64,000 nucleotides of DNA from positions 1,178,001-1,242,000 of the forward strand of contig NZ_CP007145.1 in NCBI RefSeq assembly GCF_000576555.1, written 5' to 3'. Shown here one piece after another: positions 1 to 64,000 of the stretch; position 1 is the first letter of the stretch, and every line of letters starts with the position of its first letter. This stretch comes from Hymenobacter swuensis DY53. GTDB lineage: Bacteria > Bacteroidota > Bacteroidia > Cytophagales > Hymenobacteraceae. The translations under genes and the position numbers were made by a program. The notes beneath the pieces were generated by a model that was not told the origin of the DNA, made no database searches, and saw nothing but the letters and a program-made list of their open reading frames with translations.

Positions 1-880
1 TGTTTTGGGTGGCCGGGTGAGTGAGGCCGCTGGACGTTACTTCGTATACCGGCTGCTTCAGGCCCGGTACCGATACTTTGGACATCTCCCCGATATGCCG
101 GTCGCCGCTGACGAGCAGCAGGCCCTTGGGTTGGGTTTCGGCAAACAGCCTGAGCAGCCGCTGCCGGGCCGCCGGAAAGTTGGCCCACTTCTCGAAGCGG
201 TGCTCCTGAGGCAGAAACTGAATGCCCGAGCCAATGATGTGCGCGTCGGCGTCGGAGTTTTGTAGCTGCTGGCGCAGCCACTGCCACTGGGCTTCGCCCA
301 GCACGTCGCCGGTGGGGTTGGGGCGGTACACCAGAGCCGAGTCGCGGAACAGCGGGTCCTGAAAATACCGGTCGTCCAGCAGAATCACCTTCACCTTCCT
401 GCGGCCCACGGCATACTCATACGAGGCGTAAATGCCCGCCTGCTGCCGGCGCGGACTATCGGCGGGCTCCTGCAGAAAGTCGAGGGCCAGCTGCTGGTTC
501 TGGGCCTTAAAGGGGTAGTTTTTGTCGCCGTCGTTGCGGCCGTAGTCGTGGTCGTCCCAGGTTCCGATTATCCTGGTGCCCTGCTCGCGCAACTGGCGGT
601 AGCCGGGCTGGTCGAACTGGGCTTGGTACTTGGCCCGCAGCACGGCGGGGTCGTCGGAGTCGCCGTAGATGTTGTCGCCCAGCCAGATCCATACCTGGGG
701 CTGGTTGTGGGCAATATCGTCCCAGAGCGGCTGGGGCAAATCGTGCCGGTTACAGGAGCCGAAGGCCAAGCGTAGCTCGGCGGCAGGGGTAGGAGCAGGG
801 GCGGTAGACTGGGCCCGAGCAACCGGCTGCCCCAGCAGGAGCAAACCGGCCGCCAATAGGCCGCGCGCAGTTGTTTTCAT
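1..880 (-). CDS. PhoD-like alkaline phosphatase / metallophosphoesterase, C-terminus beyond window
   Basis: The frame is open from an ATG at 880 down to the window edge, giving about 293 residues without the C-terminus. A cleavable signal peptide (residues 1-24, ending ARAQ) predicts export. Metal-site motifs of the PhoD/PPP-like fold follow in order: FGSCNRHD near residue 40, GDNIYGD near 70, WDDHDYGRND near 108, LDDRYF near 168 and SGDRHIGE near 257. These His and Asp residues normally hold the two metals that hydrolyse phosphomono- or diesters. The protein is probably a periplasmic or surface phosphatase used in phosphate or organophosphate scavenging. The exact substrate cannot be read from sequence. 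Confidence 0.85.
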   Translation of the reverse strand, partial: MKTTARGLLAAGLLLLGQPVARAQSTAPAPTPAAELRLAFGSCNRHDLPQPLWDDIAHNQPQVWIWLGDNIYGDSDDPAVLRAKYQAQFDQPGYRQLREQGTRIIGTWDDHDYGRNDGDKNYPFKAQNQQLALDFLQEPADSPRRQQAGIYASYEYAVGRRKVKVILLDDRYFQDPLFRDSALVYRPNPTGDVLGEAQWQWLRQQLQNSDADAHIIGSGIQFLPQEHRFEKWANFPAARQRLLRLFAETQPKGLLLVSGDRHIGEMSKVSVPGLKQPVYEVTSSGLTHPATQN

Positions 881-986
881 ACCGTAAAGATGCAGCCCCG
901 GGCCCCGGCGCTGCGCCTGTAGCCCGGAAAAGCCAACGAATAACGCCCTGCGCCGCACTTTTTCAGGCTCTGCCGGTTATCTACTC

Positions 987-1127
987 ATGCCCGTACGCCG
1001 CCCCCACGACAAGCCCAACCATTTTACCTCCGACGACGCCCGTCTGCTCAAGGCCATCGGTATTGGTATTGGCAGTTCCTTTCTGCTGGGGCTGCTGCTC
1101 ATGCTGCTCGTGGCGTTTCTGGGCTAG
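987..1127 (+). CDS. small membrane protein (46 aa), hypothetical
   Basis: This is a short frame starting MPVRRPHDKPNHFTSDDARL and followed by one hydrophobic segment (IGIGIGSSFLLGLLLMLLVA) that runs to the stop. A basic cytoplasmic head with a single C-terminal membrane helix is a plausible small-protein architecture. It lies between a divergent phosphatase gene and a convergent one, where no other coding is seen. I do not recognise a family. The ordered composition (polar head, clean helix, stop) favours a real gene, but a chance frame cannot be excluded. Confidence 0.5.
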   Translation: MPVRRPHDKPNHFTSDDARLLKAIGIGIGSSFLLGLLLMLLVAFLG

Positions 1128-1198
1128 CAGCAAGGAAACAGCGGCGCGCCGCGCGTCACCCTCAGCATGTCCCGCTTTTGTTTCCTTACCAATTAGGA

Positions 1199-2470
1199 CT
1201 AGCGTCTGATGGGGGCTTTGGGAGCGGGTTTCTTCACCATCGAGCCGAACGCGCCCTTCTTCTCGAAGGCGCTGACCACCTCTTCCTCGGCGGGGGTGCG
1301 CTTCACCACGGGGTTGTTGGCCCAGAACTCTGGGTCATAGGGCTTGGCCTTGATGGCATCCAGGTCCCGGTCAGTGAGGGTGGCGCGGGCGTACGGCAGG
1401 CCGGTTGCCTTGGTGGCCTGATCGAAGAAATACGTAAATGACGACACGTTAATAGCCAGAGGCTGTTTGCCGGGCTCGGCCAGATTTGTGGTCAAATCCA
1501 TCTTCATTAGCTCCAGCGGGGCCACGCTGGCTTTCCCGCCGGGCCGGAAAGCCATTTCAATAGTCAGTTTGGCATCCGTAAATTTCTGGCGCAGGTTGTT
1601 AGTGCTGCCCGTAAAGCTGGGCTGTACCATGCGGTAGCGCACTACCTGGTTGGTTTCAATGTCAATCCAGATGGTACCCTGAGCGCGGTATTTCACCTCG
1701 GGGCGGGTTTCGAAACTGATTTCGGCCACGCCGCCCGTCGAGTCTTCGCCCACAATGCCCTTTAGTTCCAGCAGGTAGTTCTTCTCCACGTTCGGACTCA
1801 GCAAGGCTAGGGAAGTTGTGCTGTCCTGCTGGGCATCAAAAAGCCCGAATTTGCGGGTGTATACCGAGAAATTACTCAGGTTGATGGGCGCCTGCACCGC
1901 CGCGTAACGGCCCTGGGCCAGGGTGGTACCCTCGATGCGCGCCGGGTTCGACTTCACGTTCCAGACCACCTCCTGCAACTCGGTAGGCTTATCGTCGATG
2001 CGGGTAATCTGGCGGTAGAAGGCTTTGCCGTAGTACGCGCGGCGGTAGTTCCGCTGTAGGTTACGGAAGGCCCGGTCCACCATCTGAAACGGAAAGCTGG
2101 CCACCTTCACCTCCGGCAGCACAATGGTAGCCGGGGCCAGGGCCACGTCCAGCGCGGCGGCTCCGGAAGTAACCCGGAGTGTATCCTTCACGTGGCCCAG
2201 CTCCGAAATCTGCAACGTGATGGGCAACTGGCTTACTACCAACGTAAACTCGCCTTCCATATTCGTGGAAGTGCCGTTGCTGGTACCGGGTACGGCCACG
2301 CTGGCGAAAGGCAATACTTCCCGGGTTTCCTTGTCGCGCACCACACCGCGTAGTTGTACCTGGGCCAGGCTCAGGTGCGCGCCGCTGAGCAGCAGCAGCA
2401 ATGCAGTCAGGAAACGAAGCGGCGCGGCCACTTTTTGGAAGGGAGCAGAAGACAGACGAGCAGACAGCAT
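1199..2470 (-). CDS. carboxypeptidase-like regulatory domain protein, exported
   Basis: This 423-residue protein has an N-terminal signal peptide ending near residue 36 (SLAQ). A CarboxypepD_reg-like beta-sandwich follows at residues 38-120, with GVVRDKETREVLPFASVAVPG, GTSTNMEGEF and the typical C-terminal VALAP. This module opens many Bacteroidota outer-membrane and periplasmic proteins. The remaining 300 residues resemble the family that carries this domain without a TonB barrel, and their function is unknown. A TAnnTTTG box lies about 80 nt upstream of the ATG. It is a single-gene unit divergent from the superoxide dismutase gene. Confidence 0.75.
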   Translation of the reverse strand: MLSARLSSAPFQKVAAPLRFLTALLLLLSGAHLSLAQVQLRGVVRDKETREVLPFASVAVPGTSNGTSTNMEGEFTLVVSQLPITLQISELGHVKDTLRVTSGAAALDVALAPATIVLPEVKVASFPFQMVDRAFRNLQRNYRRAYYGKAFYRQITRIDDKPTELQEVVWNVKSNPARIEGTTLAQGRYAAVQAPINLSNFSVYTRKFGLFDAQQDSTTSLALLSPNVEKNYLLELKGIVGEDSTGGVAEISFETRPEVKYRAQGTIWIDIETNQVVRYRMVQPSFTGSTNNLRQKFTDAKLTIEMAFRPGGKASVAPLELMKMDLTTNLAEPGKQPLAINVSSFTYFFDQATKATGLPYARATLTDRDLDAIKAKPYDPEFWANNPVVKRTPAEEEVVSAFEKKGAFGSMVKKPAPKAPIRR

Positions 2471-2546
2471 ACAGAAACAGGCAGGTGAAACAGCGCAGAC
2501 GCTGAGAGATGAACGCAGGCCCGACCCAAAACCGTGCCCGCATGCA

Positions 2547-2554
2547 CAAAAGTA
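2547..2554 (-). promoter_or_regulatory. TAnnTTTG promoter box for the CarboxypepD_reg-like gene
   Basis: The minus strand reads TACTTTTG, a match to the Bacteroidota -7 consensus TAnnTTTG, 76 nt upstream of the start codon. No clear TTG -33 element is seen at the usual spacing, so the call rests on one element. Confidence 0.45.
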
Positions 2555-2668
2555 GCCGCTAAATGCAACAGCCGGGCCTCATTTCAGGTAAGTAGTTCTA
2601 CCTTGGGCGCAACTGGCCGGCTCTGGTCGGCCACTGCGTCCTTCCACTGTTTCCTTGTCTCTACAATC

Positions 2669-3418
2669 ATGCTGAAGCGAGATTTCCTGAAAAACGGCCT
2701 GCTCACACTAGTGGGCGCTATGGTGAGCCCGGCGTTGCTGGCGGCCGCCCACGAAGAAAAGCTCCTGCGCGAAGCCCGAGCCACTCCTATGGCCGATGGG
2801 CCCTTCACGCTGCCCGCTTTGCCCTACGCTTTCAATGCGCTGGAACCGCACATCGATGCCAAAACGATGGAAATCCACCACGATGCGCACCACAAGACTT
2901 ACGTTTCCAAACTCAACGAAGCCGTAGCCGGCAAGCCCGAGGAAAAGCTGAGCCTGGCCCAGCTGCTGGCTTCCGCCAGTAAGCAGCCCGATGCCATCCG
3001 TAACAACGCCGGGGGCCACTGGAACCACTCCTTCTTCTGGCAGATTCTCTCGCCTAAAGGGGGCGGACAGCCTACGGCCGGCCTGGCCGCCGCCATCAAC
3101 AAGGACTTCGGTTCCTACGAGAAGTTCACCGAAGAATTCACCAAGGCTGCTACCGGCCGCTTCGGTTCCGGCTGGGCCTGGCTGATTTACGACAAGAAGG
3201 CGGGCAAACTGATGATTACCTCTACCGCCAACCAGGATAACCCCCTGATGGACATTGCCGGCATCCAGCGCGGCACGCCCATCCTGGGCCTTGATGTGTG
3301 GGAGCACGCCTATTACCTCAAGCACCAGAACAAGCGTCCCGACTACATCAAGACGTTCTGGAACGTGGTGAACTGGCAGGAAGTGGGCAGCCGCTACGAC
3401 GAAGCCCGCAAGGGCTAA
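2669..3418 (+). CDS. sodA: superoxide dismutase, Mn type, exported
   Basis: This 249-residue Fe/Mn superoxide dismutase converts superoxide to peroxide and oxygen. Metal ligands sit in the expected places: His in [12 protein letters not shown], His in [10 protein letters not shown], and Asp and His in [16 protein letters not shown]. The Gly in GGHWNH together with the Gln in ANQDNPL is the pattern of manganese rather than iron enzymes. The N-terminus, [20 protein letters not shown], resembles a Tat signal (KRDFLK in place of RRxFLK) followed by a hydrophobic stretch, so export after folding with metal is likely. The ATG at 2669 is chosen because upstream in-frame codons add a non-conserved, non-signal extension. 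A strong hairpin terminator follows. Confidence 0.92.
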
Positions 3419-3430
3419 GGTATAATCACC

Positions 3431-3480
3431 TACACGAAGAAGCCCCTTTCTCCGGCCGGAGGAAGGGGCTTCTTCGTGTA
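3431..3480. terminator. bidirectional hairpin terminator between sodA and the DUF6438 lipoprotein gene
   Basis: Near-perfect 20-bp arms (TACACGAAGAAGCCCCTT and its complement) flank a short GC-rich loop between two convergent genes. No long T-run follows, so the stem strength carries the call. Confidence 0.75.
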
Positions 3481-3496
3481 GTTTCAGAGAGAAGGA

Positions 3497-4606
3497 CTAT
3501 TTCTCCGCCGATACACCCAGGGCTTTTTCAACCTGCGCGTTAATCAGGGTAAACAGCTTCTGCAGTTCCGCTGGCACGTTATCCTCGGCCCGTACCGATT
3601 TCCTGGTGCCATCGGGGTACGTGATGGTGAGGGCAGTGGACGGCATATCGGAGGCACCGCTGCCGTAGGTAGTTGATAACTGACGGAAGCCGATCTGGTC
3701 GGCGGCCTGCAGCAGGTTGCGCACGGTTTCCGGACTCAGCCGTACCTCCCGCTGGCCCTCTACCGGCGCGTAGCGGAATCCTTCGTACTGCACCCGTCCA
3801 TCGGCAAAAATCCGGGCCGTAAAATGCGGACATCTACCCAGACAGGGCGTGCGGCCGAATACCATAGCTGGTTCCGTCGTGGCGGCCTGAACTTCCTTGC
3901 CGGACTTGATGCCACCCATTTCCGCGGGTGTTTCCGTAACCGCTACCTGGGTTGGGCCATTCACGCTTTCTTTACTGGGCTTGATGCCGCCAGTTTCAAA
4001 CGGTATTTCCGCGCCAGTAGCCGGCACCGGGTCGCCTGATTCCTTCTGCGGTTTCACTCCGCCATGTCCCAGTGCCGGGCTGGCCGGCGGTGCCAGTTCC
4101 TTACTCGGCTTTATACCGCCCGTTTGGTAAGGCAAGGTGGGAGCAGGAGCTGGCGTTGAAGCCGGAGCCGGCATTGCCGTTTCCTTGACCGGTTTCACGC
4201 CGCCAGTAGGATAGGGGTAAGTGGGGACAGGGGCCGGATTGTGAGTTGGGGCAGGAACTGGAGGCGGCGTAGCTGGTTGTTTAATAGGCTTCACCCCACC
4301 AGTAGGGTAGGCCGGAGGAGAAGCTGGCGTGGGCGTCTGGCGTACCGGTCCGGGGGCTGGCGCTGGGCTTGATGGAGCCGGGTAGGAAGGGCCCGGGGCC
4401 TGGGCTACCGGCGGGTACTGCCGGGGCGGATACGAAGTGCGCGGGCGCGGAGCGGGCTCCCAACGGCCCCGGGGAGGCATGCGCCGGGGCGGGTTGCTGG
4501 CCATGGGCGCATCAGTGGCAGCCGGCACGTAATAGTTCACGGTGCAGGCCGACAGAGTACCCAGCCCCAACAGTACAACAAACGAAGCACGTAAAGAGGA
4601 ACGCAT
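3497..4606 (-). CDS. proline-rich lipoprotein with six GG(V/I)KPxK repeats and a DUF6438 domain
   Basis: This 369-residue protein has a lipobox (LSAC, Cys21), so it should be membrane-anchored by lipid. Residues 35-245 form a Pro/Ala/Thr-rich linker containing six degenerate copies of TGG(V/I)KPxK(E/Q), with the GG pairs at about 103, 135, 163, 182, 207 and 231. The C-terminal 115 residues (RTPCLGRCPHFTARIFADGR, then an EGQREVRLS segment) match DUF6438, a domain of unknown function in Bacteroidota with a paired-Cys start. The linker could span the periplasm or act as a binding array (inference). It is convergent with sodA. Confidence 0.75.
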   Translation of the reverse strand: MRSSLRASFVVLLGLGTLSACTVNYYVPAATDAPMASNPPRRMPPRGRWEPAPRPRTSYPPRQYPPVAQAPGPSYPAPSSPAPAPGPVRQTPTPASPPAYPTGGVKPIKQPATPPPVPAPTHNPAPVPTYPYPTGGVKPVKETAMPAPASTPAPAPTLPYQTGGIKPSKELAPPASPALGHGGVKPQKESGDPVPATGAEIPFETGGIKPSKESVNGPTQVAVTETPAEMGGIKSGKEVQAATTEPAMVFGRTPCLGRCPHFTARIFADGRVQYEGFRYAPVEGQREVRLSPETVRNLLQAADQIGFRQLSTTYGSGASDMPSTALTITYPDGTRKSVRAEDNVPAELQKLFTLINAQVEKALGVSAEK

Positions 4607-4680
4607 AAGAAAGGGAGGAAAAGAGAGTAAGCAATATAGCTAAACTGCTATAGCCAAACTTGGTGCCAGAACAACAAAAA

Positions 4681-4708
4681 GCCCCGCCGCCAGAACGGCA
4701 GCGGGGCT
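4681..4708 (-). terminator. rho-independent terminator of yidC
   Basis: A GCCCCGC(C)GCC / GGC(A)GCGGGGC hairpin on the minus strand is followed in the minus direction by a T-run (AAAAA at 4676-4680 on the plus strand). It lies 28 nt past the yidC stop codon. Confidence 0.85.
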
Positions 4709-4735
4709 TCCAGCTAAGTGAATCAGCGGGTTGTG

Positions 4736-6613
4736 TTACGAGCGGCGCGTTTTGCGCGGCTGCTTCGGCGATACGTCTGAAGCACCAGTGCCGGGCTCCA
4801 CGTCGGTATCGTCGTCAGTATTTTTGGCTACCCGACCCGTTTGCTTGGTCTGGGCTTCTTTTTCCTGAGCGGCTTTCATGGCATCCTGCAGGCGGGCGGC
4901 AAAGCCGGTGGGCTTCTTGTCCTTGTTCTTCACCTTGTTGGCTTCCAGCTTGGCGCGCAGCTTGGTGTCATCCACGAAGCGGCGGGTAATGGCCTGCTGG
5001 GCCATCGTCACCAAGTTCGAAACCAAGTAGTACCACGTCAGACCAGCTGCGAAGCTGTTCAGCACGAAGAAGAACACCAGCGGCATGAGGTAGCTGTAGA
5101 ACTTCATGGGCCCCTGCATGGCGGCGGGGTTGCTCTGGTTGCTCTGGTAGGTCATAGCCAGCGTCGAGAGCGTCATCAGCAGCGTGAACAAGCTGATGTG
5201 GCTGCCCAAAAACGGCAGCTCGAACGGCAGCCGGATGGGGCTGTCGTAGGTGCTCAGGTCGTGGGCCCACAGGAAGGATTGCTGCCGTAGTTCAATGGCG
5301 TTCGGGAAGAACTGGAACATAGCGAACAGAATGGGGATGGTGAGCAGCGTGGGAATGCAGCCGCTGAGCGGACTCACGCCCATGCTCTGGTGCAGCTTCA
5401 TGGTTTCCTGCTGCTGCTTCACCTGGTCGTCGGGGAACTTCTCCTTAATGGCATCCAGTTCCGGCTTGAGCACCTTCATCTTGGCCTGACTCTCGTAGGT
5501 TTTGTACGTCAGCGGCCAGGTCACCAGCTTGATGAGCACTACCAGCAGCGCGATGATGATGCCGTAAGAACCGATAAACTGCTCCAAGAAGTGGAACACG
5601 GGCAGAATCACGAAGCGGTTTACCCAGCGGAACAGACCCCAGCCCAGGTACACGTTCCGGTCGAAATCGGGGGCCACGCCCTTCAGGGTGCTGAAGGAGT
5701 TGGGCCCGAAGTAGAAGCGGAAGTTGGCTTTGCCCTGCTGCACATCGGTCACCGGAATAGCCAGCGTGCTGCTCAGGGTTTTGATGGTCGTCGTGTCGTT
5801 GAGGTCAACCGTAGAGTTAAGTTGGCCCGAGCTGAACTGGTTGTCGGCGATGATGCCGGCCACGAAGAAATCGTGCTTGTGCGCTACCCATTTCAGCGGC
5901 TCCGTCACCTTGATTTCTTCGGGGTTTTCGGATGCTTCGGCTAGGGCCGTGTGGTCGCCCGAAACCAAGTAGCGGTTGATGGTGCTGTGGTTGCGATTCT
6001 GCTTACGGTCCTGCTCCGTCTGGCGCACGTTGTCCACGAAGGTGAACGTCAGCGCCTCCTGAGCCAGCGTCGAAGCCAGGCCATTGAAGCGCAGGTTATA
6101 GCTCAGCTCGTAGCTGTTGGCGGGCAGCGTGTACAACTGCTCAATCTGGCCGCCGGCCACGTCGGCCACGAAGCGTAGCGCATTGGTGCCCTGCGGCTCG
6201 GCCCGGAAATACAGGTCCGAAAGCTTGATCTGGCGGCCGTCGGTAGTGCGGAAGCGGGTATCAATCTGGGCGCTTTGGGCATCAAAGATATCCAGCGGCT
6301 TACCAAAGAACGTTTTGTAGTCGGCGAGGCGTACGGCCTGCACACGGCCCCCTTTCGAGGAAAACGTTACAGTCAGCCGGTCGTTTTTCAGCTCCGTCGT
6401 TTGGGCCGAACCCGAGGCAGCGGCGGCAAACGTGCCCAACTGCCGAACCAGCGCGGCCGAATCAGGTACAACGGGAGCAGTTCCGGGCGTGGCGGCAGCG
6501 GCAGTTTTGGCGGGGGCGGCTGGCTCCGGTTGCGGCTTAGTAGGCGCAAACTGGAGGTAAATCAGAAGCAAGGCCGCAATCAGAAACAGGCCAATTGCTG
6601 AATTTCTGTCCAT
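4736..6613 (-). CDS. yidC: membrane protein insertase YidC
   Basis: This 625-residue protein is of usual length for Gram-negative YidC. It starts with the anchor MDRNSAIGLFLIAALLLIYLQF. A Pro/Ala-rich linker and a large periplasmic beta-domain (about residues 70-340) follow. The conserved C-terminal membrane core holds the segments GSYGIIIALLVVLIKLVTWPLTYKTYES and QETMKLHQSMGVSPLSGCIPTLLTIPILFAMFQFF. The conserved Arg/Lys of the hydrophilic groove lies in the first of these. YidC inserts membrane proteins alone or with SecYEG. The tail is basic, ending KQPRKTRRS, as is common for ribosome contact. It lies downstream of pyrG in the same direction, separated by a palindromic repeat. Confidence 0.97.
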   Translation of the reverse strand: MDRNSAIGLFLIAALLLIYLQFAPTKPQPEPAAPAKTAAAATPGTAPVVPDSAALVRQLGTFAAAASGSAQTTELKNDRLTVTFSSKGGRVQAVRLADYKTFFGKPLDIFDAQSAQIDTRFRTTDGRQIKLSDLYFRAEPQGTNALRFVADVAGGQIEQLYTLPANSYELSYNLRFNGLASTLAQEALTFTFVDNVRQTEQDRKQNRNHSTINRYLVSGDHTALAEASENPEEIKVTEPLKWVAHKHDFFVAGIIADNQFSSGQLNSTVDLNDTTTIKTLSSTLAIPVTDVQQGKANFRFYFGPNSFSTLKGVAPDFDRNVYLGWGLFRWVNRFVILPVFHFLEQFIGSYGIIIALLVVLIKLVTWPLTYKTYESQAKMKVLKPELDAIKEKFPDDQVKQQQETMKLHQSMGVSPLSGCIPTLLTIPILFAMFQFFPNAIELRQQSFLWAHDLSTYDSPIRLPFELPFLGSHISLFTLLMTLSTLAMTYQSNQSNPAAMQGPMKFYSYLMPLVFFFVLNSFAAGLTWYYLVSNLVTMAQQAITRRFVDDTKLRAKLEANKVKNKDKKPTGFAARLQDAMKAAQEKEAQTKQTGRVAKNTDDDTDVEPGTGASDVSPKQPRKTRRS

Positions 6614-6745
6614 TCAGGTAATGGTGAAGACAAATGAAAGTAAGAAGCAGCGCCCCCAGCAAAAATCCGGCAACGCTACCGCAAAGGTCGGACTTGTCAG
6701 GGGAATATTTGCCGGTTGCCATTATTGGCAGTAGAAATGAGTGAA

Positions 6746-6846
6746 AAAGAACGTCATACTGCGCTTACCGAAGCATCTCAACCGGGGCTAATTCACAGTT
6801 AGCATTGCGGTAGAGACGCTTTGGCAAGCGCAGCATGACGTTCTTT
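6746..6846. repeat. dispersed palindromic repeat, family A, between yidC and pyrG
   Basis: Imperfect 39-bp arms (6746-6784 and 6808-6846) carry the recurring core AACGTCAT(g/a)CTGmGCTT and its complement. The same core recurs at 50303-50397 and 63219-63318. It could fold as a long hairpin in RNA and end pyrG transcripts, but no T-run follows. Confidence 0.8.
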
Positions 6847-6858
6847 CAACTTTGCGTT

Positions 6859-8673
<1,815 letters not shown>

Positions 8674-9324
8674 CTACTTCACCTCCGCCGAGCCGATAAT
8701 TTCCTGCACCGGGCCGGTACCTACCAATTGCTGACGGAGCGTATCAGAATCGGCATCCAGCTTGGGGCGAATCTGGTCGAGGGCCATACGCAGGCCCTGC
8801 ACATCGGACAGGCGCGCCGCTTTCGACTGGCTGTAGCCGTGGTACATGGCTACGCGTACTTTGCTGCGGCCGGTGCCGGAGTACGTGCCAATGACTTCGC
8901 CATGAGCATCGATGATCTGGATTTCGGCTTGTACCTCGGTCCGGTACCATTCCAGGGGAATCCCGAGCAGACTGGGTGTCATCAGTGTGAGCATCTGAAA
9001 AGCCTGCAACACGCGGCCGGTACGCTGCTGCTCAGCGCGTGTTACCAGCAGCTTGGCGTAACCGTAGCGCAGGCTGTCATCCACTGCTTCCGCCAGATGG
9101 TAGGCCAGTTCCTGCCGGAATACCTTGCTGGCGTCGTCCGGGTGAGCATCGTCGGCCACTACCAGCGGCCCGGGCTCCACTACGGCTTCCAGTTTGGGCA
9201 GGCGGCCCAGCGCCACCGAGTTGTTGGAGCGGATAGTGCGGTAAACTGCCTTTTCCGTCGACTTGCAGCTGCCCAGGCCTAAGCTGCCCAGCAAACAGAG
9301 AATGATGATGTAGCGGTGCCCCAT
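8674..9324 (-). CDS. lipoprotein, hypothetical (216 aa)
   Basis: The N-terminus MGHRYIIILCLLGSLGLGSC ends in a lipobox with Cys20, so the protein should be lipidated and retained in the envelope. The mature part begins KSTEKAVYRTIRS and contains one predicted mixed alpha/beta domain with EWYRTEVQAEIQIIDAHGEV and GTYSGTGRSKVR near residues 125-160. That looks like the beta-strand edge of lipoproteins related to outer-membrane assembly (inference, weak). I do not recognise a named family. It is a single-gene unit with a strong terminator. Confidence 0.7.
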   Translation of the reverse strand: MGHRYIIILCLLGSLGLGSCKSTEKAVYRTIRSNNSVALGRLPKLEAVVEPGPLVVADDAHPDDASKVFRQELAYHLAEAVDDSLRYGYAKLLVTRAEQQRTGRVLQAFQMLTLMTPSLLGIPLEWYRTEVQAEIQIIDAHGEVIGTYSGTGRSKVRVAMYHGYSQSKAARLSDVQGLRMALDQIRPKLDADSDTLRQQLVGTGPVQEIIGSAEVK

Positions 9325-9472
9325 AAAAGGATAGTTTCAGTGCCGTCGTCAGGAAGAAGTACAAAAATAGCCAACTAGTTCCCGCAAAGAAACTATGCTT
9401 GCCAGATTTCCGGAGAAACTCGGTGAACAGCCCGAAAACTACTCAGACGCAACAAATTACCAGCCATGCTAA

Positions 9473-9517
9473 ACGACACCTTCCCCTGCTGCCGGGGGCA
9501 ACAAGGGAAGGTGTCGT
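9473..9517. terminator. hairpin downstream of the dicarboxylate symporter gene
   Basis: The 13-bp perfect arms (ACGACACCTTCCC and complement) flank a 19-nt loop. Only a short T3 follows on the minus strand, so termination efficiency is uncertain. Confidence 0.5.
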
Positions 9518-9542
9518 AAGTCCATTCGAAAGTCGGGTTAGC

Positions 9543-10964
9543 CTAATGCGCGTGTTCCGCCAGGGCGCTATCGGCCACGGCCAGTTCCTGCACTGGCTCG
9601 GGGGCCACGTAGTTATCAATGAATTCGCCTTCCCAGCGGGCCACTACCGCTGTAGCCAGGCAGTTGCCGATAACGTTTACCGCCGTCCGGGCCATGTCCA
9701 TCAGCGCATCGATACCCAGAATGATAAATACCGGCCAAGAAGGCAGGTTGAACGAGGCTACCGTAGCCAGCAGAATTACCAGCGAAGCGCGGGGTACGCC
9801 AGCCACGCCTTTCGAGGTCAGCATCAGCGTAAATACCATTACCAGCTGTTGGCCAAACGACAGATCAACACCCGCCGCCTGCGCCACGAAAATGGCCGCC
9901 AGAGAGAGATACAGCGTGGTGCCATCGAGGTTGAAGGAGTAGCCCGTAGGCATTACGAAGGCCACAATGCGGCGCGGGACGCCGAGGCCTTCCATGGCCT
10001 CCATGGCCCGGGGCAGGGCGGCCTCTGAGGATGTGGTGGCAAAGGCAATGCTCACCGGCTCGGCAATGGCCTGTACAAACCGCTTGAGCGGAATGCGCGC
10101 CAGCAGCGCAATGGGCACCAGCACCAGTAGCAGGAAGGCCGCCAGCGCGCCGTACAGGGTCAGCAGCAGCTTAAACGCATTGAGCAGCGGCGCGAAGCCC
10201 ATTTTGCCCACGGTGTAGGCCAAAGCGCCACCCACACCCAACGGCGCAAAGAACATTACTACGTTGGTGAACTTGAACATCACCTCTGAGAGACTTTCCG
10301 TCCATTGCAGCATAGGCTGACGGTGCTTCTGGTGCACCATGGCCAGACCAATAGCGAAGATGATGGCAAATACCACTACCTGCAGCACTTGGCCCTCGGC
10401 AATAGATTTGGCAATATTTTCGGGGAAGATGTGCAGAATGATATCGGCCGTAGACTGCTTCACGGTGGCCAGCTGTTCGGTATCGGCGGCAATGCCGCTA
10501 CGGTCCACGCCCTCGCCGGCTTTGGTAAGGTTGATGGCGGCCAAGCCGATAAATAGGGCGAAGGTGGTCACGACTTCAAAGTACACCAACGCCTTCAGAC
10601 CCATCTTGCCCACTTGTTTCAGGTCGGCGTGGCCAGCAATGCCCACCACCAGCGTGGCAAATACCAACGGTGCAATAATGGTTTTTACCAGCCGCAGGAA
10701 TACGTCACTGAGCACTTTCAGCTCCACGGCTTGCCGGGGAAAATCGTGGCCGATTTCGGCTCCTACCAGCATGCTCACCACAATCCAGAACGTGATGGAG
10801 CGGCGCTGCCAGGCCAGAGCCAGCACAGCGGCCAGGAACAGCCACCGGGCCACCAGGGCTACCGTGGGGTCGAAGACGGGCGGGGTCTGGGCGGTAAGTA
10901 CCGTCAGGATGGCGGCAACCAGCAACAGCAGAATAACAAGGAGCGAGAGTCGCGAGAACTTCAT
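9543..10964 (-). CDS. dicarboxylate/amino acid:cation symporter (DAACS family)
   Basis: This 473-residue secondary transporter of the glutamate/C4-dicarboxylate family (GltP, DctA) couples import to Na+ or H+. Visible signatures are the re-entrant loop AFATTSSEAALPRAMEAMEG, the substrate/cation region FVMPTGYSFNLDGTTLYLSLAAIFVAQ, and DMARTAVNVIGNCLATAVVARWEGEF in the last helix. Several membrane segments precede them. The ATG at 10964 is preferred over a TTG three codons upstream. Substrate choice among glutamate, aspartate, succinate and malate cannot be settled here. It is divergent from the dipeptide epimerase gene, and the two may be functionally linked through amino-acid salvage (inference). 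Confidence 0.92.
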   Translation of the reverse strand: MKFSRLSLLVILLLLVAAILTVLTAQTPPVFDPTVALVARWLFLAAVLALAWQRRSITFWIVVSMLVGAEIGHDFPRQAVELKVLSDVFLRLVKTIIAPLVFATLVVGIAGHADLKQVGKMGLKALVYFEVVTTFALFIGLAAINLTKAGEGVDRSGIAADTEQLATVKQSTADIILHIFPENIAKSIAEGQVLQVVVFAIIFAIGLAMVHQKHRQPMLQWTESLSEVMFKFTNVVMFFAPLGVGGALAYTVGKMGFAPLLNAFKLLLTLYGALAAFLLLVLVPIALLARIPLKRFVQAIAEPVSIAFATTSSEAALPRAMEAMEGLGVPRRIVAFVMPTGYSFNLDGTTLYLSLAAIFVAQAAGVDLSFGQQLVMVFTLMLTSKGVAGVPRASLVILLATVASFNLPSWPVFIILGIDALMDMARTAVNVIGNCLATAVVARWEGEFIDNYVAPEPVQELAVADSALAEHAH

Positions 10965-11142
10965 GCGCGGCAATTCAGGAGGAAAAAGAATCAGTGGGAA
11001 TCCGACAAAGATAGGCTTCTCGTGACTGTGAAATGTGGCCTATGCTTTAGCTTGGCCCGTAGATTGGACAAAACCCCTGGTCCGGCCCTGTTTCCTTCTT
11101 TTCCCGGCGGCCGATACTCCCGCACTGCTGCTATTCCCTCCC

Positions 11143-12153
11143 ATGCTCACCTGGACGCTCACCCCGCTACATCTGCCCCTGCGCTACACCTGGAAAATCT
11201 CGCGCAACGCCTCCACTTTCAAAACCAATCTGCTGGTGCAGGTAGCGGGTGGCGGCTACCAGGGACGGGGCGAGGCTGCGCCTAACGTCCGCTACGGCGA
11301 AACCCCCGACGACCTCACGGCGCAGTTCGAGCAGCTGCAGGCAGCCGGTCTGGGCCAGTGCGAAACCCTAGAAGACCTAACTGCTTTTCTCACCCGGTAC
11401 CAGCCCGCTCATGCGCTGCGGTTTGCGCTAGAATCAGCCTTTGTGCACCGGGCGGCTGCCCGGAGCGGGCAGCGGGTGGGGGAGTGGCTGGGCGTGCTTG
11501 CCCCGGCCGGCCCAGTGCCCACGGCGGCATCCATCCCGATTATGGCCCCAGACGAGGTGGCAGCTTTTGCGCAGCAGCAGCAGTTGGGACGCTTTCCACT
11601 GCTCAAAATCAAGGTGAACCGGGAAGGTGCAGTAGAGTTGCTGCGCGAAGTGACGCGCCTGTTTCCGGGGCGGCCACTCATCATTGATGGCAACGAAGCC
11701 TGGACTAATGCCGATAGCCTCTGCCAAAGCTGGGAGCAAATCAGGCAGTTTCCGGGCCTCAATGTGCGCCTGCTGGAGCAGCCCCTGCCCGCTAGCTGTT
11801 GCGCTGATTATCGGTCCCTGAAAGGCACGCTCGGCTGCCCGGTATTTGCCGATGAGTCGGTGACCGACGAAGCGGATTTCGCCGACATTGCTCGCCAGTT
11901 CGATGGCGTGAACATGAAGTTGATGAAGGCCGGCGGCTACCTCAACGGCCTGAGGATTCTGCGTGAAACCCGTGTCCACGGCCTGCAGACGATGCTCGGC
12001 TGCATGGTAGAAACCTCCCTGGGCATCTGGTCGGCGCTGCAGATCAGTAGCTTGGCCGATGTGTGTGACCTGGATGGCTTCCTCATCCTCCGCGACGAGC
12101 CATTCGGGCTGGTGCGGGAGCAGGAGGGAATGTTAAGGAATGCGGAGGAATGA
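11143..12153 (+). CDS. dipeptide (L-Ala-D/L-Glu) epimerase, enolase superfamily
   Basis: This 336-residue protein has an enolase-superfamily capping domain followed by a barrel. The catalytic pattern is visible: KIKV near residue 150 (Lys acid/base of KxK), IIDGNEAW (first metal ligand Asp) near 186, LLEQPLP (Glu), FADESV (Asp) and the second-face Lys in VNMKLMKAGGY. This matches the muconate-lactonising/dipeptide epimerase branch, which epimerises murein-derived L-Ala-D-Glu during peptidoglycan recycling. The ATG at 11143 is chosen because upstream codons lack conserved sequence. The last codons form one arm of a terminator hairpin shared with the convergent gene. Confidence 0.85.
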   Translation: MLTWTLTPLHLPLRYTWKISRNASTFKTNLLVQVAGGGYQGRGEAAPNVRYGETPDDLTAQFEQLQAAGLGQCETLEDLTAFLTRYQPAHALRFALESAFVHRAAARSGQRVGEWLGVLAPAGPVPTAASIPIMAPDEVAAFAQQQQLGRFPLLKIKVNREGAVELLREVTRLFPGRPLIIDGNEAWTNADSLCQSWEQIRQFPGLNVRLLEQPLPASCCADYRSLKGTLGCPVFADESVTDEADFADIARQFDGVNMKLMKAGGYLNGLRILRETRVHGLQTMLGCMVETSLGIWSALQISSLADVCDLDGFLILRDEPFGLVREQEGMLRNAEE

Positions 12154-12180
12154 TGAACGCATCATTCCTCCGCATTCCTT
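12135..12180. terminator. hairpin overlapping the 3' ends of two convergent genes
   Basis: Perfect 21-bp arms (12135-12155 and 12160-12180) flank a 4-nt loop. The left arm is the last codons plus TGA of the epimerase. The right arm reaches into the TAA of the DUF6799 gene on the other strand. The coding sequence is therefore itself the terminator stem. Confidence 0.8.
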
Positions 12181-12754
12181 ATTTCAGCTTCGTGTCAATG
12201 GCCTGAATTTTCTGGTCCAGGGCGGCCGTGTCGGTGGGGCGCTGAGCGTTGGTGCTCAGCAGGGTTATCTTCTGGTTCAGTAGCTGGATTTTTTCCGCCA
12301 TCAGACTGATTTTGGTGTTCATTTCCCCTAAGCGGGTTTCCATGGCAGCGGGCGTGGCCGGCGCGGGACGTGGGTCGACATACGTATTGAACGTAGCCGT
12401 AGCAGGTACCGAGTTGTCGCCACGGGCCTGCGCGGCGCTGGCTGGCGTGGCAAAAACCACGTCGCCGTTGGGCCGCACATAGTCACCTTCCTTCAGCGTG
12501 GTGATTTTGCCGCCCGGAAACTCAACAATTCCACTTTTATAGTTGATTTTAGTGCCATTGGAGAGCAACACGTTCTTGTTAAGCGCCGTGGGGCGCTTGC
12601 CCTGCATCAATATCACCTCACCGCCTTGCATCTGAAAACGGTCGGAAGGAGCGGTAGCAACAGGGCCGGCTACGGTGGCCGGAGCAGTTTGAGCCTGAGC
12701 GGCCGAAGTTACCCCCAACGCCAGGGTAACCAGTGGAAGCAGTAGTTTCTTCAT
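12179..12754 (-). CDS. DUF6799 domain protein, exported
   Basis: This 191-residue protein has a signal peptide (MKKLLLPLVTLALGVTSAAQ, cleavage about residue 22). Residues 40-105 contain DRFQMQGGEVILMQGKRPTALNKN, VLLSNGTKINYKSG and ITTLKEGDYVRPNGDV. This is the two-part 'required/optional name plus NGT' layout of DUF6799, a small Bacteroidota domain of unknown role. The C-terminal 50 residues (METRLGEMNTKISLMAEKIQ, then LNQKITLL) form a coiled coil. The ATG at 12754 gives a clean signal peptide, so I prefer it to a longer in-frame start. Confidence 0.75.
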   Translation of the reverse strand: MKKLLLPLVTLALGVTSAAQAQTAPATVAGPVATAPSDRFQMQGGEVILMQGKRPTALNKNVLLSNGTKINYKSGIVEFPGGKITTLKEGDYVRPNGDVVFATPASAAQARGDNSVPATATFNTYVDPRPAPATPAAMETRLGEMNTKISLMAEKIQLLNQKITLLSTNAQRPTDTAALDQKIQAIDTKLK

Positions 12755-12893
12755 GACATATGCAGAGTAGAGGCAACGAATGGAGTTGCTTACGGCAGTA
12801 GCCTCCAGACGTTTCCCTTGGGCACTATAATTGCCCACGCCGCCAGTAGTTGTGCTGGCTTCTTCTAAGTTTGTAGAAATTATCGGAACGGTG

Positions 12894-12924
12894 TTGTGAC
12901 ATTAAATGTATGTACATATATTTG
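12894..12924 (+). promoter_or_regulatory. promoter of marR-yceI with an overlapping palindrome (candidate operator)
   Basis: A TTG at 12894-12896 and TATATTTG at 12917-12924 are spaced 20 nt apart, a good match to the Bacteroidota -33/-7 promoter. The perfect 10-bp palindrome TATGTACATA (12909-12918) lies between them and touches the -7 box. MarR proteins commonly repress their own gene through such a site. A second box, TAAGTTTG, is at 12866-12873. Confidence 0.6.
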
Positions 12925-12953
12925 CAACGCCTTTCGCTCTTATCCTGTGTACA

Positions 12954-13403
12954 ATGAAAATTGAGGACGAAATCAAGCAGTCAACTTTCAAAGACGAATA
13001 CCAGAAAGCTCATATCAACCTGGTATTCACTACGGGCTGGCTGCAGCAGCAGCAAAGCGGCCAGTTCAAGGAATTTGGCCTGACGCTGCCTCAGTTCAAT
13101 ATTCTGCGCATTCTGCGCGGTCAGCATCCAAAGCCGGCTACGGTAAACCTGCTGATTGAGCGGATGTTGGATAAAACCAGCAATGCTTCCCGGATTGTGG
13201 ATAAGCTGGAGGTTAAACACCTGGTTACGCGCACCGTGTGCCCCAGTAACCGCCGGGCTGTGGATATCCGCATTACCGAAGCGGGCCTAGAGCTGCTGCG
13301 GCAGTTGGATGCCGTGATGCAAAATCAGCAGCTCGGGCTGCAAAATCTGACCCTGGACGAAGCTGCTCAACTCAGCAGCCTGCTCGATAAAATCCGCGAC
13401 TGA
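12954..13403 (+). CDS. MarR-family transcriptional regulator
   Basis: This 149-residue winged-helix dimeric repressor has helical dimerisation ends around the DNA-binding module. GLTLPQFNILRILRGQ and PATVNLLIERMLDKTSNASRI form the helix-turn-helix, and VTRTVCPSNRRAVDIRITEAG forms the wing. The ATG at 12954 lies 29 nt from the -7 box. The next gene, yceI-like, starts 53 nt after its stop on the same strand, so the two are likely co-transcribed. The ligand is unknown. The pairing suggests that the regulator senses a lipophilic or oxidative signal and controls the YceI protein (inference). Confidence 0.92.
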   Translation: MKIEDEIKQSTFKDEYQKAHINLVFTTGWLQQQQSGQFKEFGLTLPQFNILRILRGQHPKPATVNLLIERMLDKTSNASRIVDKLEVKHLVTRTVCPSNRRAVDIRITEAGLELLRQLDAVMQNQQLGLQNLTLDEAAQLSSLLDKIRD

Positions 13404-13456
13404 CGGTTTCAGTCATGTTCGCTTGCCCTTTTCACCCCTTTTTGTTTTTCTCTGTC

Positions 13457-14095
13457 ATGAAAAAAATGTTCCTGCCAGCACTGCTGGTTGCTGCCCTGTT
13501 CGCCGCTGCTCCGGCTTCTGCCCAGAAAAAAGTAACGCCCGGCACCGAAAAGGCCGCTTCTGCGTCGTACAAGCTGCAGCCGCAGTTGAGCACGCTGGGC
13601 TGGTTGGGCAAGAAAGTAACCGGCCAGCACAACGGCTCGGTGCAGTTCAAGGAAGGTGATGTACTGGTGCGCGGCAGCCAGATTGTAGGTGGTACGTTCG
13701 TGGTAGATATGAACTCGCTGAAAGTAGAGGATATCAAGGAGCAGGAGTACAACGCCAAACTGGTAGGGCACCTGCGTTCCGAGGACTTCTTCAGCATCGA
13801 TAAGAACCCAACCTCGACCTTCAAAATCACCAGCGTAACCCCGCTGAAAGGCGACGCCAACGGTAACAACGCCACCGTAGCAGGCGACCTGACCATTAAA
13901 GGCATCACCCAGAAAATCACCTTCCCTGCCAAAGTAGGTGTGAAAGGCGGCGTAGCCTCGGCCAGCGGCACGGCTACCATCGACCGGACCAAGTTCGAAA
14001 TTAAGTACGGCTCGAAATCGTTCTTCGAAAGCATTGGCGACAAAGCCATCATGGATGATTTCACCATGAGCTTCAACGTAATTGCCAAGAAGTAA
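13457..14095 (+). CDS. YceI-family periplasmic protein
   Basis: This 212-residue protein has a signal peptide (MKKMFLPALLVAALFAAAPASAQ). The mature part has the YceI beta-barrel pattern: STLGWLGKKVTGQHNGSVQF, GTFVVDMNSLKVED, LRSEDFFSIDKNPTSTFKIT and GDLTIKGITQKITFPAKV. YceI proteins bind isoprenoid or fatty-acid-like molecules in a lipocalin-like barrel, and some are stress-induced. It is probably in an operon with the marR-type gene just upstream. A strong terminator follows the stop codon. The natural ligand is unknown. Confidence 0.93.
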   Translation: MKKMFLPALLVAALFAAAPASAQKKVTPGTEKAASASYKLQPQLSTLGWLGKKVTGQHNGSVQFKEGDVLVRGSQIVGGTFVVDMNSLKVEDIKEQEYNAKLVGHLRSEDFFSIDKNPTSTFKITSVTPLKGDANGNNATVAGDLTIKGITQKITFPAKVGVKGGVASASGTATIDRTKFEIKYGSKSFFESIGDKAIMDDFTMSFNVIAKK

Positions 14096-14113
14096 GGATT
14101 GTTATCGATTGCC

Positions 14114-14149
14114 AAAAAGCCCCGCTGACAGTTGTCAGCGGGGCTTTTT
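14114..14149. terminator. bidirectional rho-independent terminator after yceI
   Basis: Perfect 17-bp arms (AAAAAGCCCCGCTGACA and complement) with a 2-nt centre have A/T tracts on both sides. It therefore serves the yceI gene and the convergent gene at 14161-14718. Confidence 0.92.
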
Positions 14150-14160
14150 TGTGCAGTTTT

Positions 14161-14718
14161 TTACTCCGGCAACTCCAGCTCCCGGGGTAGTACAAATTTG
14201 AGGCTGCGGCTTTTGGCGCGGCTATGCAGCTGCTGCAGAAAATCATCCAACTCGGGCTTGTACTCCAGCCACAGGTCCTCGTGCAGGTTTTGGAGAACAA
14301 GCTGTGCCGTACGGGCTGCCAGGCGGGCAGTGCCGGTGTAAAAACCAGCGTACACGCTTTCAAACTGCCCGGTATAGTTCTCAAAGATGTGGCGCAGCGT
14401 GTACAGGTTCAGATCTATTTCCAAGCGCTTGTCTTTGGTAATGCGGCGGGCACGGGCTACTTCCTTGGTGGCTTTGCCAAGGGCTTTGGTAAGGCTGCGG
14501 TTGAGCAGGCGGCCGGTAGCGCCCACGGCAAACAGTTCATGGATCTGGTCGGAGGAGTGCTCAAACACCGTTTCCGTGGTTGTATCAGGCAGCAGCTCAA
14601 AGCAGAGCGTATCGTACAGCTCGGCGTCGCGGCGGGCGGCTCGCAGCAGCAGCGTTTCTTTCTCCTTATCAGTGAGACGCTTGAGGGCGCGCTTAAAATC
14701 GGCAGACGGAACGGGCAT
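14161..14718 (-). CDS. conserved hypothetical protein (185 aa, helical)
   Basis: This soluble protein has no signal peptide and no obvious membrane segment. It is charged and helix-rich: it begins MPVPSADFKRALKRLTDKEK, continues with KALGKATKEVARARRITKDK near residue 80, and ends in LHEDLWLEYKPELDDFLQQL. It could bind nucleic acid or a protein partner, but I do not recognise a family and assign no function. Codon use and GC content match the neighbours, so it looks native. It is convergent with yceI and shares its terminator. Confidence 0.7.
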   Translation of the reverse strand: MPVPSADFKRALKRLTDKEKETLLLRAARRDAELYDTLCFELLPDTTTETVFEHSSDQIHELFAVGATGRLLNRSLTKALGKATKEVARARRITKDKRLEIDLNLYTLRHIFENYTGQFESVYAGFYTGTARLAARTAQLVLQNLHEDLWLEYKPELDDFLQQLHSRAKSRSLKFVLPRELELPE

Positions 14719-14995
14719 GAGGGAGAGTAGTGAATTCGGGCGGCAGAATCCGGCGGAGGAAAGCCACTGGGGCTGTTTATGGGCCGCCAGCCTGGGACAA
14801 GCCTACGGAAGAAAGGCGAAAGTGACGGTCAAAAAATACGACGTATCTGCGGAAGTGCCACTGGGGGCGGGCGGCTGCGCAGCCGGGGTGCTGCCGGTAG
14901 CGGCTTCGGTGAAAAACCGGCAACAATTCAAGCAGTCAGTTAGTTGTAGAGGTTCACGGCATAAGGAATGCTTCGCCTTTTTACCTGTTTTTCCG

Positions 14996-15003
14996 TATTT
15001 TTG
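14996..15003 (+). promoter_or_regulatory. TAnnTTTG box of clpS, 4 nt from the start codon
   Basis: The plus strand reads TATTTTTG immediately before CCCC-ATG of clpS. Transcription would start at or within a few nucleotides of the ATG, so clpS mRNA is predicted to be leaderless. Confidence 0.6.
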
Positions 15004-15007
15004 CCCC

Positions 15008-15289
15008 ATGAACAGCAAACCGCAAATCGAGTACGACGAGGACGTTCTGCTCCTGGAGGAAACTACCGACGTGCGCGACCTGGTGGTGTATAATGACGAC
15101 ATCAACACGTTCGACCACGTAATAAAGACCCTGATGGACGTGTGCGGGCACCTGCCCGAACAGGCAGAGCAATGCACGCTCCTGATCCATTACAAGGGCC
15201 AATGCACCGTAAAGCACGGCGTGTACGACGAGTTGGCCGGCATGTGCACCGCCATCCATGACCGGGGCATCTCGGCCGACGTGGTATAG
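15008..15289 (+). CDS. clpS: ATP-dependent Clp protease adaptor ClpS
   Basis: This 93-residue protein has an acidic, flexible N-terminus (about 25 residues) and the ClpS core: VVYNDDINTFDHVIKTLMDV (the NDD-x-H-T motif that binds N-degron residues), LPEQAEQCTLLIHYKGQC and VKHGVYDELAGM. ClpS delivers N-end-rule substrates to the ClpA or ClpC unfoldase. Length and motif spacing are as expected. The ATG at 15008 is set by the promoter box 4 nt upstream and by conservation starting soon after. It stands alone, followed by a palindromic repeat and recR. Confidence 0.93.
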   Translation: MNSKPQIEYDEDVLLLEETTDVRDLVVYNDDINTFDHVIKTLMDVCGHLPEQAEQCTLLIHYKGQCTVKHGVYDELAGMCTAIHDRGISADVV

Positions 15290-15310
15290 CGTCACTGACC
15301 TGAAAAAAAT

Positions 15311-15402
15311 CTGTCATCCTACGCTTGCGAAGGACCTATCGGGGGGCAGCTGGTGTTAGTAGCCGGACCCCGTTAGCATCCCCGGCAAGCGCGGGATGAC
15401 AG
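15311..15402. repeat. dispersed palindromic repeat between clpS and recR
   Basis: The outer arms CTGTCATCC..CGCTTGC and GCAAGCGC.GGATGACAG are complementary with mismatches. The GTCAT(t/c)CC ends match those of other copies in this window (19591, 30482, 32148), which marks it as a member of the dispersed family rather than a gene-specific terminator. Confidence 0.65.
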
Positions 15403-15427
15403 TTCTTTTTATCCCTTTCTGACCTGC

Positions 15428-16042
15428 ATGGAATTCCCCTCCAAACTGATTGAAAATGCCGTTGGCGAGTTGTCGAAGCTGCCGGGCGTGGGCAAGAAAA
15501 CTGCCTTGCGGCTAGCTCTGCACCTGCTGAAAGCCGAAGCGGATACCACCGCTTCGCTGGCGGAGGCGCTGGCCAAGATGCGCTTCGAAATTCGTTACTG
15601 CGACACCTGTCATAACATTTCCGATACCCCGGAGTGCGGTATCTGCGCCAATCACCTGCGCGACCAGAGCACGGTGTGCGTGGTGTCGGATATTCGCGAC
15701 GTAATTGCTATTGAGAATACGGCCCAGTACCAAGGTATGTACCACGTGCTGGGCGGTGTTATTTCACCCATCGAAGGCATTGGCCCTTCCGACCTGACCA
15801 TTGACTCCTTAGTGGAGCGCGTAACCAAGGACGGCTCCGAAATCCGGGAAGTCATTCTCGCCATTAGTCCTACCATGGAGGGCGACACCACGGCCTTTTA
15901 CCTCTCGCGCAAACTGCGCGACCTGCCGGAACTCAACGTCAGCAGTATTGCCCGGGGTATTCCAATGGGCGGCGAGCTGGAGTATGCCGATGAAATTACG
16001 CTGGGCCGCTCTATTGTGGAACGCCAGCGGCAAAGCCGGTAA
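15428..16042 (+). CDS. recR: recombination mediator protein RecR
   Basis: This 204-residue protein of standard RecR length acts with RecF/RecO to load RecA at gaps. It shows the helix-hairpin-helix (LSKLPGVGKKTALRLALHLL), the C4 zinc finger (YCDTCHNISDTPECGIC) and a Toprim domain (STVCVVSDIRDVIAIENT, AISPTMEGDTTAFYLSRKL). The C-terminal part with RGIPMGGELEYADEITLGRSI is the Walker-B-like conserved end. All expected features are present. A hairpin terminator follows about 50 nt past the stop. Confidence 0.97.
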   Translation: MEFPSKLIENAVGELSKLPGVGKKTALRLALHLLKAEADTTASLAEALAKMRFEIRYCDTCHNISDTPECGICANHLRDQSTVCVVSDIRDVIAIENTAQYQGMYHVLGGVISPIEGIGPSDLTIDSLVERVTKDGSEIREVILAISPTMEGDTTAFYLSRKLRDLPELNVSSIARGIPMGGELEYADEITLGRSIVERQRQSR

Positions 16043-16089
16043 CGTGCCGCTTCTATAGAAAGCCAAGCGCGAAGAAACAATATTGCTCA

Positions 16090-16138
16090 GCCCAGAGCCC
16101 CACACGCCAGTTTGGCCGTGTGGGGCTCTGGGCTTTTT
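16090..16138 (+). terminator. rho-independent terminator after recR
   Basis: Perfect 17-bp arms (GCCCAGAGCCCCACACG and complement) flank a 10-nt loop, followed by TTTTT at 16134-16138 on the plus strand. Confidence 0.92.
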
Positions 16139-16233
16139 GCGGCATAAGAAGCGAAAAGAACAGAATGCCGGAACTAGGACGCGCAATGACAACCGGGCTA
16201 TGTAACTTTCGCGGCCTTTCCTGATCTTCCTCC

Positions 16234-18222
16234 GTGCCGCCTGCCTGCAAGCTTTCCGTCGTCATCGTCAACTACAACGTGTGCTACTTTCTGGAGCAGG
16301 CGCTGCTGTCGGTGCGGCGGGCGGTGGAGAAGCTGGGCGAGCCGGTGGAAGTGTTCGTGGTAGATAACAATTCTGTGGACGGCTCGGTGGCCATGGTAAA
16401 AGCCCGATTCCCGGAGGTTATCCTACTTGCCAACAAGGATAATCCGGGCTTCAGTAAGGCCAACAACCAGGCCCTGCGGCGCGCTACCGGGGAGTACCAG
16501 TTGCTGCTCAACCCCGATACAGTGGTGGAAGAGGATACTTTCCGACTGTGTTGCGGCTTCATGGACCAGCACCCGCGCTGCGGTGGGCTGGGCGTAAAAA
16601 TGCTGGACGGTCAGGGCCAGTTCCTGCCCGAAAGCAAGCGGGGCCTTCCTACACCCTGGGTAGCGTTTTACAAGATTTTCGGGCTGGCCCGGCTGTTTCC
16701 GAAGTCGCGGCGGTTTGGTCGCTACCACCTGGGCTTTCTGAGCCCCGAGCAAACGCACGAAGTGCAGGTACTCAGTGGTGCGTTCATGCTCATGCGCAAA
16801 ACCGCTCTGGACCAGGTAGGGCTGCTGGACGAAGATTATTTCATGTACGGGGAGGATATTGACCTCTCGTACCGGCTTACGCAGGGCGGCTGGCAGAACT
16901 ACTATTTCGCCGATACCCGCATCATTCATTATAAGGGTGAAAGTACCAAGCGCACGAGCGTAAACTATGTGTTCGTGTTTTACCGGGCCATGGTGATTTT
17001 TGCCCGCAAGCACTTTGCGCCGGGGCGAGCGGGTACGTTCAGTCTGCTGATTAATCTGGCTATCTGGCTGCGGGCTGGGGCGGCCGTGGTGCAGCGGGCC
17101 ATTACGCAGGCTGCGCCGGTGCTACTGGATGCCGGCCTGATGTATGCCGGCATGTACTTTCTGAAAAACTACTGGGAAGACAACCATAAGTACGTACCCA
17201 CGGCATACCCGCCGCAGTTTATGCTGGTAGCCGTGCCCGCCTACATTGCGGTGTGGTTGCTGGCAGCCTTTTTCAGCGGCGCTTACGACAAGCCTTTTCG
17301 GGCCAGCCGGCTGGTGCGCGGCATCTTTCTGGGTACCGTACTGATTTCGGCATCGAGCAACTTCCTGGACGCCTGGCGCTTTTCCAAGGCCCTGATTGTG
17401 CTGGGAGGGGTGTGGGCTGTGGCGGCCCTGGTACTGCGGCGAATGGCCGGTAATTTTCTGCGCTACCGTACGCTTGGTCTGGCCGAGCAGCAGCAAAAAA
17501 ACGTGGGTATTGTGGGCTCGTGGGAGGAAAGCCGCCGGGTGCGCCACCTGCTGGAGCAGGCCGCTGTGCCGGCCCGCGTTATCGGGTACGTGGAGCCGGA
17601 TGCCACCACGCAGCCGGCCGGGGCCGCCCCCGAGGATTTGCTGGGCGAAGTGCGTCAGCTGGATGATATTATCCGCATTTATGGCCTTAACGAGTTAGTA
17701 TTTTGTGGCCGAGACCTGCCCGCCAGCCAGATCATCGGGCTGATGGTAGGCCTCACGTACAATCCGCCGATAGCCTACAAAATCCTGCCGCAGGACAGTG
17801 AGTACATCATCGGCAGCTCGGGCAAAGACTCGCCCGGCGACTATTACGCCCTTGATATTACCTTGAACCTGTACCGGCCCCAGCAGGTGCGCAACAAGCG
17901 CCTGCTGGATGTCCTGACGGCGTTGGGGTTGCTGGTGCTCAGCCCGCTGGTACTGGGGGCACAGCGGCACAAAGGGGGGTTCCTGCGTAACTGTTTGCGG
18001 GTGCTCAGTGGCTCCGGCACCTGGGTGGGCCTGCGCTACGCTGCCGCGCCGCGCCGCCAAGCCCGCGCCGTCCTGTCGCCGGCCGATGCTGTGCATGCCG
18101 CTACGCCCCTCACCGAGGCTACCCGCCGCCGGCTGGAACTGCTCTACGCCAAAGATTACGAGCCTTCTACCGATTTGCGGCTGTTGTGGCAGTGCTTCCG
18201 GGAACTGGGCCGGGAAGAATAG
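16234..18222 (+). CDS. family 2 glycosyltransferase fused to a membrane and degenerate sugar-transferase module
   Basis: This is a 662-residue fusion. Residues 1-240 form a GT2 domain of rhamnosyltransferase type (LSVVIVNYNV, VVDNNSVDGS, LLLNPDTVVEED, SGAFMLMRKTALDQVGLLDE, YGEDIDLSYRL). Residues 260-410 hold several membrane helices. Residues 425-545 resemble the CoA_binding_3-like region of WbaP-type phosphoglycosyl transferases (NVGIVGSWEESRRVRHLLEQ, ELVFCGRDLPASQII). After NKRLLDVLTALGLLVLSPLV the catalytic sugar-transferase core is missing, but a tail like its C-terminus remains (YAKDYEPSTDLRLLWQCFRE). The start is GTG, needed to include the first beta-strand. It likely adds a sugar to a lipid-linked cell-surface glycan. 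Confidence 0.85.
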   Translation: MPPACKLSVVIVNYNVCYFLEQALLSVRRAVEKLGEPVEVFVVDNNSVDGSVAMVKARFPEVILLANKDNPGFSKANNQALRRATGEYQLLLNPDTVVEEDTFRLCCGFMDQHPRCGGLGVKMLDGQGQFLPESKRGLPTPWVAFYKIFGLARLFPKSRRFGRYHLGFLSPEQTHEVQVLSGAFMLMRKTALDQVGLLDEDYFMYGEDIDLSYRLTQGGWQNYYFADTRIIHYKGESTKRTSVNYVFVFYRAMVIFARKHFAPGRAGTFSLLINLAIWLRAGAAVVQRAITQAAPVLLDAGLMYAGMYFLKNYWEDNHKYVPTAYPPQFMLVAVPAYIAVWLLAAFFSGAYDKPFRASRLVRGIFLGTVLISASSNFLDAWRFSKALIVLGGVWAVAALVLRRMAGNFLRYRTLGLAEQQQKNVGIVGSWEESRRVRHLLEQAAVPARVIGYVEPDATTQPAGAAPEDLLGEVRQLDDIIRIYGLNELVFCGRDLPASQIIGLMVGLTYNPPIAYKILPQDSEYIIGSSGKDSPGDYYALDITLNLYRPQQVRNKRLLDVLTALGLLVLSPLVLGAQRHKGGFLRNCLRVLSGSGTWVGLRYAAAPRRQARAVLSPADAVHAATPLTEATRRRLELLYAKDYEPSTDLRLLWQCFRELGREE

Positions 18223-18311
18223 TAAGTTTGACATTCTGTGGGCGCGGCCTGAATGCCAAACTCAGTACGTCACCAACTTACCACCAGTGGGCGGCACTGC
18301 GTACATTCCAC

Positions 18312-18319
18312 TACTTTTG
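18312..18319 (+). promoter_or_regulatory. TAnnTTTG promoter box for the aminotransferase at 18357
   Basis: The plus strand reads TACTTTTG, ending 37 nt before the ATG. No convincing -33 TTG is seen. Confidence 0.5.
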
Positions 18320-18356
18320 TCTTCCCACTCATAGTACCCCCTAAAGCCTTCTTCGC

Positions 18357-19580
18357 ATGCCTGCTGACGCTACTACTTTCGCGCCCCTTGTTCTTTCTGA
18401 CCGCATTAATGCCATGCAGGAGTCGCAGACCATTGCCATGGCCAAAAAAGCCCGGGCTTTAGCGGCGGAAGGGGTGGACGTAATCAGCCTGAGCTTTGGG
18501 GAACCGGATTTTCAGACGCCGCAATACATCAAGGATGCCGCCAAAAAAGCCCTTGATGAAGGCTACACGTTTTACACGCCTGTCCCCGGCTATCCGGAGT
18601 TGCGGCAGGCCATCTGCGACAAATTTGAGCGGGATAACCAGCTCAGCTACGCCCCCGAAAATATTGTAGTAAGCACCGGAGCCAAGCAGGCGTTGGCCAA
18701 TGCTGTGCTGAGTCTGGTGAACCCCGGCGACGAAGTAATTGTGTTTGCGCCCTATTGGGTAAGCTACGAGGAGATGGTAAAGCTGGCCGAAGGCACTACC
18801 ATCACGCTCATGGGGACGCTGGAAAACGACTTCAAGGTAACGGCCCAGGAACTGGAAGCCGCCATTACGCCCCGCACCAGACTCATCATGTACTCCTCGC
18901 CCTGCAACCCTACCGGCTCGGTATTCAGCCGCGCGGAGCTGGGGGCTATTGCGGAAGTAGTAGCCCGCCACCCGCAGGTGCATGTGCTGGCCGACGAGAT
19001 TTACGAGTATATCAACTTTGTAGGCGAGCACGCCAGTCTAGCCCAGTTTGCAGCCGTTAAGGACCGGGTAATTACCGTTAATGGCTTCTCGAAGGGCTAT
19101 GCCATGACGGGCTGGCGGGTGGGCTACCTCGCGGCCCGTAAGGAAATTGCTGCCGCCTGTGAGAAAATGCAGAGCCAGATAACCTCTGCCACCTGCTCCA
19201 TTGCTCAGCGGGCTGCCCTGGCCGCTCTGCAGGGCGGGCGTAGTTCTGCCGATGAAATGGTGGCCGCCTACCGTCGGCGGCGGGATTTGGTGCTGGAGTT
19301 AGTGAAAGATATTCCTGGCTTCCGGACGCCTACCCCCAGCGGGGCGTTCTACATTTTTCCGGACGTAACCGGGTATTTTGGTAAGGCCACGCCTACCGGT
19401 GAAGTCATCAGCAGTGCGGCCGACCTGGCGTTGTTTATGCTGAACGATGCCCACGTAGCCGCCGTGGATGGCGGGGCTTTCGGGGCGCCCAACTGCATCC
19501 GTTTCAGCACCGCCGCCGCCGATGAAAAGCTGCGTGAAGCCTTTATCCGCATCAAAAACAGCCTGACCAAGCTGCAGTAA
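18357..19580 (+). CDS. pyridoxal-phosphate aminotransferase, aspartate aminotransferase type (class I)
   Basis: This 407-residue fold-type I enzyme has the family landmarks: SLSFGEPDFQTPQYIKDAAK, YTPVPGYPELRQAI, APYWVSYEEM, SSPCNPTGSVFS (the Asn that binds PLP), ADEIYEYINF (the Asp that binds the ring nitrogen), NGFSKGYAMTGWRVGYLA (the Schiff-base Lys and phosphate-binding Arg), and a C-terminal substrate Arg in NCIRFSTA. It probably transfers amino groups between aspartate or glutamate and 2-oxo acids, and in this subgroup may also act on prephenate. The ATG at 18357 follows a promoter box. Confidence 0.92.
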   Translation: MPADATTFAPLVLSDRINAMQESQTIAMAKKARALAAEGVDVISLSFGEPDFQTPQYIKDAAKKALDEGYTFYTPVPGYPELRQAICDKFERDNQLSYAPENIVVSTGAKQALANAVLSLVNPGDEVIVFAPYWVSYEEMVKLAEGTTITLMGTLENDFKVTAQELEAAITPRTRLIMYSSPCNPTGSVFSRAELGAIAEVVARHPQVHVLADEIYEYINFVGEHASLAQFAAVKDRVITVNGFSKGYAMTGWRVGYLAARKEIAAACEKMQSQITSATCSIAQRAALAALQGGRSSADEMVAAYRRRRDLVLELVKDIPGFRTPTPSGAFYIFPDVTGYFGKATPTGEVISSAADLALFMLNDAHVAAVDGGAFGAPNCIRFSTAAADEKLREAFIRIKNSLTKLQ

Positions 19581-19590
19581 GGCTATACAG

Positions 19591-19642
19591 ACCGTCATTC
19601 CTTGGATACTGGCTTGATGCGCCACCTGCTCGGAATGACGGT
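19591..19642. repeat. short dispersed palindromic repeat
   Basis: The 11-bp arms ACCGTCATTCC and GGAATGACGGT enclose a core with GGCTTGATGCGCCAC. Nearly the same core recurs at 30715-30753 and 60971-60990, so this is a dispersed element. Confidence 0.7.
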
Positions 19643-19699
19643 CCATGAAGAACTGGTTGAGCTAATCTGCCCGGTCGGCCTTAATTTCCCCCGGCAGGT

Positions 19700-19707
19700 T
19701 ACCTTTG
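19700..19707 (+). promoter_or_regulatory. TAnnTTTG promoter box of rfaE1
   Basis: The plus strand reads TACCTTTG, 26 nt upstream of the ATG at 19734. This also supports that start over a longer in-frame reading. Confidence 0.55.
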
Positions 19708-19733
19708 CGGCCTCTTATCCTGAATCTGCTGTA

Positions 19734-20753
19734 ATGCCCGCTGCCGTTCCTGCTTCGTTGCCCGAGTTGTTTGCCGCTTTCAACCACCTCACCGTGCTTA
19801 TTGTGGGGGATGTGATGATGGATGCGTACGTATGGGGCAAAGCGGCCCGCCTTTCACCCGAAGCTCCGGTACCGGTAGTAACGGTGAGTCGGCAGGAACA
19901 GCGCCTGGGCGGGGCCGCCAACGTGGCCCTGAATGTGCAGGCCCTGGGCGCCACGCCTCTGCTGTGCGCGGTGATAGGGGAGGACCAAGGCGGCGACCAG
20001 CTGCTGGAGGTGTTGCAGGCCAGCGGGCTTTCCGCCGAAGGTATCGTGCGTTCCTCGTACCGGCCTACTACCGTGAAGCAGCGGATTCTGGCGCATGGCC
20101 AGCAGCTACTGCGCATTGATTCGGAAGTGGAAACCACCCTTAATGCCACCGAAAATACCAACCTCACGGCCCGCTTCGAGCAGTTGCTCGGCCGGGCCGA
20201 TGTGGTCATTTTTGAGGATTACGACAAGGGCGTGCTGCAGGAAAGCAGTATTCAGCACTTCATTGGGCTGGCGCGGCAGCGAGGTGTACCCACCGTAGTT
20301 GACCCCAAGAAAAAAAACTTTCTGGCCTACCAATACTGCACGCTGTTCAAGCCTAATCTGAAAGAGCTGCGCGAAGGATTGAAGCTGGAATTCGGCGACT
20401 CTGAGGCTGACCGTCCGCATTTTGAAGCGGCCGTAGCCCGGCTGCGCGAAGTGCTGACCCCCGAAATTGTGCTGGTGACTCTCTCGGAGCGGGGCGTGTT
20501 TGTGGAAAACGACCAGCTTACCCGTACCTATATTCCCGCTCACCTGCGTACCATTTCTGATGTATCGGGGGCCGGCGACACGGTTATCAGTATTGCTGCG
20601 CTGTGCGTGGCGCTGGGGTTATCGGCTCCGGCTACGGCGGCCCTGGCCAACCTGGGTGGCGGTCTGGTTTGTGAGCAGATAGGCGTAGTACCTATTGAGA
20701 AAAGCCTGCTGCTGAAAGAAGCCGAGCGGGTTGGGTTATTGCCCGTGGCGTAG
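19734..20753 (+). CDS. rfaE1: D-glycero-beta-D-manno-heptose-7-phosphate kinase (PfkB family)
   Basis: This 339-residue ribokinase-like sugar kinase has the features of the kinase half of HldE. They are VLIVGDVMMDAYVWGKAARLSPEAPVP at the N-terminus, GGAANVALNVQALGA, VKQRILAHGQQLLRIDSE, FEDYDKGVL, VVDPKKKNF, LFKPNLKEL and the catalytic-base motif ISDVSGAGDTVISIAAL. It phosphorylates heptose-7-phosphate at O1 for ADP-heptose and lipopolysaccharide core synthesis. The adenylyltransferase half is not fused here and must be encoded elsewhere. A perfect hairpin terminator follows the stop. Confidence 0.9.
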   Translation: MPAAVPASLPELFAAFNHLTVLIVGDVMMDAYVWGKAARLSPEAPVPVVTVSRQEQRLGGAANVALNVQALGATPLLCAVIGEDQGGDQLLEVLQASGLSAEGIVRSSYRPTTVKQRILAHGQQLLRIDSEVETTLNATENTNLTARFEQLLGRADVVIFEDYDKGVLQESSIQHFIGLARQRGVPTVVDPKKKNFLAYQYCTLFKPNLKELREGLKLEFGDSEADRPHFEAAVARLREVLTPEIVLVTLSERGVFVENDQLTRTYIPAHLRTISDVSGAGDTVISIAALCVALGLSAPATAALANLGGGLVCEQIGVVPIEKSLLLKEAERVGLLPVA

Positions 20754-20773
20754 TGTCTGAGAAATACGAAAAA

Positions 20774-20810
20774 GAAAAAGGCCCTGCCGGGTTACGGCAG
20801 GGCCTTTTTC
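20774..20810. terminator. bidirectional rho-independent terminator between rfaE1 and hemE
   Basis: Perfect 16-bp arms (GAAAAAGGCCCTGCCG and complement) flank a 5-nt loop, with A/T tracts on each side and convergent genes on both sides. Confidence 0.93.
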
Positions 20811-20817
20811 ATACAAT

Positions 20818-21855
20818 CTAAGCTCTAAGCGTAGCACTGTACTCCTTCACCGTCTCAATGAACACCTTCACGTTGTCGGGATTGGTATCGGGGTATACAC
20901 CGTGTCCGAGGTTGGCAATGTGCCGATACGGGCCGAACTGGTCGAGCATCGCGATGGTAGCGGCGCGTACCTGCTCGGGCGTGCCGTAGAGGGCGCAGGG
21001 GTCAAGGTTGCCCTGCAGGGTTTTGTCGCCTACCAATGGGCGTACGGCGCGCGGGTCCTGGTTCCAGTCGAGGCCGATGGTGCGGCAGGGCAGCTGGGCA
21101 AATTCCTCCACCGCCCAGAAGGCGCCTTTGGCAAACACCGTAACGGGAATATCAGCCGGCATGGCGCGGCAGATTTCGGCAATGTAGCGGCTGCTGAACT
21201 CCTGGTAATGCGCGGGGGGCAAAATCCCGGCCCAGGAGTCGAATACCTGCACAATGTTCGCCCCGGCTTCTACCTGCGCCTTTAGGTAGGCAATGGTCGT
21301 GGCCGTGATTTTGCGGAGCAACTCGTGGGCCAGTTCGGGCTCAGCGTACAGCATGCGGCGGGCCTTGCTGAAGGTTTTGGAGCCGTGGCCCTCTACCATG
21401 TACGCCAGAATCGTCCAGGGTGCGCCGGCAAACCCGATGAGCGGCACTCGGCCGTTGAGGGCGCGCTTGGTTACCCGGATTGCTTCCAACACGTAGCCCA
21501 GATGCTCCTCAGGGTCGGCCACGCGCATGCGGGCTACGTCCTGCGCGGTTTTAATGGTTTCAGGGAACAGCGGGCCGCGGGCTTCTACCATCTCGTAGGT
21601 GAGGCCCATCGCCTCGGGAACCACCAAGATATCAGAAAAGATGATGGCCGCGTCCACGTCCAGCGCGTCAATGGGCTGAATGGTGACTTCGGCGGCGAGG
21701 TCGGGGGTTTCTACCAGCTCTTTGAAGCCGCTGAGGCGGGCGCGCAGGGCGCGGTATTCGGGCAGAATGCGGCCGGCCTGGCGCATGAGCCACACGGGGG
21801 TGCGCTCGGTTTCTTCGCCACGGGCGGCACGGAGGAGGAGGTCGTTCTTCAGCAT
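20818..21855 (-). CDS. hemE: uroporphyrinogen decarboxylase
   Basis: This 345-residue enzyme removes four carboxyl groups from uroporphyrinogen III to give coproporphyrinogen III in haem synthesis. The signatures are [21 protein letters not shown] (substrate-binding Arg), [42 protein letters not shown] and GLDWNQDPR, followed by [17 protein letters not shown]. The ATG at 21855 begins [22 protein letters not shown], the normal N-terminus, and lies 8 nt from a TAnnTTTG box. The longer in-frame reading would cross the promoter and a palindrome. Confidence 0.97.
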
Positions 21856-21863
21856 AGGAGGCG

Positions 21864-21871
21864 CAAAGGTA
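21864..21871 (-). promoter_or_regulatory. TAnnTTTG box of hemE
   Basis: The minus strand reads TACCTTTG, ending 8 nt before the ATG. The large inverted repeat at 21881-21975 begins 9 nt upstream and covers the expected -33 region. Confidence 0.6.
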
Positions 21872-21880
21872 CGAATGGTG

Positions 21881-21975
21881 AAATTGTGAGGTGGTGAAAT
21901 GGTGAGTTTGATGTTCTGACTGCGCAAATGGCGCCAGCCGAACGTCAAACTCACCATTTCACCACCTCACAATTT
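21881..21975. terminator. 36-bp inverted repeat between the marC-like gene and hemE
   Basis: The arms 21881-21916 and 21940-21975 are complementary over 36 bp with one G-U pair, around a 23-nt loop. The arm contains a tandem GGTGAAAT(t/g)GTGAG repeat. It starts 5 nt past the marC stop, so it can end that transcript. It also overlaps the hemE promoter upstream region and may couple the two (inference). Confidence 0.65.
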
Positions 21976-21980
21976 TACCT

Positions 21981-22607
21981 CTACCGGCTCAAACCCGGAA
22001 ACAGCGCCACAATAGCCGTAGCCAGAAAATTCACCCCAATGGCCAGCGTCAGGAAACCCATGATGCGGGCCAGGGCCGCCATACCAGGCCGCCCCAGAAA
22101 CCGCGTCAGGCGCAAGGACGACATTAGGATAATGTAGGCCGCCAGCGCCACAAGGCAGAACCCCAGCACAATCAGGCCCATATCCGGTACGCTCAGTTTC
22201 CCGGTAAACAGGCCGATGCATACGGCCATGGAGCCTGGCCCCGAGAGCATGGGCATGGCTAGGGGGGTAAAGCTGATATCGTTTTTGTGCATACTCTCCT
22301 CCAGCGTGGCTTCCGATACCTTAGCCCGGTTGCCCCCCGGCGTCAGCAGATCAAAGGCGGAGCGCATGAGCAGAATGCCGCCCGCAATGCGCAGATGGTG
22401 AATATTGATGCCGAAGAAGTTGAGCACGTACTGCCCCGCGAAGAACGAAACCGTGAGTACCCCCACCATGTACAGGCACGCCTTCAGGCCAATATTGGCG
22501 CGCTCAGCGGGGGTGTCCTCCTCCGTAAGCGTCAGGAATACCGGCATGGCCCCGAAGGGGTTGACCACGGAAAACAAGGTGGTGAAAGTGGCAAGCAGAA
22601 TTTCCAT
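21981..22607 (-). CDS. MarC-family integral membrane protein
   Basis: This 208-residue protein has about six membrane helices and the MarC/UPF0056 landmarks: FTTLFSVVNPFGAMPVFLTLT at the N-terminus, RIAGGILLMRSAFDLL, and the second repeat SFTPLAMPMLSGPGSMAVCIGL. The family is a two-fold inverted-repeat transporter-like fold. Early links to multiple antibiotic resistance were not upheld, and the function remains unknown. The ATG at 22607 begins MEILLATFTTLFS, the family's usual start. The longer in-frame reading adds 17 unconserved residues. Confidence 0.9.
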   Translation of the reverse strand: MEILLATFTTLFSVVNPFGAMPVFLTLTEEDTPAERANIGLKACLYMVGVLTVSFFAGQYVLNFFGINIHHLRIAGGILLMRSAFDLLTPGGNRAKVSEATLEESMHKNDISFTPLAMPMLSGPGSMAVCIGLFTGKLSVPDMGLIVLGFCLVALAAYIILMSSLRLTRFLGRPGMAALARIMGFLTLAIGVNFLATAIVALFPGLSR

Positions 22608-22760
22608 CGGCGGGGCAGTAGGGCGCAGGTAAAGGTACGAGCCTTTGAGAATCAGCAAGCAGGGAAAATGCTATGTTAGCACCTCAACCATGCCCGGAGT
22701 GGTGCGTAGAAGCTACTCCCGGCCGGATACTACCCGGTTTCTCCCCCTCCTGTACCAGTT

Positions 22761-23312
22761 ATGACCACCGCTGCTCCCGCGCCCAACTCCGAAACCGTAC
22801 CCACCGACACGCCCCTGGTTGGCATTATCATGGGCTCCCAGTCCGATCTGAAGATTATGACGGCGGCGGCCGAGCTGTTGCGGCAATTCGGTGTGCCCTT
22901 TGAGCTCACGCTGGTGTCGGCTCACCGCACCCCGCATCGGCTGGTGGAGTACGCAGAAAACGCCCGCAAGCGCGGCCTGCGCGTGCTCATTGCCGGCGGG
23001 GGTGGGGCGGCTCACCTGCCCGGTATGGTAGCTTCTTTCACCACCCTGCCCGTTATTGGGGTGCCCATCAACTCCGCCACATCCATTCATGGCCTCGATT
23101 CGATTCTGTCGATGCTGCAAATGCCGGCGGGCGTACCGGTAGCCACCGTGGCGCTGGACGGGGCCGCCAATGCCGCTGTGCTGGCTACCCAAATACTGGC
23201 CCTGAACAACGCCCGCCTCCAGGACGCGCTGGAAAAATACCGTACTTCGCTCAAAGACAAAGTAATGCGCACCATTGAGGAACTGCGTAAAGGCGGCCTC
23301 AATGATGATTAA
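22761..23312 (+). CDS. purE: N5-carboxyaminoimidazole ribonucleotide mutase
   Basis: This 183-residue class I PurE interconverts N5-CAIR and CAIR in purine synthesis. GIIMGSQSDLKIMTAAAELL (the Ser/Asp substrate site), VSAHRTPHRLVEYA (the catalytic His), IAGGGGAAHLPGMVASFT and GLDSILSMLQMPAGVPVATV are all in place. The octamer-forming C-terminal helix is present. A variable 17-residue Ala/Pro/Thr head precedes the domain. purK is not nearby. The EEP gene follows 57 nt downstream on the same strand. Confidence 0.97.
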   Translation: MTTAAPAPNSETVPTDTPLVGIIMGSQSDLKIMTAAAELLRQFGVPFELTLVSAHRTPHRLVEYAENARKRGLRVLIAGGGGAAHLPGMVASFTTLPVIGVPINSATSIHGLDSILSMLQMPAGVPVATVALDGAANAAVLATQILALNNARLQDALEKYRTSLKDKVMRTIEELRKGGLNDD

Positions 23313-23369
23313 CGGCCTATTTGCTCATTTCTGCTCTGTCCTCTTTCTCTCCCCGTTTCCTTCCGCCCC

Positions 23370-24539
23370 TTGCCCGACTTCGACTCTCTCCCTCTCTGGC
23401 TCACCCTGTTGCACGGGTTCATGGCACTACTGGCCGTGGCCGCGCTGATTGCCACGCTGCTGCCGCTCCTACGCCAAACGGCGTGGTGGATCCGGGTATT
23501 TGATTTCCCGCGTCTGCAGATTGTGGGCGTTATGCTGGTAGTTATACTGGCGGGTCTGGCATTGGGCTGGGCGCAGCTGCCGGGCTACTACGGTCCCGGG
23601 CTGCTGGTGGCACTGGGCGTGGCTGTCGGGTACCAGTTCTTCCGGATTGTGCCTTACACGCGCCTGGTTGGAAAGCAGGTGGGCGACAGTACGCTGCAGG
23701 ATGGTCAGCGCCACCTGAGCCTGGTGATGATGAACGTGCTGCAGTTCAACAAACAAGGCAAAAAAGCTCTGCAGGTATTGCAGGAAACCGACCCTGATAT
23801 CATTATGGCGGTGGAAACTGACGAGTGGTGGTATCAGCAGCTCAAGCCGCTGGAAGAAACCCATCCTTACACCTGCCACGAACCGCTGGATAACACCTAC
23901 GGTCTGCTGTTCTTCTCGCGGCTGAAGCTGGAAAGCTGCGAAATCAAGTACCTGCTCGATGACGACGTGCCCAGCCTGCACGCCCGCGTGCAGCTGGCCG
24001 ATAACCGTACCTGGGTGCAGGTGTATGGCCTGCACCCCAAGCCGCCAGCACCAGCCGAGTCTAAAACCAGTACCAAGCGTGACGCTGAGCTGTTGCTGGT
24101 GGGCAAAACCATCGATAAGAAGGACGAGCCCACCATCGTGTTCGGGGATATGAACGACGTGGCCTGGTCGCACACTTCGGAGCTGTTCCGGCGCATCAGC
24201 GGCCTCATGGATCCGCGCGTAGGCCGGGGCCTGCTGCCCACTTTTCACGCCGATTACTCGCTGCTACGCTGGCCCCTCGACCACGTATTTGTGTCGGCCG
24301 ATTTCAAAGTGGACGATATGGAGCGCCTGCCCTACGTCGGCTCCGACCACTTTCCCATCTATATTAAGCTCAGCTACGAGCCCCACGACAAAGAAGAACA
24401 GGAGGAAAACTGCGAGCAAGCCGACGCCGACGACCATGAGGAAGCCACCGAGAAGATAAAGGAGGGATTTGAAGAAGAGGACGAGGAAGAAGCCGAAGAA
24501 GCCGCCAATCCCAACGAGAAGAAAGAGCTGACGACCTGA
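23370..24539 (+). CDS. membrane-anchored endonuclease/exonuclease/phosphatase-family protein
   Basis: This 389-residue protein has two or three N-terminal membrane segments (residues 10-35, 48-65, 70-90). A catalytic EEP domain of DNase I fold follows: LVMMNVLQFN, IMAVETDEWW (catalytic Glu), GLHPKPPAP, VFGDMNDVAWS (Asp-x-Asn) and VGSDHFPIYIKLS (Asp-His). The C-terminal 55 residues are highly acidic (runs such as EEEDEEEAEEA). Substrates of the family range from nucleic acids to phosphoinositides, and none can be chosen here. The start is uncertain: TTG at 23370 gives a full first helix, ATG at 23421 shortens it. Confidence 0.8.
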   Translation: MPDFDSLPLWLTLLHGFMALLAVAALIATLLPLLRQTAWWIRVFDFPRLQIVGVMLVVILAGLALGWAQLPGYYGPGLLVALGVAVGYQFFRIVPYTRLVGKQVGDSTLQDGQRHLSLVMMNVLQFNKQGKKALQVLQETDPDIIMAVETDEWWYQQLKPLEETHPYTCHEPLDNTYGLLFFSRLKLESCEIKYLLDDDVPSLHARVQLADNRTWVQVYGLHPKPPAPAESKTSTKRDAELLLVGKTIDKKDEPTIVFGDMNDVAWSHTSELFRRISGLMDPRVGRGLLPTFHADYSLLRWPLDHVFVSADFKVDDMERLPYVGSDHFPIYIKLSYEPHDKEEQEENCEQADADDHEEATEKIKEGFEEEDEEEAEEAANPNEKKELTT

Positions 24540-24547
24540 GTCGATAC

Positions 24548-25696
24548 CTACAATTTCTGGTACAGCCACGCCATCTGCCGTCGGGCTACTCCTTCGGGCA
24601 ACAGCCGCATGATGCGGTTGCGCAGGCCTACCAGCCATGGTTTCTCCAGTTGCCCAAAGCGGCCCAGTTGCCAGGAGGTACGCACAATGCGGGTGGTGCG
24701 GGCGCGCCGCTGCTGCTCAAAGGCCTGGAAAGCAGCAGGTACGTCGGGGGCTTTGCGGAGGCAGCGGGCCAGCACGGCGGCATCTTCTACGGCCATGCCT
24801 GCGCCCTGGCCCATGTTAGGCGTGGTGGCGTGGGCCGCGTCACCGAGCAGCAGCACGCGGCCCCGCGCGAAATGGGAGAGAGGCGACAGATCCAGGATAT
24901 CGTTCCAGAGCAGTTCGTCGTTACGGGTGAGGCGCAGGAGCTGGGACACCGGAGCCGGGAATCCGGCAAACTCCCGCTGCAAATCGGCTACGCGGTATTC
25001 CTGGAAGTGTGAGTTCCGGGGCTGGGTGCTGTTGAGGCAGGCAAACCAGTACACCTGCCCGTTGCCCACCGGCACATACCCAAACCGCCGCCCGGCATCC
25101 CCCCATACCTCCGCTGACTCGCCCGGCGGCAGGTCCAGCTGACCGGCATCCACCACCGCCCGCCAGCAGGTATAGCCCGCGTAGCGTGGCTCGGTGGCGG
25201 GCCACAACTGCCGCCGCACCGGGGAGTGAATTCCATCAGCCCCGATAAGGGCATGCGCGGAAGCAGTGCGGCCATCTGCGAAATGAGCCGTAATTCCACC
25301 CGAAGTTTCCTCAAACCGCTCAAACGCAGAGCCCAAGTGCAGAGCACCCGCCGGAATTCCTGTCAACAATGCCCGTTGCAGCGCTGCCCGATGAATGCCT
25401 AGATTATCGAAGCCGACTGCGCGGGTGAAGTACGTGGTATCAGCCCTTTGAAGCACAAGTCCCTGCTGGTTGAGCAGGTTGAGCAGCGTAACCGGGGTGC
25501 CGTGGGGCCGCACCGCGTCGTGCAGACCAATTTCCTGCAAAGCGCGCATGGCATTGGCACCCAGTACCAGACCCGAGCCAACCTCCCGTATTGCCGGGGC
25601 AGCTTCATATACTTTCACTGTGTGGCCTTGCCGCAGCAGCGCATGAGCCGTTGCCAGGCCCCCAATACCCGCGCCGATAATTAAGAAATGCGCCAT
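24548..25696 (-). CDS. FAD-dependent monooxygenase (PHBH-like)
   Basis: This 382-residue class A flavin hydroxylase has the dinucleotide-binding motif at the N-terminus (FLIIGAGIGGLATAHALLRQG), the FAD/NADPH motif ALIGADGIHSPVRR near residue 155, and the second FAD motif RVLLLGDAAHATTPNMGQGA near 280. Such enzymes hydroxylate aromatic or polyene compounds, and the substrate is unknown. The C-terminus is basic. It is convergent with the EEP gene, only 8 bp apart. No dedicated terminator was seen between the two. Confidence 0.9.
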   Translation of the reverse strand: MAHFLIIGAGIGGLATAHALLRQGHTVKVYEAAPAIREVGSGLVLGANAMRALQEIGLHDAVRPHGTPVTLLNLLNQQGLVLQRADTTYFTRAVGFDNLGIHRAALQRALLTGIPAGALHLGSAFERFEETSGGITAHFADGRTASAHALIGADGIHSPVRRQLWPATEPRYAGYTCWRAVVDAGQLDLPPGESAEVWGDAGRRFGYVPVGNGQVYWFACLNSTQPRNSHFQEYRVADLQREFAGFPAPVSQLLRLTRNDELLWNDILDLSPLSHFARGRVLLLGDAAHATTPNMGQGAGMAVEDAAVLARCLRKAPDVPAAFQAFEQQRRARTTRIVRTSWQLGRFGQLEKPWLVGLRNRIMRLLPEGVARRQMAWLYQKL

Positions 25697-25866
25697 ATGC
25701 TGCTTGTAGGGCCAGCCTGCGCTAGGTGCGTGTACTGGCCAGTGAGTGAGTCAGGAATAAGATAAAACATTGTTCAGCTGTCGGAACAGAAGGTTTTTTG
25801 GTAACTACGCAACCCTTCTGGAATTGCTTACCCACTCTTCTCTCTCATATCCTTCCTGTCTTTTTT

Positions 25867-26295
25867 ATGGCGTTTTCTCCACAACATACACGCCTGTATT
25901 TCGAAAATGCGGTTGGCCGCCTGCTCGAAGTTGCAGCCCCCTTCAACTGCGCCATTGTTCAGTACAAGCCCGGTAAACGGAATTTTGAGGAAATGCAGGC
26001 TTTCCTGACGCATACCCGCCAATTACTTGTATCCCGCAACTGGTACAAGATACTGAACGACCAGCGCGATATGACGGCCTTTTCGGAGCAGGAGCGTCAG
26101 TGGATTGCAGAACACTGGCTGAACGCCAGTCCCAAAGGCACACCGCTTCACCACGTGGCCGTACTCCTTTCCCATGATGTGTTTGCCCGATTATCCATGA
26201 ACCTGATCATAAATGAAGCGCGGGAATTGGGGTTGGTGTACCGATTGTTTGAGGAAGAGGCTTCGGCTACTGCTTGGCTACAGCAACTAAGGTAA
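25867..26295 (+). CDS. conserved hypothetical protein (142 aa), possibly STAS/SpoIIAA-like
   Basis: This soluble protein starts MAFSPQHTRLYFENAVGRLL. A beta-alpha pattern with YKPGKRNFEEMQAFLTHTRQ, WYKILNDQRDMTAFSEQE and RLFEEEASATAWLQQL at the end resembles small SpoIIAA/STAS-like Bacteroidota proteins, which often finish in a W-L helix. The match is by layout only and no catalytic motif is visible. It is preceded by an AT-rich 170-nt gap with no recognisable promoter, and is followed by a strong terminator shared with dnaK. Confidence 0.6.
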   Translation: MAFSPQHTRLYFENAVGRLLEVAAPFNCAIVQYKPGKRNFEEMQAFLTHTRQLLVSRNWYKILNDQRDMTAFSEQERQWIAEHWLNASPKGTPLHHVAVLLSHDVFARLSMNLIINEARELGLVYRLFEEEASATAWLQQLR

Positions 26296-26325
26296 CGCAG
26301 CATTTGTCTTCCAGCTTTGGCGCAA

Positions 26326-26362
26326 AAAAAAGGCCCGCAGCAACTTGCTGCGGGCCTTTTTT
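26326..26362. terminator. bidirectional rho-independent terminator between the 25867 gene and dnaK
   Basis: 18-bp arms (A6-GGCCCGCAGCAA and its complement ending in T6) flank a single central base, with A- and T-tracts on both sides. Confidence 0.93.
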
Positions 26363-26402
26363 ATCGTGTCATGGAATTTTCGCTATCCGCAGAAGCAGTA
26401 GG

Positions 26403-28343
26403 TTACTTGCCCACTTCTTCGTAGTCCACGTCGGTTACGTTGTCGTGGCCGGCGCCTTGCTGGCCGTTTCCGCCGGGCTGACCAGCACCGCCGAAGGGGT
26501 TGCCACCTTCCGCGCCGGGCTGACCCTCGGGGCCGCTCTGAGCATACATTTCCTGCGAAGCAGCCTGCCAGGCGGTGTTGATGGCGGCCATAGCCGTATC
26601 AATGGCACCCAGATCTTTGCTTTCGTGGGCTTTCTTGAGGTCGGCCAGCGCCGTTTCCACGGCCGTTTTGTTGCCGCCGCTCAGCTTGTCGCCGTATTCG
26701 GTCAGCTGCTTTTCGGTCTGGAAGATCATCGAGTCGGCTGCGTTTAGCTTCGAGATGCGCTCCACTTCGGCTTTATCGGCCTCGGCGTTGGCAGCAGCCT
26801 CCTGGCGCATGCGCTCAATGTCAGCATCCGACAGGCCCGAGGAAGCCTCGATGCGGATTTTCTGTTCCTTGCCAGTGCCTTTGTCCTTGGCCGTTACGTG
26901 CAGGATACCGTTGGCATCAATGTCGAAGATTACTTCGATCTGCGGAACGCCGCGGGGTGCGGGCGGGATGGAATCGAGGTGGAACTTACCGATGGTGCGG
27001 TTCTGCGCGGCCATCGGACGCTCGCCCTGCAATACGTGGATTTCCACGGAAGGCTGGTTGTCGGAGGCGGTCGAGAAGGTTTCCGATTTCTTGGTTGGGA
27101 TGGTAGTGTTGGCTTCGATGAGCTTGGTCATCACGCCGCCCATCGTCTCAATGCCGAGGCTCAGCGGGGTCACGTCGAGCAGCAGCACGTCCTTCACCTC
27201 ACCGGTCAGTACCCCGCCCTGAATGGCAGCGCCCACGGCTACTACTTCGTCGGGGTTTACACCCTTGGAAGGCTTGCGGCCGAAGAACTTCTCTACTTCT
27301 TCCTGAATGCGCGGAATGCGGGTCGAGCCACCTACCAGAATCACGTCGTTGATATCGGAAGTGCTCAGGCCGGCGTCCTGCAGGGCTTTTTTCACGGGTT
27401 CCATCGAACGACGGATCAGCGAATCGGCCAACTGCTCGAACTTGGCGCGGCTCAATTTCACCACTAGGTGCTTGGGTCCCGAAGCAGTAGCCGTCACGTA
27501 CGGCAGGTTGATTTCGGTTTCCGTCGACGAGGACAGCTCTACTTTGGCTTTCTCAGCGGCTTCTTTCAGGCGCTGCAGAGCCATAGCGTCCTTGCGCAGG
27601 TCGAGGCCTTCGTTCTCGCTGGCGAAGGTTTCAGCCAAGAAGTTGATGATTACCTGGTCGAAGTCGTCGCCCCCGAGGTGGGTGTCACCGTTGGTGCTCA
27701 GTACTTCGAACACGCCGTTGTCCAGTTCCAGAATCGAAATATCGAACGTACCACCGCCGAGGTCATACACGGCCACTTTGTGGTTCGAGTGGTCTTTGTC
27801 GAGGCCGTAGGCCAGGGCAGCGGCGGTAGGCTCGTTGATGATGCGCTTCACATCGAGGCCGGCAATGGCACCGGCTTCTTTGGTGGCTTGGCGCTGAGCG
27901 TCGTTGAAGTAAGCGGGCACCGTAATAACGGCTTCGGTTACGGGCTGGCCGAGGTAATCTTCGGCGGTCTGCTTCATCTTCTGCAGAACCATGGCCGAAA
28001 TCTCCTGGGGCGTGTACTGCCGGTCACCGATTTTCACGCCAACCGTGTTGTTAGAGCCGCTGCCAAGAGCGTAGGACACGTTTTTGGCTTCTTCGGAAAC
28101 CTCCGAGAAGTTACGGCCCATGAAACGCTTGATCGACTGAATGGTGTTGTGCGGGTTGGTAATGGCCTGACGCTTAGCCGGGTCACCTACCTTCCGCTCG
28201 CCTTTACCATTGTCGAGGAACGCGACAATCGAAGGAGTCGTGCGGCGGCCTTCGCTGTTCGGAATTACCACCGGCTCGTTGCCTTCCATTACAGCCACGC
28301 AGGAGTTGGTGGTGCCGAGGTCAATACCAATTATTTTTCCCAT
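26403..28343 (-). CDS. dnaK: molecular chaperone DnaK (Hsp70)
   Basis: This 646-residue Hsp70 has all landmarks: [74 protein letters not shown], the linker [15 protein letters not shown], a beta-sandwich substrate domain and a helical lid. The C-terminal tail is Gly/Gln/Pro-rich and ends DVDYEEVGK. It is encoded without an adjacent dnaJ or grpE. A TGACA-N3-TGTCA palindrome lies about 110 bp upstream of the start and may be regulatory. Confidence 0.98.
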
Positions 28344-28451
28344 TGTAAGGAGTATCGTTAGGGTGTTGAAATGTCAGATGCAGTGCCCGCGAAACAGGCA
28401 CGCCGAGGGAATTACAAGACGCGTACCAGCCCGGCAAAAGCCGTTTTTTCG

Positions 28452-28464
28452 TGACAGATTGTCA
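28452..28464. promoter_or_regulatory. TGACA-N3-TGTCA palindrome upstream of dnaK
   Basis: The sequence TGACAGATTGTCA is a perfect palindrome with a 3-bp spacer, 109 bp upstream of the dnaK ATG in an otherwise unremarkable 334-bp gap. No CIRCE element or TAnnTTTG box was found there, so this is the best candidate heat-shock or regulatory site. Confidence 0.4.
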
Positions 28465-28617
28465 TTTTTGGCCGGTTCGCGCACCCAACTTCCGCCGGTC
28501 TGGCTTCTACGGGAAAACCCACCCCAGGATTTCCTGCCAGCGGGGCAGAGGCGAAGGACAAAGGCTGCGGCAGATTCAATGTAGGTTGCAGGTAGTCTAC
28601 TCTGATAACTTCTGAAC

Positions 28618-28683
28618 ATGCCTATGGATACGCCTTCACCAGAGACTATTGAGCAACGGATCAGAAATCTGTTAGGATGGTAG
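28618..28683 (+). CDS. short frame (21 aa) overlapping the start of the 28677 gene
   Basis: This frame begins MPMDTPSPETIEQRIRNLL and stops in the ATGGTAG overlap that also starts the next gene. The composition (acidic-helical, starting from two Met) looks like a genuine protein N-terminus rather than noise. It is either a translationally coupled mini-ORF or the detached 5' end of the following gene after a frameshift. Confidence 0.35.
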   Translation: MPMDTPSPETIEQRIRNLLGW

Positions 28684-28991
28684 CTCATTATAGAGAAGGC
28701 GAGATGCCGGGCGTAGTTGAAATCATGTACATGTGGCCGGATTTAGTCTTACATCCTCTACAATCCGAGCTGCATTACCAATTCCGCAAACCTGTTTACA
28801 CGTTGTCCGAGAGGATGGCATTAGAGACGGTTGACAAAATGTGGGAGAACTTCTGCAATGCTACTCCTGAGGAAATAGAGGACATAAGTGAAGCGGAGGC
28901 ATTAGCTACTCCAGAGTGGTTTGCACTTGTCGCTGCATCAAAAAACGCTTTAGAAGTCATGTCTAAGCGTGGCAAGCTACCAGAGGACTGA
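28677..28991 (+). CDS. hypothetical protein (104 aa)
   Basis: This soluble protein begins MVAHYREGEMPGVVEIMYMW and contains PVYTLSERMALETVDKMWEN and ATPEWFALVAASKNALEVMS. It has no signal peptide, no membrane helix and no family I recognise. Base composition is clearly more AT-rich than the flanking dnaK and preA genes, which suggests later acquisition (inference). Its ATG overlaps the stop codon of a 21-residue upstream frame, so its true N-terminus may be longer if a frameshift is involved. Confidence 0.55.
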   Translation: MVAHYREGEMPGVVEIMYMWPDLVLHPLQSELHYQFRKPVYTLSERMALETVDKMWENFCNATPEEIEDISEAEALATPEWFALVAASKNALEVMSKRGKLPED

Positions 28992-29009
28992 CGCGCACTT
29001 TATAAGCGG

Positions 29010-29042
29010 AAAGCCCCTGCACCGGTCGGGCAGAGGCTCTTT
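29010..29042. terminator. weak hairpin between the 28677 gene and preA
   Basis: AAAG(..)CCCCTGC and GCAGAGGCTCTTT pair imperfectly around ACCGGTCGG. It lies between convergent genes 16 nt past the preA stop codon. Confidence 0.45.
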
Positions 29043-29057
29043 AATAGCAGAAAAAAT

Positions 29058-30476
29058 CTACTCCACCGGCAGCGTCTCCGGTGCCGACTCATACAGCCGC
29101 GCCTTGCCTGGCAACGTTTTCTCCCGCTCCTTACCCAACGCCGCTGATGGCTCGGGGACCCAGTGGTGCCGGCCGCCGGCGCGCTCATCGTTGAAGGTGA
29201 CGGGAATATCGTCGGCGGCGGTGCGCTCTTTCCAGGTCTGGTGCTGGGTGCCGTCATCGCGGCGCTCCATGGTGATGCACTGCTCCACGGGACACACCAA
29301 GGAACACAGGTTACAGCCTACGCAGTTCTCGTCGATGATTTTCGGGATGCGCGTGTTGGGCTGCAGCCGGATGGCCTGATGAGCCCCATCTTCGCAGGCC
29401 GTGTAGCACAACTGGCAGCCGATACACTTGTCGGGGTTGATGCTGGCAGTGACTTTATACTTGAGATTGAGGTCTTCCCAGTGCTTTACGTTAGGCAGGG
29501 CGCGGCCTACCATTTCGTCAATGGTATGGAAGCCTTTTTCCGTCATGTACTGCTCTAGGCCGCTGGTCATTTCCCGGATGATGCCGAAGCCGTAGTGCAT
29601 GGCCGCCGTGCACACCTGCACCGAGCTGGCCCCGAGCAGAATGTGCTCTACCGCGTCGCGCCAGGTTTCGATGCCGCCGATGCCGGAAATGGGCAACTGC
29701 ACATCGGGGTGTTGAGCGCAGTTTTTTACCATGTTCAGGGCAATGGGCTTTACGGCCGGGCCGCAGTAGCCGCCGTTGCTGCCTTTGCCATCCACAATGG
29801 GGTAGGGGGCAAACAGGTCCAGATCCACGCCCACAATGCTCTGGATGGTGTTGATGAGCGAAATGGCGTTGGCACCCCCACGCCGCGCGGCCAGGGCCGG
29901 CTCAGTAATGTCCGAGATATTGGGCGTGAGTTTCACGATAACCGGAATGCGCGCCACTTCCATCACCCACTCCACAATGGTTTGCAGCACTGCCGGTTCC
30001 TGGCCCACCGCCGAGCCCATGCCCCGCTCGCACATACCGTGGGGACAGCCGAAGTTCAGCTCAATGCCATCGGAGCCGGCGTTGGTCACGTCGCGCACGA
30101 TGTCGTGCCACTCCTGGCGGCTTTGTACCATGAGGGAAGCAATGACGGCGTGATTCGGGAACCGTTTTTTCACCTCCTCAATCTCGCGCAGATTGTCAGC
30201 CAGCGGACGGTCTGAAATCAGCTCGATGTTGTTGAAGCCCATCATGCGCTTATCCCGGTAGTTCACGCTGCCGTAGCGGCTCGATACGTTTACCACGGGT
30301 ACGCCCAGCGTCTTCCACACGGCCCCGCCCCAGCCGGCGTCAAAGGCCTTCATCACCTGGTACCCCGAGTTGGTAGGTGGCGCCGAAGCCAGCCAGAACG
30401 GATTGGGCGACTTAATTCCGGCGAAGTTGATGGAGAGGTCAGGCATGGAGGAGGGGCGTTTCTGGTTGACTGTCAT
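29058..30476 (-). CDS. preA: NAD-dependent dihydropyrimidine dehydrogenase, subunit PreA
   Basis: This 472-residue protein contains a flavin-binding dihydroorotate-dehydrogenase-like barrel (INFAGIKSPNPFWLASAPPT at the N-terminus). The catalytic Cys lies in NFGCPHGMCERGMGSAVGQ, and IVKLTPNISDITEPA and ISGIGGIETWRDAVEHIL follow. Two C-terminal 4Fe-4S clusters are present (CIGCQLCYTAC and CVGCNLCSLVCPVEQC). With PreT it reduces uracil and thymine to 5,6-dihydropyrimidines, the first step of the reductive pathway, or runs in reverse. It ends the minus-strand catabolic cluster and is separated from preT by a repeat-rich 318-bp gap. Confidence 0.95.
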   Translation of the reverse strand: MTVNQKRPSSMPDLSINFAGIKSPNPFWLASAPPTNSGYQVMKAFDAGWGGAVWKTLGVPVVNVSSRYGSVNYRDKRMMGFNNIELISDRPLADNLREIEEVKKRFPNHAVIASLMVQSRQEWHDIVRDVTNAGSDGIELNFGCPHGMCERGMGSAVGQEPAVLQTIVEWVMEVARIPVIVKLTPNISDITEPALAARRGGANAISLINTIQSIVGVDLDLFAPYPIVDGKGSNGGYCGPAVKPIALNMVKNCAQHPDVQLPISGIGGIETWRDAVEHILLGASSVQVCTAAMHYGFGIIREMTSGLEQYMTEKGFHTIDEMVGRALPNVKHWEDLNLKYKVTASINPDKCIGCQLCYTACEDGAHQAIRLQPNTRIPKIIDENCVGCNLCSLVCPVEQCITMERRDDGTQHQTWKERTAADDIPVTFNDERAGGRHHWVPEPSAALGKEREKTLPGKARLYESAPETLPVE

Positions 30477-30481
30477 TAATT

Positions 30482-30753
30482 AGAATGTCATTCCGAGTGC
30501 AGCGGATCGGAGGAATCTCGCGTGCTGAGGTTGCAGTGGTAACTAAACGCCAGCACGTCATGGGTAAAGAACGTTATTTCGAGCCTGCGAGGAATTTCGC
30601 GTGCTGACGTCAAGATGTTAACCCTGACATCAGTCAAGCCAGGTTCCTCTTCTCATCGGAATGGCAGTTACCACCACAACGTCAGCACGCGAGATTTCTC
30701 GGCTGCGGCTCCACACACTTGCTTGATGCGCCACATGCTTGGAATGACGTTCT
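30482..30753. repeat. composite of dispersed palindromic repeats between preT and preA
   Basis: The outer ends AGAATGTCATTCC (30482-30494) and GGAATGACGTTCT (30741-30753) form an imperfect inverted repeat. Inside lie several copies of the same vocabulary: GCGTGCTGAGGTTGC, GCGTGCTGACGTC, CAACGTCAGCACGCGAGATT and CTTGATGCGCCACATGCT. The gap holds no reading frame I can support. It looks like nested or rearranged repeat copies. Confidence 0.7.
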
Positions 30754-30794
30754 GATAGCACGGAATGATGTGCTGGTATCTTGAAGCGACGTTC

Positions 30795-32120
30795 TTACTT
30801 CATCAAAAACTGGTGAATGCCGTGGGCGGCGGCTTTACCATCGGCGGCGGCGTTTACCACTTCGGCGCCCCCGTTGGCCGCGTCGCCGGCGGCGAAGTAG
30901 CGTGGGTTGGTGGTTTGGCCAGTGTTGGGGGCGAATAGGATGCGGCCTTTGCCATCCACTTGCAGCTCCGGAATGAGGTGGAGGAAGCTGGTTTGCTTGG
31001 CCTGGCCGGTAGCTTTTATCACCATGTCGCAAGGCTCCACGAACTCCGAGCCGGGAACGGGTTGCACCTGCCCGTTGCGCGTGGCGGTGCGCACGAATTT
31101 CACGCCCTCCACCTTGCCGTTGCCCACAATTTCCAGCGGAGCCACGTTGAACAGGCCCTGTACGCCCACGCCTTTGGCCAGGTCGTACTCAAACGCATAC
31201 GCGCCCATTTCCTCCTTGCCGCGCCGGTAGGCCAGCACCACCCGCTCCGCGCCCAGCCGTGCCGATTCGGAGGCCGCGTCCATAGCGGTGTTGCCGCCGC
31301 CCAGCACAATTACCCGTCGGCCCACGGTGGTGTGCTGCTGCTGAATGCGGAGCTTCTCGATGAACTCCACCGCGCCCACGCAGTTTTCCCGCTCCTCGCC
31401 TGGCAAGCCTAGAACCGACGTATGCCCGAGCCCGATGCCCAGGAAGATGGCGGCGTACTCGCTTTCCAGCTTTTCCAAGTCGGCGCGGGAGCTGATGGGG
31501 TGGTTGTAGTGCACCCGAAACCCGAACTGCGCTTCCAGGTACGCCATTTCGGCCAGGGTTTCCTCGTTGGTGATTTTATAGGGCGCCACGCCGTACAGCG
31601 TCAGGCCGGAGGGCTGACTGCGGGCCTCAAACACCTCCACTTCGTGGCCCAGCTTGCGCAGCTCGCAGGCGCAGGAAATACCCGCCGGTCCGGCCCCAAT
31701 CACCGCCACCCGAAACCCGGTAGCCGCGCCTGGCTGGAACAGTGCCTTGCCCTGATCCATCACCTTGCGGGTGGCGTGGCTCTGCAGCCGCCCGATTTCA
31801 ATGGGCTTGGCCCCCGTGGCCGTGTACACGCAGGACCCCTCGCAGAGTACTTCCGTGGGGCACACCTTGCCGCAGGCATTACCGAAGTAATTGGCCTCGT
31901 AAATGGTGCGGGCTGCGCCGGTGGCATTGCCGGAGTTGATCTGGCGGATGAACAGTGGAATATCAATACCTGACGGGCAGGCCTTGATGCAGGGCGCATC
32001 AAAGCAGAACAGGCAGCGGGAGCTTTCCAGCAGGGCCTCCGAGTTGCTCATCAGCGGCTTGAGCTGCGCGAAATTCCCAGCAAATTCCTGCTCAGTAGTA
32101 GGGGTAGCGTATTCGGCCAT
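30795..32120 (-). CDS. preT: NAD-dependent dihydropyrimidine dehydrogenase, subunit PreT
   Basis: This 441-residue NADH-binding flavoprotein is built like the small subunit of glutamate synthase. An N-terminal Cys-rich iron-sulfur region (CLFCFDAPCIKACPSGIDIP, then CGKVCPTEVLCEGSC) precedes an FAD-binding domain (VAVIGAGPAGISCACELRKLG), an NAD(P)-binding domain (VIVLGGGNTAMDAASESARLG) and a closing FAD motif (RYFAAGDAANGGAEVVNAAADG). It passes electrons from NADH to PreA. It is in the same orientation as preA and the rest of the pyrimidine cluster. Confidence 0.93.
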   Translation of the reverse strand: MAEYATPTTEQEFAGNFAQLKPLMSNSEALLESSRCLFCFDAPCIKACPSGIDIPLFIRQINSGNATGAARTIYEANYFGNACGKVCPTEVLCEGSCVYTATGAKPIEIGRLQSHATRKVMDQGKALFQPGAATGFRVAVIGAGPAGISCACELRKLGHEVEVFEARSQPSGLTLYGVAPYKITNEETLAEMAYLEAQFGFRVHYNHPISSRADLEKLESEYAAIFLGIGLGHTSVLGLPGEERENCVGAVEFIEKLRIQQQHTTVGRRVIVLGGGNTAMDAASESARLGAERVVLAYRRGKEEMGAYAFEYDLAKGVGVQGLFNVAPLEIVGNGKVEGVKFVRTATRNGQVQPVPGSEFVEPCDMVIKATGQAKQTSFLHLIPELQVDGKGRILFAPNTGQTTNPRYFAAGDAANGGAEVVNAAADGKAAAHGIHQFLMK

Positions 32121-32147
32121 AAGGTTGATGGGAAGGCAATACGTTTT

Positions 32148-32192
32148 AGCACGTCATTCCGAGCTTGCCGAGGAATCTCAGAATGACGTGCT
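32148..32192. repeat. short dispersed palindromic repeat upstream of preT
   Basis: The 12-bp arms AGCACGTCATTC and GAATGACGTGCT flank GAGCTTGCCGAGGAATC, using the same words as the repeats at 30482-30753 and elsewhere. It lies between two genes of the pyrimidine cluster and would be co-transcribed. Confidence 0.7.
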
Positions 32193-32212
32193 GAGTAGGT
32201 TCCTCTGTTATT

Positions 32213-33079
32213 TTACAGCTCCACCAGCTTCTCGTAGGTTTCGGGGCGCCGGTCGCGGAAGAACTGCCAGGTATTGCGCACTTCCTCAATCATATCCAAG
32301 TCAAATTCAGTGATGAGCAGCTCGTCGTTTTCCTCCGAGGCCTGGGCCAGAATCTGGCCGCGCGGGTCCACGAAGTAGCTGGTACCGTAGAATTTGCCCA
32401 GGTTCCAGGGTTTTTCCTCACCTACACGGTTGATGCAGCCCATGAAGTAGCCGTTGGCCGCCGCGTGGGCCGGCTGCTCCAGCTTCCAGAGGTACTGCGA
32501 GAGGCCCGCCACGGTAGCCGAAGGATTATACACGATTTCCGCCCCGTTCAGGCCCAGCACGCGGGCCCCATCGGGGAAGTGCCGGTCGTAACAGATGTAC
32601 ACGCCTACTTTAGCGTATTTGGTCTGGAACACGGGGTAGCCCAGGTTGCCGGGCTTGAAGAAGAACTTCTCCCAGAACCCCGAAGTGTGCGGAATATGAT
32701 TCTTGCGGTACTTGCCCAGGTAGGTGCCGTCGGCATCAATAACGGCGGCAGTGTTGTACAAGAAGCCCGCCGACTCCCGTTCGTACACGGGCACAATCAT
32801 CACCATGTTATACTTCCGGGCATACTCGGCCATGCGCTCCGTGGTGGGGCCGGGCACCGATTCGGCGGAAGCGTACCAGGCCTTGTCCTGACCCGGACAG
32901 AAGTAGGGTGTGTTGAAGATTTCCTGCAGACACAGAATCTGCACGCCCTGGCGGCCGGCTTCCTCAATCAGCGGCAGGTGCTTCTGTACCATGGCTTCCT
33001 TGATTTCCTCGATGCTGCCTTCACCTTCTGTCAGCGGCAGACTCATCTGAATCAGGCCGGATTTAATTATTCTGGGCAT
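32213..33079 (-). CDS. nitrilase-superfamily amidohydrolase, probable beta-ureidopropionase
   Basis: This 288-residue member of the carbon-nitrogen hydrolase fold has the Glu-Lys-Cys catalytic triad: Glu in ILCLQEIFNTPYF, Lys in LGKYRKNHIPHTSGFWEKFF and Cys in VGVYICYDRHFPDGARVLG. Placed between hydA and preT, it most likely hydrolyses N-carbamoyl-beta-alanine (or the 2-methyl analogue) to beta-alanine, CO2 and ammonia. This is the third step of reductive pyrimidine breakdown. By sequence alone, N-carbamoylputrescine amidase is a close alternative, but the neighbours favour ureidopropionase. Confidence 0.85.
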   Translation of the reverse strand: MPRIIKSGLIQMSLPLTEGEGSIEEIKEAMVQKHLPLIEEAGRQGVQILCLQEIFNTPYFCPGQDKAWYASAESVPGPTTERMAEYARKYNMVMIVPVYERESAGFLYNTAAVIDADGTYLGKYRKNHIPHTSGFWEKFFFKPGNLGYPVFQTKYAKVGVYICYDRHFPDGARVLGLNGAEIVYNPSATVAGLSQYLWKLEQPAHAAANGYFMGCINRVGEEKPWNLGKFYGTSYFVDPRGQILAQASEENDELLITEFDLDMIEEVRNTWQFFRDRRPETYEKLVEL

Positions 33080-33119
33080 GTTGTTCGGGGTTGTTTTTGG
33101 ATAGGATTTCTCGCTGACG

Positions 33120-34496
33120 TCAGAACTTTACCGGTCCACGCCGGATAAACTGCCCATAGCCGCGCTCAACCTTGGTTTCGCCAGCGTCCACGGCCACCTG
33201 GCCGCGCAGCAGTACGGTGGTGATTTTACCGGTCAGCTCGCGGCCTTCGTAGGCCGAGTAGTCGACGTTCATGTGGTGGGTTTCGGCCGAAATGGTGTGC
33301 TTCTTTTTGGGGTCGAATAGCACCAGATCCGCGTCTGCCCCGATGCTGATGGTGCCTTTGCGCGGAAACATGCCGAAGATTTTGGCCGCGTTGGTGCTGG
33401 TCACTTCCACGAACTTCTGTGGGCTGATGCGGCCCTGCATCACGCCTTCCGAAAACAGCAGCTCCATGCGGTGCTCAATGGCCGGGTGCCCGTTTGGAAT
33501 CCGGGAGAAGTCGTCGGCCCCTAGTTGTTTCTGCTCCAACATAAACGGGCAATGGTCGGTGCCTACTACCTGTACCAGGCCTTGGTTGATGCCGGCCCAA
33601 AGCGTATCCTGGTCTTTTTTCTCCCGTAACGGCGGCGACATCACCCACTTGGCCCCCTCAAAATCATCCCGGTACACTGAAGCGTCGAGGAGCAGATACT
33701 GAATGCAGGTTTCCACCAGCACGCGCTGGTTTCGCTCGGTGGCGCGGCGTACCTGGTTGAGCGCGCCCTCGCAGGTGAGGTGCACGATGTAGGCATGCAC
33801 GCCCGTGTAGTTGGCAATATCACAGAAGCGGCCGGAAGCTTCGGCTTCGGTTACTTCGGGCTGGGAGAGGTAGTGGTAGCGGGGCGTGAGCTTGCCAGCG
33901 GCGCGGTGCTGGGCAATGAGCGTGTCAATCAGGTCGCCGTTGGTGGCGTGAGCCGTCACCAGGCCGCCGTGCTTCTTCACCTCCTGCATCAGGCCCACCA
34001 TCTGCGCGTCGTCAATCATAAGCGCGCCCTTGTAGGCCATGAAGGTTTTAAAGGACGTAATGCCCTCAACCACCATATCCTTGATTTCCTCCTTGGTGCT
34101 CGGGTTGAAATCCGTGACGGCCATGTGGAAGGAGTAGTCGCCCACCGCTGTACCGGTGGCCCGGCCTTGCCATTCGGTAAGCGCCTCCCGCAGGCTGTGG
34201 CCCTGCTTCTGCAACACAAAGTCAATAACCGTAGTGGTGCCGCCGTGCAGGGCGGCGCGGGTGCCGGTTTCGTGCGTGTCGGAGCTGAAGGTACCCATGA
34301 ATGGCATATCCAGGTGTACATGCGGATCGATGCCGCCGGGCATTACCAGCTTGCCGGTAGCATCAATGGTTTCATCGGCCTGCACCGACAGATTTTTGCC
34401 GATGGCCACAATGATTTCGCCCTCCACCAGAATGTCGCACACGCTGTCGGAGTCAGCAGTTATTACCCGGCCGTTTTTTACCAGTAGAGTCGCCAT
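33120..34496 (-). CDS. hydA: dihydropyrimidinase
   Basis: This 458-residue cyclic amidohydrolase opens dihydrouracil or dihydrothymine to the N-carbamoyl beta-amino acid. Metal ligands appear in VMPGGIDPHVHLDMPFMGTF. The carbamylated Lys sits in GITSFKTFMAYKGALMIDD, a His in GLVTAHATNGD, and the catalytic Asp in VVGTDHCPFMLEQK. The ATG at 34496 starts MATLLVKNGRVITADS. A TTG one codon upstream is less likely. About 140 nt separate it from the aminotransferase gene, with an AT-rich stretch that could hold its own promoter (TATCTTTT). Confidence 0.95.
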   Translation of the reverse strand: MATLLVKNGRVITADSDSVCDILVEGEIIVAIGKNLSVQADETIDATGKLVMPGGIDPHVHLDMPFMGTFSSDTHETGTRAALHGGTTTVIDFVLQKQGHSLREALTEWQGRATGTAVGDYSFHMAVTDFNPSTKEEIKDMVVEGITSFKTFMAYKGALMIDDAQMVGLMQEVKKHGGLVTAHATNGDLIDTLIAQHRAAGKLTPRYHYLSQPEVTEAEASGRFCDIANYTGVHAYIVHLTCEGALNQVRRATERNQRVLVETCIQYLLLDASVYRDDFEGAKWVMSPPLREKKDQDTLWAGINQGLVQVVGTDHCPFMLEQKQLGADDFSRIPNGHPAIEHRMELLFSEGVMQGRISPQKFVEVTSTNAAKIFGMFPRKGTISIGADADLVLFDPKKKHTISAETHHMNVDYSAYEGRELTGKITTVLLRGQVAVDAGETKVERGYGQFIRRGPVKF

Positions 34497-34634
34497 CAAA
34501 ACGTTTGATTATTAGTGTATTGCAAGGAAAAAAGATACGAATTGCCGGGCAAAAACCGCGTTGCAAAAGCAAAAAGAATAGCTGAACTCGCCTGCTGACG
34601 AGCCGGAAAACCAGGCAGAAAATAGGAGCAACGC

Positions 34635-35987
34635 CTAGTAGGTGTGGGCGTCGGCTATGCGCAGGGCTTCGCTGATGATGGCCAGACCTTCATCCAGCTC
34701 GTCGCGGGTGATGTTGAGGGGTGGGGCAATGAAAATGTAGTTCCAGCGCACAAAAGTGTACATGCCCAGCTCCCGGATTTTGGCCGCCACCTGGTTCATA
34801 ACTTCCATTTGTGAGGGAGCGGCGTTCCAGGGGGCCATGGGCTCTCTGGTGTCCCGGTTCTTCACCAGCTCCAGGCAGCCGAAAAGGCCTGTATTGCGCC
34901 AGTCGCCGATGCTGGGGTGCTCACCCATCAGGTCGCAGATGCGGGCATCCAGGTAGCGGCCCAGCTCCCGCACATTCTCCAGCATGTTTTCTTCCTCGTA
35001 GATATCGAGCACGGCCACGGCGGCGGCGCAGGATACGGGGTGAGCCGAGTAGGTGAGACCCAGCGGTAACGGCCGCTCATCGAAGTAGTGGGCAATCTGC
35101 TCATCCACCATCACTGCGCCCAGGGGCAGGTAGCCGGCCGTGATGCCCTTGGCCATGCACATTAGATCCACTTTCACGCCGTGGTGGTCGGAGCCGAACC
35201 ACTTGCCAGTGCGCCCGAAGCCCGACATTACTTCGTCGGCAATGAGCAGAATGCCGTGTTTGTCGCAGATTTCGCGCACCCGCTGCCAGTAGCTGGGCGG
35301 ATACTTAATGCAGCCTGAGGTGCCCGATTCTCCCTCTAGGATAACGGCCGCCACGCTGCCTGGATTCTCGTAGCCGATGATGCGTTCCATGGCGGCGGCA
35401 GCTCGCTCGGCGCATTCCTCGGGCGTGCTGCTATACCAGGGGCAACGGTAGAAATAGGGGTTTTCAACGTGCACCGTGCCAGGCATAGCCTGCGAGTCGA
35501 CGGCGAATTTGCGCGGGTCGCCGCCCACGCTGATGGCCCCGTACGACGCGCCGTGAAACGACTGGTACAGCGACACAATCTTGTGGCGGCCGGTGTACAC
35601 GCGGGCCAGCTTCACGGCATTTTCAATGGCCTCGGCCCCGCCCAGAGTGAAAAAGGCTTTGGTGAGATTGGGCGCGGTGATGTCGGCCAGGCGGCGGCCC
35701 AAGTCGCCGCGGGCCTTGGTAATCATGCCGGGGTACACGTAGCTCAGCTCCCGCATTTGGGCGGCCACGGCCTCGGTTACCTTCTGGTTGCCGTGGCCGA
35801 TGTTCACGTTCATCAGCTGCGAGGAAAAGTCGATGTAGCGCTTGCCGTCCCGGTCCCAGAGGTACACGCCTTCGGCCCGTCCCGCGCTAATTGGGTTCAG
35901 CCCCGCCTGCTTCGACCACGAAAACAGCGTGTGGTCGAGGTTGTCCTGCAGAATCTGCTGCTTATCTGTGTCGAAGGTGGTTTCCAT
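34635..35987 (-). CDS. class III aminotransferase, probable beta-alanine:pyruvate (omega-amino acid) type
   Basis: This 450-residue PLP enzyme has the subgroup III order: YIDFSSQLMNVNIGHGNQKV, the active-site segment TLGGAEAIENAVKLAR, HGASYGAISVGGDPR, LIADEVMSGFGRTGKWFG (the Asp that contacts PLP), MCMAKGITAGYLPLGAVMVD (Schiff-base Lys) and YSAHPVSCAAAVAVLDI. Its place in the pyrimidine cluster argues that it transaminates beta-alanine or beta-aminoisobutyrate to malonate or methylmalonate semialdehyde. That product is the substrate of the dehydrogenase encoded upstream. Taurine- or putrescine-type activity remains possible. Confidence 0.85.
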   Translation of the reverse strand: METTFDTDKQQILQDNLDHTLFSWSKQAGLNPISAGRAEGVYLWDRDGKRYIDFSSQLMNVNIGHGNQKVTEAVAAQMRELSYVYPGMITKARGDLGRRLADITAPNLTKAFFTLGGAEAIENAVKLARVYTGRHKIVSLYQSFHGASYGAISVGGDPRKFAVDSQAMPGTVHVENPYFYRCPWYSSTPEECAERAAAAMERIIGYENPGSVAAVILEGESGTSGCIKYPPSYWQRVREICDKHGILLIADEVMSGFGRTGKWFGSDHHGVKVDLMCMAKGITAGYLPLGAVMVDEQIAHYFDERPLPLGLTYSAHPVSCAAAVAVLDIYEEENMLENVRELGRYLDARICDLMGEHPSIGDWRNTGLFGCLELVKNRDTREPMAPWNAAPSQMEVMNQVAAKIRELGMYTFVRWNYIFIAPPLNITRDELDEGLAIISEALRIADAHTY

Positions 35988-36035
35988 AGGGCATGAGGGC
36001 GTGGCTAGATTGAGAGTGCTTCCGGAAAAATATGG

Positions 36036-36161
36036 CTAAATATTCTCAGGGTAATGGGTGCTGAATGTGACTTCTTGTACGCCTAGTTTACTGCACAGCC
36101 GGTTGAAGGCTTCCTCCGTCAATGGCCCGTAAACCGGCTGATTTTGGGAGTCGCTTTTCGT
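36036..36161 (-). pseudogene. 3' part of a DUF3997-like gene cut off by an in-frame TGA
   Basis: Directly after the TGA of the 36162-36452 gene the same frame continues without interruption for 41 codons to a TAG at 36036. It reads coherent protein, including QPVYGPLTEEAFNRLC and KLGVQEVTFS. The VYGPLT(x)EEF pattern is the C-terminal signature I associate with DUF3997 proteins. This suggests that a nonsense change split one gene of about 138 codons. Confidence 0.55.
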
Positions 36162-36452
36162 TCATTTGATAAGATAGTAGTGCGTTATTGACTCCAGAAC
36201 TTCACTGTCGAATTCACCGGCTACTGGGTGCTGTTTTGCAAATAGGTATTCTGAATTATAGCCTACGGCAGCCACATAAGCCGGTACTATTTCTTCTGTA
36301 TTATAAAGGGCACGGTGTGCATGCAAGTCTATCCAAGTAACATCATAGTTATCTACAACATGGTCAGTGCCGTTATCGAACAGGCCAAAGCAACCCGATG
36401 AAAGTAAGCAGACCGTAGCAAAAATGCTGGTGTGCCAACGCGTACTATTCAT
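36162..36452 (-). CDS. small lipoprotein, DUF3997-like, probably truncated by a nonsense codon (96 aa)
   Basis: The N-terminus has a lipoprotein signal (SIFATVCLLSSGCFG, Cys21). The mature part (NYDVTWIDLHAHRALY, YNSEYLFAKQHPVAGE, ESITHYYLIK) has the strand layout of small DUF3997-type lipoproteins of unknown function. The frame continues past the TGA as listed separately. The gene begins 1 nt after the stop of the dehydrogenase gene and lies inside the pyrimidine cluster. It is visibly more AT-rich than its neighbours, which hints at insertion from elsewhere. Confidence 0.6.
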   Translation of the reverse strand: MNSTRWHTSIFATVCLLSSGCFGLFDNGTDHVVDNYDVTWIDLHAHRALYNTEEIVPAYVAAVGYNSEYLFAKQHPVAGEFDSEVLESITHYYLIK

Positions 36453-36453
36453 C

Positions 36454-37926
36454 CTAGCTCATCCAGTTGGTGCGCGACTCGGGGTTCCACTTGGTGGTTA
36501 CTTTCTTCATCTGGGTCCAGAATTCGATGGAGCTTTTGCCGGTGATGTCGCAGGCCCCGAATTTCGACTCGTTCCAGCCGCCGAAGGAGAATGGCTCCCG
36601 GGGCACGGGCACGCCGATATTTACGCCAATCATGCCGGCCGAGGCGTTTTCCATCACGTAGCGGGCCAGACCGCCGCTTTGAGTAAACACAGCGGCGGCG
36701 TTACCATAATTGGAGGCGTTTTCAATGCATAGCGCCTCCTCCAGCGTGTTGGTGCGCATAATGGCCAGTACCGGCCCGAAGACTTCCTCACTGGCAATAG
36801 CCATATCGGGCGTCACGTAGTCGATGACGGTGGGGCCCACGTAGTAGCCGTTTTCGTGGCCTGCTACGGTGGGGTTGCGGCCATCCAGCAATACGGTGGC
36901 GCCGGCCTGCTCGGCTTCGGTGATGTAGCGTTCAATCCGCTCCTTGGCCTGCCGGCTTATAACGGAGCCCAGGTTCTGGCCGGGCACAATCTTGCGGGCT
37001 TCTTCCACCAGCTTGCTGATGATGTGGTCTACGGAGCCCACGGCCACCATAGCTGAGCCCGCCATGCACCGCTGCCCCGCGCACCCCGACATGGAGGCGG
37101 CCACGTTGGAAGCCGTCATATCCGCGTGGGCATCGGGCAACACCAGCAGGTGATTTTTAGCGCCGCCAAGGGCCACGCACCGCTTCAGGTTGGCGGTGGC
37201 CCGGCGGTACACCACCTGGGCAATGCGCGTGGAGCCCACAAACGACACGGCCTGAATAGCGGGATGATCGCAGATGGCTTCCACGATTTCCCTGTCGCCA
37301 TTCACCACATTGAGCACGCCGTCGGGGAGGCCGGCTTCTTTCAGCAGCTCCGCGATGCGCATAGCACTCAGCGGCACTAATTCCGAAGGCTTTAGGATCA
37401 TGCAATTGCCTAACACAAGAGCGTTCGGGATGGTCCAGTGCGGCACCATGTTGGGGAAGTTGAACGGGGCAATAGAGGCCACCACGCCCAACGGCCGCTT
37501 CTCGATGCGGCATTCTACGCCTTTGCTGACTTCCATTACCTCGCCCGCAACCAGCTGCGGCAGGGAGCAGGCAAATTCGGTTAGCTCAATAGCTTTTTCC
37601 ACTTCCGCCCGGGCCTCATCCAGCGTCTTGCCGTTTTCCTGGTGCACCAGCTCCGATAGCTCGGCCATGTGCCGCTCCAGCAGGGCTTTGTAGCGGTAAA
37701 ATACCTGTACCCGCTCCTTAATCGGCGTGGCCGACCAGGCCGGGAATGCCGCTGTGGCCGCCTGGACGGCCGTATCCAGTGCCACCGCGCCCGAAAGTGG
37801 CATTTCGGCCAGCACCTCACCCGTCAGGGGGCTCTCCACCGAGAGAGTGTTGGCAGTTTCGGTATCGACAAACTGACCGGCGACGTAGTTGCGGACAACC
37901 GGGTATTTTACAGTTTCTGCCTCCAT
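36454..37926 (-). CDS. iolA: CoA-acylating (methyl)malonate-semialdehyde dehydrogenase
   Basis: This 490-residue aldehyde-dehydrogenase-fold enzyme has the family marks ASIAPFNFPNMVPHWTIPNAL and SFVGSTRIAQVVYRRA, the catalytic Cys in SMSGCAGQRCMAGSAMVAVG, and PREPFSFGGWNESKFG at the end. The Arg-rich CoA-acylating subgroup (MmsA/IolA) converts malonate or methylmalonate semialdehyde plus NAD and CoA to acetyl- or propionyl-CoA and CO2. It is first in the minus-strand order of the cluster and supplies the last step of uracil or thymine breakdown. Confidence 0.93.
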   Translation of the reverse strand: MEAETVKYPVVRNYVAGQFVDTETANTLSVESPLTGEVLAEMPLSGAVALDTAVQAATAAFPAWSATPIKERVQVFYRYKALLERHMAELSELVHQENGKTLDEARAEVEKAIELTEFACSLPQLVAGEVMEVSKGVECRIEKRPLGVVASIAPFNFPNMVPHWTIPNALVLGNCMILKPSELVPLSAMRIAELLKEAGLPDGVLNVVNGDREIVEAICDHPAIQAVSFVGSTRIAQVVYRRATANLKRCVALGGAKNHLLVLPDAHADMTASNVAASMSGCAGQRCMAGSAMVAVGSVDHIISKLVEEARKIVPGQNLGSVISRQAKERIERYITEAEQAGATVLLDGRNPTVAGHENGYYVGPTVIDYVTPDMAIASEEVFGPVLAIMRTNTLEEALCIENASNYGNAAAVFTQSGGLARYVMENASAGMIGVNIGVPVPREPFSFGGWNESKFGACDITGKSSIEFWTQMKKVTTKWNPESRTNWMS

Positions 37927-38165
37927 GTTACGGAATTGTTAAGTGTCCGCAAGTAATGGCTTTTTCCAGAACAACCTACGGACCACTGGAATTTTATACT
38001 CTTCCAAAAGAAATATACCACTTTATAAGCAGCTGAAAAATAGGCTGCACATAGCGGAGTAGTTTGATAACATACTACGCTGCGCTAAGCAAGCCCGAGC
38101 ACCCCAACACCACCGACTGGTTGATCGACAAGCTTTAATGCCTGTTGGGGCTGGGCGGAATAGTG

Positions 38166-39131
38166 CTATTGCAGGTTGGTGGTGCGCGGTAGGAAATTTC
38201 GGATGGTTTGTTCCCACAAGGCTCTGTGCCGTCGCCAGTACGGCTCGTGGCCGGAGCGTGCGAAATCCTGCCGCCGTTTAGAGCCGGCCAGGGCCGCGAA
38301 AATGGCATCGGTTTCGGCGCGGGTGACGCGTGGGTCAGCCTCACCCCACAGCAGCAGGGTGGGCGTGGTGACGTGGGCGGCATAGCGGGTAGCGTCGAGG
38401 TCGAAGGCCCAGAAGTCGTTTTCTATACCGCCCCAGAATACCAGCAGGTTGGCCATCGGGAAGGAAGGCACGTGCATGGAGCGGAAGCGGCTCTGCGCGG
38501 TTTCCAGCATGGAGCCGTATGGACATTCCAGCACGTTAGCCGTTGGCCGGACGCCCAACTCGGCCTCGGCCCGCAACGTAGCCACGGCCCCCATGGAGTT
38601 GGCGTACACGAACACCGGGCCGCCCCGGCGCTGCAGCCAGCGCACTACCGTGGCTACGTCAGCCGCTTCGTGGTGGCCTACGGTGCACACATTGCCCGCG
38701 GAGCCGCCGTTGCCGGCAAAATCGGTGAGCAGTATGCTGTAGCCGAGGCGACGGAAATGCGCGGCTTCCGTCAGGAGCTTGCCTTTAGAGCTGGTGTAGC
38801 CATGAAACAGTGCTACCGTGCCGCGCGGGTGCGCTAACGGCCCGTACCAGCACTCCAGACGGCCGTTAGGGCTGTGCAGGTGTAGCGTGGCGTACGGAAA
38901 CGCGGGCCGCTGCCGGTTGACGGGCTTGGGGTTTTCGATGCCGGTGAGCAGCACCCACAGCTTTTGCCCGGGCGTCAGCTGCTCGGGGTTATCGGTATGC
39001 GTCCCGGCCTCCGTGGTGAAATGCGTGAAGCGCCAGGCATGGAAGGCGGCTACCACGTTCAGGCCCGCAAACACCACGGCCGCCAGCACGAGGGTGCGGC
39101 GGCCGTAGCGGAAGAGTGGTTGGCTACGCAT
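38166..39131 (-). CDS. alpha/beta hydrolase, membrane-anchored or exported
   Basis: This 321-residue protein has an N-terminal hydrophobic helix (TLVLAAVVFAGLNVVAAF) followed by a serine hydrolase domain. The segments are GTVALFHGYTSSKGKLL (oxyanion His-Gly), the nucleophile elbow VYANSMGAVATLRA (Ser in N-S-M-G), LLLWGEADPRVTRAE (acid region) and FARSGHEPYWRRH (catalytic His). Its substrate is unknown. The ATG shares one base with the TAA of rluE (TAATG), so it is probably translated by coupling to that gene. Confidence 0.85.
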   Translation of the reverse strand: MRSQPLFRYGRRTLVLAAVVFAGLNVVAAFHAWRFTHFTTEAGTHTDNPEQLTPGQKLWVLLTGIENPKPVNRQRPAFPYATLHLHSPNGRLECWYGPLAHPRGTVALFHGYTSSKGKLLTEAAHFRRLGYSILLTDFAGNGGSAGNVCTVGHHEAADVATVVRWLQRRGGPVFVYANSMGAVATLRAEAELGVRPTANVLECPYGSMLETAQSRFRSMHVPSFPMANLLVFWGGIENDFWAFDLDATRYAAHVTTPTLLLWGEADPRVTRAETDAIFAALAGSKRRQDFARSGHEPYWRRHRALWEQTIRNFLPRTTNLQ

Positions 39132-40084
39132 TAGCCGCGCCCGGGGCGTTTGCCACCCGTCGGGCCGGATTTGCGGCCAGGGCTGCTTGGGCGCCCACCC
39201 GGCGCGGCCGGGCCCCGCCCGGCCGGCTTGGCTCCGGGCTTGCGACCCGCGCCACCCGTTGCCGCGGGCCGGCCGCCGCTTTTGCCACCGGCCGGCTTGG
39301 GCGTGAAGAAGCCCGTGCCCGCCGTGCGGCCCGCGCCCCGGCTGCCGGCGGCGCGTTTGGTGCCTTCGGGGGCGGGTTTGGCGGAGTTGCTGCGGTTGAA
39401 GCCGCCCGTGGGAGCCGGTTTGGCGTTGGCTGGCCGGATGCCGCCGGGCCAGTACTCGGAGCCTTTATTGGGCGTTTTGAAGGTGCCGGCGGCGGCCGTT
39501 TGGGCGGCCATGTCCTCGGTGAGGGCGGCTACTTCCTTTTCCGTCAGCTCGCGCCACTGGCCGGGCTGGAGGTCGGCCACTTGCAGGTCGGCCAGCTGCA
39601 CGCGCACCAGGCGCAAGGTGGGGAAGCCCACGGCCGCCGTCATCTTGCGCACCTGCCGGTTCATGCCCTGCGAAATCCGGATCTGGACCCAACTGGTGGG
39701 AATGGCGGCCCGGAAACGCACTGGCTTGCTCCGTTCCCAGAGTTGGGGCGCGTCGGGCAGCAGTTCCACCTCAGCGGGGCTGGTGAAACCGGTTTTCAGG
39801 TCCACACCGCGCCGCAGGTTTTCCAGGGCCTCCTCGGTGGGTACGCCTTCTACCTGCACCCAGTAGGTTTTCGGCACTTTGAAGCGGGGCTCCGACAGGC
39901 GGTGCTGGAGCTGTTTGTCATCGGTGAGCAGCACCAGGCCTTCGGAGTCGTAATCGAGGCGGCCGACGGGGTAGATGTTTGGAACATCCACGAAATCCTT
40001 AAGGGTTTGCCGGCCGGTTTCGTCGGTAAACTGGGTGAGGACTTCGTAGGGTTTGTTGAGCAGAACGTAGCGCATGCGAATCAT
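39131..40084 (-). CDS. rluE: 23S rRNA pseudouridine synthase RluE-type, with a basic low-complexity tail
   Basis: This 317-residue protein has a catalytic domain of the RsuA/RluE family at about residues 4-200: RYVLLNKPYEVLTQFTDETG, VGRLDYDSEGLVLLTDDKQL (catalytic Asp) and SQGMNRQVRKMTAAVGFPTL. E. coli RluE modifies U2457 of 23S rRNA. Residues 215-317 are a Gly/Pro/Ala/Lys/Arg-rich disordered tail, which makes the protein about 100 residues longer than the usual enzyme. The tail may bind RNA or ribosome (inference). Two in-frame ATGs at the start differ by three residues. It is coupled to the downstream hydrolase. Confidence 0.9.
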   Translation of the reverse strand: MIRMRYVLLNKPYEVLTQFTDETGRQTLKDFVDVPNIYPVGRLDYDSEGLVLLTDDKQLQHRLSEPRFKVPKTYWVQVEGVPTEEALENLRRGVDLKTGFTSPAEVELLPDAPQLWERSKPVRFRAAIPTSWVQIRISQGMNRQVRKMTAAVGFPTLRLVRVQLADLQVADLQPGQWRELTEKEVAALTEDMAAQTAAAGTFKTPNKGSEYWPGGIRPANAKPAPTGGFNRSNSAKPAPEGTKRAAGSRGAGRTAGTGFFTPKPAGGKSGGRPAATGGAGRKPGAKPAGRGPAAPGGRPSSPGRKSGPTGGKRPGRG

Positions 40085-40115
40085 GAGCGTTGCCGCCCAG
40101 CAAAAAAGTAGACGG

Positions 40116-40123
40116 CAAAGGTA
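40116..40123 (-). promoter_or_regulatory. TAnnTTTG promoter box of rluE
   Basis: The minus strand reads TACCTTTG, ending 31 nt before the rluE ATG and 4 nt past the stop of the preceding lipoprotein gene. Confidence 0.55.
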
Positions 40124-40126
40124 CGG

Positions 40127-40528
40127 TTACTTTGGCAGCCGTTTCAGCCGGATGCTTTCAGCAATGAGCATGCGCACTACGCCGTTGGGGCGCACCACGT
40201 ATTCGCCGCTGTCCACCACCTTCACGCCGTTGCGCATTTCGTCCCGGTAATCGTGGTACACCAGTGTGCCGATGCGCACCGAATCGGCAGGGGTAGGGGC
40301 GGGCGGTGCGGGCTGCCCGTTGATGCGGGCCAGTTGGGCCAGGTACAGCAGCGAGTCGCGGCGGGTGTAGGGCTGGTAGCGGAACTTGCCGGGGAAGTAG
40401 TTTTTGGGGTCTGACACCCGGTCGCGCACAAAATCCTGCACCGCCAGCTCCCGCAGCTTCTCCGGTGATTTGGCGCAGCCTAGCAGCAATAGCGTGGCAG
40501 TAAGCAGGGGAAAGGAAAAACGCTTCAT
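40127..40528 (-). CDS. lipoprotein, hypothetical (133 aa)
   Basis: The N-terminus MKRFSFPLLTATLLLLGC is a lipoprotein signal (Cys18). The mature part contains KLRELAVQDFVRDRVSDPKN and SLLYLAQLARINGQPAPPAP, followed by VYHDYRDEMRNGVKVVDSGE. A Pro/Ala linker lies at 72-82. It resembles small lipoproteins with a conserved VLIAxS-type tail, but I do not recognise a family. A good TAnnTTTG box lies 50 nt upstream. It sits in the same direction as rluE, 43 nt apart. Confidence 0.7.
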   Translation of the reverse strand: MKRFSFPLLTATLLLLGCAKSPEKLRELAVQDFVRDRVSDPKNYFPGKFRYQPYTRRDSLLYLAQLARINGQPAPPAPTPADSVRIGTLVYHDYRDEMRNGVKVVDSGEYVVRPNGVVRMLIAESIRLKRLPK

Positions 40529-40578
40529 GGAAGTAAAAGCAAGATGAAATCTGGTTGTTGAGGCCGCTCAGAAAGCAG

Positions 40579-40586
40579 CAAAAGTA
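40579..40586 (-). promoter_or_regulatory. TAnnTTTG promoter box of the 40127-40528 lipoprotein gene
   Basis: The minus strand reads TACTTTTG, 50 nt before the start codon. No convincing -33 element. Confidence 0.5.
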
Positions 40587-40650
40587 TGCTGGCAGCTAAG
40601 CTGCACGAGTCGGGTAAGGAGCCAGGGAAACGACAGGCAGAGCGGAATCA

Positions 40651-40765
40651 GAGCGTGTCTATCATGCTTCGGCTCCGCTCAGCATGACGTTCTTTTTTAA
40701 TTCATCAGCGCCACACTTGGCAACGTCAGCATGCAAGATTCCTCGCTGCACTCGGAATGACATTT
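40651..40765. repeat. dispersed repeat pieces between a lipoprotein gene and the VWA-like gene
   Basis: Two half-elements lie here: CTCAGCATGACGTTCTTTT (40677-40695), the right arm of family A, and AACGTCAGCATGCAAGATTC plus CTCGGAATGACATTTT (40721-40765). Neither has its full partner arm close by, so they look like decayed or truncated copies. Confidence 0.55.
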
Positions 40766-40783
40766 TGTTGTTCGGCTTTACGC

Positions 40784-42853
40784 CTACACGCCGCCGGAGT
40801 ACTTGCGGGTGGCCCATTCCACTGTCATCAGCCCCAGCAGCAGGAAAAACAGCCATTTCAGGTTAATAAGGTCTTTCAGATCTTCCTGCTCATAGATGAT
40901 GGGCTTGTAGTTGGCCTGCTGAATGTCCCGGGCCAGCTGCTCCAGCTGCTGCGGGAAGTACAGCCGCTGCCCGTTGCGGCGCGCCATTTGGAACAGCAGG
41001 TTGTGGTCGGCGCGCGACTGGGTGGCTTCCAGCTGCAGCTCCTGCACCAGCACTTCGCCCTGATCCTGCTGGGGCTGGCCGCCCAGGGTGGCGCGGGCCA
41101 CGTAGCGGTAGAGGCCGGCCGGCAGCGGCCCCAGGTGCAACGGCGCGCCATCCTCGGTGGTGGTATAGGTGAAGGTGCGAGGTTTCTGCTGCTGGTCGGT
41201 GAGTGTGAGGGTGAGGGGCTGGCCGTAGGTACGCTCGAAGATGGCGTTGTAGGTTTCGGCCCCGAAGGTCACGTCGTCCTGGGCGTTGAAGGCGTCCTGG
41301 GTCGGGTACACGTCAAGGCGCTTGCGGTTGGCGTTCTGGGTGAGCAGCTGCAGGGTCCGCAGCACCAGCCGGTCGTAGGCTTCGGGCCGGTCGTCGTGCT
41401 CCACGGCTTCCTGCAGGCGCCACTGCCAGCTGCCTTCGGTGAGCAGCGTGGCCTGCCGCCGGGCGGGCGTGCCCCCGAAGACCAGCAGCGGCTTCTGCGT
41501 TTTCAGGCGGCCCACCTGCTGCCACAGCGCGGCTTCGGCCCCGCCGCTGAGGCGCGCCTCCCCGAAGGGTACCGGCGCGGGCGGATAGGCCAGAAACCGC
41601 CGCAGCGCATCTTCCTCAAACGAAAACCGGGTGAAAACGGGGTTGGGCACGGGCGTCACGTCGTCGGTCTGGCTGCCCCGGGGCGTCACGGTGAGGCCGG
41701 TGCCGAGGGCGTTGTAAGCCCCGAAGTTGGTTTGCGCGCCCAGCACGTACAGCACCGGTACGCGGCGGGCCTGCACCTGGGCCAGCACCTCGGCCCCCAT
41801 GCCGCCCGCGGCCGGCAGCTGGTGCAGAATGGCCACATCGAAATCCTGACGTTGAAGCGGACTGATGCCGGGCAGGTAGGTGGTGAGGTCAAAGTTACCA
41901 TTCTGCAGGATGGCAGCGCGCAGGGCTTTCAGGTCGGGGTGCGGAGCCGCGCCGGCCAGCAGCACCCGCAGCTTGCCCTTCACCACGTCGAGGTAAGCGA
42001 ATTTGCGGTTGTTGAGCAGGGTAAACTCACCCGGGAGCTTGTCTACCGTCACTTCGTAGCGCCGCTTGCCGGGGGCTGGGGCCGTGAGCAGAAAGGTGGT
42101 TTTCACCCGGCGCTGACCAGCCGGCAGGCGCACCTGTCGGGTTTGCAGCACCCGGCCGTTTTCGCGCACCTGCACCGTGGCCGTGCTGCCCGCGTACCCA
42201 TCGTACCCAATTTCAGCCTCAATGGGGAACTGATTGCCGCTGAAGGCCACGCGGTTGTAGGCCAGGGCCGGCAGGCTCACGTCCTTCTTCGGGATGGTGT
42301 CGCCCACGCCCACGGCATAAAGCGGGAAGCGGTAATCGGTGAACTGCGGGGCGCGGCCTTGGTTTACCAGCCCGTCGGAGAGCAGCACCACACCCGCCAG
42401 GTTGCGGCCCTCGTAGCCTTCCCCGATGCTGCTGAGCAGCCCGTCGAGGTCGGTGGCCGCGGCCCGGAACTGCACCGAGTCGGGCCGCGGGGCTGGGCCC
42501 GACGTGAGGGCACGGGTTTCCACCTCGAAGCCCTGGCCGCGCAGGGTTGCGGCTAGCTTCGTGAGGCCCTGAGTGGCCTGGCTGAGCACCGCAGGCGGCG
42601 TAAACAGCCCCACCGACTGCGAGTTGTCCACAGCCAGCACGATGGTGGGTTTGCGGGTGGTAGTGGTGGTGGTTTTGAGGAAGGGCGACAGGAGCAGAAA
42701 GCACAGGAAGCTCACCACCGCGAAGCGCACGGCCGCCAGCGCGTAGTTCACGCTCCGGCTCCACGGAGCTTTGGCCGAGTACAGCAGGGCCGCGTAGCCC
42801 AGCCCTACCAGCAGGCATAGCGCAATAAACCAGGGAGAAGCAGATAACAGCAA
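40784..42853 (-). CDS. membrane protein with a von Willebrand factor A-like domain
   Basis: This 689-residue protein has two N-terminal helices (PWFIALCLLVGLGYAALLYS, then ALAAVRFAVVSFLCFLLLS) and one near the C-terminus (WLFFLLLGLMTVEWATRKYS). PTIVLAVDNSQSVGLF resembles a VWA MIDAS-type DxSxS, followed by GVVLLSDGLVNQG. The long middle has Ig-like beta-strands (VQVRENGRVLQTRQVRLPAG). BatA- and glutamine-amidotransferase-like Bacteroidota membrane proteins share this plan, but the exact function is unknown. The start is a TTG, since no ATG or GTG lies upstream before a stop. Confidence 0.75.
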   Translation of the reverse strand: MLLSASPWFIALCLLVGLGYAALLYSAKAPWSRSVNYALAAVRFAVVSFLCFLLLSPFLKTTTTTTRKPTIVLAVDNSQSVGLFTPPAVLSQATQGLTKLAATLRGQGFEVETRALTSGPAPRPDSVQFRAAATDLDGLLSSIGEGYEGRNLAGVVLLSDGLVNQGRAPQFTDYRFPLYAVGVGDTIPKKDVSLPALAYNRVAFSGNQFPIEAEIGYDGYAGSTATVQVRENGRVLQTRQVRLPAGQRRVKTTFLLTAPAPGKRRYEVTVDKLPGEFTLLNNRKFAYLDVVKGKLRVLLAGAAPHPDLKALRAAILQNGNFDLTTYLPGISPLQRQDFDVAILHQLPAAGGMGAEVLAQVQARRVPVLYVLGAQTNFGAYNALGTGLTVTPRGSQTDDVTPVPNPVFTRFSFEEDALRRFLAYPPAPVPFGEARLSGGAEAALWQQVGRLKTQKPLLVFGGTPARRQATLLTEGSWQWRLQEAVEHDDRPEAYDRLVLRTLQLLTQNANRKRLDVYPTQDAFNAQDDVTFGAETYNAIFERTYGQPLTLTLTDQQQKPRTFTYTTTEDGAPLHLGPLPAGLYRYVARATLGGQPQQDQGEVLVQELQLEATQSRADHNLLFQMARRNGQRLYFPQQLEQLARDIQQANYKPIIYEQEDLKDLINLKWLFFLLLGLMTVEWATRKYSGGV

Positions 42854-43014
42854 AAGCCGACAGAAATCAGTGTGAACCTAAAAACCCCAAATCCGCGCCC
42901 ATAGTTGCGCCGCGCGCCGGGGCCGGGTAGCGAAGGTAGTAGGTTGCGGGAGGAGGGTGGTTGGGTTTAGAATTATATGTAAGCTTTGTAGATAAACCTA
43001 TTTATCGTTTCGTC

Positions 43015-43629
43015 ATGAGCACTGCACTAAAAATTCTGATCGGATTCAGCGTGAGTATAGTTATCATATTCGCTGCATGCGTGGGCTATGTTTTTATGAT
43101 TGCCGACACATTGGGAGGAGCCGATAAGAATCACACTCGTCAGGAGCTGGTAAGCAGCTACGCAAAGTATCGACAGGCCATACAAGGTGTTATTCGTCAT
43201 TATTCGACTATGGTGCCAGCTGGTAAGCAGGTCGAAGTGGAGTTTGAGTACGGTGATATCCAGCGGATAGTGGTGCAGGAAGGGCCTAAGCAAAACCCCA
43301 CATATAGTTTGGCTTGGGCCAGCACCTCCAAACTTCAACTCGACAGCTTGGTCGTCAGTCTAGGTTGGAGCGAGGCCGCAATTCAACAGCTTCAGGAAAA
43401 GCTGGAGGCTGCTGATTGTATTGCTATTCAGAATGGTGAGCCAGCCGTTTTGGGCTTCAAGAGAAGCGGTATGGGCATGTATTCGTTCAATGTTTTCAGC
43501 AAGCCAATTTCGAACAGCCTTCGGGAACAATACGCACGCGGTTGCACGCATATTATCCAGTCCGATGAATTAGTGCTGGAATATGGTGGAGGTGCCATTG
43601 GCCCTCAGTGTTTTCCGGCTAACTACTGA
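43015..43629 (+). CDS. hypothetical membrane-anchored protein (204 aa)
   Basis: An N-terminal helix (LIGFSVSIVIIFAACVGYVF) anchors a soluble part with a helical KNHTRQELVSSYAKYRQAIQ segment and LVVSLGWSEAAIQQLQEKLE, then GMGMYSFNVFSKPIS near the end. I do not recognise a family. The composition is more AT-rich than the flanking genes. The ATG at 43015 is preferred because it starts MSTALKILIGFS, with the helix at normal spacing. Its last 7 nt overlap the end of ackA on the opposite strand. Confidence 0.65.
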   Translation: MSTALKILIGFSVSIVIIFAACVGYVFMIADTLGGADKNHTRQELVSSYAKYRQAIQGVIRHYSTMVPAGKQVEVEFEYGDIQRIVVQEGPKQNPTYSLAWASTSKLQLDSLVVSLGWSEAAIQQLQEKLEAADCIAIQNGEPAVLGFKRSGMGMYSFNVFSKPISNSLREQYARGCTHIIQSDELVLEYGGGAIGPQCFPANY

Positions 43630-44828
43630 TCAACTTCCATTTCCGCGCACAGCCGCGCAATTTCCAGCTCCTCGTTGGTGGGCACCACCAGTACCCGCAC
43701 GCGGCTGCCGGCTGCTGATAAGTCGCGGATACCAGGGGCGCGGCGGGCGTTTTCAGTATCATCGAGCTGGATGCCTAGGAAGTCCAGGTTGGCGCACACC
43801 AGCTGGCGCACCAGCGCGTCGTTTTCGCCCACGCCACCCGTAAAGACGATGGCTTCGGCGCCGTTGAGGGCGGCCAGGAAGGCGCCGAGGTACTTCTTGA
43901 TGCGGTAGGCGTAGAGGTCGTAGGCGAGGCGGGCGCGCGGGTCGCCTTCGTTAAGTTGGCGCGTGATGTCGCGCATGTCGCTGTGGCCGGTGAGGCCGAG
44001 CATGCCGCTTTCCTTGTTGAGCAGGTTCTTCACGTCGTCGAGCGAGTAGCCCAGCTGCTCGACCAAGTGGAAAATGATGGCTTGGTCGGTGTCGCCGGCG
44101 CGGGTGCCCATCACCAGCCCGTTCATGGGGCCGAAGCCCATGCTGGTATCCACGGCGCGGCCGGCCACGGTGGCGGTCATGCTGCAGCCGTTGCCCAGGT
44201 GCACCGTAATCACGCGAGCGTCGGGTTGGCCCAGGTAGCGTAGGGTTTCCTGGCTTACGAACTGATGACTGGTGCCGTGGAAGCCGTAGGCGCGCAGCCC
44301 GTGCTTGGTGTACAGCTCCTCGGGCAGCGCGAAGCGGTAGGCGTGGGGCGGCAGCGTGCTATGAAACGCCGTGTCGAACACTGCCACTTGCCGGGCCTGC
44401 GGAAACAGCTGCTCGGCCACCTCCATACCCAGCAGATTGGCCGGGTTGTGCAGCGGGGCCAGCGGAAACAGCTCCCGGATGCGGGCCTTCACCTCGGCCG
44501 TCACCAGCGTCGGCTCCCGGAATTCCTCACCGCCGTGCACGGCACGGTGGCCCACCAGCTGCACGTCGGCGGGGTCGGGCAGCACACCGGTTTCGGGGTC
44601 GGTGAGCAGGCGCATGGCCTGCTCCAGGCCGGTGCGGTGGTCGGGGATGGGCAGGGTGTGGCGCACGGTGTGCTCCTGGCCGTCGGGCAGCAGGGTGGTG
44701 TGCGTGAGCTGGCCCTCGGGCAGGCCGATGCGCTCCACCAGCCCGCGGGCCAGCGGCTGCTCCTGCGGCCAGCGAAACAGTTGGTACTTCAGCGAGCTGC
44801 TGCCGGAGTTGATGACGAAGATGTGCAT
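43623..44828 (-). CDS. ackA: acetate kinase
   Basis: This 401-residue ASKHA-fold kinase interconverts acetate plus ATP and acetyl phosphate. The motifs are HIFVINSGSSSLKYQLF, VQLVGHRAVHGGEEF (His), VFDTAFHSTLPPHAYRFALP, YGFHGTSHQFV, RVITVHLGNGCSMTA, DTSMGFGPMNGLVMGTRAGD (Asp/Arg) and FTGGVGEND. With Pta it forms the acetyl-CoA/acetate pathway. The ATG at 44828 begins MHIFVINSGSSS, the family start. The pta gene lies 2.4 kb away, separated by unrelated genes. Confidence 0.97.
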   Translation of the reverse strand: MHIFVINSGSSSLKYQLFRWPQEQPLARGLVERIGLPEGQLTHTTLLPDGQEHTVRHTLPIPDHRTGLEQAMRLLTDPETGVLPDPADVQLVGHRAVHGGEEFREPTLVTAEVKARIRELFPLAPLHNPANLLGMEVAEQLFPQARQVAVFDTAFHSTLPPHAYRFALPEELYTKHGLRAYGFHGTSHQFVSQETLRYLGQPDARVITVHLGNGCSMTATVAGRAVDTSMGFGPMNGLVMGTRAGDTDQAIIFHLVEQLGYSLDDVKNLLNKESGMLGLTGHSDMRDITRQLNEGDPRARLAYDLYAYRIKKYLGAFLAALNGAEAIVFTGGVGENDALVRQLVCANLDFLGIQLDDTENARRAPGIRDLSAAGSRVRVLVVPTNEELEIARLCAEMEVDQ

Positions 44829-44944
44829 GGGGAGTGACAGGGGGGAATCGGAGCTGCAGAACACAGGACTGTCGTACTTCGGTAAGCTCAGCGAAGTGGT
44901 CTGGTTAACCTAAGTTGTGGAAAACAAGGATTAAAGCTAAAAAA

Positions 44945-45078
44945 CTAGTTCCCCTCCTTGGAAAGGAGGGGTTAGGGGTGGTTGACCTTGCGTTAGAACA
45001 GTTTTTAGAACTAGCTATATAATTCGTTCTACCAGCATCAACCACCCCTAACCCCTCCTTTCCAAGGAGGGGAACTAG
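44945..45078. repeat. MITE-like inverted repeat, family C, copy 1
   Basis: Perfect 41-bp arms (44945-44985, 45038-45078) beginning CTAGTTCCCCTCCTTGG flank a 52-nt AT-rich centre. A second copy with the same arms lies at 57786-57932. No reading frame is present. The perfect long arms and repeated occurrence suggest a non-autonomous mobile element, although no matching transposase is in the window. Confidence 0.85.
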
Positions 45079-45093
45079 CTTCTAGCCCTAAAT

Positions 45094-46032
45094 CTAGTGT
45101 GCCGCCGACTCCTTCTTGGCGGGCATCAGCTTCTTCACCAGTCGTACTATCTGGTCAACCACGAAGCCAACCACCAGACCGCCCAGGCCGCAGGCCACTA
45201 CTTTAGCCAGCCAGGCCAGGGCCGGCGTGGAAGCCAGGGCCAGTTCCAGTTCGTGCAGCAGGTGCGCGGTGAACGGGATGCCGTGGGCAATGATTTCAAA
45301 GCCCACCCACAGCATGGCGGCGGTGCCCACGTAGCTCAGGATGCTGAGAAACTTCGGCATGAACTTCACGAGGCCGCGGCCGAAGCTCTTGGTGGCCGCG
45401 CTGTTGTCGCCCTCGGCCAGGTGCAGGCCGATGTCGTCGGCCTTTACAATCAACCCCACGAAGCCGTACACGGCCACCGTGATAAACACCGCCACGGCCA
45501 GCATCACTACAATTTGGTTCACGATGGGCTGGTCGGTTACCTGGCTGTAGGCAATGGCCATGATTTCGGCCGACAGAATGATGTCGGTGCGGACGGCACC
45601 GGCCACGCGCTGCTGCTCCAGCTCCTCCGGCGTAATGGTTTCCAGCTGCTCGGTTTCCGCGTGGGCCTCGGGGTGCTTGCTGAACAGGGAATGCACCTTT
45701 TCGTAGCCTTCATAGCACAGATAGGCCCCGCCTAGCATCAGAATAGGCGTGATGGCCCAGGGCGCAAAGTAGCCCAGCACCAGCGCCGCCGGCGTCAGAA
45801 TCAACAGCTTGTTGAACAGCGACTTTTTGGCAATCTGGTAGATGATAGACAGCTCCCGGCTGGGGTCGAGGCCGACCACATACTTGGGGGTCACGGCCGT
45901 ATCGTCAATCACGATGCCCGACACCTTGCCGGTAGTTTTGGCTACCTGCGCCGGCACATCGTCCAAGCTGGCGGCACTGACTTTCACTAAAGCCGAAATA
46001 TCATCTAGTAAGGCAAAAAGTCCGGAGGCCAT
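45094..46032 (-). CDS. DUF808 (YedI-type) membrane protein
   Basis: This 312-residue protein opens MASGLFALLDDISALVKVSA and continues LDDVPAQVAKTTGKVSGIVI, the recognisable start of DUF808. Several membrane helices follow (LILTPAALVLGYFAPWAITP, QIVVMLAVAVFITVAVYGFV, CGLGGLVVGFVVDQIV), and the loop KKSLFNKLLI and KSFGRGLVKFMPKFL are conserved. Members include E. coli YedI, and the function is not established. The start is supported by a TAnnTTTG box 73 nt upstream. It sits between pta and ackA. Confidence 0.9.
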   Translation of the reverse strand: MASGLFALLDDISALVKVSAASLDDVPAQVAKTTGKVSGIVIDDTAVTPKYVVGLDPSRELSIIYQIAKKSLFNKLLILTPAALVLGYFAPWAITPILMLGGAYLCYEGYEKVHSLFSKHPEAHAETEQLETITPEELEQQRVAGAVRTDIILSAEIMAIAYSQVTDQPIVNQIVVMLAVAVFITVAVYGFVGLIVKADDIGLHLAEGDNSAATKSFGRGLVKFMPKFLSILSYVGTAAMLWVGFEIIAHGIPFTAHLLHELELALASTPALAWLAKVVACGLGGLVVGFVVDQIVRLVKKLMPAKKESAAH

Positions 46033-46105
46033 GTAGGTTGGTTGGGTGAAAAAAGCAGTGTTGCAAGTGTGCAGCCGGCCCGGGTTATCGGGCAGCAGGC
46101 TGCTG

Positions 46106-46113
46106 CAAAGGTA
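46106..46113 (-). promoter_or_regulatory. TAnnTTTG promoter box of the DUF808 gene
   Basis: The minus strand reads TACCTTTG, 73 nt upstream of the ATG. The rest of the 394-bp gap (46033-46425) holds two ATTGCCGAAA direct repeats (about 46299 and 46338) and an inverted TTTGGCAAT near 46371, but no supportable gene. Confidence 0.5.
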
Positions 46114-46425
46114 TCCGGAGCAGCTGTACGTTGGCTACAGGCCCAGAGCCGAAGCTCAATAGGCCAGCCGGTACGTTACGGCTGTGCAGGTATGCCGTGC
46201 TACTACGGTTTTGCTGCAAAAAAGACGTGGGGCGCACCTGCTTATCTCCTCGATAGCCTCGGGTTGTAAGGAATAGGTTTCGTCAATAAGGACAACGTCA
46301 GTGCTATTGCCGAAAGACTATTGCGTCCAGAACGTATATTGCCGAAACTCAACCCCCCTCCCTCGCGACCTTTGGCAATAAGGATGTATGTAGCAATTTG
46401 CTGATATCTTAAAAGTAAAACCAAA

Positions 46426-47076
46426 ATGATAAATCTTCAAACTGCATTACTTACACTTGTTTTCTGTAACGTTACTGCAATTGCCATTGGGCAAGAAACC
46501 AGTATTAAAATTCCGACTGATGATGACAAGTATTCAAAATATGTCAAACAGCTTGAGGGGAGTAATATTAATATCGATTATACAGACTTCAGAAATAGCT
46601 TTTTAGACAGCAAGCAGTTTAGTCGCAAGGGGAAAAATTACGACACCCTTAAGAAGCAAGTGTATGCTGAAACAAAGAACAAGAACTACCAGGCAGTTGT
46701 AAGCCTAACGCAAGAAATGCTGAGTATTGACTATACAAGTATGTTTGCGCACAAGTATTTACAACAGACTTATAAAATACTGGGCGATACCGTAAACCAG
46801 AAAAAGTATCACGATATAGAATTTGGTCTATTGTATTCCATCACAAGAAGCGGAGACGGCAAAACTTGTGAAACTGGGTGGCATGTCACACAGATAGAGG
46901 AAGAATATTTTATTCTCAACATGATAGGCGCTCAACTGCAAACACAAAGCACAAGCAGCGGAGGTAAAAATGCTTGTGACAAAATGGTTGTTAAGACTGA
47001 AGGCGGTGAAATCAAAACTTACTACTTTGAAGCGAACAAGGTATTTGAACAAGAGCGGAAACTCTTAGAAAAATGA
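46426..47076 (+). CDS. DUF4919-like exported protein, AT-rich
   Basis: This 216-residue protein has an N-terminal signal (MINLQTALLTLVFCNVTAIA). IDYTDFRNSFLDSKQF, SLTQEMLSIDYTSMFAHKYL, DTVNQKKYHDIEFGLLYSIT and SGDGKTCETGWHVTQIEEEY follow the DUF4919 pattern of Bacteroidota secreted proteins of unknown function. Its base composition is strikingly AT-rich compared with everything around it, a sign of recent transfer or relaxed selection. It interrupts the minus-strand pta/DUF808/ackA series and has its own terminator. Confidence 0.75.
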   Translation: MINLQTALLTLVFCNVTAIAIGQETSIKIPTDDDKYSKYVKQLEGSNINIDYTDFRNSFLDSKQFSRKGKNYDTLKKQVYAETKNKNYQAVVSLTQEMLSIDYTSMFAHKYLQQTYKILGDTVNQKKYHDIEFGLLYSITRSGDGKTCETGWHVTQIEEEYFILNMIGAQLQTQSTSSGGKNACDKMVVKTEGGEIKTYYFEANKVFEQERKLLEK

Positions 47077-47213
47077 ACTGTCACCAACAAAGTATTGCTA
47101 AAAGCAAGGTTGAAGTAATGCTATCAAGCAGACGAACAAGGTGTAAAAAATAATTTTTCTCAACTTCAGTATCTGCCTTCTGCAATACACGTTCCGTTAG
47201 CTCCAAAATCAGA

Positions 47214-47250
47214 GGCCCCGCTGCTTCACTTGAAGCAACGGGGCCTTTTT
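47214..47250 (+). terminator. rho-independent terminator after the DUF4919-like gene
   Basis: The 14-bp stem GGCCCCG(c/t)TGCTTC and complement is followed by TTTTT at 47246-47250 on the plus strand. It lies between convergent genes. Confidence 0.85.
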
Positions 47251-47263
47251 GCGGCTGCCGAAA

Positions 47264-49354
47264 CTAGCCCTGCGCCTGAATAGCCGTCAACAGCACCGTG
47301 TTGTAGATGTCATCGACGGTACAGCCGCGGCTCAGGTCGTTGACGGGCTTGTTCAGGCCCTGCAGCATCGGGCCGATGGCCAGGGCGCCGGTTTCGCGCT
47401 GCACGGCTTTGTAGGTATTGTTGCCGGTGTTCAGGTCGGGGAAGATGAGCACGCTGGCCTGGCCGGCTACCGGCGAGCCGGGCAGCTTCTGCTGGCCCAC
47501 GGCGGGGTCCACGGCGGCATCGTACTGGATGGGGCCTTCCACCAGCAAATCGGGGCGGAGCTGGCGCACGAGCTGGGTGGCCTGGCGTACCTTATCCACG
47601 TCGGCGCCCTCGCCGGAGGTGCCGGAGGAGTAGGACAGCATGGCCACCCGCGGCTCGATGCCGAAGCGCCGGGAGCTGTCGGCCGAGGAAATGGCAATTT
47701 CGGCCAGTTGCTCGGCGGTGGGGTTGGGGTTCACGGCACAGTCGCCGAACACTGCCACCCGATCCGGCAGGCACATAAAGAACACCGACGACACCACCGA
47801 CACGCCCGGCCGCGTCTTGATAAACTGCAGCGCCGGCCGAATGGTGTGCTGCGTGGTGTGCACCGCCCCCGACACCATGCCGTCGGCCAGGCCCTTGTAC
47901 ACCATCATCGAGCCGAAATACGACACGTCAGTCATCAGGTCGCGGGCCATTTCCAGGGTCACGCCCTTGCTGCGGCGCAGCTCAAACAGGGTTTCGGCGA
48001 AGTCCTGGAACAGCGCGGAGCGGGCCGGGTCCAGCAGCTGCACGCGCTGCGGGTCCAGGGGGCGGCCGAGGCGCTTGGCGGCGGCCAGAATCTGGGTTGG
48101 GTCGCCGAGGATGGTGAGGCTCACCACGTCCTGCTCCAATAGGCGGGCCGCCGCGCGCAGCACCCGGTCGTCGTTGCCCTCGGGCAGCACAATGTGCTTG
48201 CGCTGGCTGCGCGCCCACTGCAGCAGCTGGTACTGGAACATGTGGGGCGTGAGGCCACGCGGCGCAAACGTGCTGAGCTGCTCCAGCAGGCGCGGCGCAT
48301 CGAGGTGGCGCTCAAACGTCTGGATGGCCAGCCGGATTTTCTTGGTCTGTTGCGGTCCGATGCGCGCCTGAATGCTGCCAATGCGGGTAGTGGTCTGAAA
48401 CGTGCCCGATTCAACCAGCAGCATGGGCACGGCCACGGGCAGGCCCTCAATCAGGCGCAGCACCGAGTCCTCGGGCCGGTAGCCGCTGGTGAGCACCAGC
48501 CCCGCTACGCGCGGGTAGCTGGCCGACATATTGGCCTGCAGGGCACTCAGAATAAGGTCGGCCCGGTCGCCGGGCGTGATGATGAGCACGTTTTCCTCCA
48601 GGCGCAGCAAAAAGTTGGGCACCTGCATCGAGCCGTTGATGAAGTGGTCGACGGGGTTGGTGAGCTGGTCGGCCCCGAACAGCAGCTCCCCGCCCAGCTG
48701 GTCGTGGATTTCCTGCATAGTGGGGCTGCGCAGGGCCTGGTTTTCCGGTATCACGGCCAGCTGCGTGTCGGGCGGGAGCTGGTCGCGGAGGCGGGCACGC
48801 ACTTCGTCGGCCTGCTCGGGGGCCACGCGGTTGAGCACCAGGGCCAGCACCTGTACCTCGCTGTCGAGGGCGTCGCGGCGGATGGAAAGGGCCATGTTCA
48901 CGAGCTGCTCCACGGTTTTGCCGAGGCCCGAAATCAGCAGAATGGCGGGAATGCTGAGGTTGCGGGCCACCTGCCAGTTCAGGTCCAGCTCCAGGGCCAG
49001 GCCGGTGCCTACGAAGTCGGTGCCCTCCACCACCACAAAGTCGTGGGCGGCTTCGAGCTGCTTGAAGCGGTGGATGATGGTATCAAGCAGTTCCCCGACG
49101 CGGCCGGTTTCGGTGAGGTGCAGGGCCTCCTGACCGGTGGTGGCGTAGGTATCGGGGTAGGCCAGCGGCAGCTGGAAGTGTTGCAGCACGGTTTCAATGT
49201 GGGCATCGGGCTGGCTGGCACTGAGCGGGGTGATGATAGGCTTGAAGTAGCCCACCTTCTGGGCCTGGCTCAGCAGCAGGTGCACCAGCCCCAGCGTCAC
49301 AACGGATTTGCCGCTGTACGGCTCGGCAGTGGCAATGAAAACGGCTTTGCTCAT
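47264..49354 (-). CDS. pta: phosphate acetyltransferase (long form)
   Basis: The 696-residue enzyme interconverts acetyl-CoA and acetyl phosphate. The N-terminal region is a P-loop/BioD-like domain (MSKAVFIATAEPYSGKSVVT, VEGTDFVGTG). A DRTGG-type domain is central (ITPGDRADLILSAL). The C-terminal PTA domain shows HIVLPEGNDDRVLRAAARLL, ADGMVSGAVHTTQHTIRPAL, SSVFFMCLPDRVAVFGDCAVN and RVAMLSYSSGTSGEGADVDK. Long Pta forms with the N-terminal domains are typically regulated by NADH or pyruvate in enteric bacteria. The ATG at 49354 is preferred to an upstream in-frame start. Confidence 0.95.
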   Translation of the reverse strand: MSKAVFIATAEPYSGKSVVTLGLVHLLLSQAQKVGYFKPIITPLSASQPDAHIETVLQHFQLPLAYPDTYATTGQEALHLTETGRVGELLDTIIHRFKQLEAAHDFVVVEGTDFVGTGLALELDLNWQVARNLSIPAILLISGLGKTVEQLVNMALSIRRDALDSEVQVLALVLNRVAPEQADEVRARLRDQLPPDTQLAVIPENQALRSPTMQEIHDQLGGELLFGADQLTNPVDHFINGSMQVPNFLLRLEENVLIITPGDRADLILSALQANMSASYPRVAGLVLTSGYRPEDSVLRLIEGLPVAVPMLLVESGTFQTTTRIGSIQARIGPQQTKKIRLAIQTFERHLDAPRLLEQLSTFAPRGLTPHMFQYQLLQWARSQRKHIVLPEGNDDRVLRAAARLLEQDVVSLTILGDPTQILAAAKRLGRPLDPQRVQLLDPARSALFQDFAETLFELRRSKGVTLEMARDLMTDVSYFGSMMVYKGLADGMVSGAVHTTQHTIRPALQFIKTRPGVSVVSSVFFMCLPDRVAVFGDCAVNPNPTAEQLAEIAISSADSSRRFGIEPRVAMLSYSSGTSGEGADVDKVRQATQLVRQLRPDLLVEGPIQYDAAVDPAVGQQKLPGSPVAGQASVLIFPDLNTGNNTYKAVQRETGALAIGPMLQGLNKPVNDLSRGCTVDDIYNTVLLTAIQAQG

Positions 49355-49508
49355 AGGTAGTCGAGAGTAGTCAGAAGCCCTTACGAATGCGGGGCAAGAT
49401 AGTGCTGAAGTGGTCGGCCGCGTTACTTGCCCTATCAATGCTCAGCGTGGCCCGCTGCGCTCTGCACGACGGTCTTTTTGAATTCTCAACGCGTTAAGAA
49501 TGCCAGCC

Positions 49509-50186
49509 TCACCGCTGCAACACCTTCACCAACTCCGGACTGTCAAACATGGCAACGGGGGAAATAACCGGCTCGTTCAGCGGCAGGTGGTTGCCGTACC
49601 GCTCCCGCAGCTTCTGCTGCACGGTGGGGTGGGAGAGGTCGAACTCGCGTAGCCGTTGGAGCTTCCCGATTTTGCGGCCGGTGGCTTGCTGATAGGTTTT
49701 CCAGAGCAGCTCGGAGCAGTACAGCCGCTCGTCGCTCCAGCCGAAATACAGGTCGTAGGCGCGGCCCTGGTAGTGCAGGCCGGTGCGCCGGAGTTGGCGC
49801 CGGGTGGCGGGGGTAAGCACCTGGTCCGCATCGCGCAGGCGCTTCACCACAAAGTGGCTACCCCGGCCGCGCCCAATCCACTGCTCCAGCGGAGTAAGGC
49901 GCACCGGCTGCACGGCCTCCAGTACCTGCCACTCGCCGCCCTGCCGCAACAGCATGCCGCAGTGGCTGTAGGGCGAGTGGGTAGCCAGCTGAATGGCCTG
50001 GCTTTGGGCCGAGCGGGAGGTGTGAAAAATCAAGTCTCCTTCACGTAGCTGCAGTGAAATGGACAAAATCGTCAGCTCGCCCCGGTGCCGCCGCTGAAAC
50101 CGGCTAAACCGGTGCTGCAGGTATGTAGCGGACATGGCGGCGACAATCAACAGCAGGGCCAGCGCAATGGATAAAGGGCGACGCAT
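49509..50186 (-). CDS. YiiX/YebB-like permuted NlpC/P60 cysteine hydrolase
   Basis: This 225-residue protein has an N-terminal membrane helix or signal (PLSIALALLLIVAAMSATYL). The permuted papain-like domain has LREGDLIFHTSRSAQSQAIQ at the start, the His motif SPYSHCGMLLRQGGEWQVLE, and the Cys in ERLYCSELLWKTYQQATG. YiiX-family enzymes are thought to hydrolyse amide bonds in envelope components, but the substrate is not established. The His-first, Cys-later order is the permuted arrangement. It stands alone, with palindromic repeats downstream on one side. Confidence 0.85.
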   Translation of the reverse strand: MRRPLSIALALLLIVAAMSATYLQHRFSRFQRRHRGELTILSISLQLREGDLIFHTSRSAQSQAIQLATHSPYSHCGMLLRQGGEWQVLEAVQPVRLTPLEQWIGRGRGSHFVVKRLRDADQVLTPATRRQLRRTGLHYQGRAYDLYFGWSDERLYCSELLWKTYQQATGRKIGKLQRLREFDLSHPTVQQKLRERYGNHLPLNEPVISPVAMFDSPELVKVLQR

Positions 50187-50302
50187 ACAAGTGGGGAAGG
50201 TGATAAAGCAGGAACGCCTTTTGTCGCCGCAAACGGGTTACGGTCCGGGTCTAGTTACTTGCCGGTTTGTAGGTCCTTCGGTGTAGCGTTGCTATACAAA
50301 AA

Positions 50303-50397
50303 AACGTCATGCTGAGCTTGCTGAAGCATCTCTACCGTAGTGCTATTCTATCTGATTAGCTTCGGTAAAGATGCTTCGGCAAGCTCAGCATGACGTT
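50303..50397. repeat. dispersed palindromic repeat, family A
   Basis: The 35-bp arms (50303-50337 and 50363-50397) with the core AACGTCATGCTGAGCTTG and AGATGCTTCGGCAAGCTCAG are complementary with few mismatches. The same words occur at 6746-6846 and 63219-63318. It lies 20 nt downstream of fabG. Confidence 0.85.
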
Positions 50398-50417
50398 CAG
50401 TGAAGTGTTTTTTAGAC

Positions 50418-51167
50418 TTAGGTCAGCATGCCGCCATCCACCTGCAGCACCTGGCCGGTGATGTACGACGAATCATCGGAGGCCAGGAAGGCGGTGGCTT
50501 TGGCAATATCCTCGGGTTTGCCGCCGCGCTTCAGCGGAATAGCCTTGCGCCACTCATCCACCTGCTTGGGGTCGAGGGCGTCGGTCATTTCCGTCTCGAT
50601 AAAGCCAGGGGCAATGGCGTTGCAGCGGATGTTGCGTGAGCCCAGCTCCAGCGCCACCGATTTGGTGAAGCCGATGATGCCGGCCTTGGAAGCGGCGTAG
50701 TTGGTTTGCCCGGCGTTGCCCTTGATGCCTACCACCGAGGTCATGTTGATGATGCTGCCGGCTTTGGCGCGCATCATGGGTTTGGTGGCGGCTTTGGTGA
50801 GGTTGAATACTGATTTCAGGTTCACCGCAATAACCTGGTCCCACTGCTGCTCGCTCATGCGCATGAGCAGGCCGTCCTGGGTGATGCCGGCGTTATTCAC
50901 CAGAATATCCAGCTTGCCGAATTCGGCCACCACGTCGTCCACCAGCTTCTCGGCTTCGGCGTAGATGGATGCGTCGGAGCGGAAGCCTTTCACCTTGGAG
51001 CCGTGGGCCGCCAGCTCGGTTTCCAGCTGCTGGCCTTTCTCCACGCTGGAAAGGTAGGTGAAGGCCACCTGAGCGCCCTGTTGGGCGAAATACACCGCAA
51101 TGGCGCGGCCAATTCCTTTGGAAGCGCCCGTAATCAGGGCCACTTTTCCGTCGAGCAGTTGAGTCAT
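50418..51167 (-). CDS. fabG: 3-oxoacyl-[acyl-carrier-protein] reductase
   Basis: This 249-residue short-chain dehydrogenase has the cofactor motif GKVALITGASKGIGRAIAVY, then ILVNNAGITQDGLLMRMSEQ, the catalytic Ser in NMTSVVGIKGNAGQTNYAAS with Tyr and Lys (NYAASKAGII), and YITGQVLQVDGGML at the end. It reduces beta-ketoacyl-ACP in fatty-acid elongation. Other SDRs share the fold, but NNAGITxDxLLMRM and the ending are typical FabG. It is divergent from the reductase-like oxidoreductase at 51347, and no other fatty-acid gene is adjacent. Confidence 0.95.
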   Translation of the reverse strand: MTQLLDGKVALITGASKGIGRAIAVYFAQQGAQVAFTYLSSVEKGQQLETELAAHGSKVKGFRSDASIYAEAEKLVDDVVAEFGKLDILVNNAGITQDGLLMRMSEQQWDQVIAVNLKSVFNLTKAATKPMMRAKAGSIINMTSVVGIKGNAGQTNYAASKAGIIGFTKSVALELGSRNIRCNAIAPGFIETEMTDALDPKQVDEWRKAIPLKRGGKPEDIAKATAFLASDDSSYITGQVLQVDGGMLT

Positions 51168-51346
51168 GTTATGTAAGAGTGGAGCTACAAGCTTTATGCT
51201 GCAAGCTACAAGCTTTTTTTAGCTGCACGCCTGAGGTAGCTGCACGCCGCAGGGGCCAGGCTATTGGGTAAATAGTGGTTTTCAACTCACCGCTTATGGC
51301 TTGTTGCGCACTATTTGCAGCGTATAGCGCGTAGCTTGCAGCTTCA

Positions 51347-52585
51347 ATGAAAACTGATATCTGCATCCTTGGGGCGGGGCCGGGCGGGGCTACGGCGGCC
51401 CTGCACTTGGCCAATGGTGGCCACCGCTGCCTGCTACTCGACCGCGCCACGTTTCCCCGCGACAAAGTGTGCGGCGACGCGCTCAGCGGCAAAGTTCTCA
51501 GCGAGTTGCGCCGGATAGGGGAGGAGTTACCCGCCCGGCTGGCCGCCGAGCCCATCCAGCTGCCTAGCTGGGGCATCGACTTCTACGCCCCCAACGGCCG
51601 CCGGCTGGCCGTACCGTTCAAGCCACGCTACAATCCCACCCACGACCGGGCCGCTGGCCACATCAGCAAGCGAATCGATTTTGATAACTTCCTCATCGAA
51701 GAAGTGCGTCGCCGCCCCGAAATCGACTTCCGCGAAAACACCGATGTGGCCCGCCACGAGCCGCTACCCGGCGGAGGCTGGCGCCTGCTGGCGGCCGATG
51801 ACCAGGAAATAGCCACTTGTAAGCTGCTGCTGGTCGCCAACGGGGCGCAGTCGCAGTTTGCGCGGGTGGTGGGCGGCCACGAACTGGAGCCGGCTCACCA
51901 CTGCGCCGGTTTACGGGCCTACTACCGGGGCGTGCAGGGCCTGCACCCCGATAATTTCATCGAGCTGCACTTCATCAAGGAGTTTCTGCCGGGCTACCTC
52001 TGGGTATTTCCACTGCCCAACGGCGAGGCCAACGTGGGCGTGGGCATGCTCACGGAAGCCGTGGCCAAAAAGAAGGTGAAGCTGCGGGAACGGCTGGAGG
52101 AAATCCTGCACACCCACCCGGCCCTGAAGGACCGGTTTGCCACAGCCGAGCGCCTGGGGCCGGTGCGGGGCTTCGGGCTGCCGCTGGGTTCGAAGCGCCG
52201 GCCGCTTTCGGGCTCGGGCTACCTGCTGCTCGGCGACGCGGGCTCCCTCATCGACCCGTTTTCGGGGGAAGGCATCAGCCACGCCATGGTATCGGGGCGT
52301 CACGCCGCCGACTGGGCCGCCCGCGCCTTAGTGGCGGCGGATGTTTCTGCCGGCTTCCTGAAAGGTTACGATAACGCCGTGTACAACCGCCTCTGGCAGG
52401 AACTGCGCCTGAGCCGGGGTATGCAGCGGTTGCTGGGCTACCCCGCGCTATTCAACTTCATTGCCAACCGCGCCGCCAACAACCCCACCCTAGCCGAAAC
52501 CATCAGCAACATGTTCCTCGACCTCGACCTGCGCGAGCGGCTACGCCAGCCCAGCTTCTACCTGAAGCTGCTGCTGGGCAAATAG
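51347..52585 (+). CDS. geranylgeranyl reductase-family FAD-dependent oxidoreductase
   Basis: This 412-residue flavoprotein has TDICILGAGPGGATAALHLA at the N-terminus, RATFPRDKVCGDALSGKVLS (the PxxKxCGxG-like motif of the family) near residue 40, and LLLGDAGSLIDPFSGEGISH near 290. The geranylgeranyl-reductase-like family saturates isoprenoid chains of lipids or quinones, or hydroxylates them. No closer assignment is possible. It could act on menaquinone or carotenoid side chains (inference). The stop is followed by a palindromic repeat and a terminator hairpin. Confidence 0.9.
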   Translation: MKTDICILGAGPGGATAALHLANGGHRCLLLDRATFPRDKVCGDALSGKVLSELRRIGEELPARLAAEPIQLPSWGIDFYAPNGRRLAVPFKPRYNPTHDRAAGHISKRIDFDNFLIEEVRRRPEIDFRENTDVARHEPLPGGGWRLLAADDQEIATCKLLLVANGAQSQFARVVGGHELEPAHHCAGLRAYYRGVQGLHPDNFIELHFIKEFLPGYLWVFPLPNGEANVGVGMLTEAVAKKKVKLRERLEEILHTHPALKDRFATAERLGPVRGFGLPLGSKRRPLSGSGYLLLGDAGSLIDPFSGEGISHAMVSGRHAADWAARALVAADVSAGFLKGYDNAVYNRLWQELRLSRGMQRLLGYPALFNFIANRAANNPTLAETISNMFLDLDLRERLRQPSFYLKLLLGK

Positions 52586-52590
52586 CCAGT

Positions 52591-52740
52591 GTCATTGCGA
52601 GCAGCGCGAAGCAATCCGTCCTTTTTCAAAGCAGAAACCTCCAAACACGAAAAGCCCCTGATGCCTGGGTTCGGGCGTCAGGGGCTTTTAAACAAGTCCG
52701 AGTGCTTAGTGAAGAGAGAAATGCTTCGCGCTACTCACAA
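52591..52740. repeat. palindromic repeat enclosing a terminator
   Basis: GTCATTGCGAGCAGCGCGAA at 52591 and ATGCTTCGCGCTACTCACAA at 52721-52740 carry a related inverted vocabulary (GAGCAGCGCGAAGCA / TGCTTCGCGCTACTC). The terminator stem sits between them. It appears to be another dispersed element into which, or beside which, the terminator lies. Confidence 0.55.
52650..52689. terminator. bidirectional rho-independent terminator
   Basis: 16-bp arms (AAAAGCCCCTGATGCC and GGCGTCAGGGGCTTTT, one mismatch) flank an 8-nt loop with A/T tracts on both sides, between convergent genes. Confidence 0.88.
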
Positions 52741-52749
52741 CAACACTGG

Positions 52750-53493
52750 CTACTTTCCCGTGTACCGGCGCAGGCTCTTAACGGCTTCGGGGTTCAGCTG
52801 CGCAGCTTTTTCGAGGTCGGTTTTGGCCTCGGCGGGCTTGTTGATGGAGGCATAGCTAATACCCCGGTACTCGTAGGCGTCGGCGTAAGCGGGGTCGATG
52901 CTGATGGCTTTGGCGAAATCCGGAATGGCACCTTTAAAGTTGAACAGCTGCATCTTGGCCGCCCCGCGCCCGAAATAAGCTTCTTTATCCGTAGGGTTAT
53001 ATTTCACGGCCTTGCTGAAATCAATGATGGCGGCGTTGTACTCTTTCAGCTTCAGGCGGTTGAGGCCCCGGTTGTAGTAGGCTTCGGCGTTGGTGGGCTT
53101 GAGGCGCAGGGCTGCGTTGTAATCCACCACAGCTTCCTTATAATCCTTGAGGTGGCTTTTGGCCTTGGCTCGGGTCAGCAGGGCATCGAAGTCGCGGGGC
53201 TTGCTTTTGAGGGCTGCATCGGCTACCCGAACTTCGTCGCGGTAGTCGGCATTGGTCTTGCGGGCGGCGGGCTCCACAGGCAGCGGTGTGGCCGGAGCTA
53301 CCGAAGCCGTAGCTGAGGCATCGAGGGAAGCTGCACGCGCTACCGTATCGGCGCGGCGGGCAATGTTGGTTTCGCGGGCCACGTTGCGGGCGGCTGAGGT
53401 GGGGCGCTCTACATCGGCGGTGGTGGCCCGAGCGCAGGCGCCGGCCAGTAGCAGGGTGACACTGGCAAGCAAGGAAAGTATAGGTGCTTTCAT
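52750..53493 (-). CDS. tetratricopeptide-repeat lipoprotein
   Basis: This 247-residue protein has a lipoprotein signal (SLLASVTLLLAGACARA, Cys20) and an Ala/Thr/Arg-rich linker to about residue 80. At least four TPR units follow: ALLTRAKAKSHLKDYKEAVV, DYNAALRLKPTNAEAYYNRG, LNRLKLKEYNAAIIDFSKAV with NPTDKEAYFGRG, and IDPAYADAYEYRGISYASIN. TPRs mediate protein contacts, so it is probably an envelope scaffold. The ATG at 53493 begins MKAPILSLL. A longer in-frame reading adds 33 residues that look unrelated to a signal. It is convergent with the FAD oxidoreductase. Confidence 0.85.
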   Translation of the reverse strand: MKAPILSLLASVTLLLAGACARATTADVERPTSAARNVARETNIARRADTVARAASLDASATASVAPATPLPVEPAARKTNADYRDEVRVADAALKSKPRDFDALLTRAKAKSHLKDYKEAVVDYNAALRLKPTNAEAYYNRGLNRLKLKEYNAAIIDFSKAVKYNPTDKEAYFGRGAAKMQLFNFKGAIPDFAKAISIDPAYADAYEYRGISYASINKPAEAKTDLEKAAQLNPEAVKSLRRYTGK

Positions 53494-53657
53494 GGAAATG
53501 AGCAGAAGAAAACGGGGGGTGAATACTACCCCAAAATCGTACAACGGCTCTTGTACGCACCGCACCCGGCAAAGGCTGGGCCGAAAGCACAAAATTTTGT
53601 CGGGGCCGGGGGAAGAGCCTGCGCAAACGGCAGGGTGGCGGAGTAGCGCGGCCTGCC

Positions 53658-53665
53658 TATCTTTG
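53658..53665 (+). promoter_or_regulatory. TAnnTTTG promoter box of lpdA
   Basis: The plus strand reads TATCTTTG, followed by C, 66 nt before the ATG at 53732. This supports that start over a longer in-frame reading. Confidence 0.6.
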
Positions 53666-53731
53666 CCCGGCCTCCCGGCAGCCAGTTATCGGCGGGTGGC
53701 CCTTTTTTCAACCCCTTCAACCGAACACAAT

Positions 53732-55126
53732 ATGGCATTGCAATACGACCTGGTCGTTATCGGCAGCGGCCCCGGTGGCTACGTAGCCGCCATCCGGGCT
53801 TCGCAGCTGGGCTTGAAAGTAGGCGTGGTGGAGCGCGAGTCGCTCGGCGGAATCTGCCTCAACTGGGGCTGTATCCCCACCAAAGCCCTGCTCAAGAGCG
53901 CCCAGGTATTCGAGTACCTCAACCACGCCAAAGACTACGGTCTGTCAGCGGAAGGTGTGGGGTACGACTTCGGCGCGGTGATTCAGCGCAGCCGGGGCGT
54001 GGCCGACGGCATGAGCAAGGGCATCAACTTCCTGTTTAAAAAGAATAAGATTGACGCCATCATGGGCACCGGCAAGCTGCTGGCTCCCGGTAAAATTGAA
54101 CTCACCAAGGCCGATGGCGGCAAAGACACCATCGAGGCCAAGCACATCATCCTCGCTACCGGGGCCCGCGCCCGTGAGCTGCCGGCCCTGCCCATCGACG
54201 GCAAGAAAATCATCGGCTACCGCCAGGCTATGGTGCTGCCCGAGCTGCCCAAGCGCTTGGTAGTGGTTGGCTCCGGCGCTATCGGCGTGGAGTTTGCCTA
54301 TTTCTACCGCACCATGGGCTCGGAAGTGACGGTGGTGGAGTACCTGCCCCGCATCGTGCCCGTGGAGGACGAGGAAATCTCGCGCCAGATGGAGAAATCC
54401 TTCAAGAAAATCGGCGTGAACGTGCTGACTTCGGCCGAGGTAACCAAGGTGGATACCAGCGGGGAAGGCTGCAACGTGACCATCAAAACGGCCAAAGGTG
54501 ACCAGCAGATTGCCTGCGACGTGGTGTTGAGCGCCGCCGGCGTGGTGACCAACCTCGAAAACCTGGGCCTGGAAGAACTGGGCATTAAGGTGGAGAAGGG
54601 CCGCGTTATCGTCGACGACTTTTACCAGACCAACGTGCCCGGCATCTTCGCCATCGGCGACATCGTGCCTGGCCCCGCGCTGGCCCACGTCGCTTCGGCC
54701 GAGGGCATTATCTGCGTGGAGAAAATTGCCGGTCACCATCCCGAGCCGCTCAACTACCAGAATATCCCTGGCTGCACCTATGCCTCGCCGGAAATTGCCT
54801 CAGTAGGCCTCACCGAAGCCGAAGCTAAAAACCAAGGCTACGATATTCTGGTGGGTAAATTCCCGTTCTCAGCCTCCGGCAAAGCCTCGGCAGCCGGCGT
54901 AAAAGACGGCTTCGTGAAAGTCATCTTCGATAAGAAGTACGGCGAATGGCTGGGTGCTCACATGATTGGTGCCAACGTAACCGAAATGATTGCCGAAGTG
55001 GTAGTAGCCCGCAAGCTGGAAACCACCGGCCATGAAATCATCAAGGCCGTGCACCCGCACCCCACTATGAGCGAGGCCATCATGGAAGCCGCCGCCGCGG
55101 CCTACGGCGAAGTGATTCACCTGTAG
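53732..55126 (+). CDS. lpdA: dihydrolipoyl dehydrogenase
   Basis: The 464-residue E3 subunit of pyruvate/2-oxoglutarate dehydrogenase complexes and the glycine cleavage system reoxidises dihydrolipoamide with NAD. It has the FAD motif DLVVIGSGPGGYVAAIRASQ, the redox-disulfide segment GGICLNWGCIPTKALL, the NAD motif LVVVGSGAIGVEFAYFYRTM, GIFAIGDIVPGPALAHVASA and the catalytic His-Glu in HPHPTMSEAIMEAAAAA. Length and motif order are normal. It is a single-gene unit with a promoter box and a very strong terminator. Confidence 0.97.
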   Translation: MALQYDLVVIGSGPGGYVAAIRASQLGLKVGVVERESLGGICLNWGCIPTKALLKSAQVFEYLNHAKDYGLSAEGVGYDFGAVIQRSRGVADGMSKGINFLFKKNKIDAIMGTGKLLAPGKIELTKADGGKDTIEAKHIILATGARARELPALPIDGKKIIGYRQAMVLPELPKRLVVVGSGAIGVEFAYFYRTMGSEVTVVEYLPRIVPVEDEEISRQMEKSFKKIGVNVLTSAEVTKVDTSGEGCNVTIKTAKGDQQIACDVVLSAAGVVTNLENLGLEELGIKVEKGRVIVDDFYQTNVPGIFAIGDIVPGPALAHVASAEGIICVEKIAGHHPEPLNYQNIPGCTYASPEIASVGLTEAEAKNQGYDILVGKFPFSASGKASAAGVKDGFVKVIFDKKYGEWLGAHMIGANVTEMIAEVVVARKLETTGHEIIKAVHPHPTMSEAIMEAAAAAYGEVIHL

Positions 55127-55148
55127 GAAGAACAGCGAGTTCTGGTAT

Positions 55149-55208
55149 TGACCATAAAGCAAGACGCCTTGGCCGAGAAATCGGCCAAGGCGTCTTGCTT
55201 TATGGTCA
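55149..55208. terminator. 28-bp perfect hairpin with GAAA loop after lpdA
   Basis: The arms 55149-55176 and 55181-55208 are perfectly complementary over 28 bp around GAAA, a stable GNRA tetraloop. It begins 22 nt past the lpdA stop. There is no T-run after the full stem, but the inner GC-rich part is followed by CTTGCTTTATGG. Confidence 0.8.
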
Positions 55209-55329
55209 GCTTTATTGGTTACTGTGTAACTGTTATTTCCGCAACAAACGAAATGTAAGCTGGTGATTCGTTGCCAGTGTAGGGCTCATTGCCGTATTGG
55301 CACAACGCTTCTTTCTGAAGAAGTCGGCC

Positions 55330-55860
55330 CTACTGTTGCGCGTACTTGCCCTTGATGAAGTCCAGCATTTCACGGCCGTGCTCCTCGGTTTTGGTGGCTT
55401 CCATTTTCCAAAGGGCTTCTACCAGCAGCAGCAGCAACTCGGTTTCCTTGTCCGGGTCGGCGTAGGCGAGTTTCTTAAAGGCTTCGCGTAGCAGGGAGGG
55501 CACGGGTTTCATAAACCGCTCGTGCTGCTGCCGGGCCATTTCCGAATCGGCTAGGCGGTACTGCAGCTTCCAGAAGTGGGGCTCAGCCTGCACTAGTTTA
55601 TACGGCAGCTCAATCACGCTGTAGATGAACGCCAGCGGATCTGCCTCAGCCAGACCGCCACGATTATCCTCGATGATGCGTTTGTAGCCGTTACGAATCA
55701 CGAATTCAAGCAGCTGGTCTTTGGAGCCGAAATGCTTGAAAATCAGGGCTTCCGATACGCCGGCTGCTTTTGCAATCAGCTGCGTAGAAGTGTTTTCGAA
55801 GCCTTTGTCCCCAAAGAGCTGCAGTGCTACGTCGGCAATGTGCTGTTTGCGGTTTGTCAT
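55330..55860 (-). CDS. TetR/AcrR-family transcriptional regulator
   Basis: This 176-residue one-component regulator has the DNA-binding domain at residues 1-48 (HIADVALQLFGDKGFENTST, then AKAAGVSEALIFKHFGSKDQ, the canonical helix-turn-helix). A helical ligand-binding domain follows. Members repress efflux, lipid or other local genes, often on the adjacent strand. No divergent gene is seen, but two perfect palindromes lie 365-405 bp upstream in a 600-bp gap. The target and ligand are unknown. Confidence 0.93.
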   Translation of the reverse strand: MTNRKQHIADVALQLFGDKGFENTSTQLIAKAAGVSEALIFKHFGSKDQLLEFVIRNGYKRIIEDNRGGLAEADPLAFIYSVIELPYKLVQAEPHFWKLQYRLADSEMARQQHERFMKPVPSLLREAFKKLAYADPDKETELLLLLVEALWKMEATKTEEHGREMLDFIKGKYAQQ

Positions 55861-56407
55861 ATAGCGGTTGGTTTAGCGCGGCGAAGGGAGAGGCAGCCAG
55901 CAAGGGCACAGCGTACCGTTGAGCCTGCAAGATCGGGCTGTATTCGCTAAAAACGCGTTTTTTTTCAAAAAACCCGCATCAGCGTTTCAAATAGTAACAG
56001 TATGGGCAAACAGAAGCCGGCCGACTCGGGGTTTCCGAATCGGCCGGCTACATGTTTTTCGAAGACCTGCTGGCGAGGAAGCCGGGGGCAAAATCGCGCG
56101 ATTTTCGAAAGGGCCGGCTGAGGGTGGGAGTACAGCCGGATAATAGAGCGTGGGAATTGCTGGGCGGTAACTAGTGGGAGTCGTTACCGTCAGTGGGACA
56201 ATATTACGCAAGGATTTCGAAACAAGTAAGTATTAGCTTACTTTTTTTCGTGAGTAATCACTCACCATTGCAATGTTATTATTTAATATCCTGATAATGA
56301 ATAATTTGAGTTTAATGTATAGAATTTTGTCATTTATGCAATAAACAAGCTATACACTCGGAATATGCTGGACGACAGCACCAGATAGTGTCGTAAACTC
56401 TTAAAAA
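55861..56407. other. 547-bp gap with nested palindromes, no supportable gene
   Basis: No frame here looks coding. It holds a GC-rich hairpin (56015-56049, arms AGCCGGCCGA and TCGGCCGGCT). The distal half is AT-rich and contains two perfect palindromes: AAGTAAG-N6-CTTACTT (56224-56243) and GTGAGT-AATC-ACTCAC (56250-56265). These could be operators or parts of a small RNA. No clear TAnnTTTG box lies near them on either strand. Confidence 0.5.
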
Positions 56408-56439
56408 ATGCCGCGCCAGATTGAAGCCCGGTGCGGCAT
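56408..56439 (-). terminator. rho-independent terminator of argH
   Basis: A 10-bp stem (ATGCCGCGCC / GGTGCGGCAT, one G-U) on the minus strand is followed in that direction by a T6 tract (A6 on the plus strand at 56403-56408). It lies 23 nt past the argH stop. Confidence 0.8.
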
Positions 56440-56461
56440 TCTCGTTCATAAAACTCAAGTG

Positions 56462-57769
56462 CTACTCAGGTTTTGTCAGGTTGCTCCCCACCCGGAACCG
56501 CGCCACCTTCGCCCGGATTTCGTCCAACCCCAAGTTGTGTACGCTGCCTAGGTGGGTGGTTTGGAACTCCTTGTGTGGCACGTACGAGCCATCTTCTACG
56601 GCCAGGCCCACTTGCTTGTAGGCTGTGCGGAAGGGCGTGCCGGTCTGAATAAGTTGGTTGATGTTCTCCACCGTAAACACGGCGTCGTACTTGGACTGGT
56701 TGAGCAGATCGGGCTTGATGCGTAGCTGGGGCAGGGCGAACAGCACGATGTCGAGGATATCGAGGAATTGCGTCATTGGCTCGAACAGGATTTCCTTGAG
56801 AATCTGGAAGTCCCGGTGGTAGCCGCTGGGTAGGTTGCTGGTGCTCAGTATCAGCGTGTTGGGCAGGGCCTGCAGGGCATTGCAGCGGGCCCGGATCAGC
56901 TCAAACACGTCGGGGTTTTTCTTGTGGGGCATGATGCTGGAGCCGGTGGTAAATTCTTTGGGCAGCTCCACAAAGGCCATGTCCTGCCCGTTATAGAGCA
57001 CCAAGTCGTAGCTCATCTTGGCCAGGGTGGCGGCCATACCGGCCAGGGCAAAGGCCACGGTTTTCTCGGTTTTGCCGCGCAGCATCTGCGCCCCCACGCT
57101 GCTTACGGCCAAGTTGCCGAAGCCCATTTCCTGGGTGGTCTGCAGCCGGTCGATGGGGAAGGAGCTGCCGAAGCCCGCGCCCGAGCCCAGCGGGTTCTGG
57201 TCGGCCACGGTGTGGGCCGCCTCGAACAGGGCCAGGTCCAGCAGCAGGTGCTCGGCGTAGGCCGAAAACCACAGCCCGAACGAGCTGGGCATGGCCGCCT
57301 GAAAGTGGGTATAGCCGGGCATCAGGTCGGTTTTGTGCGTTTCTGCCTTTTGCAGCAGCACCTCCACCAGCTCCAGGGTTTTGGCGGCCGCGCGTCGGGT
57401 GTAGTCTTTCAGGAACAGCTGAATGGCGGTCAGCACCTGATCGTTGCGGGAGCGGGCGGTGTGGATTTTCTTGCCCGCGTCGCCGTAGTGCTCGGTCAGG
57501 TACGCTTCGATTTTGGAGTGTACATCCTCGAAGTCCTTGCCGATGGTGAACGTGCCGGCTTCCAGCTGCACGGCCAACTCCTGCAGGCCCTGCTGCAGCT
57601 GCTGGTTTTCCGCTGCGGAAATCAGGCCCGCCCCGGCCAGCATGTTGGCCTGGGCCCGGGAGGCCTGCACGTCGAACTGCGCCAGGTACATATCCAGCTC
57701 CCGGTCGCGCCCGACAGTGAACTGCTCGATTTTCTTGTCAACGGCAATGCCTTTATCCCAGATTTTCAT
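56462..57769 (-). CDS. argH: argininosuccinate lyase
   Basis: This 435-residue aspartase/fumarase-superfamily enzyme splits argininosuccinate into arginine and fumarate, the last step of arginine synthesis. It starts MKIWDKGIAVDKKIEQFTVG. The signature TGSSIMPHKKNPDVFELIRA (catalytic Ser loop) lies near residue 270, and HTARSRNDQVLTAIQLFLKD and MPGYTHFQAAMPSSFGLWFS come before it. It is shorter than the E. coli enzyme but within the Bacteroidota range. It is third in argB-argE-argH and is separated from argE by a family C repeat. Confidence 0.96.
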   Translation of the reverse strand: MKIWDKGIAVDKKIEQFTVGRDRELDMYLAQFDVQASRAQANMLAGAGLISAAENQQLQQGLQELAVQLEAGTFTIGKDFEDVHSKIEAYLTEHYGDAGKKIHTARSRNDQVLTAIQLFLKDYTRRAAAKTLELVEVLLQKAETHKTDLMPGYTHFQAAMPSSFGLWFSAYAEHLLLDLALFEAAHTVADQNPLGSGAGFGSSFPIDRLQTTQEMGFGNLAVSSVGAQMLRGKTEKTVAFALAGMAATLAKMSYDLVLYNGQDMAFVELPKEFTTGSSIMPHKKNPDVFELIRARCNALQALPNTLILSTSNLPSGYHRDFQILKEILFEPMTQFLDILDIVLFALPQLRIKPDLLNQSKYDAVFTVENINQLIQTGTPFRTAYKQVGLAVEDGSYVPHKEFQTTHLGSVHNLGLDEIRAKVARFRVGSNLTKPE

Positions 57770-57785
57770 GGTGCGGTGGAGTTAA

Positions 57786-57932
57786 AAGCTAGTTCCCCTC
57801 CTTGGAAAGGAGGGGCTAGGGGTGGTTGATACGGGTTGAACGATTACTAAAAGCTAGTTTATAGATTTCTAGAGCTGTTCAACAATTGTCAACCACCCCT
57901 AGCCCCTCCTTTCCAAGGAGGGGAACTAGCTT
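57786..57932. repeat. MITE-like inverted repeat, family C, copy 2, inside the argB-argE-argH operon
   Basis: Perfect 44-bp arms (57786-57829, 57889-57932) flank a 59-nt AT-rich centre. They match copy 1 at 44945-45078 nearly base for base (GGGGTTAGG versus GGGGCTAGG). The element fills the whole gap between argE and argH, ending 3 nt from the argE stop codon, so it must be transcribed as a long hairpin. Confidence 0.85.
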
Positions 57933-57934
57933 AG

Positions 57935-59002
57935 TTACAGCTCCAGCCCGTCCAGCAGCTCCACGTAGCCCTTCACCCCGGCGCGGATTTCGCTGAGCAG
58001 GATGTACTCGTCAGGGGTGTGGGAGCGGGCCGAGTCGCCGGGGCCGATTTTGACGGTGGTGAACGGCATCATCGACTGGTCGGAGAGGGTGACGGAGCCG
58101 AAGGTACGGCGGCCCAGCGCCACGCCGCGCTGCACCAGCGGGTGCGTGAGCGAGATGCGCGAGGAGTTGAGGTGGGTGGAGCGGGGCGTCACCTCGGCCC
58201 CAATGAGGCCGCGCACGAGCTCCACCACTTCTGGGTTGGTGTACAGCTCGTTGGTGCGCACGTCAGCCACGAAGGTGCACCGGTCGGGTACCACGTTGTG
58301 CTGGGTGCCGGCCTGCAGTTGCGTTACGGTCAGCTTCACCGGTCCCAGCAGCTCTGATACCCGCTCGAACCGGTAGTCACGCAGGCGCTGCACGTCATCG
58401 AGGGCTTTGTAGAGGGCATTTTCGCCTTCCTCGCGGGCCGCGTGCCCGGTGCGGCCCTGGGCCACGCAGTCAAGTACCACCAGGCCCTTTTCGGCCACGG
58501 CTAAGTCCATCTGCGTTGGTTCGCCCACGATGCCCAGGTCAATTCGTGGCAGCAGCGGCAGCAGCCTTCGGATGCCGTTCGCGCCTGATACTTCTTCCTC
58601 GGCCGTAATGGCGCAGATGAGGTTGTAGGGCAGATTCTCCCGTTCGTGGAAGTAGAGGAACGTGGCCAGCAGACTCCCCGCCGAAGCCCCCGCGTCGTTG
58701 CTACCCAGGCCGATCAGCCGGTCGCCCTCTACCGCGGCCCCGAACGGGTCAGCGGTCCAGGACGCGCCGGGCTTCACCGTGTCGTGGTGGGAGTTGAGCA
58801 GGATGGTGGGCCGGTTCGGGTCGAAGTGCTTCGAAACGGCCCACACGTTGTTGGCGTCACGCTGGGGGCGGGCCCCCCGGAACGCCAGAAACCGGAAAAT
58901 CAGCTCGGCCGTCTGGTCCTCTTTCCGCGAGAAGGAGGGCGTCTGCACCAGCTGAATCAGCAGCTCAATAGCGTCGTCGGTGAGGGCGGTTAGCTCCGGC
59001 AT
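57935..59002 (-). CDS. argE: M20 metallo-hydrolase, probable N-acetyl(succinyl)ornithine deacylase
   Basis: This 355-residue two-domain M20 peptidase-like enzyme has metal ligands in TILLNSHHDTVKPGASW (His), GLGSNDAGASAGSLLATF (Asp), ITAEEEVSGANGI (Glu-Glu), LGIVGEPTQMDLAVAEKGL (Glu) and GDSARSHTPDEYILLSE (His). The dimerisation insert is at about residues 165-275. The start overlaps argB by 13 nt, and argH follows, so it very likely removes the acyl group from the ornithine or citrulline intermediate of arginine synthesis. In Bacteroidota the substrate may be an N-succinyl or N-acetyl citrulline derivative, which cannot be told from this reading. Confidence 0.85.
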   Translation of the reverse strand: MPELTALTDDAIELLIQLVQTPSFSRKEDQTAELIFRFLAFRGARPQRDANNVWAVSKHFDPNRPTILLNSHHDTVKPGASWTADPFGAAVEGDRLIGLGSNDAGASAGSLLATFLYFHERENLPYNLICAITAEEEVSGANGIRRLLPLLPRIDLGIVGEPTQMDLAVAEKGLVVLDCVAQGRTGHAAREEGENALYKALDDVQRLRDYRFERVSELLGPVKLTVTQLQAGTQHNVVPDRCTFVADVRTNELYTNPEVVELVRGLIGAEVTPRSTHLNSSRISLTHPLVQRGVALGRRTFGSVTLSDQSMMPFTTVKIGPGDSARSHTPDEYILLSEIRAGVKGYVELLDGLEL

Positions 59003-59772
59003 AGCACGGTTTTTACGGGCTCGTTGATGCGCAGCGCGTGCTCAATAACCACCCGCTCCACGCCGGCTTCGAGAGCGGCAAAGGCGTTATCCAGCTTGGG
59101 CACCATGCCGGCTGCAATGATGCCCGCGGCCTTCAGATGCTGATACTCGGCGGCTGTTATCTGCGGAATCACGGAGGCGTCATCATCCACGTCGCGCAGC
59201 ACGCCGTCCTTCTCGAAGCAGTAGTGCAGCTCCACGGCGTAGTGCGGGGCCAGGGCGCAGGCCAGCACGCTGGCAATGGTATCGGCGTTGGTGTTGAGCA
59301 GCTGGCCCGTGCCGTCGTGGGTGATGGCGCAGAACACGGGCAGCAGGCCGGTTTCCAGCAGCTGGCGCAGCAGGGGTACGTTCACGGCGTCGGCCGGCAG
59401 GTCGCCCACGAAGCCGTAGTCGATGTCGCGCACCGGCCGCCGCACGGCCCGGATGGCGTTGCCATCGGCTCCCGACAGGCCCAGCGCATTCACGCCCGCG
59501 GCCTGCAGGCCGGCCACCACCTGCTTGTTGGTTTTGCCGGCGTAGAACATAGTCACGATGTTGAGGGTGGCCGCGTCGGTGATGCGGCGGCCCTGCACCA
59601 TCTGGGGTTCCTGGCCCAGGTCGCGCAGCATCTGGCTGGCACCTTTGCCGCCGCCGTGCACCAGCAGCTTGCGGCCCGGAACCCGCGCCAGCTCTCGCAG
59701 AAACCGCTGCAGCTGGGCGTCATCATCAATAATGCCGCCCCCGATTTTAAAAATTTTCAGGCCTTCACTCAT
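58990..59772 (-). CDS. argB: N-acetylglutamate kinase
   Basis: This 260-residue amino-acid kinase phosphorylates N-acyl-glutamate in the second step of arginine synthesis. The signatures are LKIFKIGGGIIDDDAQLQRF, LLVHGGGKGASQMLRDLGQE, LLPVFCAITHDGTGQLLNTN, ADTIASVLACALAPHYAVEL and AGGMVPKL-like GIIAAGMVPKLDNAFAALEA. The ATG at 59772 starts MSEGLKIFKIG. Its last 13 nt overlap the start of argE, so the two are translationally coupled. It is first in the minus-strand arginine operon, divergent from the leader of the plus-strand operon. Succinyl-glutamate specificity is possible in this phylum. Confidence 0.93.
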   Translation of the reverse strand: MSEGLKIFKIGGGIIDDDAQLQRFLRELARVPGRKLLVHGGGKGASQMLRDLGQEPQMVQGRRITDAATLNIVTMFYAGKTNKQVVAGLQAAGVNALGLSGADGNAIRAVRRPVRDIDYGFVGDLPADAVNVPLLRQLLETGLLPVFCAITHDGTGQLLNTNADTIASVLACALAPHYAVELHYCFEKDGVLRDVDDDASVIPQITAAEYQHLKAAGIIAAGMVPKLDNAFAALEAGVERVVIEHALRINEPVKTVLCRS

Positions 59773-59916
59773 AGGATGCAAGTAGGGGAAAATGCGGCAC
59801 TGCGCGCCGTACGCTGCCAAAACGAGGCTTGTTAGTCCCCGGCCTCAACCGGCTTGCCTTATTGTTAAGAAATTTATTTTGCTCCCGGAGCGGCAAAGTT
59901 TCCGAAAAAAATCCTC

Positions 59917-59924
59917 TAGTTTTG
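59917..59924 (+). promoter_or_regulatory. TAnnTTTG promoter box of the GNAT-argG-argC-argD operon
   Basis: The plus strand reads TAGTTTTG, followed by C. It lies 67 nt before the leader reading frame and 446 nt before the first structural gene, which implies a long 5' leader. Confidence 0.55.
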
Positions 59925-59991
59925 CAACGATTTAGCGGTTTAAACGATTTAAACCGTGAAAACACGCCTTCGCTGTTCTGCGGCAACCGTC

Positions 59992-60060
59992 ATGATTCAA
60001 CTCTCTTCTATTGCGCTTCTGCGACGACCTCGACTGGTCGTGCGAATCATGCCAGCTTAA
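59992..60060 (+). CDS. candidate arginine leader peptide (22 aa)
   Basis: This short frame starts at an ATG 67 nt after a TAnnTTTG box. Its centre reads LLRRPRLVVR, with four arginines, every one encoded by CGA, a codon rarely seen in the neighbouring genes. The rest is hydrophobic. The arginine codons form one arm of a 6-bp hairpin (60024-60029 with 60036-60041), and the TAA lies in the loop of a second (GCCAGC-N6-GCTGGC, 60051-60068). The position in front of an arginine operon and the codon bias make a control peptide likely (inference). Confidence 0.6.
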   Translation: MIQLSSIALLRRPRLVVRIMPA

Positions 60061-60319
60061 CCGCTGGCTGCAATAGTACGTCCGGGTTCCGCCTCTACCG
60101 CGAACCGACGCCGGGTCCTCCTACCGGAGCCCACCCCAAGAGACCTTTTACGAATCAACCGACCTTAGTCCGAGTGTAACTTTCAGTGTGACTTCTTCCG
60201 GCCCTCGGTCGGAATGCCCCGCTCCCCGGCCCAACGGGCCCACCTCGCTTTCGGGTTTTTGATGCTTCCGGCCCCGCCGCCGGAGCCCGCGCAGCCTCGC
60301 CTGCTCCCTTCCTTTTTTG
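60024..60319 (+). promoter_or_regulatory. attenuator-like leader of the arginine operon
   Basis: This region between the leader peptide and the first gene has no other supportable frame. Visible helices are 60024-60041 and 60051-60068 in the peptide region, TTCCGGCC/GGTCGGAA at 60196-60214, GGCCC-AAC-GGGCC at 60228-60240 followed by T5 at 60256-60260, and a GGAG..GCAG/CTGC..CTCC fold ending near 60309 before T6 at 60314-60319. The last two could serve as terminators. Which helices exclude each other was not computed. Confidence 0.5.
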
Positions 60320-60370
60320 TCTTTCCGAGTCTGTAGCCGTATACCATCGGCCACTAACCGAGTCCTGACC

Positions 60371-60940
60371 ATGATTCTACGAGTCGCCAATGCTGCCGAT
60401 GCGCAGTATGTGGAAACCCTTTGCCAGTGGTATGCCGAATCCGCCAGAACGCGGGGCGTCGGCATTGCCAAGCGTGATCCTAACTATCTGCTAAAGAAGA
60501 TGGAAAAGGGTGACTCTGTCATCGCCTTCATCGATGACCAACTAGCCGGTTTCTGCTATATCGAAACCTTCGAGGACGCGAAATTCGTGGTGAACTCGGG
60601 GCTGATTGTGAACACCGAGCTACGCAAGGAGGGCCTGGGCCGTGCCATCAAGCACCGAGTGTTTGAGCTGTCGCGCACCAAGTATCCGGCGGCCAAGATT
60701 TTCGGTATCACCACCTCGGCGGCCGTAATGAAGATCAACAACGAGTTGGGCTACCGCCCCGTGACCTTCCCCGAACTGACCCAGTCGGACGACTTCTGGA
60801 AGGGCTGCTCCAGCTGCAAAAACTACGGCATCCTGATGGAAAACGAGCGGAAAATGTGCCTCTGCACCGGCATGGTGTACGACACGCTGAACGACAAATT
60901 CAGTCAACAAACCATCGAAATACTGGCGCAGGAGCAATAA
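60371..60940 (+). CDS. GNAT acetyltransferase of the arginine operon, probable N-acetylglutamate synthase
   Basis: This 189-residue GNAT has a clear acetyl-CoA loop region (NSGLIVNTELRKEGLGRAIK, with R/Q-x-x-G-x-G/A). It also has a Cys-rich insert near the C-terminus (WKGCSSCKNYGILMENERKM then CLCTGMVY), which is characteristic of the arginine-linked GNATs of Bacteroidota. It heads the argG-argC-argD operon and most likely acetylates glutamate in the first step. The paired Cys could bind metal. The ATG at 60371 lies at the end of a long leader with an arginine-coding mini-ORF. Confidence 0.85.
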   Translation: MILRVANAADAQYVETLCQWYAESARTRGVGIAKRDPNYLLKKMEKGDSVIAFIDDQLAGFCYIETFEDAKFVVNSGLIVNTELRKEGLGRAIKHRVFELSRTKYPAAKIFGITTSAAVMKINNELGYRPVTFPELTQSDDFWKGCSSCKNYGILMENERKMCLCTGMVYDTLNDKFSQQTIEILAQEQ

Positions 60941-60955
60941 TCGGTAGCCACCAGA

Positions 60956-61004
60956 ACGTCATGCTTCGACACTGGCTTGACGCGCCACATGCTCAGCATG
61001 ACGT
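60956..61004. repeat. short dispersed palindromic repeat between the GNAT gene and argG
   Basis: The 10-bp arms ACGTCATGCT and AGCATGACGT enclose CACTGGCTTGACGCGCCACATG, nearly identical to the cores at 19605-19625 and 30718-30738. It lies in the transcribed gap of the operon. Confidence 0.7.
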
Positions 61005-61058
61005 GTTATTGAAATGACGACCTAACCACGACGGCCTAATAACACCACACAGCACCCC

Positions 61059-62246
61059 ATGAAAAAAGTAGTTCTCGCCTACAGTGGCGGCTTGGATACG
61101 TCTTATTGCGTTGTGTACCTGACCCGGGAGTTGGGTTTGGAAGTTCACACGGTGATTGTCAACTCAGGCGGTTTCTCCCAGGAGGAGCTGGCTGGCATCG
61201 AGCAGCGCGCCTACGAAATGGGCTCCACCCGCCACGAGGTGATTGACGTGACCGAGCGGTTCTACCAGCAGTGCCTGCGCTACCTGCTGGCCGGCAACGT
61301 GCTCAAAAACGACACCTACCCGCTGAGCGTGAGTGCCGAGCGCATGTTCCAGAGCCTGGCGCTGGCCGAGTATGCCCGCGAGAACAAGGCCGACTACATT
61401 GCTCACGGCAGCACCGGCGCCGGCAACGACCAGGTACGCTTCGACGTGGCCTTCTCGGTGATTTCGCCCGACACCGAAATCATCACGCCCATCCGCGACC
61501 TGGGCCTCTCGCGCCAGCAGGAAATCGAGTATCTGCAGGCCAATGGCGTGGAGATGAGCTGGGAAAAAGCCAAATACTCCATCAACAAGGGCATCTGGGG
61601 TACCAGCGTGGGCGGCGTGGAAACCCTGACCTCGCGCCAGGGCCTGCCTGAGTCGGCCTGGCCGACGCAGCTGAGCAAGCACGAGCCGCAGGAAATCAGC
61701 ATCACCTTCGAGAAAGGGGAGCCGGTGGCCCTGAACGGTAAGGCCATGAAGCCGGTGGACCTGATTGTGGCCCTCAACGAACTGGCCGGCCAGTACGCCA
61801 TCGGCCGCGACACCCACGTGGGCGACACGATTCTGGGTATCAAGGGCCGCGTAGGCTTCGAGGCGCCCGCGCCGCTGATCCTCATCAAAGGCCACCACTT
61901 GCTGGAAAAGCACACCTCCAGCCGCTGGCAGCTGCTGCACAAGGACTACATCGCCAACTGGTACGGCACGCTGCTGCACGAGGCCCAGTACCTCGACCCG
62001 GTGATGCGCGACATGGAGGCGTTCCTGGAATCGTCGCAGGAGCGGGTGTCGGGCACGGTATACGTGACGCTGAAGCCCTACCAGTTTGAGCTGCTGGGCG
62101 TGGAGTCGCCGTTTGATATGATGCAGTCGAAGGTGGCCACCTACGGCGAGGAAAACAACGCTTGGGACTCGCGCGACGCGAAAGGCTTCATCAAAATCTT
62201 CAGCAACCAGTTGCGGATTCACGGCTCGTTCAACGATGAAAATTAA
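61059..62246 (+). CDS. argG: argininosuccinate synthase
   Basis: The 395-residue enzyme joins citrulline and aspartate using ATP. It opens KKVVLAYSGGLDTSYCVVYL, the PP-loop pyrophosphatase motif. YIAHGSTGAGNDQVRFDVAF (substrate site), ITPIRDLGLSRQQEIEYLQA and SINKGIWGTSVGGVE follow, with the synthetase domain to the end. Its last 11 nt overlap the start of argC, so the two are translationally coupled. Confidence 0.97.
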   Translation: MKKVVLAYSGGLDTSYCVVYLTRELGLEVHTVIVNSGGFSQEELAGIEQRAYEMGSTRHEVIDVTERFYQQCLRYLLAGNVLKNDTYPLSVSAERMFQSLALAEYARENKADYIAHGSTGAGNDQVRFDVAFSVISPDTEIITPIRDLGLSRQQEIEYLQANGVEMSWEKAKYSINKGIWGTSVGGVETLTSRQGLPESAWPTQLSKHEPQEISITFEKGEPVALNGKAMKPVDLIVALNELAGQYAIGRDTHVGDTILGIKGRVGFEAPAPLILIKGHHLLEKHTSSRWQLLHKDYIANWYGTLLHEAQYLDPVMRDMEAFLESSQERVSGTVYVTLKPYQFELLGVESPFDMMQSKVATYGEENNAWDSRDAKGFIKIFSNQLRIHGSFNDEN

Positions 62247-63216
62247 GGCTGGTATCGTCGGCGGGGCCGGCTACACGGCGGGGGAGTTGCTGCGGATTCT
62301 GTTGCACCACGAGTTTGTGGAGCTGGGCGGCATCGTGAGTTCCTCCAAAGCCGGCAACCCTATCTACCAGGTGCACGACGACCTGGTGGGCGACACGGAG
62401 CTGCGCTTTGCGGCCGCGCTGCAGGGCGACGAGGACGTGGTGTTCCTGTGCCTGGGCCACGGCAACTCCAAGGCCTGGCTGACCCAGAACCCGCTACCCG
62501 AAACCACCCACGTCATCGACCTGAGCAACGACTTCCGCCTGGAAGCCGACGCCGAGTTTGGAGGCCGGGAGTTTGTGTACGGGCTGCCGGAGCTGAACAA
62601 AAGCCAAATCCAGCAGGCCCAGAGCATTGCCAACCCCGGCTGCTTCGCCACGGCCATTCAGCTGGCGCTGCTGCCGCTGGCCCAGGCCGGCAAGCTCCAG
62701 GACGACGTGCACGCATCGGCCATTACGGGCAGCACGGGCGCGGGGCAGAGCCTCTCGGAAACCGTGCATTTCTCGTGGCGTACCAACAACGTGTCCATCT
62801 ACAAGCCTTTCACGCACCAGCATTTGGGTGAGATAGGGGAGAGCTTGGCGCAGCTGCAGCACGAGTTGGACGTGGACATCCACTTTGTCCCGTACCGCGG
62901 CAACTTCACCCGGGGCATCTTCGCCAGCGTCTACACGCCGTCGGAGTTGACCCAGGACGAGGCCCGCGCACTGTACCAGCAGTTCTACCAGGACGCCCCG
63001 TTCACCACGGTGTCGGACACGGAAATCCACCTCAAGCAGGTTGTCAACACCAACAAGTGCCTGCTGCACGTGCAGAAACTCGGCAAGCAGCTGCTCATCA
63101 CTTCGGTTATCGACAACCTGGTGAAAGGCGCTTCCGGCCAGGCCGTGCAGAACATGAACCTCATCTTCGGTCTGCCCGAAACGACGGGGCTGGGGTTGAA
63201 GGCCGGGCTGTTCTAG
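62236..63216 (+). CDS. argC: N-acetyl-gamma-glutamyl-phosphate reductase
   Basis: The 326-residue NADPH-dependent reductase makes N-acyl-glutamate semialdehyde. The N-terminal Rossmann motif is KAGIVGGAGYTAGELLRILL. The catalytic Cys is in SIANPGCFATAIQLALLPLA, and VYGLPELNKSQIQQAQ comes before it. The catalytic His lies in VDIHFVPYRGNFTRGIFASV. The start codon overlaps the end of argG by 11 nt. A 100-bp perfect-armed palindrome separates it from argD. Confidence 0.96.
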   Translation: MKIKAGIVGGAGYTAGELLRILLHHEFVELGGIVSSSKAGNPIYQVHDDLVGDTELRFAAALQGDEDVVFLCLGHGNSKAWLTQNPLPETTHVIDLSNDFRLEADAEFGGREFVYGLPELNKSQIQQAQSIANPGCFATAIQLALLPLAQAGKLQDDVHASAITGSTGAGQSLSETVHFSWRTNNVSIYKPFTHQHLGEIGESLAQLQHELDVDIHFVPYRGNFTRGIFASVYTPSELTQDEARALYQQFYQDAPFTTVSDTEIHLKQVVNTNKCLLHVQKLGKQLLITSVIDNLVKGASGQAVQNMNLIFGLPETTGLGLKAGLF

Positions 63217-63218
63217 TT

Positions 63219-63318
63219 CAGAACGTCATGCTGAGCTTGCCGAAGCATCTCTACCGCTTCGCAAGACCATTGATTACCCTCGGTAGAGATGCTTCGGCAA
63301 GCTCAGCATGACGTTCTG
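63219..63318. repeat. dispersed palindromic repeat, family A, between argC and argD
   Basis: Perfect 38-bp arms (63219-63256 and 63281-63318) flank a 24-nt loop. The core is AACGTCATGCTGAGCTTGCC, shared with 6746-6846 and 50303-50397. It begins 3 nt past the argC stop and fills most of the intercistronic gap. Confidence 0.88.
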
Positions 63319-63377
63319 TTAGGATGTTCTGTAGGCTTGCTTCTAAGTTCTAACCTCTCAGCTCTCACATCTATATC

Positions 63378-64000
63378 ATGGAGCTTTTCAACGTGTATCC
63401 GCTCGTCAACATTACGCCCGTGAAGGCGCTGGGGGCGAAAATCTGGGACGACAAAGGCCAGGAGTACCTGGATTTTTACGGCGGCCACGCCGTTATCAGC
63501 ATCGGGCACTCGCACCCACACTACGTGCAGCGCCTCACCGAGCAACTCGGCAACATCGGCTTTTACTCCAACTCGGTGCAGATTCCGATTCAGCGGGAGC
63601 TGGCCGAGAAGCTGGGCCGGGTGTCGGGCTACGAGGACTACACGCTGTTTCTGTGCAACTCCGGGGCCGAGGCCAACGAGAATGCGCTGAAGCTGGCTTC
63701 CTTCCACACCGGCAAAAAGCGCGTCATTGCCTTCAAAGGCGCGTTCCACGGCCGTACCTCGGGCGCGGTAGCCGCTACGGATAACGCCAAAATCGTGGCG
63801 CCTTTCAACGCCGACCACCACATCAGCTTCCTGGAGTACGATCTGGCGGCAGTGGAGCAGGTGCTGCAGGGTGGCGACGTGTGCGGGGTCATCATCGAGC
63901 CCATCCAGGGCGTGGGCGGTATCATCATGCCCTCCGATGAGTTTCTGCAGGGGCTGGCGGCGCTGTGCCAGCAGTACGGCGCGTTGCTGCTGGCCGACGA
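63378..64000 (+). CDS. argD: N-acylornithine aminotransferase, 3' end beyond window
   Basis: The frame is open from the ATG at 63378 to the window edge (207 residues shown). It is a class III aminotransferase: it begins MELFNVYPLVNITPVKALGA, then has YLDFYGGHAVISIGHSHPHY, FLCNSGAEANENALKLASFH, AFKGAFHGRTSGAVAATD and GVIIEPIQGVGGII, ending at LLLADE, just before the lysine region. By position in the arginine operon it makes N-acylornithine from the semialdehyde. argF-type transcarbamylase is not in the window and may follow. Confidence 0.94.
   Translation, partial: MELFNVYPLVNITPVKALGAKIWDDKGQEYLDFYGGHAVISIGHSHPHYVQRLTEQLGNIGFYSNSVQIPIQRELAEKLGRVSGYEDYTLFLCNSGAEANENALKLASFHTGKKRVIAFKGAFHGRTSGAVAATDNAKIVAPFNADHHISFLEYDLAAVEQVLQGGDVCGVIIEPIQGVGGIIMPSDEFLQGLAALCQQYGALLLAD

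Follow-up and report, generated by a model that had tools for sequence, protein, structure and literature searches.

A putative arginine-rich leader peptide upstream of the argG operon in Hymenobacter and its counterparts in other Bacteroidota

A leader with a short, arginine-rich reading frame precedes a GNAT-argG-argC-argD operon of Hymenobacter. Does this frame encode a peptide through which arginine supply is sensed, and does the leader act as an attenuator, as had been proposed in an earlier note on this locus? In the window, i.e. the whole stretch of 64,000 nucleotides analysed, argB, an argE-like gene and argH are read leftward, starting from 59772, and GNAT, argG, argC and argD are read rightward, starting from 60371. 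The source of the window is Hymenobacter, and among the best 80 of 591 relatives of its first gene, the nearest with a titled record belong to Hymenobacter spp. (71-92% identity). The promoter box, the leader and the gene order described in the earlier note are present at the place it had given (TAGTTTTG at 59917-59924; GNAT start codon ATG at 60371). We take the box to be a promoter element of the TAnnTTTG type.

59917..59924, + strand: TAnnTTTG-type promoter box TAGTTTTG, read in the sequence
59992..60060, + strand: leader ORF of 22 codons, MIQLSSIALLRRPRLVVRIMPA-stop (ATG at 59992, TAA at 60058-60060; Arg12 and Arg18 conserved)
60371..60940, + strand: GNAT N-acetyltransferase, first gene of the operon (ATG at 60371; NCBIfam match below its cut-off)
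61059..62246, + strand: argG, argininosuccinate synthase (TIGR00032, above cut-off)
62236..63216, + strand: argC (TIGR01850, above cut-off)
63378..64000, + strand: argD, cut by the window end (TIGR00707 is the best match of the partial protein, below cut-off)

DNA matching the leader at E <= 1e-15 was found in 20 of 37 same-genus genomes, the genome of the window included, and all 20 carry argB and GNAT in divergent orientation. The promoter box in these 20 aligned leaders reads TAGTTTTG, TAGTATTG or TACGTTTG. Upstream of the box, the 20 aligned stretches between argB and GNAT show almost no variation in CAAAGTTTCC at 59894-59903, a candidate -33 region or operator. Among 14 fetched loci, 13 of them from outside the genus, GNAT was followed by argG and argC in 11; the other three contained argG only (two loci) or GNAT only (one locus), and two of these three lie on cut contigs.

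The 22-codon frame with four arginines, all encoded by CGA, was confirmed at 59992-60060, with the arginine codons at 60022, 60025, 60031 and 60043. In the peptide of the window RRP is internal and the C-terminal end is MPA; 310 bases separate the leader stop from the GNAT start. Judged by its sequence in relatives (see below), this frame is real and conserved, and we propose the name argL for the putative translated leader peptide. CGA accounts for 33 of the 982 arginine codons (3.4%) in 47 ORFs of the window, and under independent codon choice the chance of four CGA out of four is about 1e-6. All 43 tRNA genes found in the genome were read by ARAGORN; they include tRNA-Arg genes with anticodons ACG, CCG, TCT and CCT, one each. 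In this list, which is incomplete in that tRNA-Ile(GAT) is missing from it, the only decoder of CGA is the single tRNA-Arg(ACG), via inosine. I:A wobble pairing is slow. Rarity of CGA thus holds for the window, and the further supposition that its tRNA is scarce is compatible with one tRNA-Arg(ACG) in an incomplete list.

Conservation of the ORF was followed within the genus, where a GNAT relative occurs in 117 of 120 genomes. The upstream DNA was read in 100 of these 117, 20 of them identified via the leader DNA match and 80 others. Selection by peptide similarity without any length rule (score >= 45; next best 27) placed 57 of 67 loci in a group A. All 57 leaders have an ATG, exactly 22 codons and an in-frame stop (TAA in 48, TAG in seven, TGA in two); indels are absent from the ORF and present directly after the stop, and the distance from stop to gene is 301-354 bases. 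Loss of the frame and frameshifts, either of which would have spoken against a conserved arginine-rich frame, are thus absent from group A. The individual arginine codons fared differently. Codon 12 specifies arginine in 57/57 (CGA 45, CGG 9, CGT 3) and codon 18 is CGA in 57/57, the only position at which CGA is fixed; codon 11 encodes arginine in 46/57, and codon 14, the third arginine of the earlier note, in 7/57. Codon 13 is proline in 53 leaders, with all four proline codons in use, and Pro13, Leu15 and Ala22 vary synonymously. The C-terminus is MPA-stop in 55 and RPA-stop in two of the 57 leaders.

A different leader ORF was found in 33 other Hymenobacter loci (group B), whose GNAT proteins are 72-77% identical. 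It ends with CGA CGA CCC TAG (RRP-stop) in 33/33, mostly as ALVRRP-stop, measures 33 codons in 26 of the 33 and stops 156-188 bases before the gene. In the 31 tabulated members, alanine stands at position -6 in 30, encoded by four codons, and leucine at -5 in 29. Among the last ten Hymenobacter loci, six end with MMRRRV-stop or MTRRRV-stop and one with FLRRQV-stop (MTQALAFLRRQV). No arginine leader ORF was found in L064, L067 and L068 among the 100 Hymenobacter loci read; these three loci keep the CGAGTGTAG element. Across Hymenobacter (L001-L110), at least three dissimilar argG leaders are seen, each with arginine codons near the ORF end. The presence of dissimilar leaders within one genus suggests repeated rebuilding of the leader.

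Beyond the genus, the order was sampled through 40 of its 143 matching genomes, chosen by hand for spread. An ATG-initiated ORF with arginine as next-to-last residue precedes GNAT in 28 of these 40 regions, compared with a mean of 4.2 and a maximum of 10 in 200 dinucleotide-shuffled sets and with 5/40 on the reverse strand; in 12/40 there is no arginine at -2. The leader stop lies mostly 50-210 bases before GNAT. From outside the order, 20 of 55 matching genomes, likewise hand-chosen for spread, were judged by eye: an arginine-rich ORF end was seen in 14 regions, and no clear ORF in six. A blind rule, by which ORFs were selected on arginine count alone and the position of the arginines was ignored, was applied to one ORF per genus label (43, including four from Hymenobacter) and returned arginine at -2 in 32, at -3 in 19 and at -1 in 10, with some plainly wrong picks (e.g. 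L020, L200) kept in. The commonest arginine codon at -2 in this set is AGG (11/32).

The blind rule was also applied to 62 of the 64 titled-record loci L231-L294 (L240 and L243, with short upstream DNA, were omitted), which had been drawn from the best 80 of 591 GNAT relatives. It yielded 51 ORFs, 39 with arginine at -2; a looser ORF rule on 51 titled records likewise gave 39/51. Arginine at -2 was seen in 5/18 ORFs of control stretches 450 bases further upstream, 2/12 of those 860 bases further upstream, 0/15 of those downstream and 3/24 on the reverse strand. No arginine at -2 was found in 23 of the 62 loci, 11 of which are without any three-arginine ORF. In both the one-per-genus set and the further loci, arginine enrichment is found mainly in the last ten codons. 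RP-stop ends 16 of the 51 ORFs of the further loci, and peptide ends vary widely (...SRRRP in Zobellia, ...PRRRP in Muricauda, ...RIPRRR in Balneolaceae, ...RRRPYMPRV in Mucilaginibacter, ...RRRRPRFVRA in Cesiribacter andamanensis); across families, only arginine at -2 recurs among the last residues.

The leader RNA was then considered as a structure. The segment 59930-60371 is more stable than its shuffles (z -2.6; 1/100 as low). Conserved pairing was scored in 56 group A leaders against 500 shuffles, a comparison in which kinship of the sequences inflates support. The elements are as follows.

59936..59956, + strand: P0, 5' hairpin near the expected RNA start, with covariation
59993..59998, + strand: 5' arm of the long-range helix PL, at the leader ORF start (pairs with 60152-60157)
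60008..60015, + strand: 5' arm of P1, CTATTGCG (partner 60069-60076)
60024..60041, + strand: P2, arginine hairpin, codons 11-13 with codons 15-17 (60024-60029 with 60036-60041)
60051..60068, + strand: P3, whose loop contains the leader stop codon (60051-60056 with 60063-60068)
60152..60157, + strand: 3' arm of PL, GAATCA (pairs with 59993-59998)
60171..60179, + strand: CGAGTGTA(A/G) element, kept in 20/20 aligned and 57/57 group A leaders

The arginine hairpin and the hairpin with the stop codon in its loop, both described in the earlier note, are real. P2 shows the compensatory changes among aligned relatives that the note had asked for (10 double-change cells, reached by 0/500 shuffles), with a mean pair probability of 0.83 and values above 0.5 in 52/56 leaders. 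The six pairs of P3 are invariant in 56/56, so that covariation cannot be tested; its loop varies in length. In P0, double changes occur in three of ten pairs (12 cells, reached by 0/500 shuffles) and 79% of cells are paired; the hairpin before the ORF likewise has double changes that 0/500 shuffles reach. P1 is paired in 86% of cells, with three double-change cells (12/500 shuffles reach this number). The long-range helix PL has modest support from sequence comparison: it is paired in 79.7% of cells vs 77.5% in shuffles, its eight double-change cells are reached by 2/500, and ATT to ACT at codon 2 accompanies GAAT to GAGT in five of six genomes. A long-range pairing of the ORF with DNA upstream of GNAT is possible in group B and in Balneolaceae, and translation-sensitive folding may thus recur on unrelated sequences.

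Several other pairings were rejected. Between the ORF start ATGATTC and codons 18-20 (GAATCAT) there are no double changes, and 353/500 shuffles pair as well as observed; helix PX of the single-sequence fold (TCTCTT with AAGAGA) has one double-change cell, reached by 70/500. The 60152 arm might have paired with the GNAT start through a common ATGATTC, with which GNAT begins in just 5/57. RNAalifold on group A proposed pairing of TTGCAACG with CGAGTGTAA, where there is almost no variation and TTG lies within the promoter box. For a second ORF ending at CGAGTGTAA (60171-60179), inspection of the window by eye showed no in-frame ATG, GTG or TTG downstream of the promoter. In L069-type leaders, the RRRV-stop ORF terminates in GGGTGTAG, a sequence related to CGAGTGTA.

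The classical cases of ribosome-mediated attenuation in amino acid operons are the trp, his, leu and ilv leaders. With these the locus shares a short ORF with codons for the pathway amino acid before a biosynthetic operon, and hairpins around these codons and the stop. It differs in that the stretch from the ORF to the first gene yielded no intrinsic terminator, and in that most sampled ORFs have arginine in next-to-last position. The interval 59850-60420 contains no terminator-like site. Of the two T-runs listed in the earlier note, T5 lies at 60256-60260 as given and T6 at 60313-60318, one base off; neither is conserved in the 20 aligned leaders, and a part for them in an attenuator is not borne out. 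Stems that exclude each other depending on the position of a ribosome had likewise been envisaged. When a ribosome was mimicked by masking, P3 was lost at codon 18 or at the stop and P1 at codon 12 or at the stop, because the masking itself covers them; values for PL come from 49 of the 56 leaders with a roughly chosen arm. No exclusive partner stem and no conserved mutually exclusive switch were found in these folds. The earlier reading as a leader peptide is supported, also beyond the window; its attenuator part, for which neither a terminator nor a conserved switch was found, is not supported.

In the order, a weak hairpin with a T-run follows the stop in 6/34 leaders with an ORF. A hairpin and T-run inside the leader ORF are present in L111, L115, L117 and L119, the T-run starting 41 bases before the end of the stop codon; being upstream of the arginine codons, it was rejected as an arginine-controlled terminator. 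In the 57 group A leaders taken together, the DNA after the leader stop is rich in C (34%, against 24% G), which is compatible with Rho. As no intrinsic terminator was found, a classical terminator switch seems less likely to us than Rho-dependent termination or control at the translation of the first gene.

How, then, might arginine be sensed? Sequence comparison makes it moderately probable that arginine is sensed through stalling of ribosomes on the stop-proximal leader peptide, probably at rare codons for this amino acid. ORF counterparts at the same place in many sampled relatives suggest that translating ribosomes measure arginine supply, and argL would let them report this supply to the GNAT-argG-argC-argD operon. 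With charged tRNA-Arg in short supply, ribosomes would slow at the often rare arginine codons (CGA or AGG), the RNA around the ORF end and stop codon (P1, P2, P3) would refold, and operon expression would rise; when arginine is ample, the ribosome would reach the stop and leave. A sensor of tRNA charging is suited to this arrangement because the arginine codons, often rare, are mainly confined to the last ten codons. Replacement of CGA by the common CGG at codon 12 in 9/57 group A leaders counts against rare-codon sensing. Moreover, the non-arginine residues at -12 to -4 of group B look conserved, which argues against a pure codon sensor, as this needs none: 12 of 22 one-step synonymous variants were seen there vs 12 of 59 non-synonymous ones (p 0.004), with no synonymous excess at -33 to -13 (p 0.59). 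Group A also shows a synonymous excess (p 0.013), and a third-position test is borderline for both (502/10000 permutations for B -16 to -4; 426/10000 for A). These excesses would fit an arrest peptide, whose nascent chain senses free L-arginine: once a terminal Arg-Pro (or Arg-Ala, Arg-Val) has been made and the stop codon occupies the A site, bound L-arginine would block release, and the stalling would turn off the operon. RNA folds could also constrain codons. Arginine is pinned at -2 and proline is often last (RP-stop in 16/51 further loci and 33/33 group B leaders), and many Flavobacteriaceae leaders end in the same way, which recalls the termination-arrest peptides TnaC and SpeFL; TnaC ends with Arg23-Pro24-stop and, according to the accessible text, stalls once the stop codon has reached the A site, Pro24 then being in the P site (PMC8429421). 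TnaC, however, switches on a catabolic operon, here the operon is biosynthetic, and the window's own peptide has its RRP inside and ends with MPA. No non-arginine residue was seen common to families, several peptides carry four to seven arginines, which suits codon counting, and rare codons would be superfluous, so that arrest appears rather unlikely to us. More speculative, and rather unlikely, is a phylum-wide generalisation to stop-coupled arginine leader peptides of Bacteroidota: through the next-to-last arginine (often Arg-Pro-stop), termination itself would sense free L-arginine. Such peptides would parallel, in bacteria and for biosynthesis, the fungal arginine attenuator peptide; they would work with no intrinsic terminator and would have been rebuilt repeatedly on unrelated folds.

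Two further accounts do without arginine sensing by a peptide. A structured RNA, riboswitch-like or a protein site, with an incidental ORF, could draw on conserved P0, P2 and P3, on PL, on the unexplained CGAGTGTA element and on the covarying hairpin after the ORF in Flavobacteriaceae. It is improbable given that the arginine-stop ORF persists across leaders of groups A and B and of other families that otherwise look unrelated, that Pro13, Leu15 and Ala22 vary synonymously, and that Rfam gave no match in the window at the gathering cut-off and only one, far below cut-off, in 16 leader loci. Still more improbable is an ORF serving translation coupling or re-initiation of the first gene. Leader ORFs 11-14 bp before Bacteroidetes genes have been proposed to feed re-initiation, as far as the available excerpt tells (PMC4833913); here the stop is too far from the gene (310 bases in the window, 301-354 in group A, 156-188 in group B, mostly 50-210 in the order), and the arginine enrichment would be left unexplained.

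To our knowledge, no classical leader has been described for arginine biosynthesis. We found no published description of an arginine leader of the argG operon and, in the literature search, no account of arginine control in Bacteroidota. A comparative study of attenuation from 2010 by Lopatovskaya and colleagues is cited in PMC4833913, and an earlier prediction there is possible. In Mycobacterium, cys operons have leader ORFs with cysteine codons, and Rho was raised by the authors as a weak prediction; in the accessible text these leaders share with argL the cognate codons near the stop and the lack of a conserved terminator hairpin, and differ in amino acid and phylum (PMC1262725). The short ORF rbfL of Staphylococcus aureus is reported to sense arginine via rare arginine codons and tRNA supply, as proposed here; in the excerpt available, its target is a biofilm regulator, whose translation it controls by masking the ribosome site, and no arginine biosynthetic operon (PMC13009471). 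The fungal arginine attenuator peptide, mentioned in PMC8429421 and likened here without sequence comparison, is also an arginine-responsive upstream peptide, and unlike argL it is eukaryotic. For amino acid operons of Flavobacterium psychrophilum, 'strong clues' to attenuation by upstream leader peptides were reported, with cyanophycin as the sole mention of arginine in the main text (PMC9723704), and leader-like short ORFs were noted in Bacteroides thetaiotaomicron, arginine being absent from the accessible text (PMC7366714). The putative argG leader peptide can be recognised from Hymenobacter to Flavobacteriaceae and Balneolaceae, has no match in Rfam and could rank among the major regulatory elements of Bacteroidota. 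With its arginine-at-minus-two pattern, it offers a natural series in which a sensor of tRNA charging could be told from arrest by the nascent chain.

In many Flavobacteriaceae, the leader ends with RRRP and the stop lies within CCC-GTAA-GGG. About 20-25 bases after the leader stop a covarying hairpin is found, with GGAAC/GTTCC, GGAAAT/ATTTCC or GGAGC/GCTCC stems. No Rfam match was obtained in six scanned loci with this hairpin. Its loop reads AGGTG(A/T)GTCC in 25 loci picked by that loop (including L246, L255, L265, L268, L279 and L281), and the AGGTGA within it is presumably Shine-Dalgarno-like.
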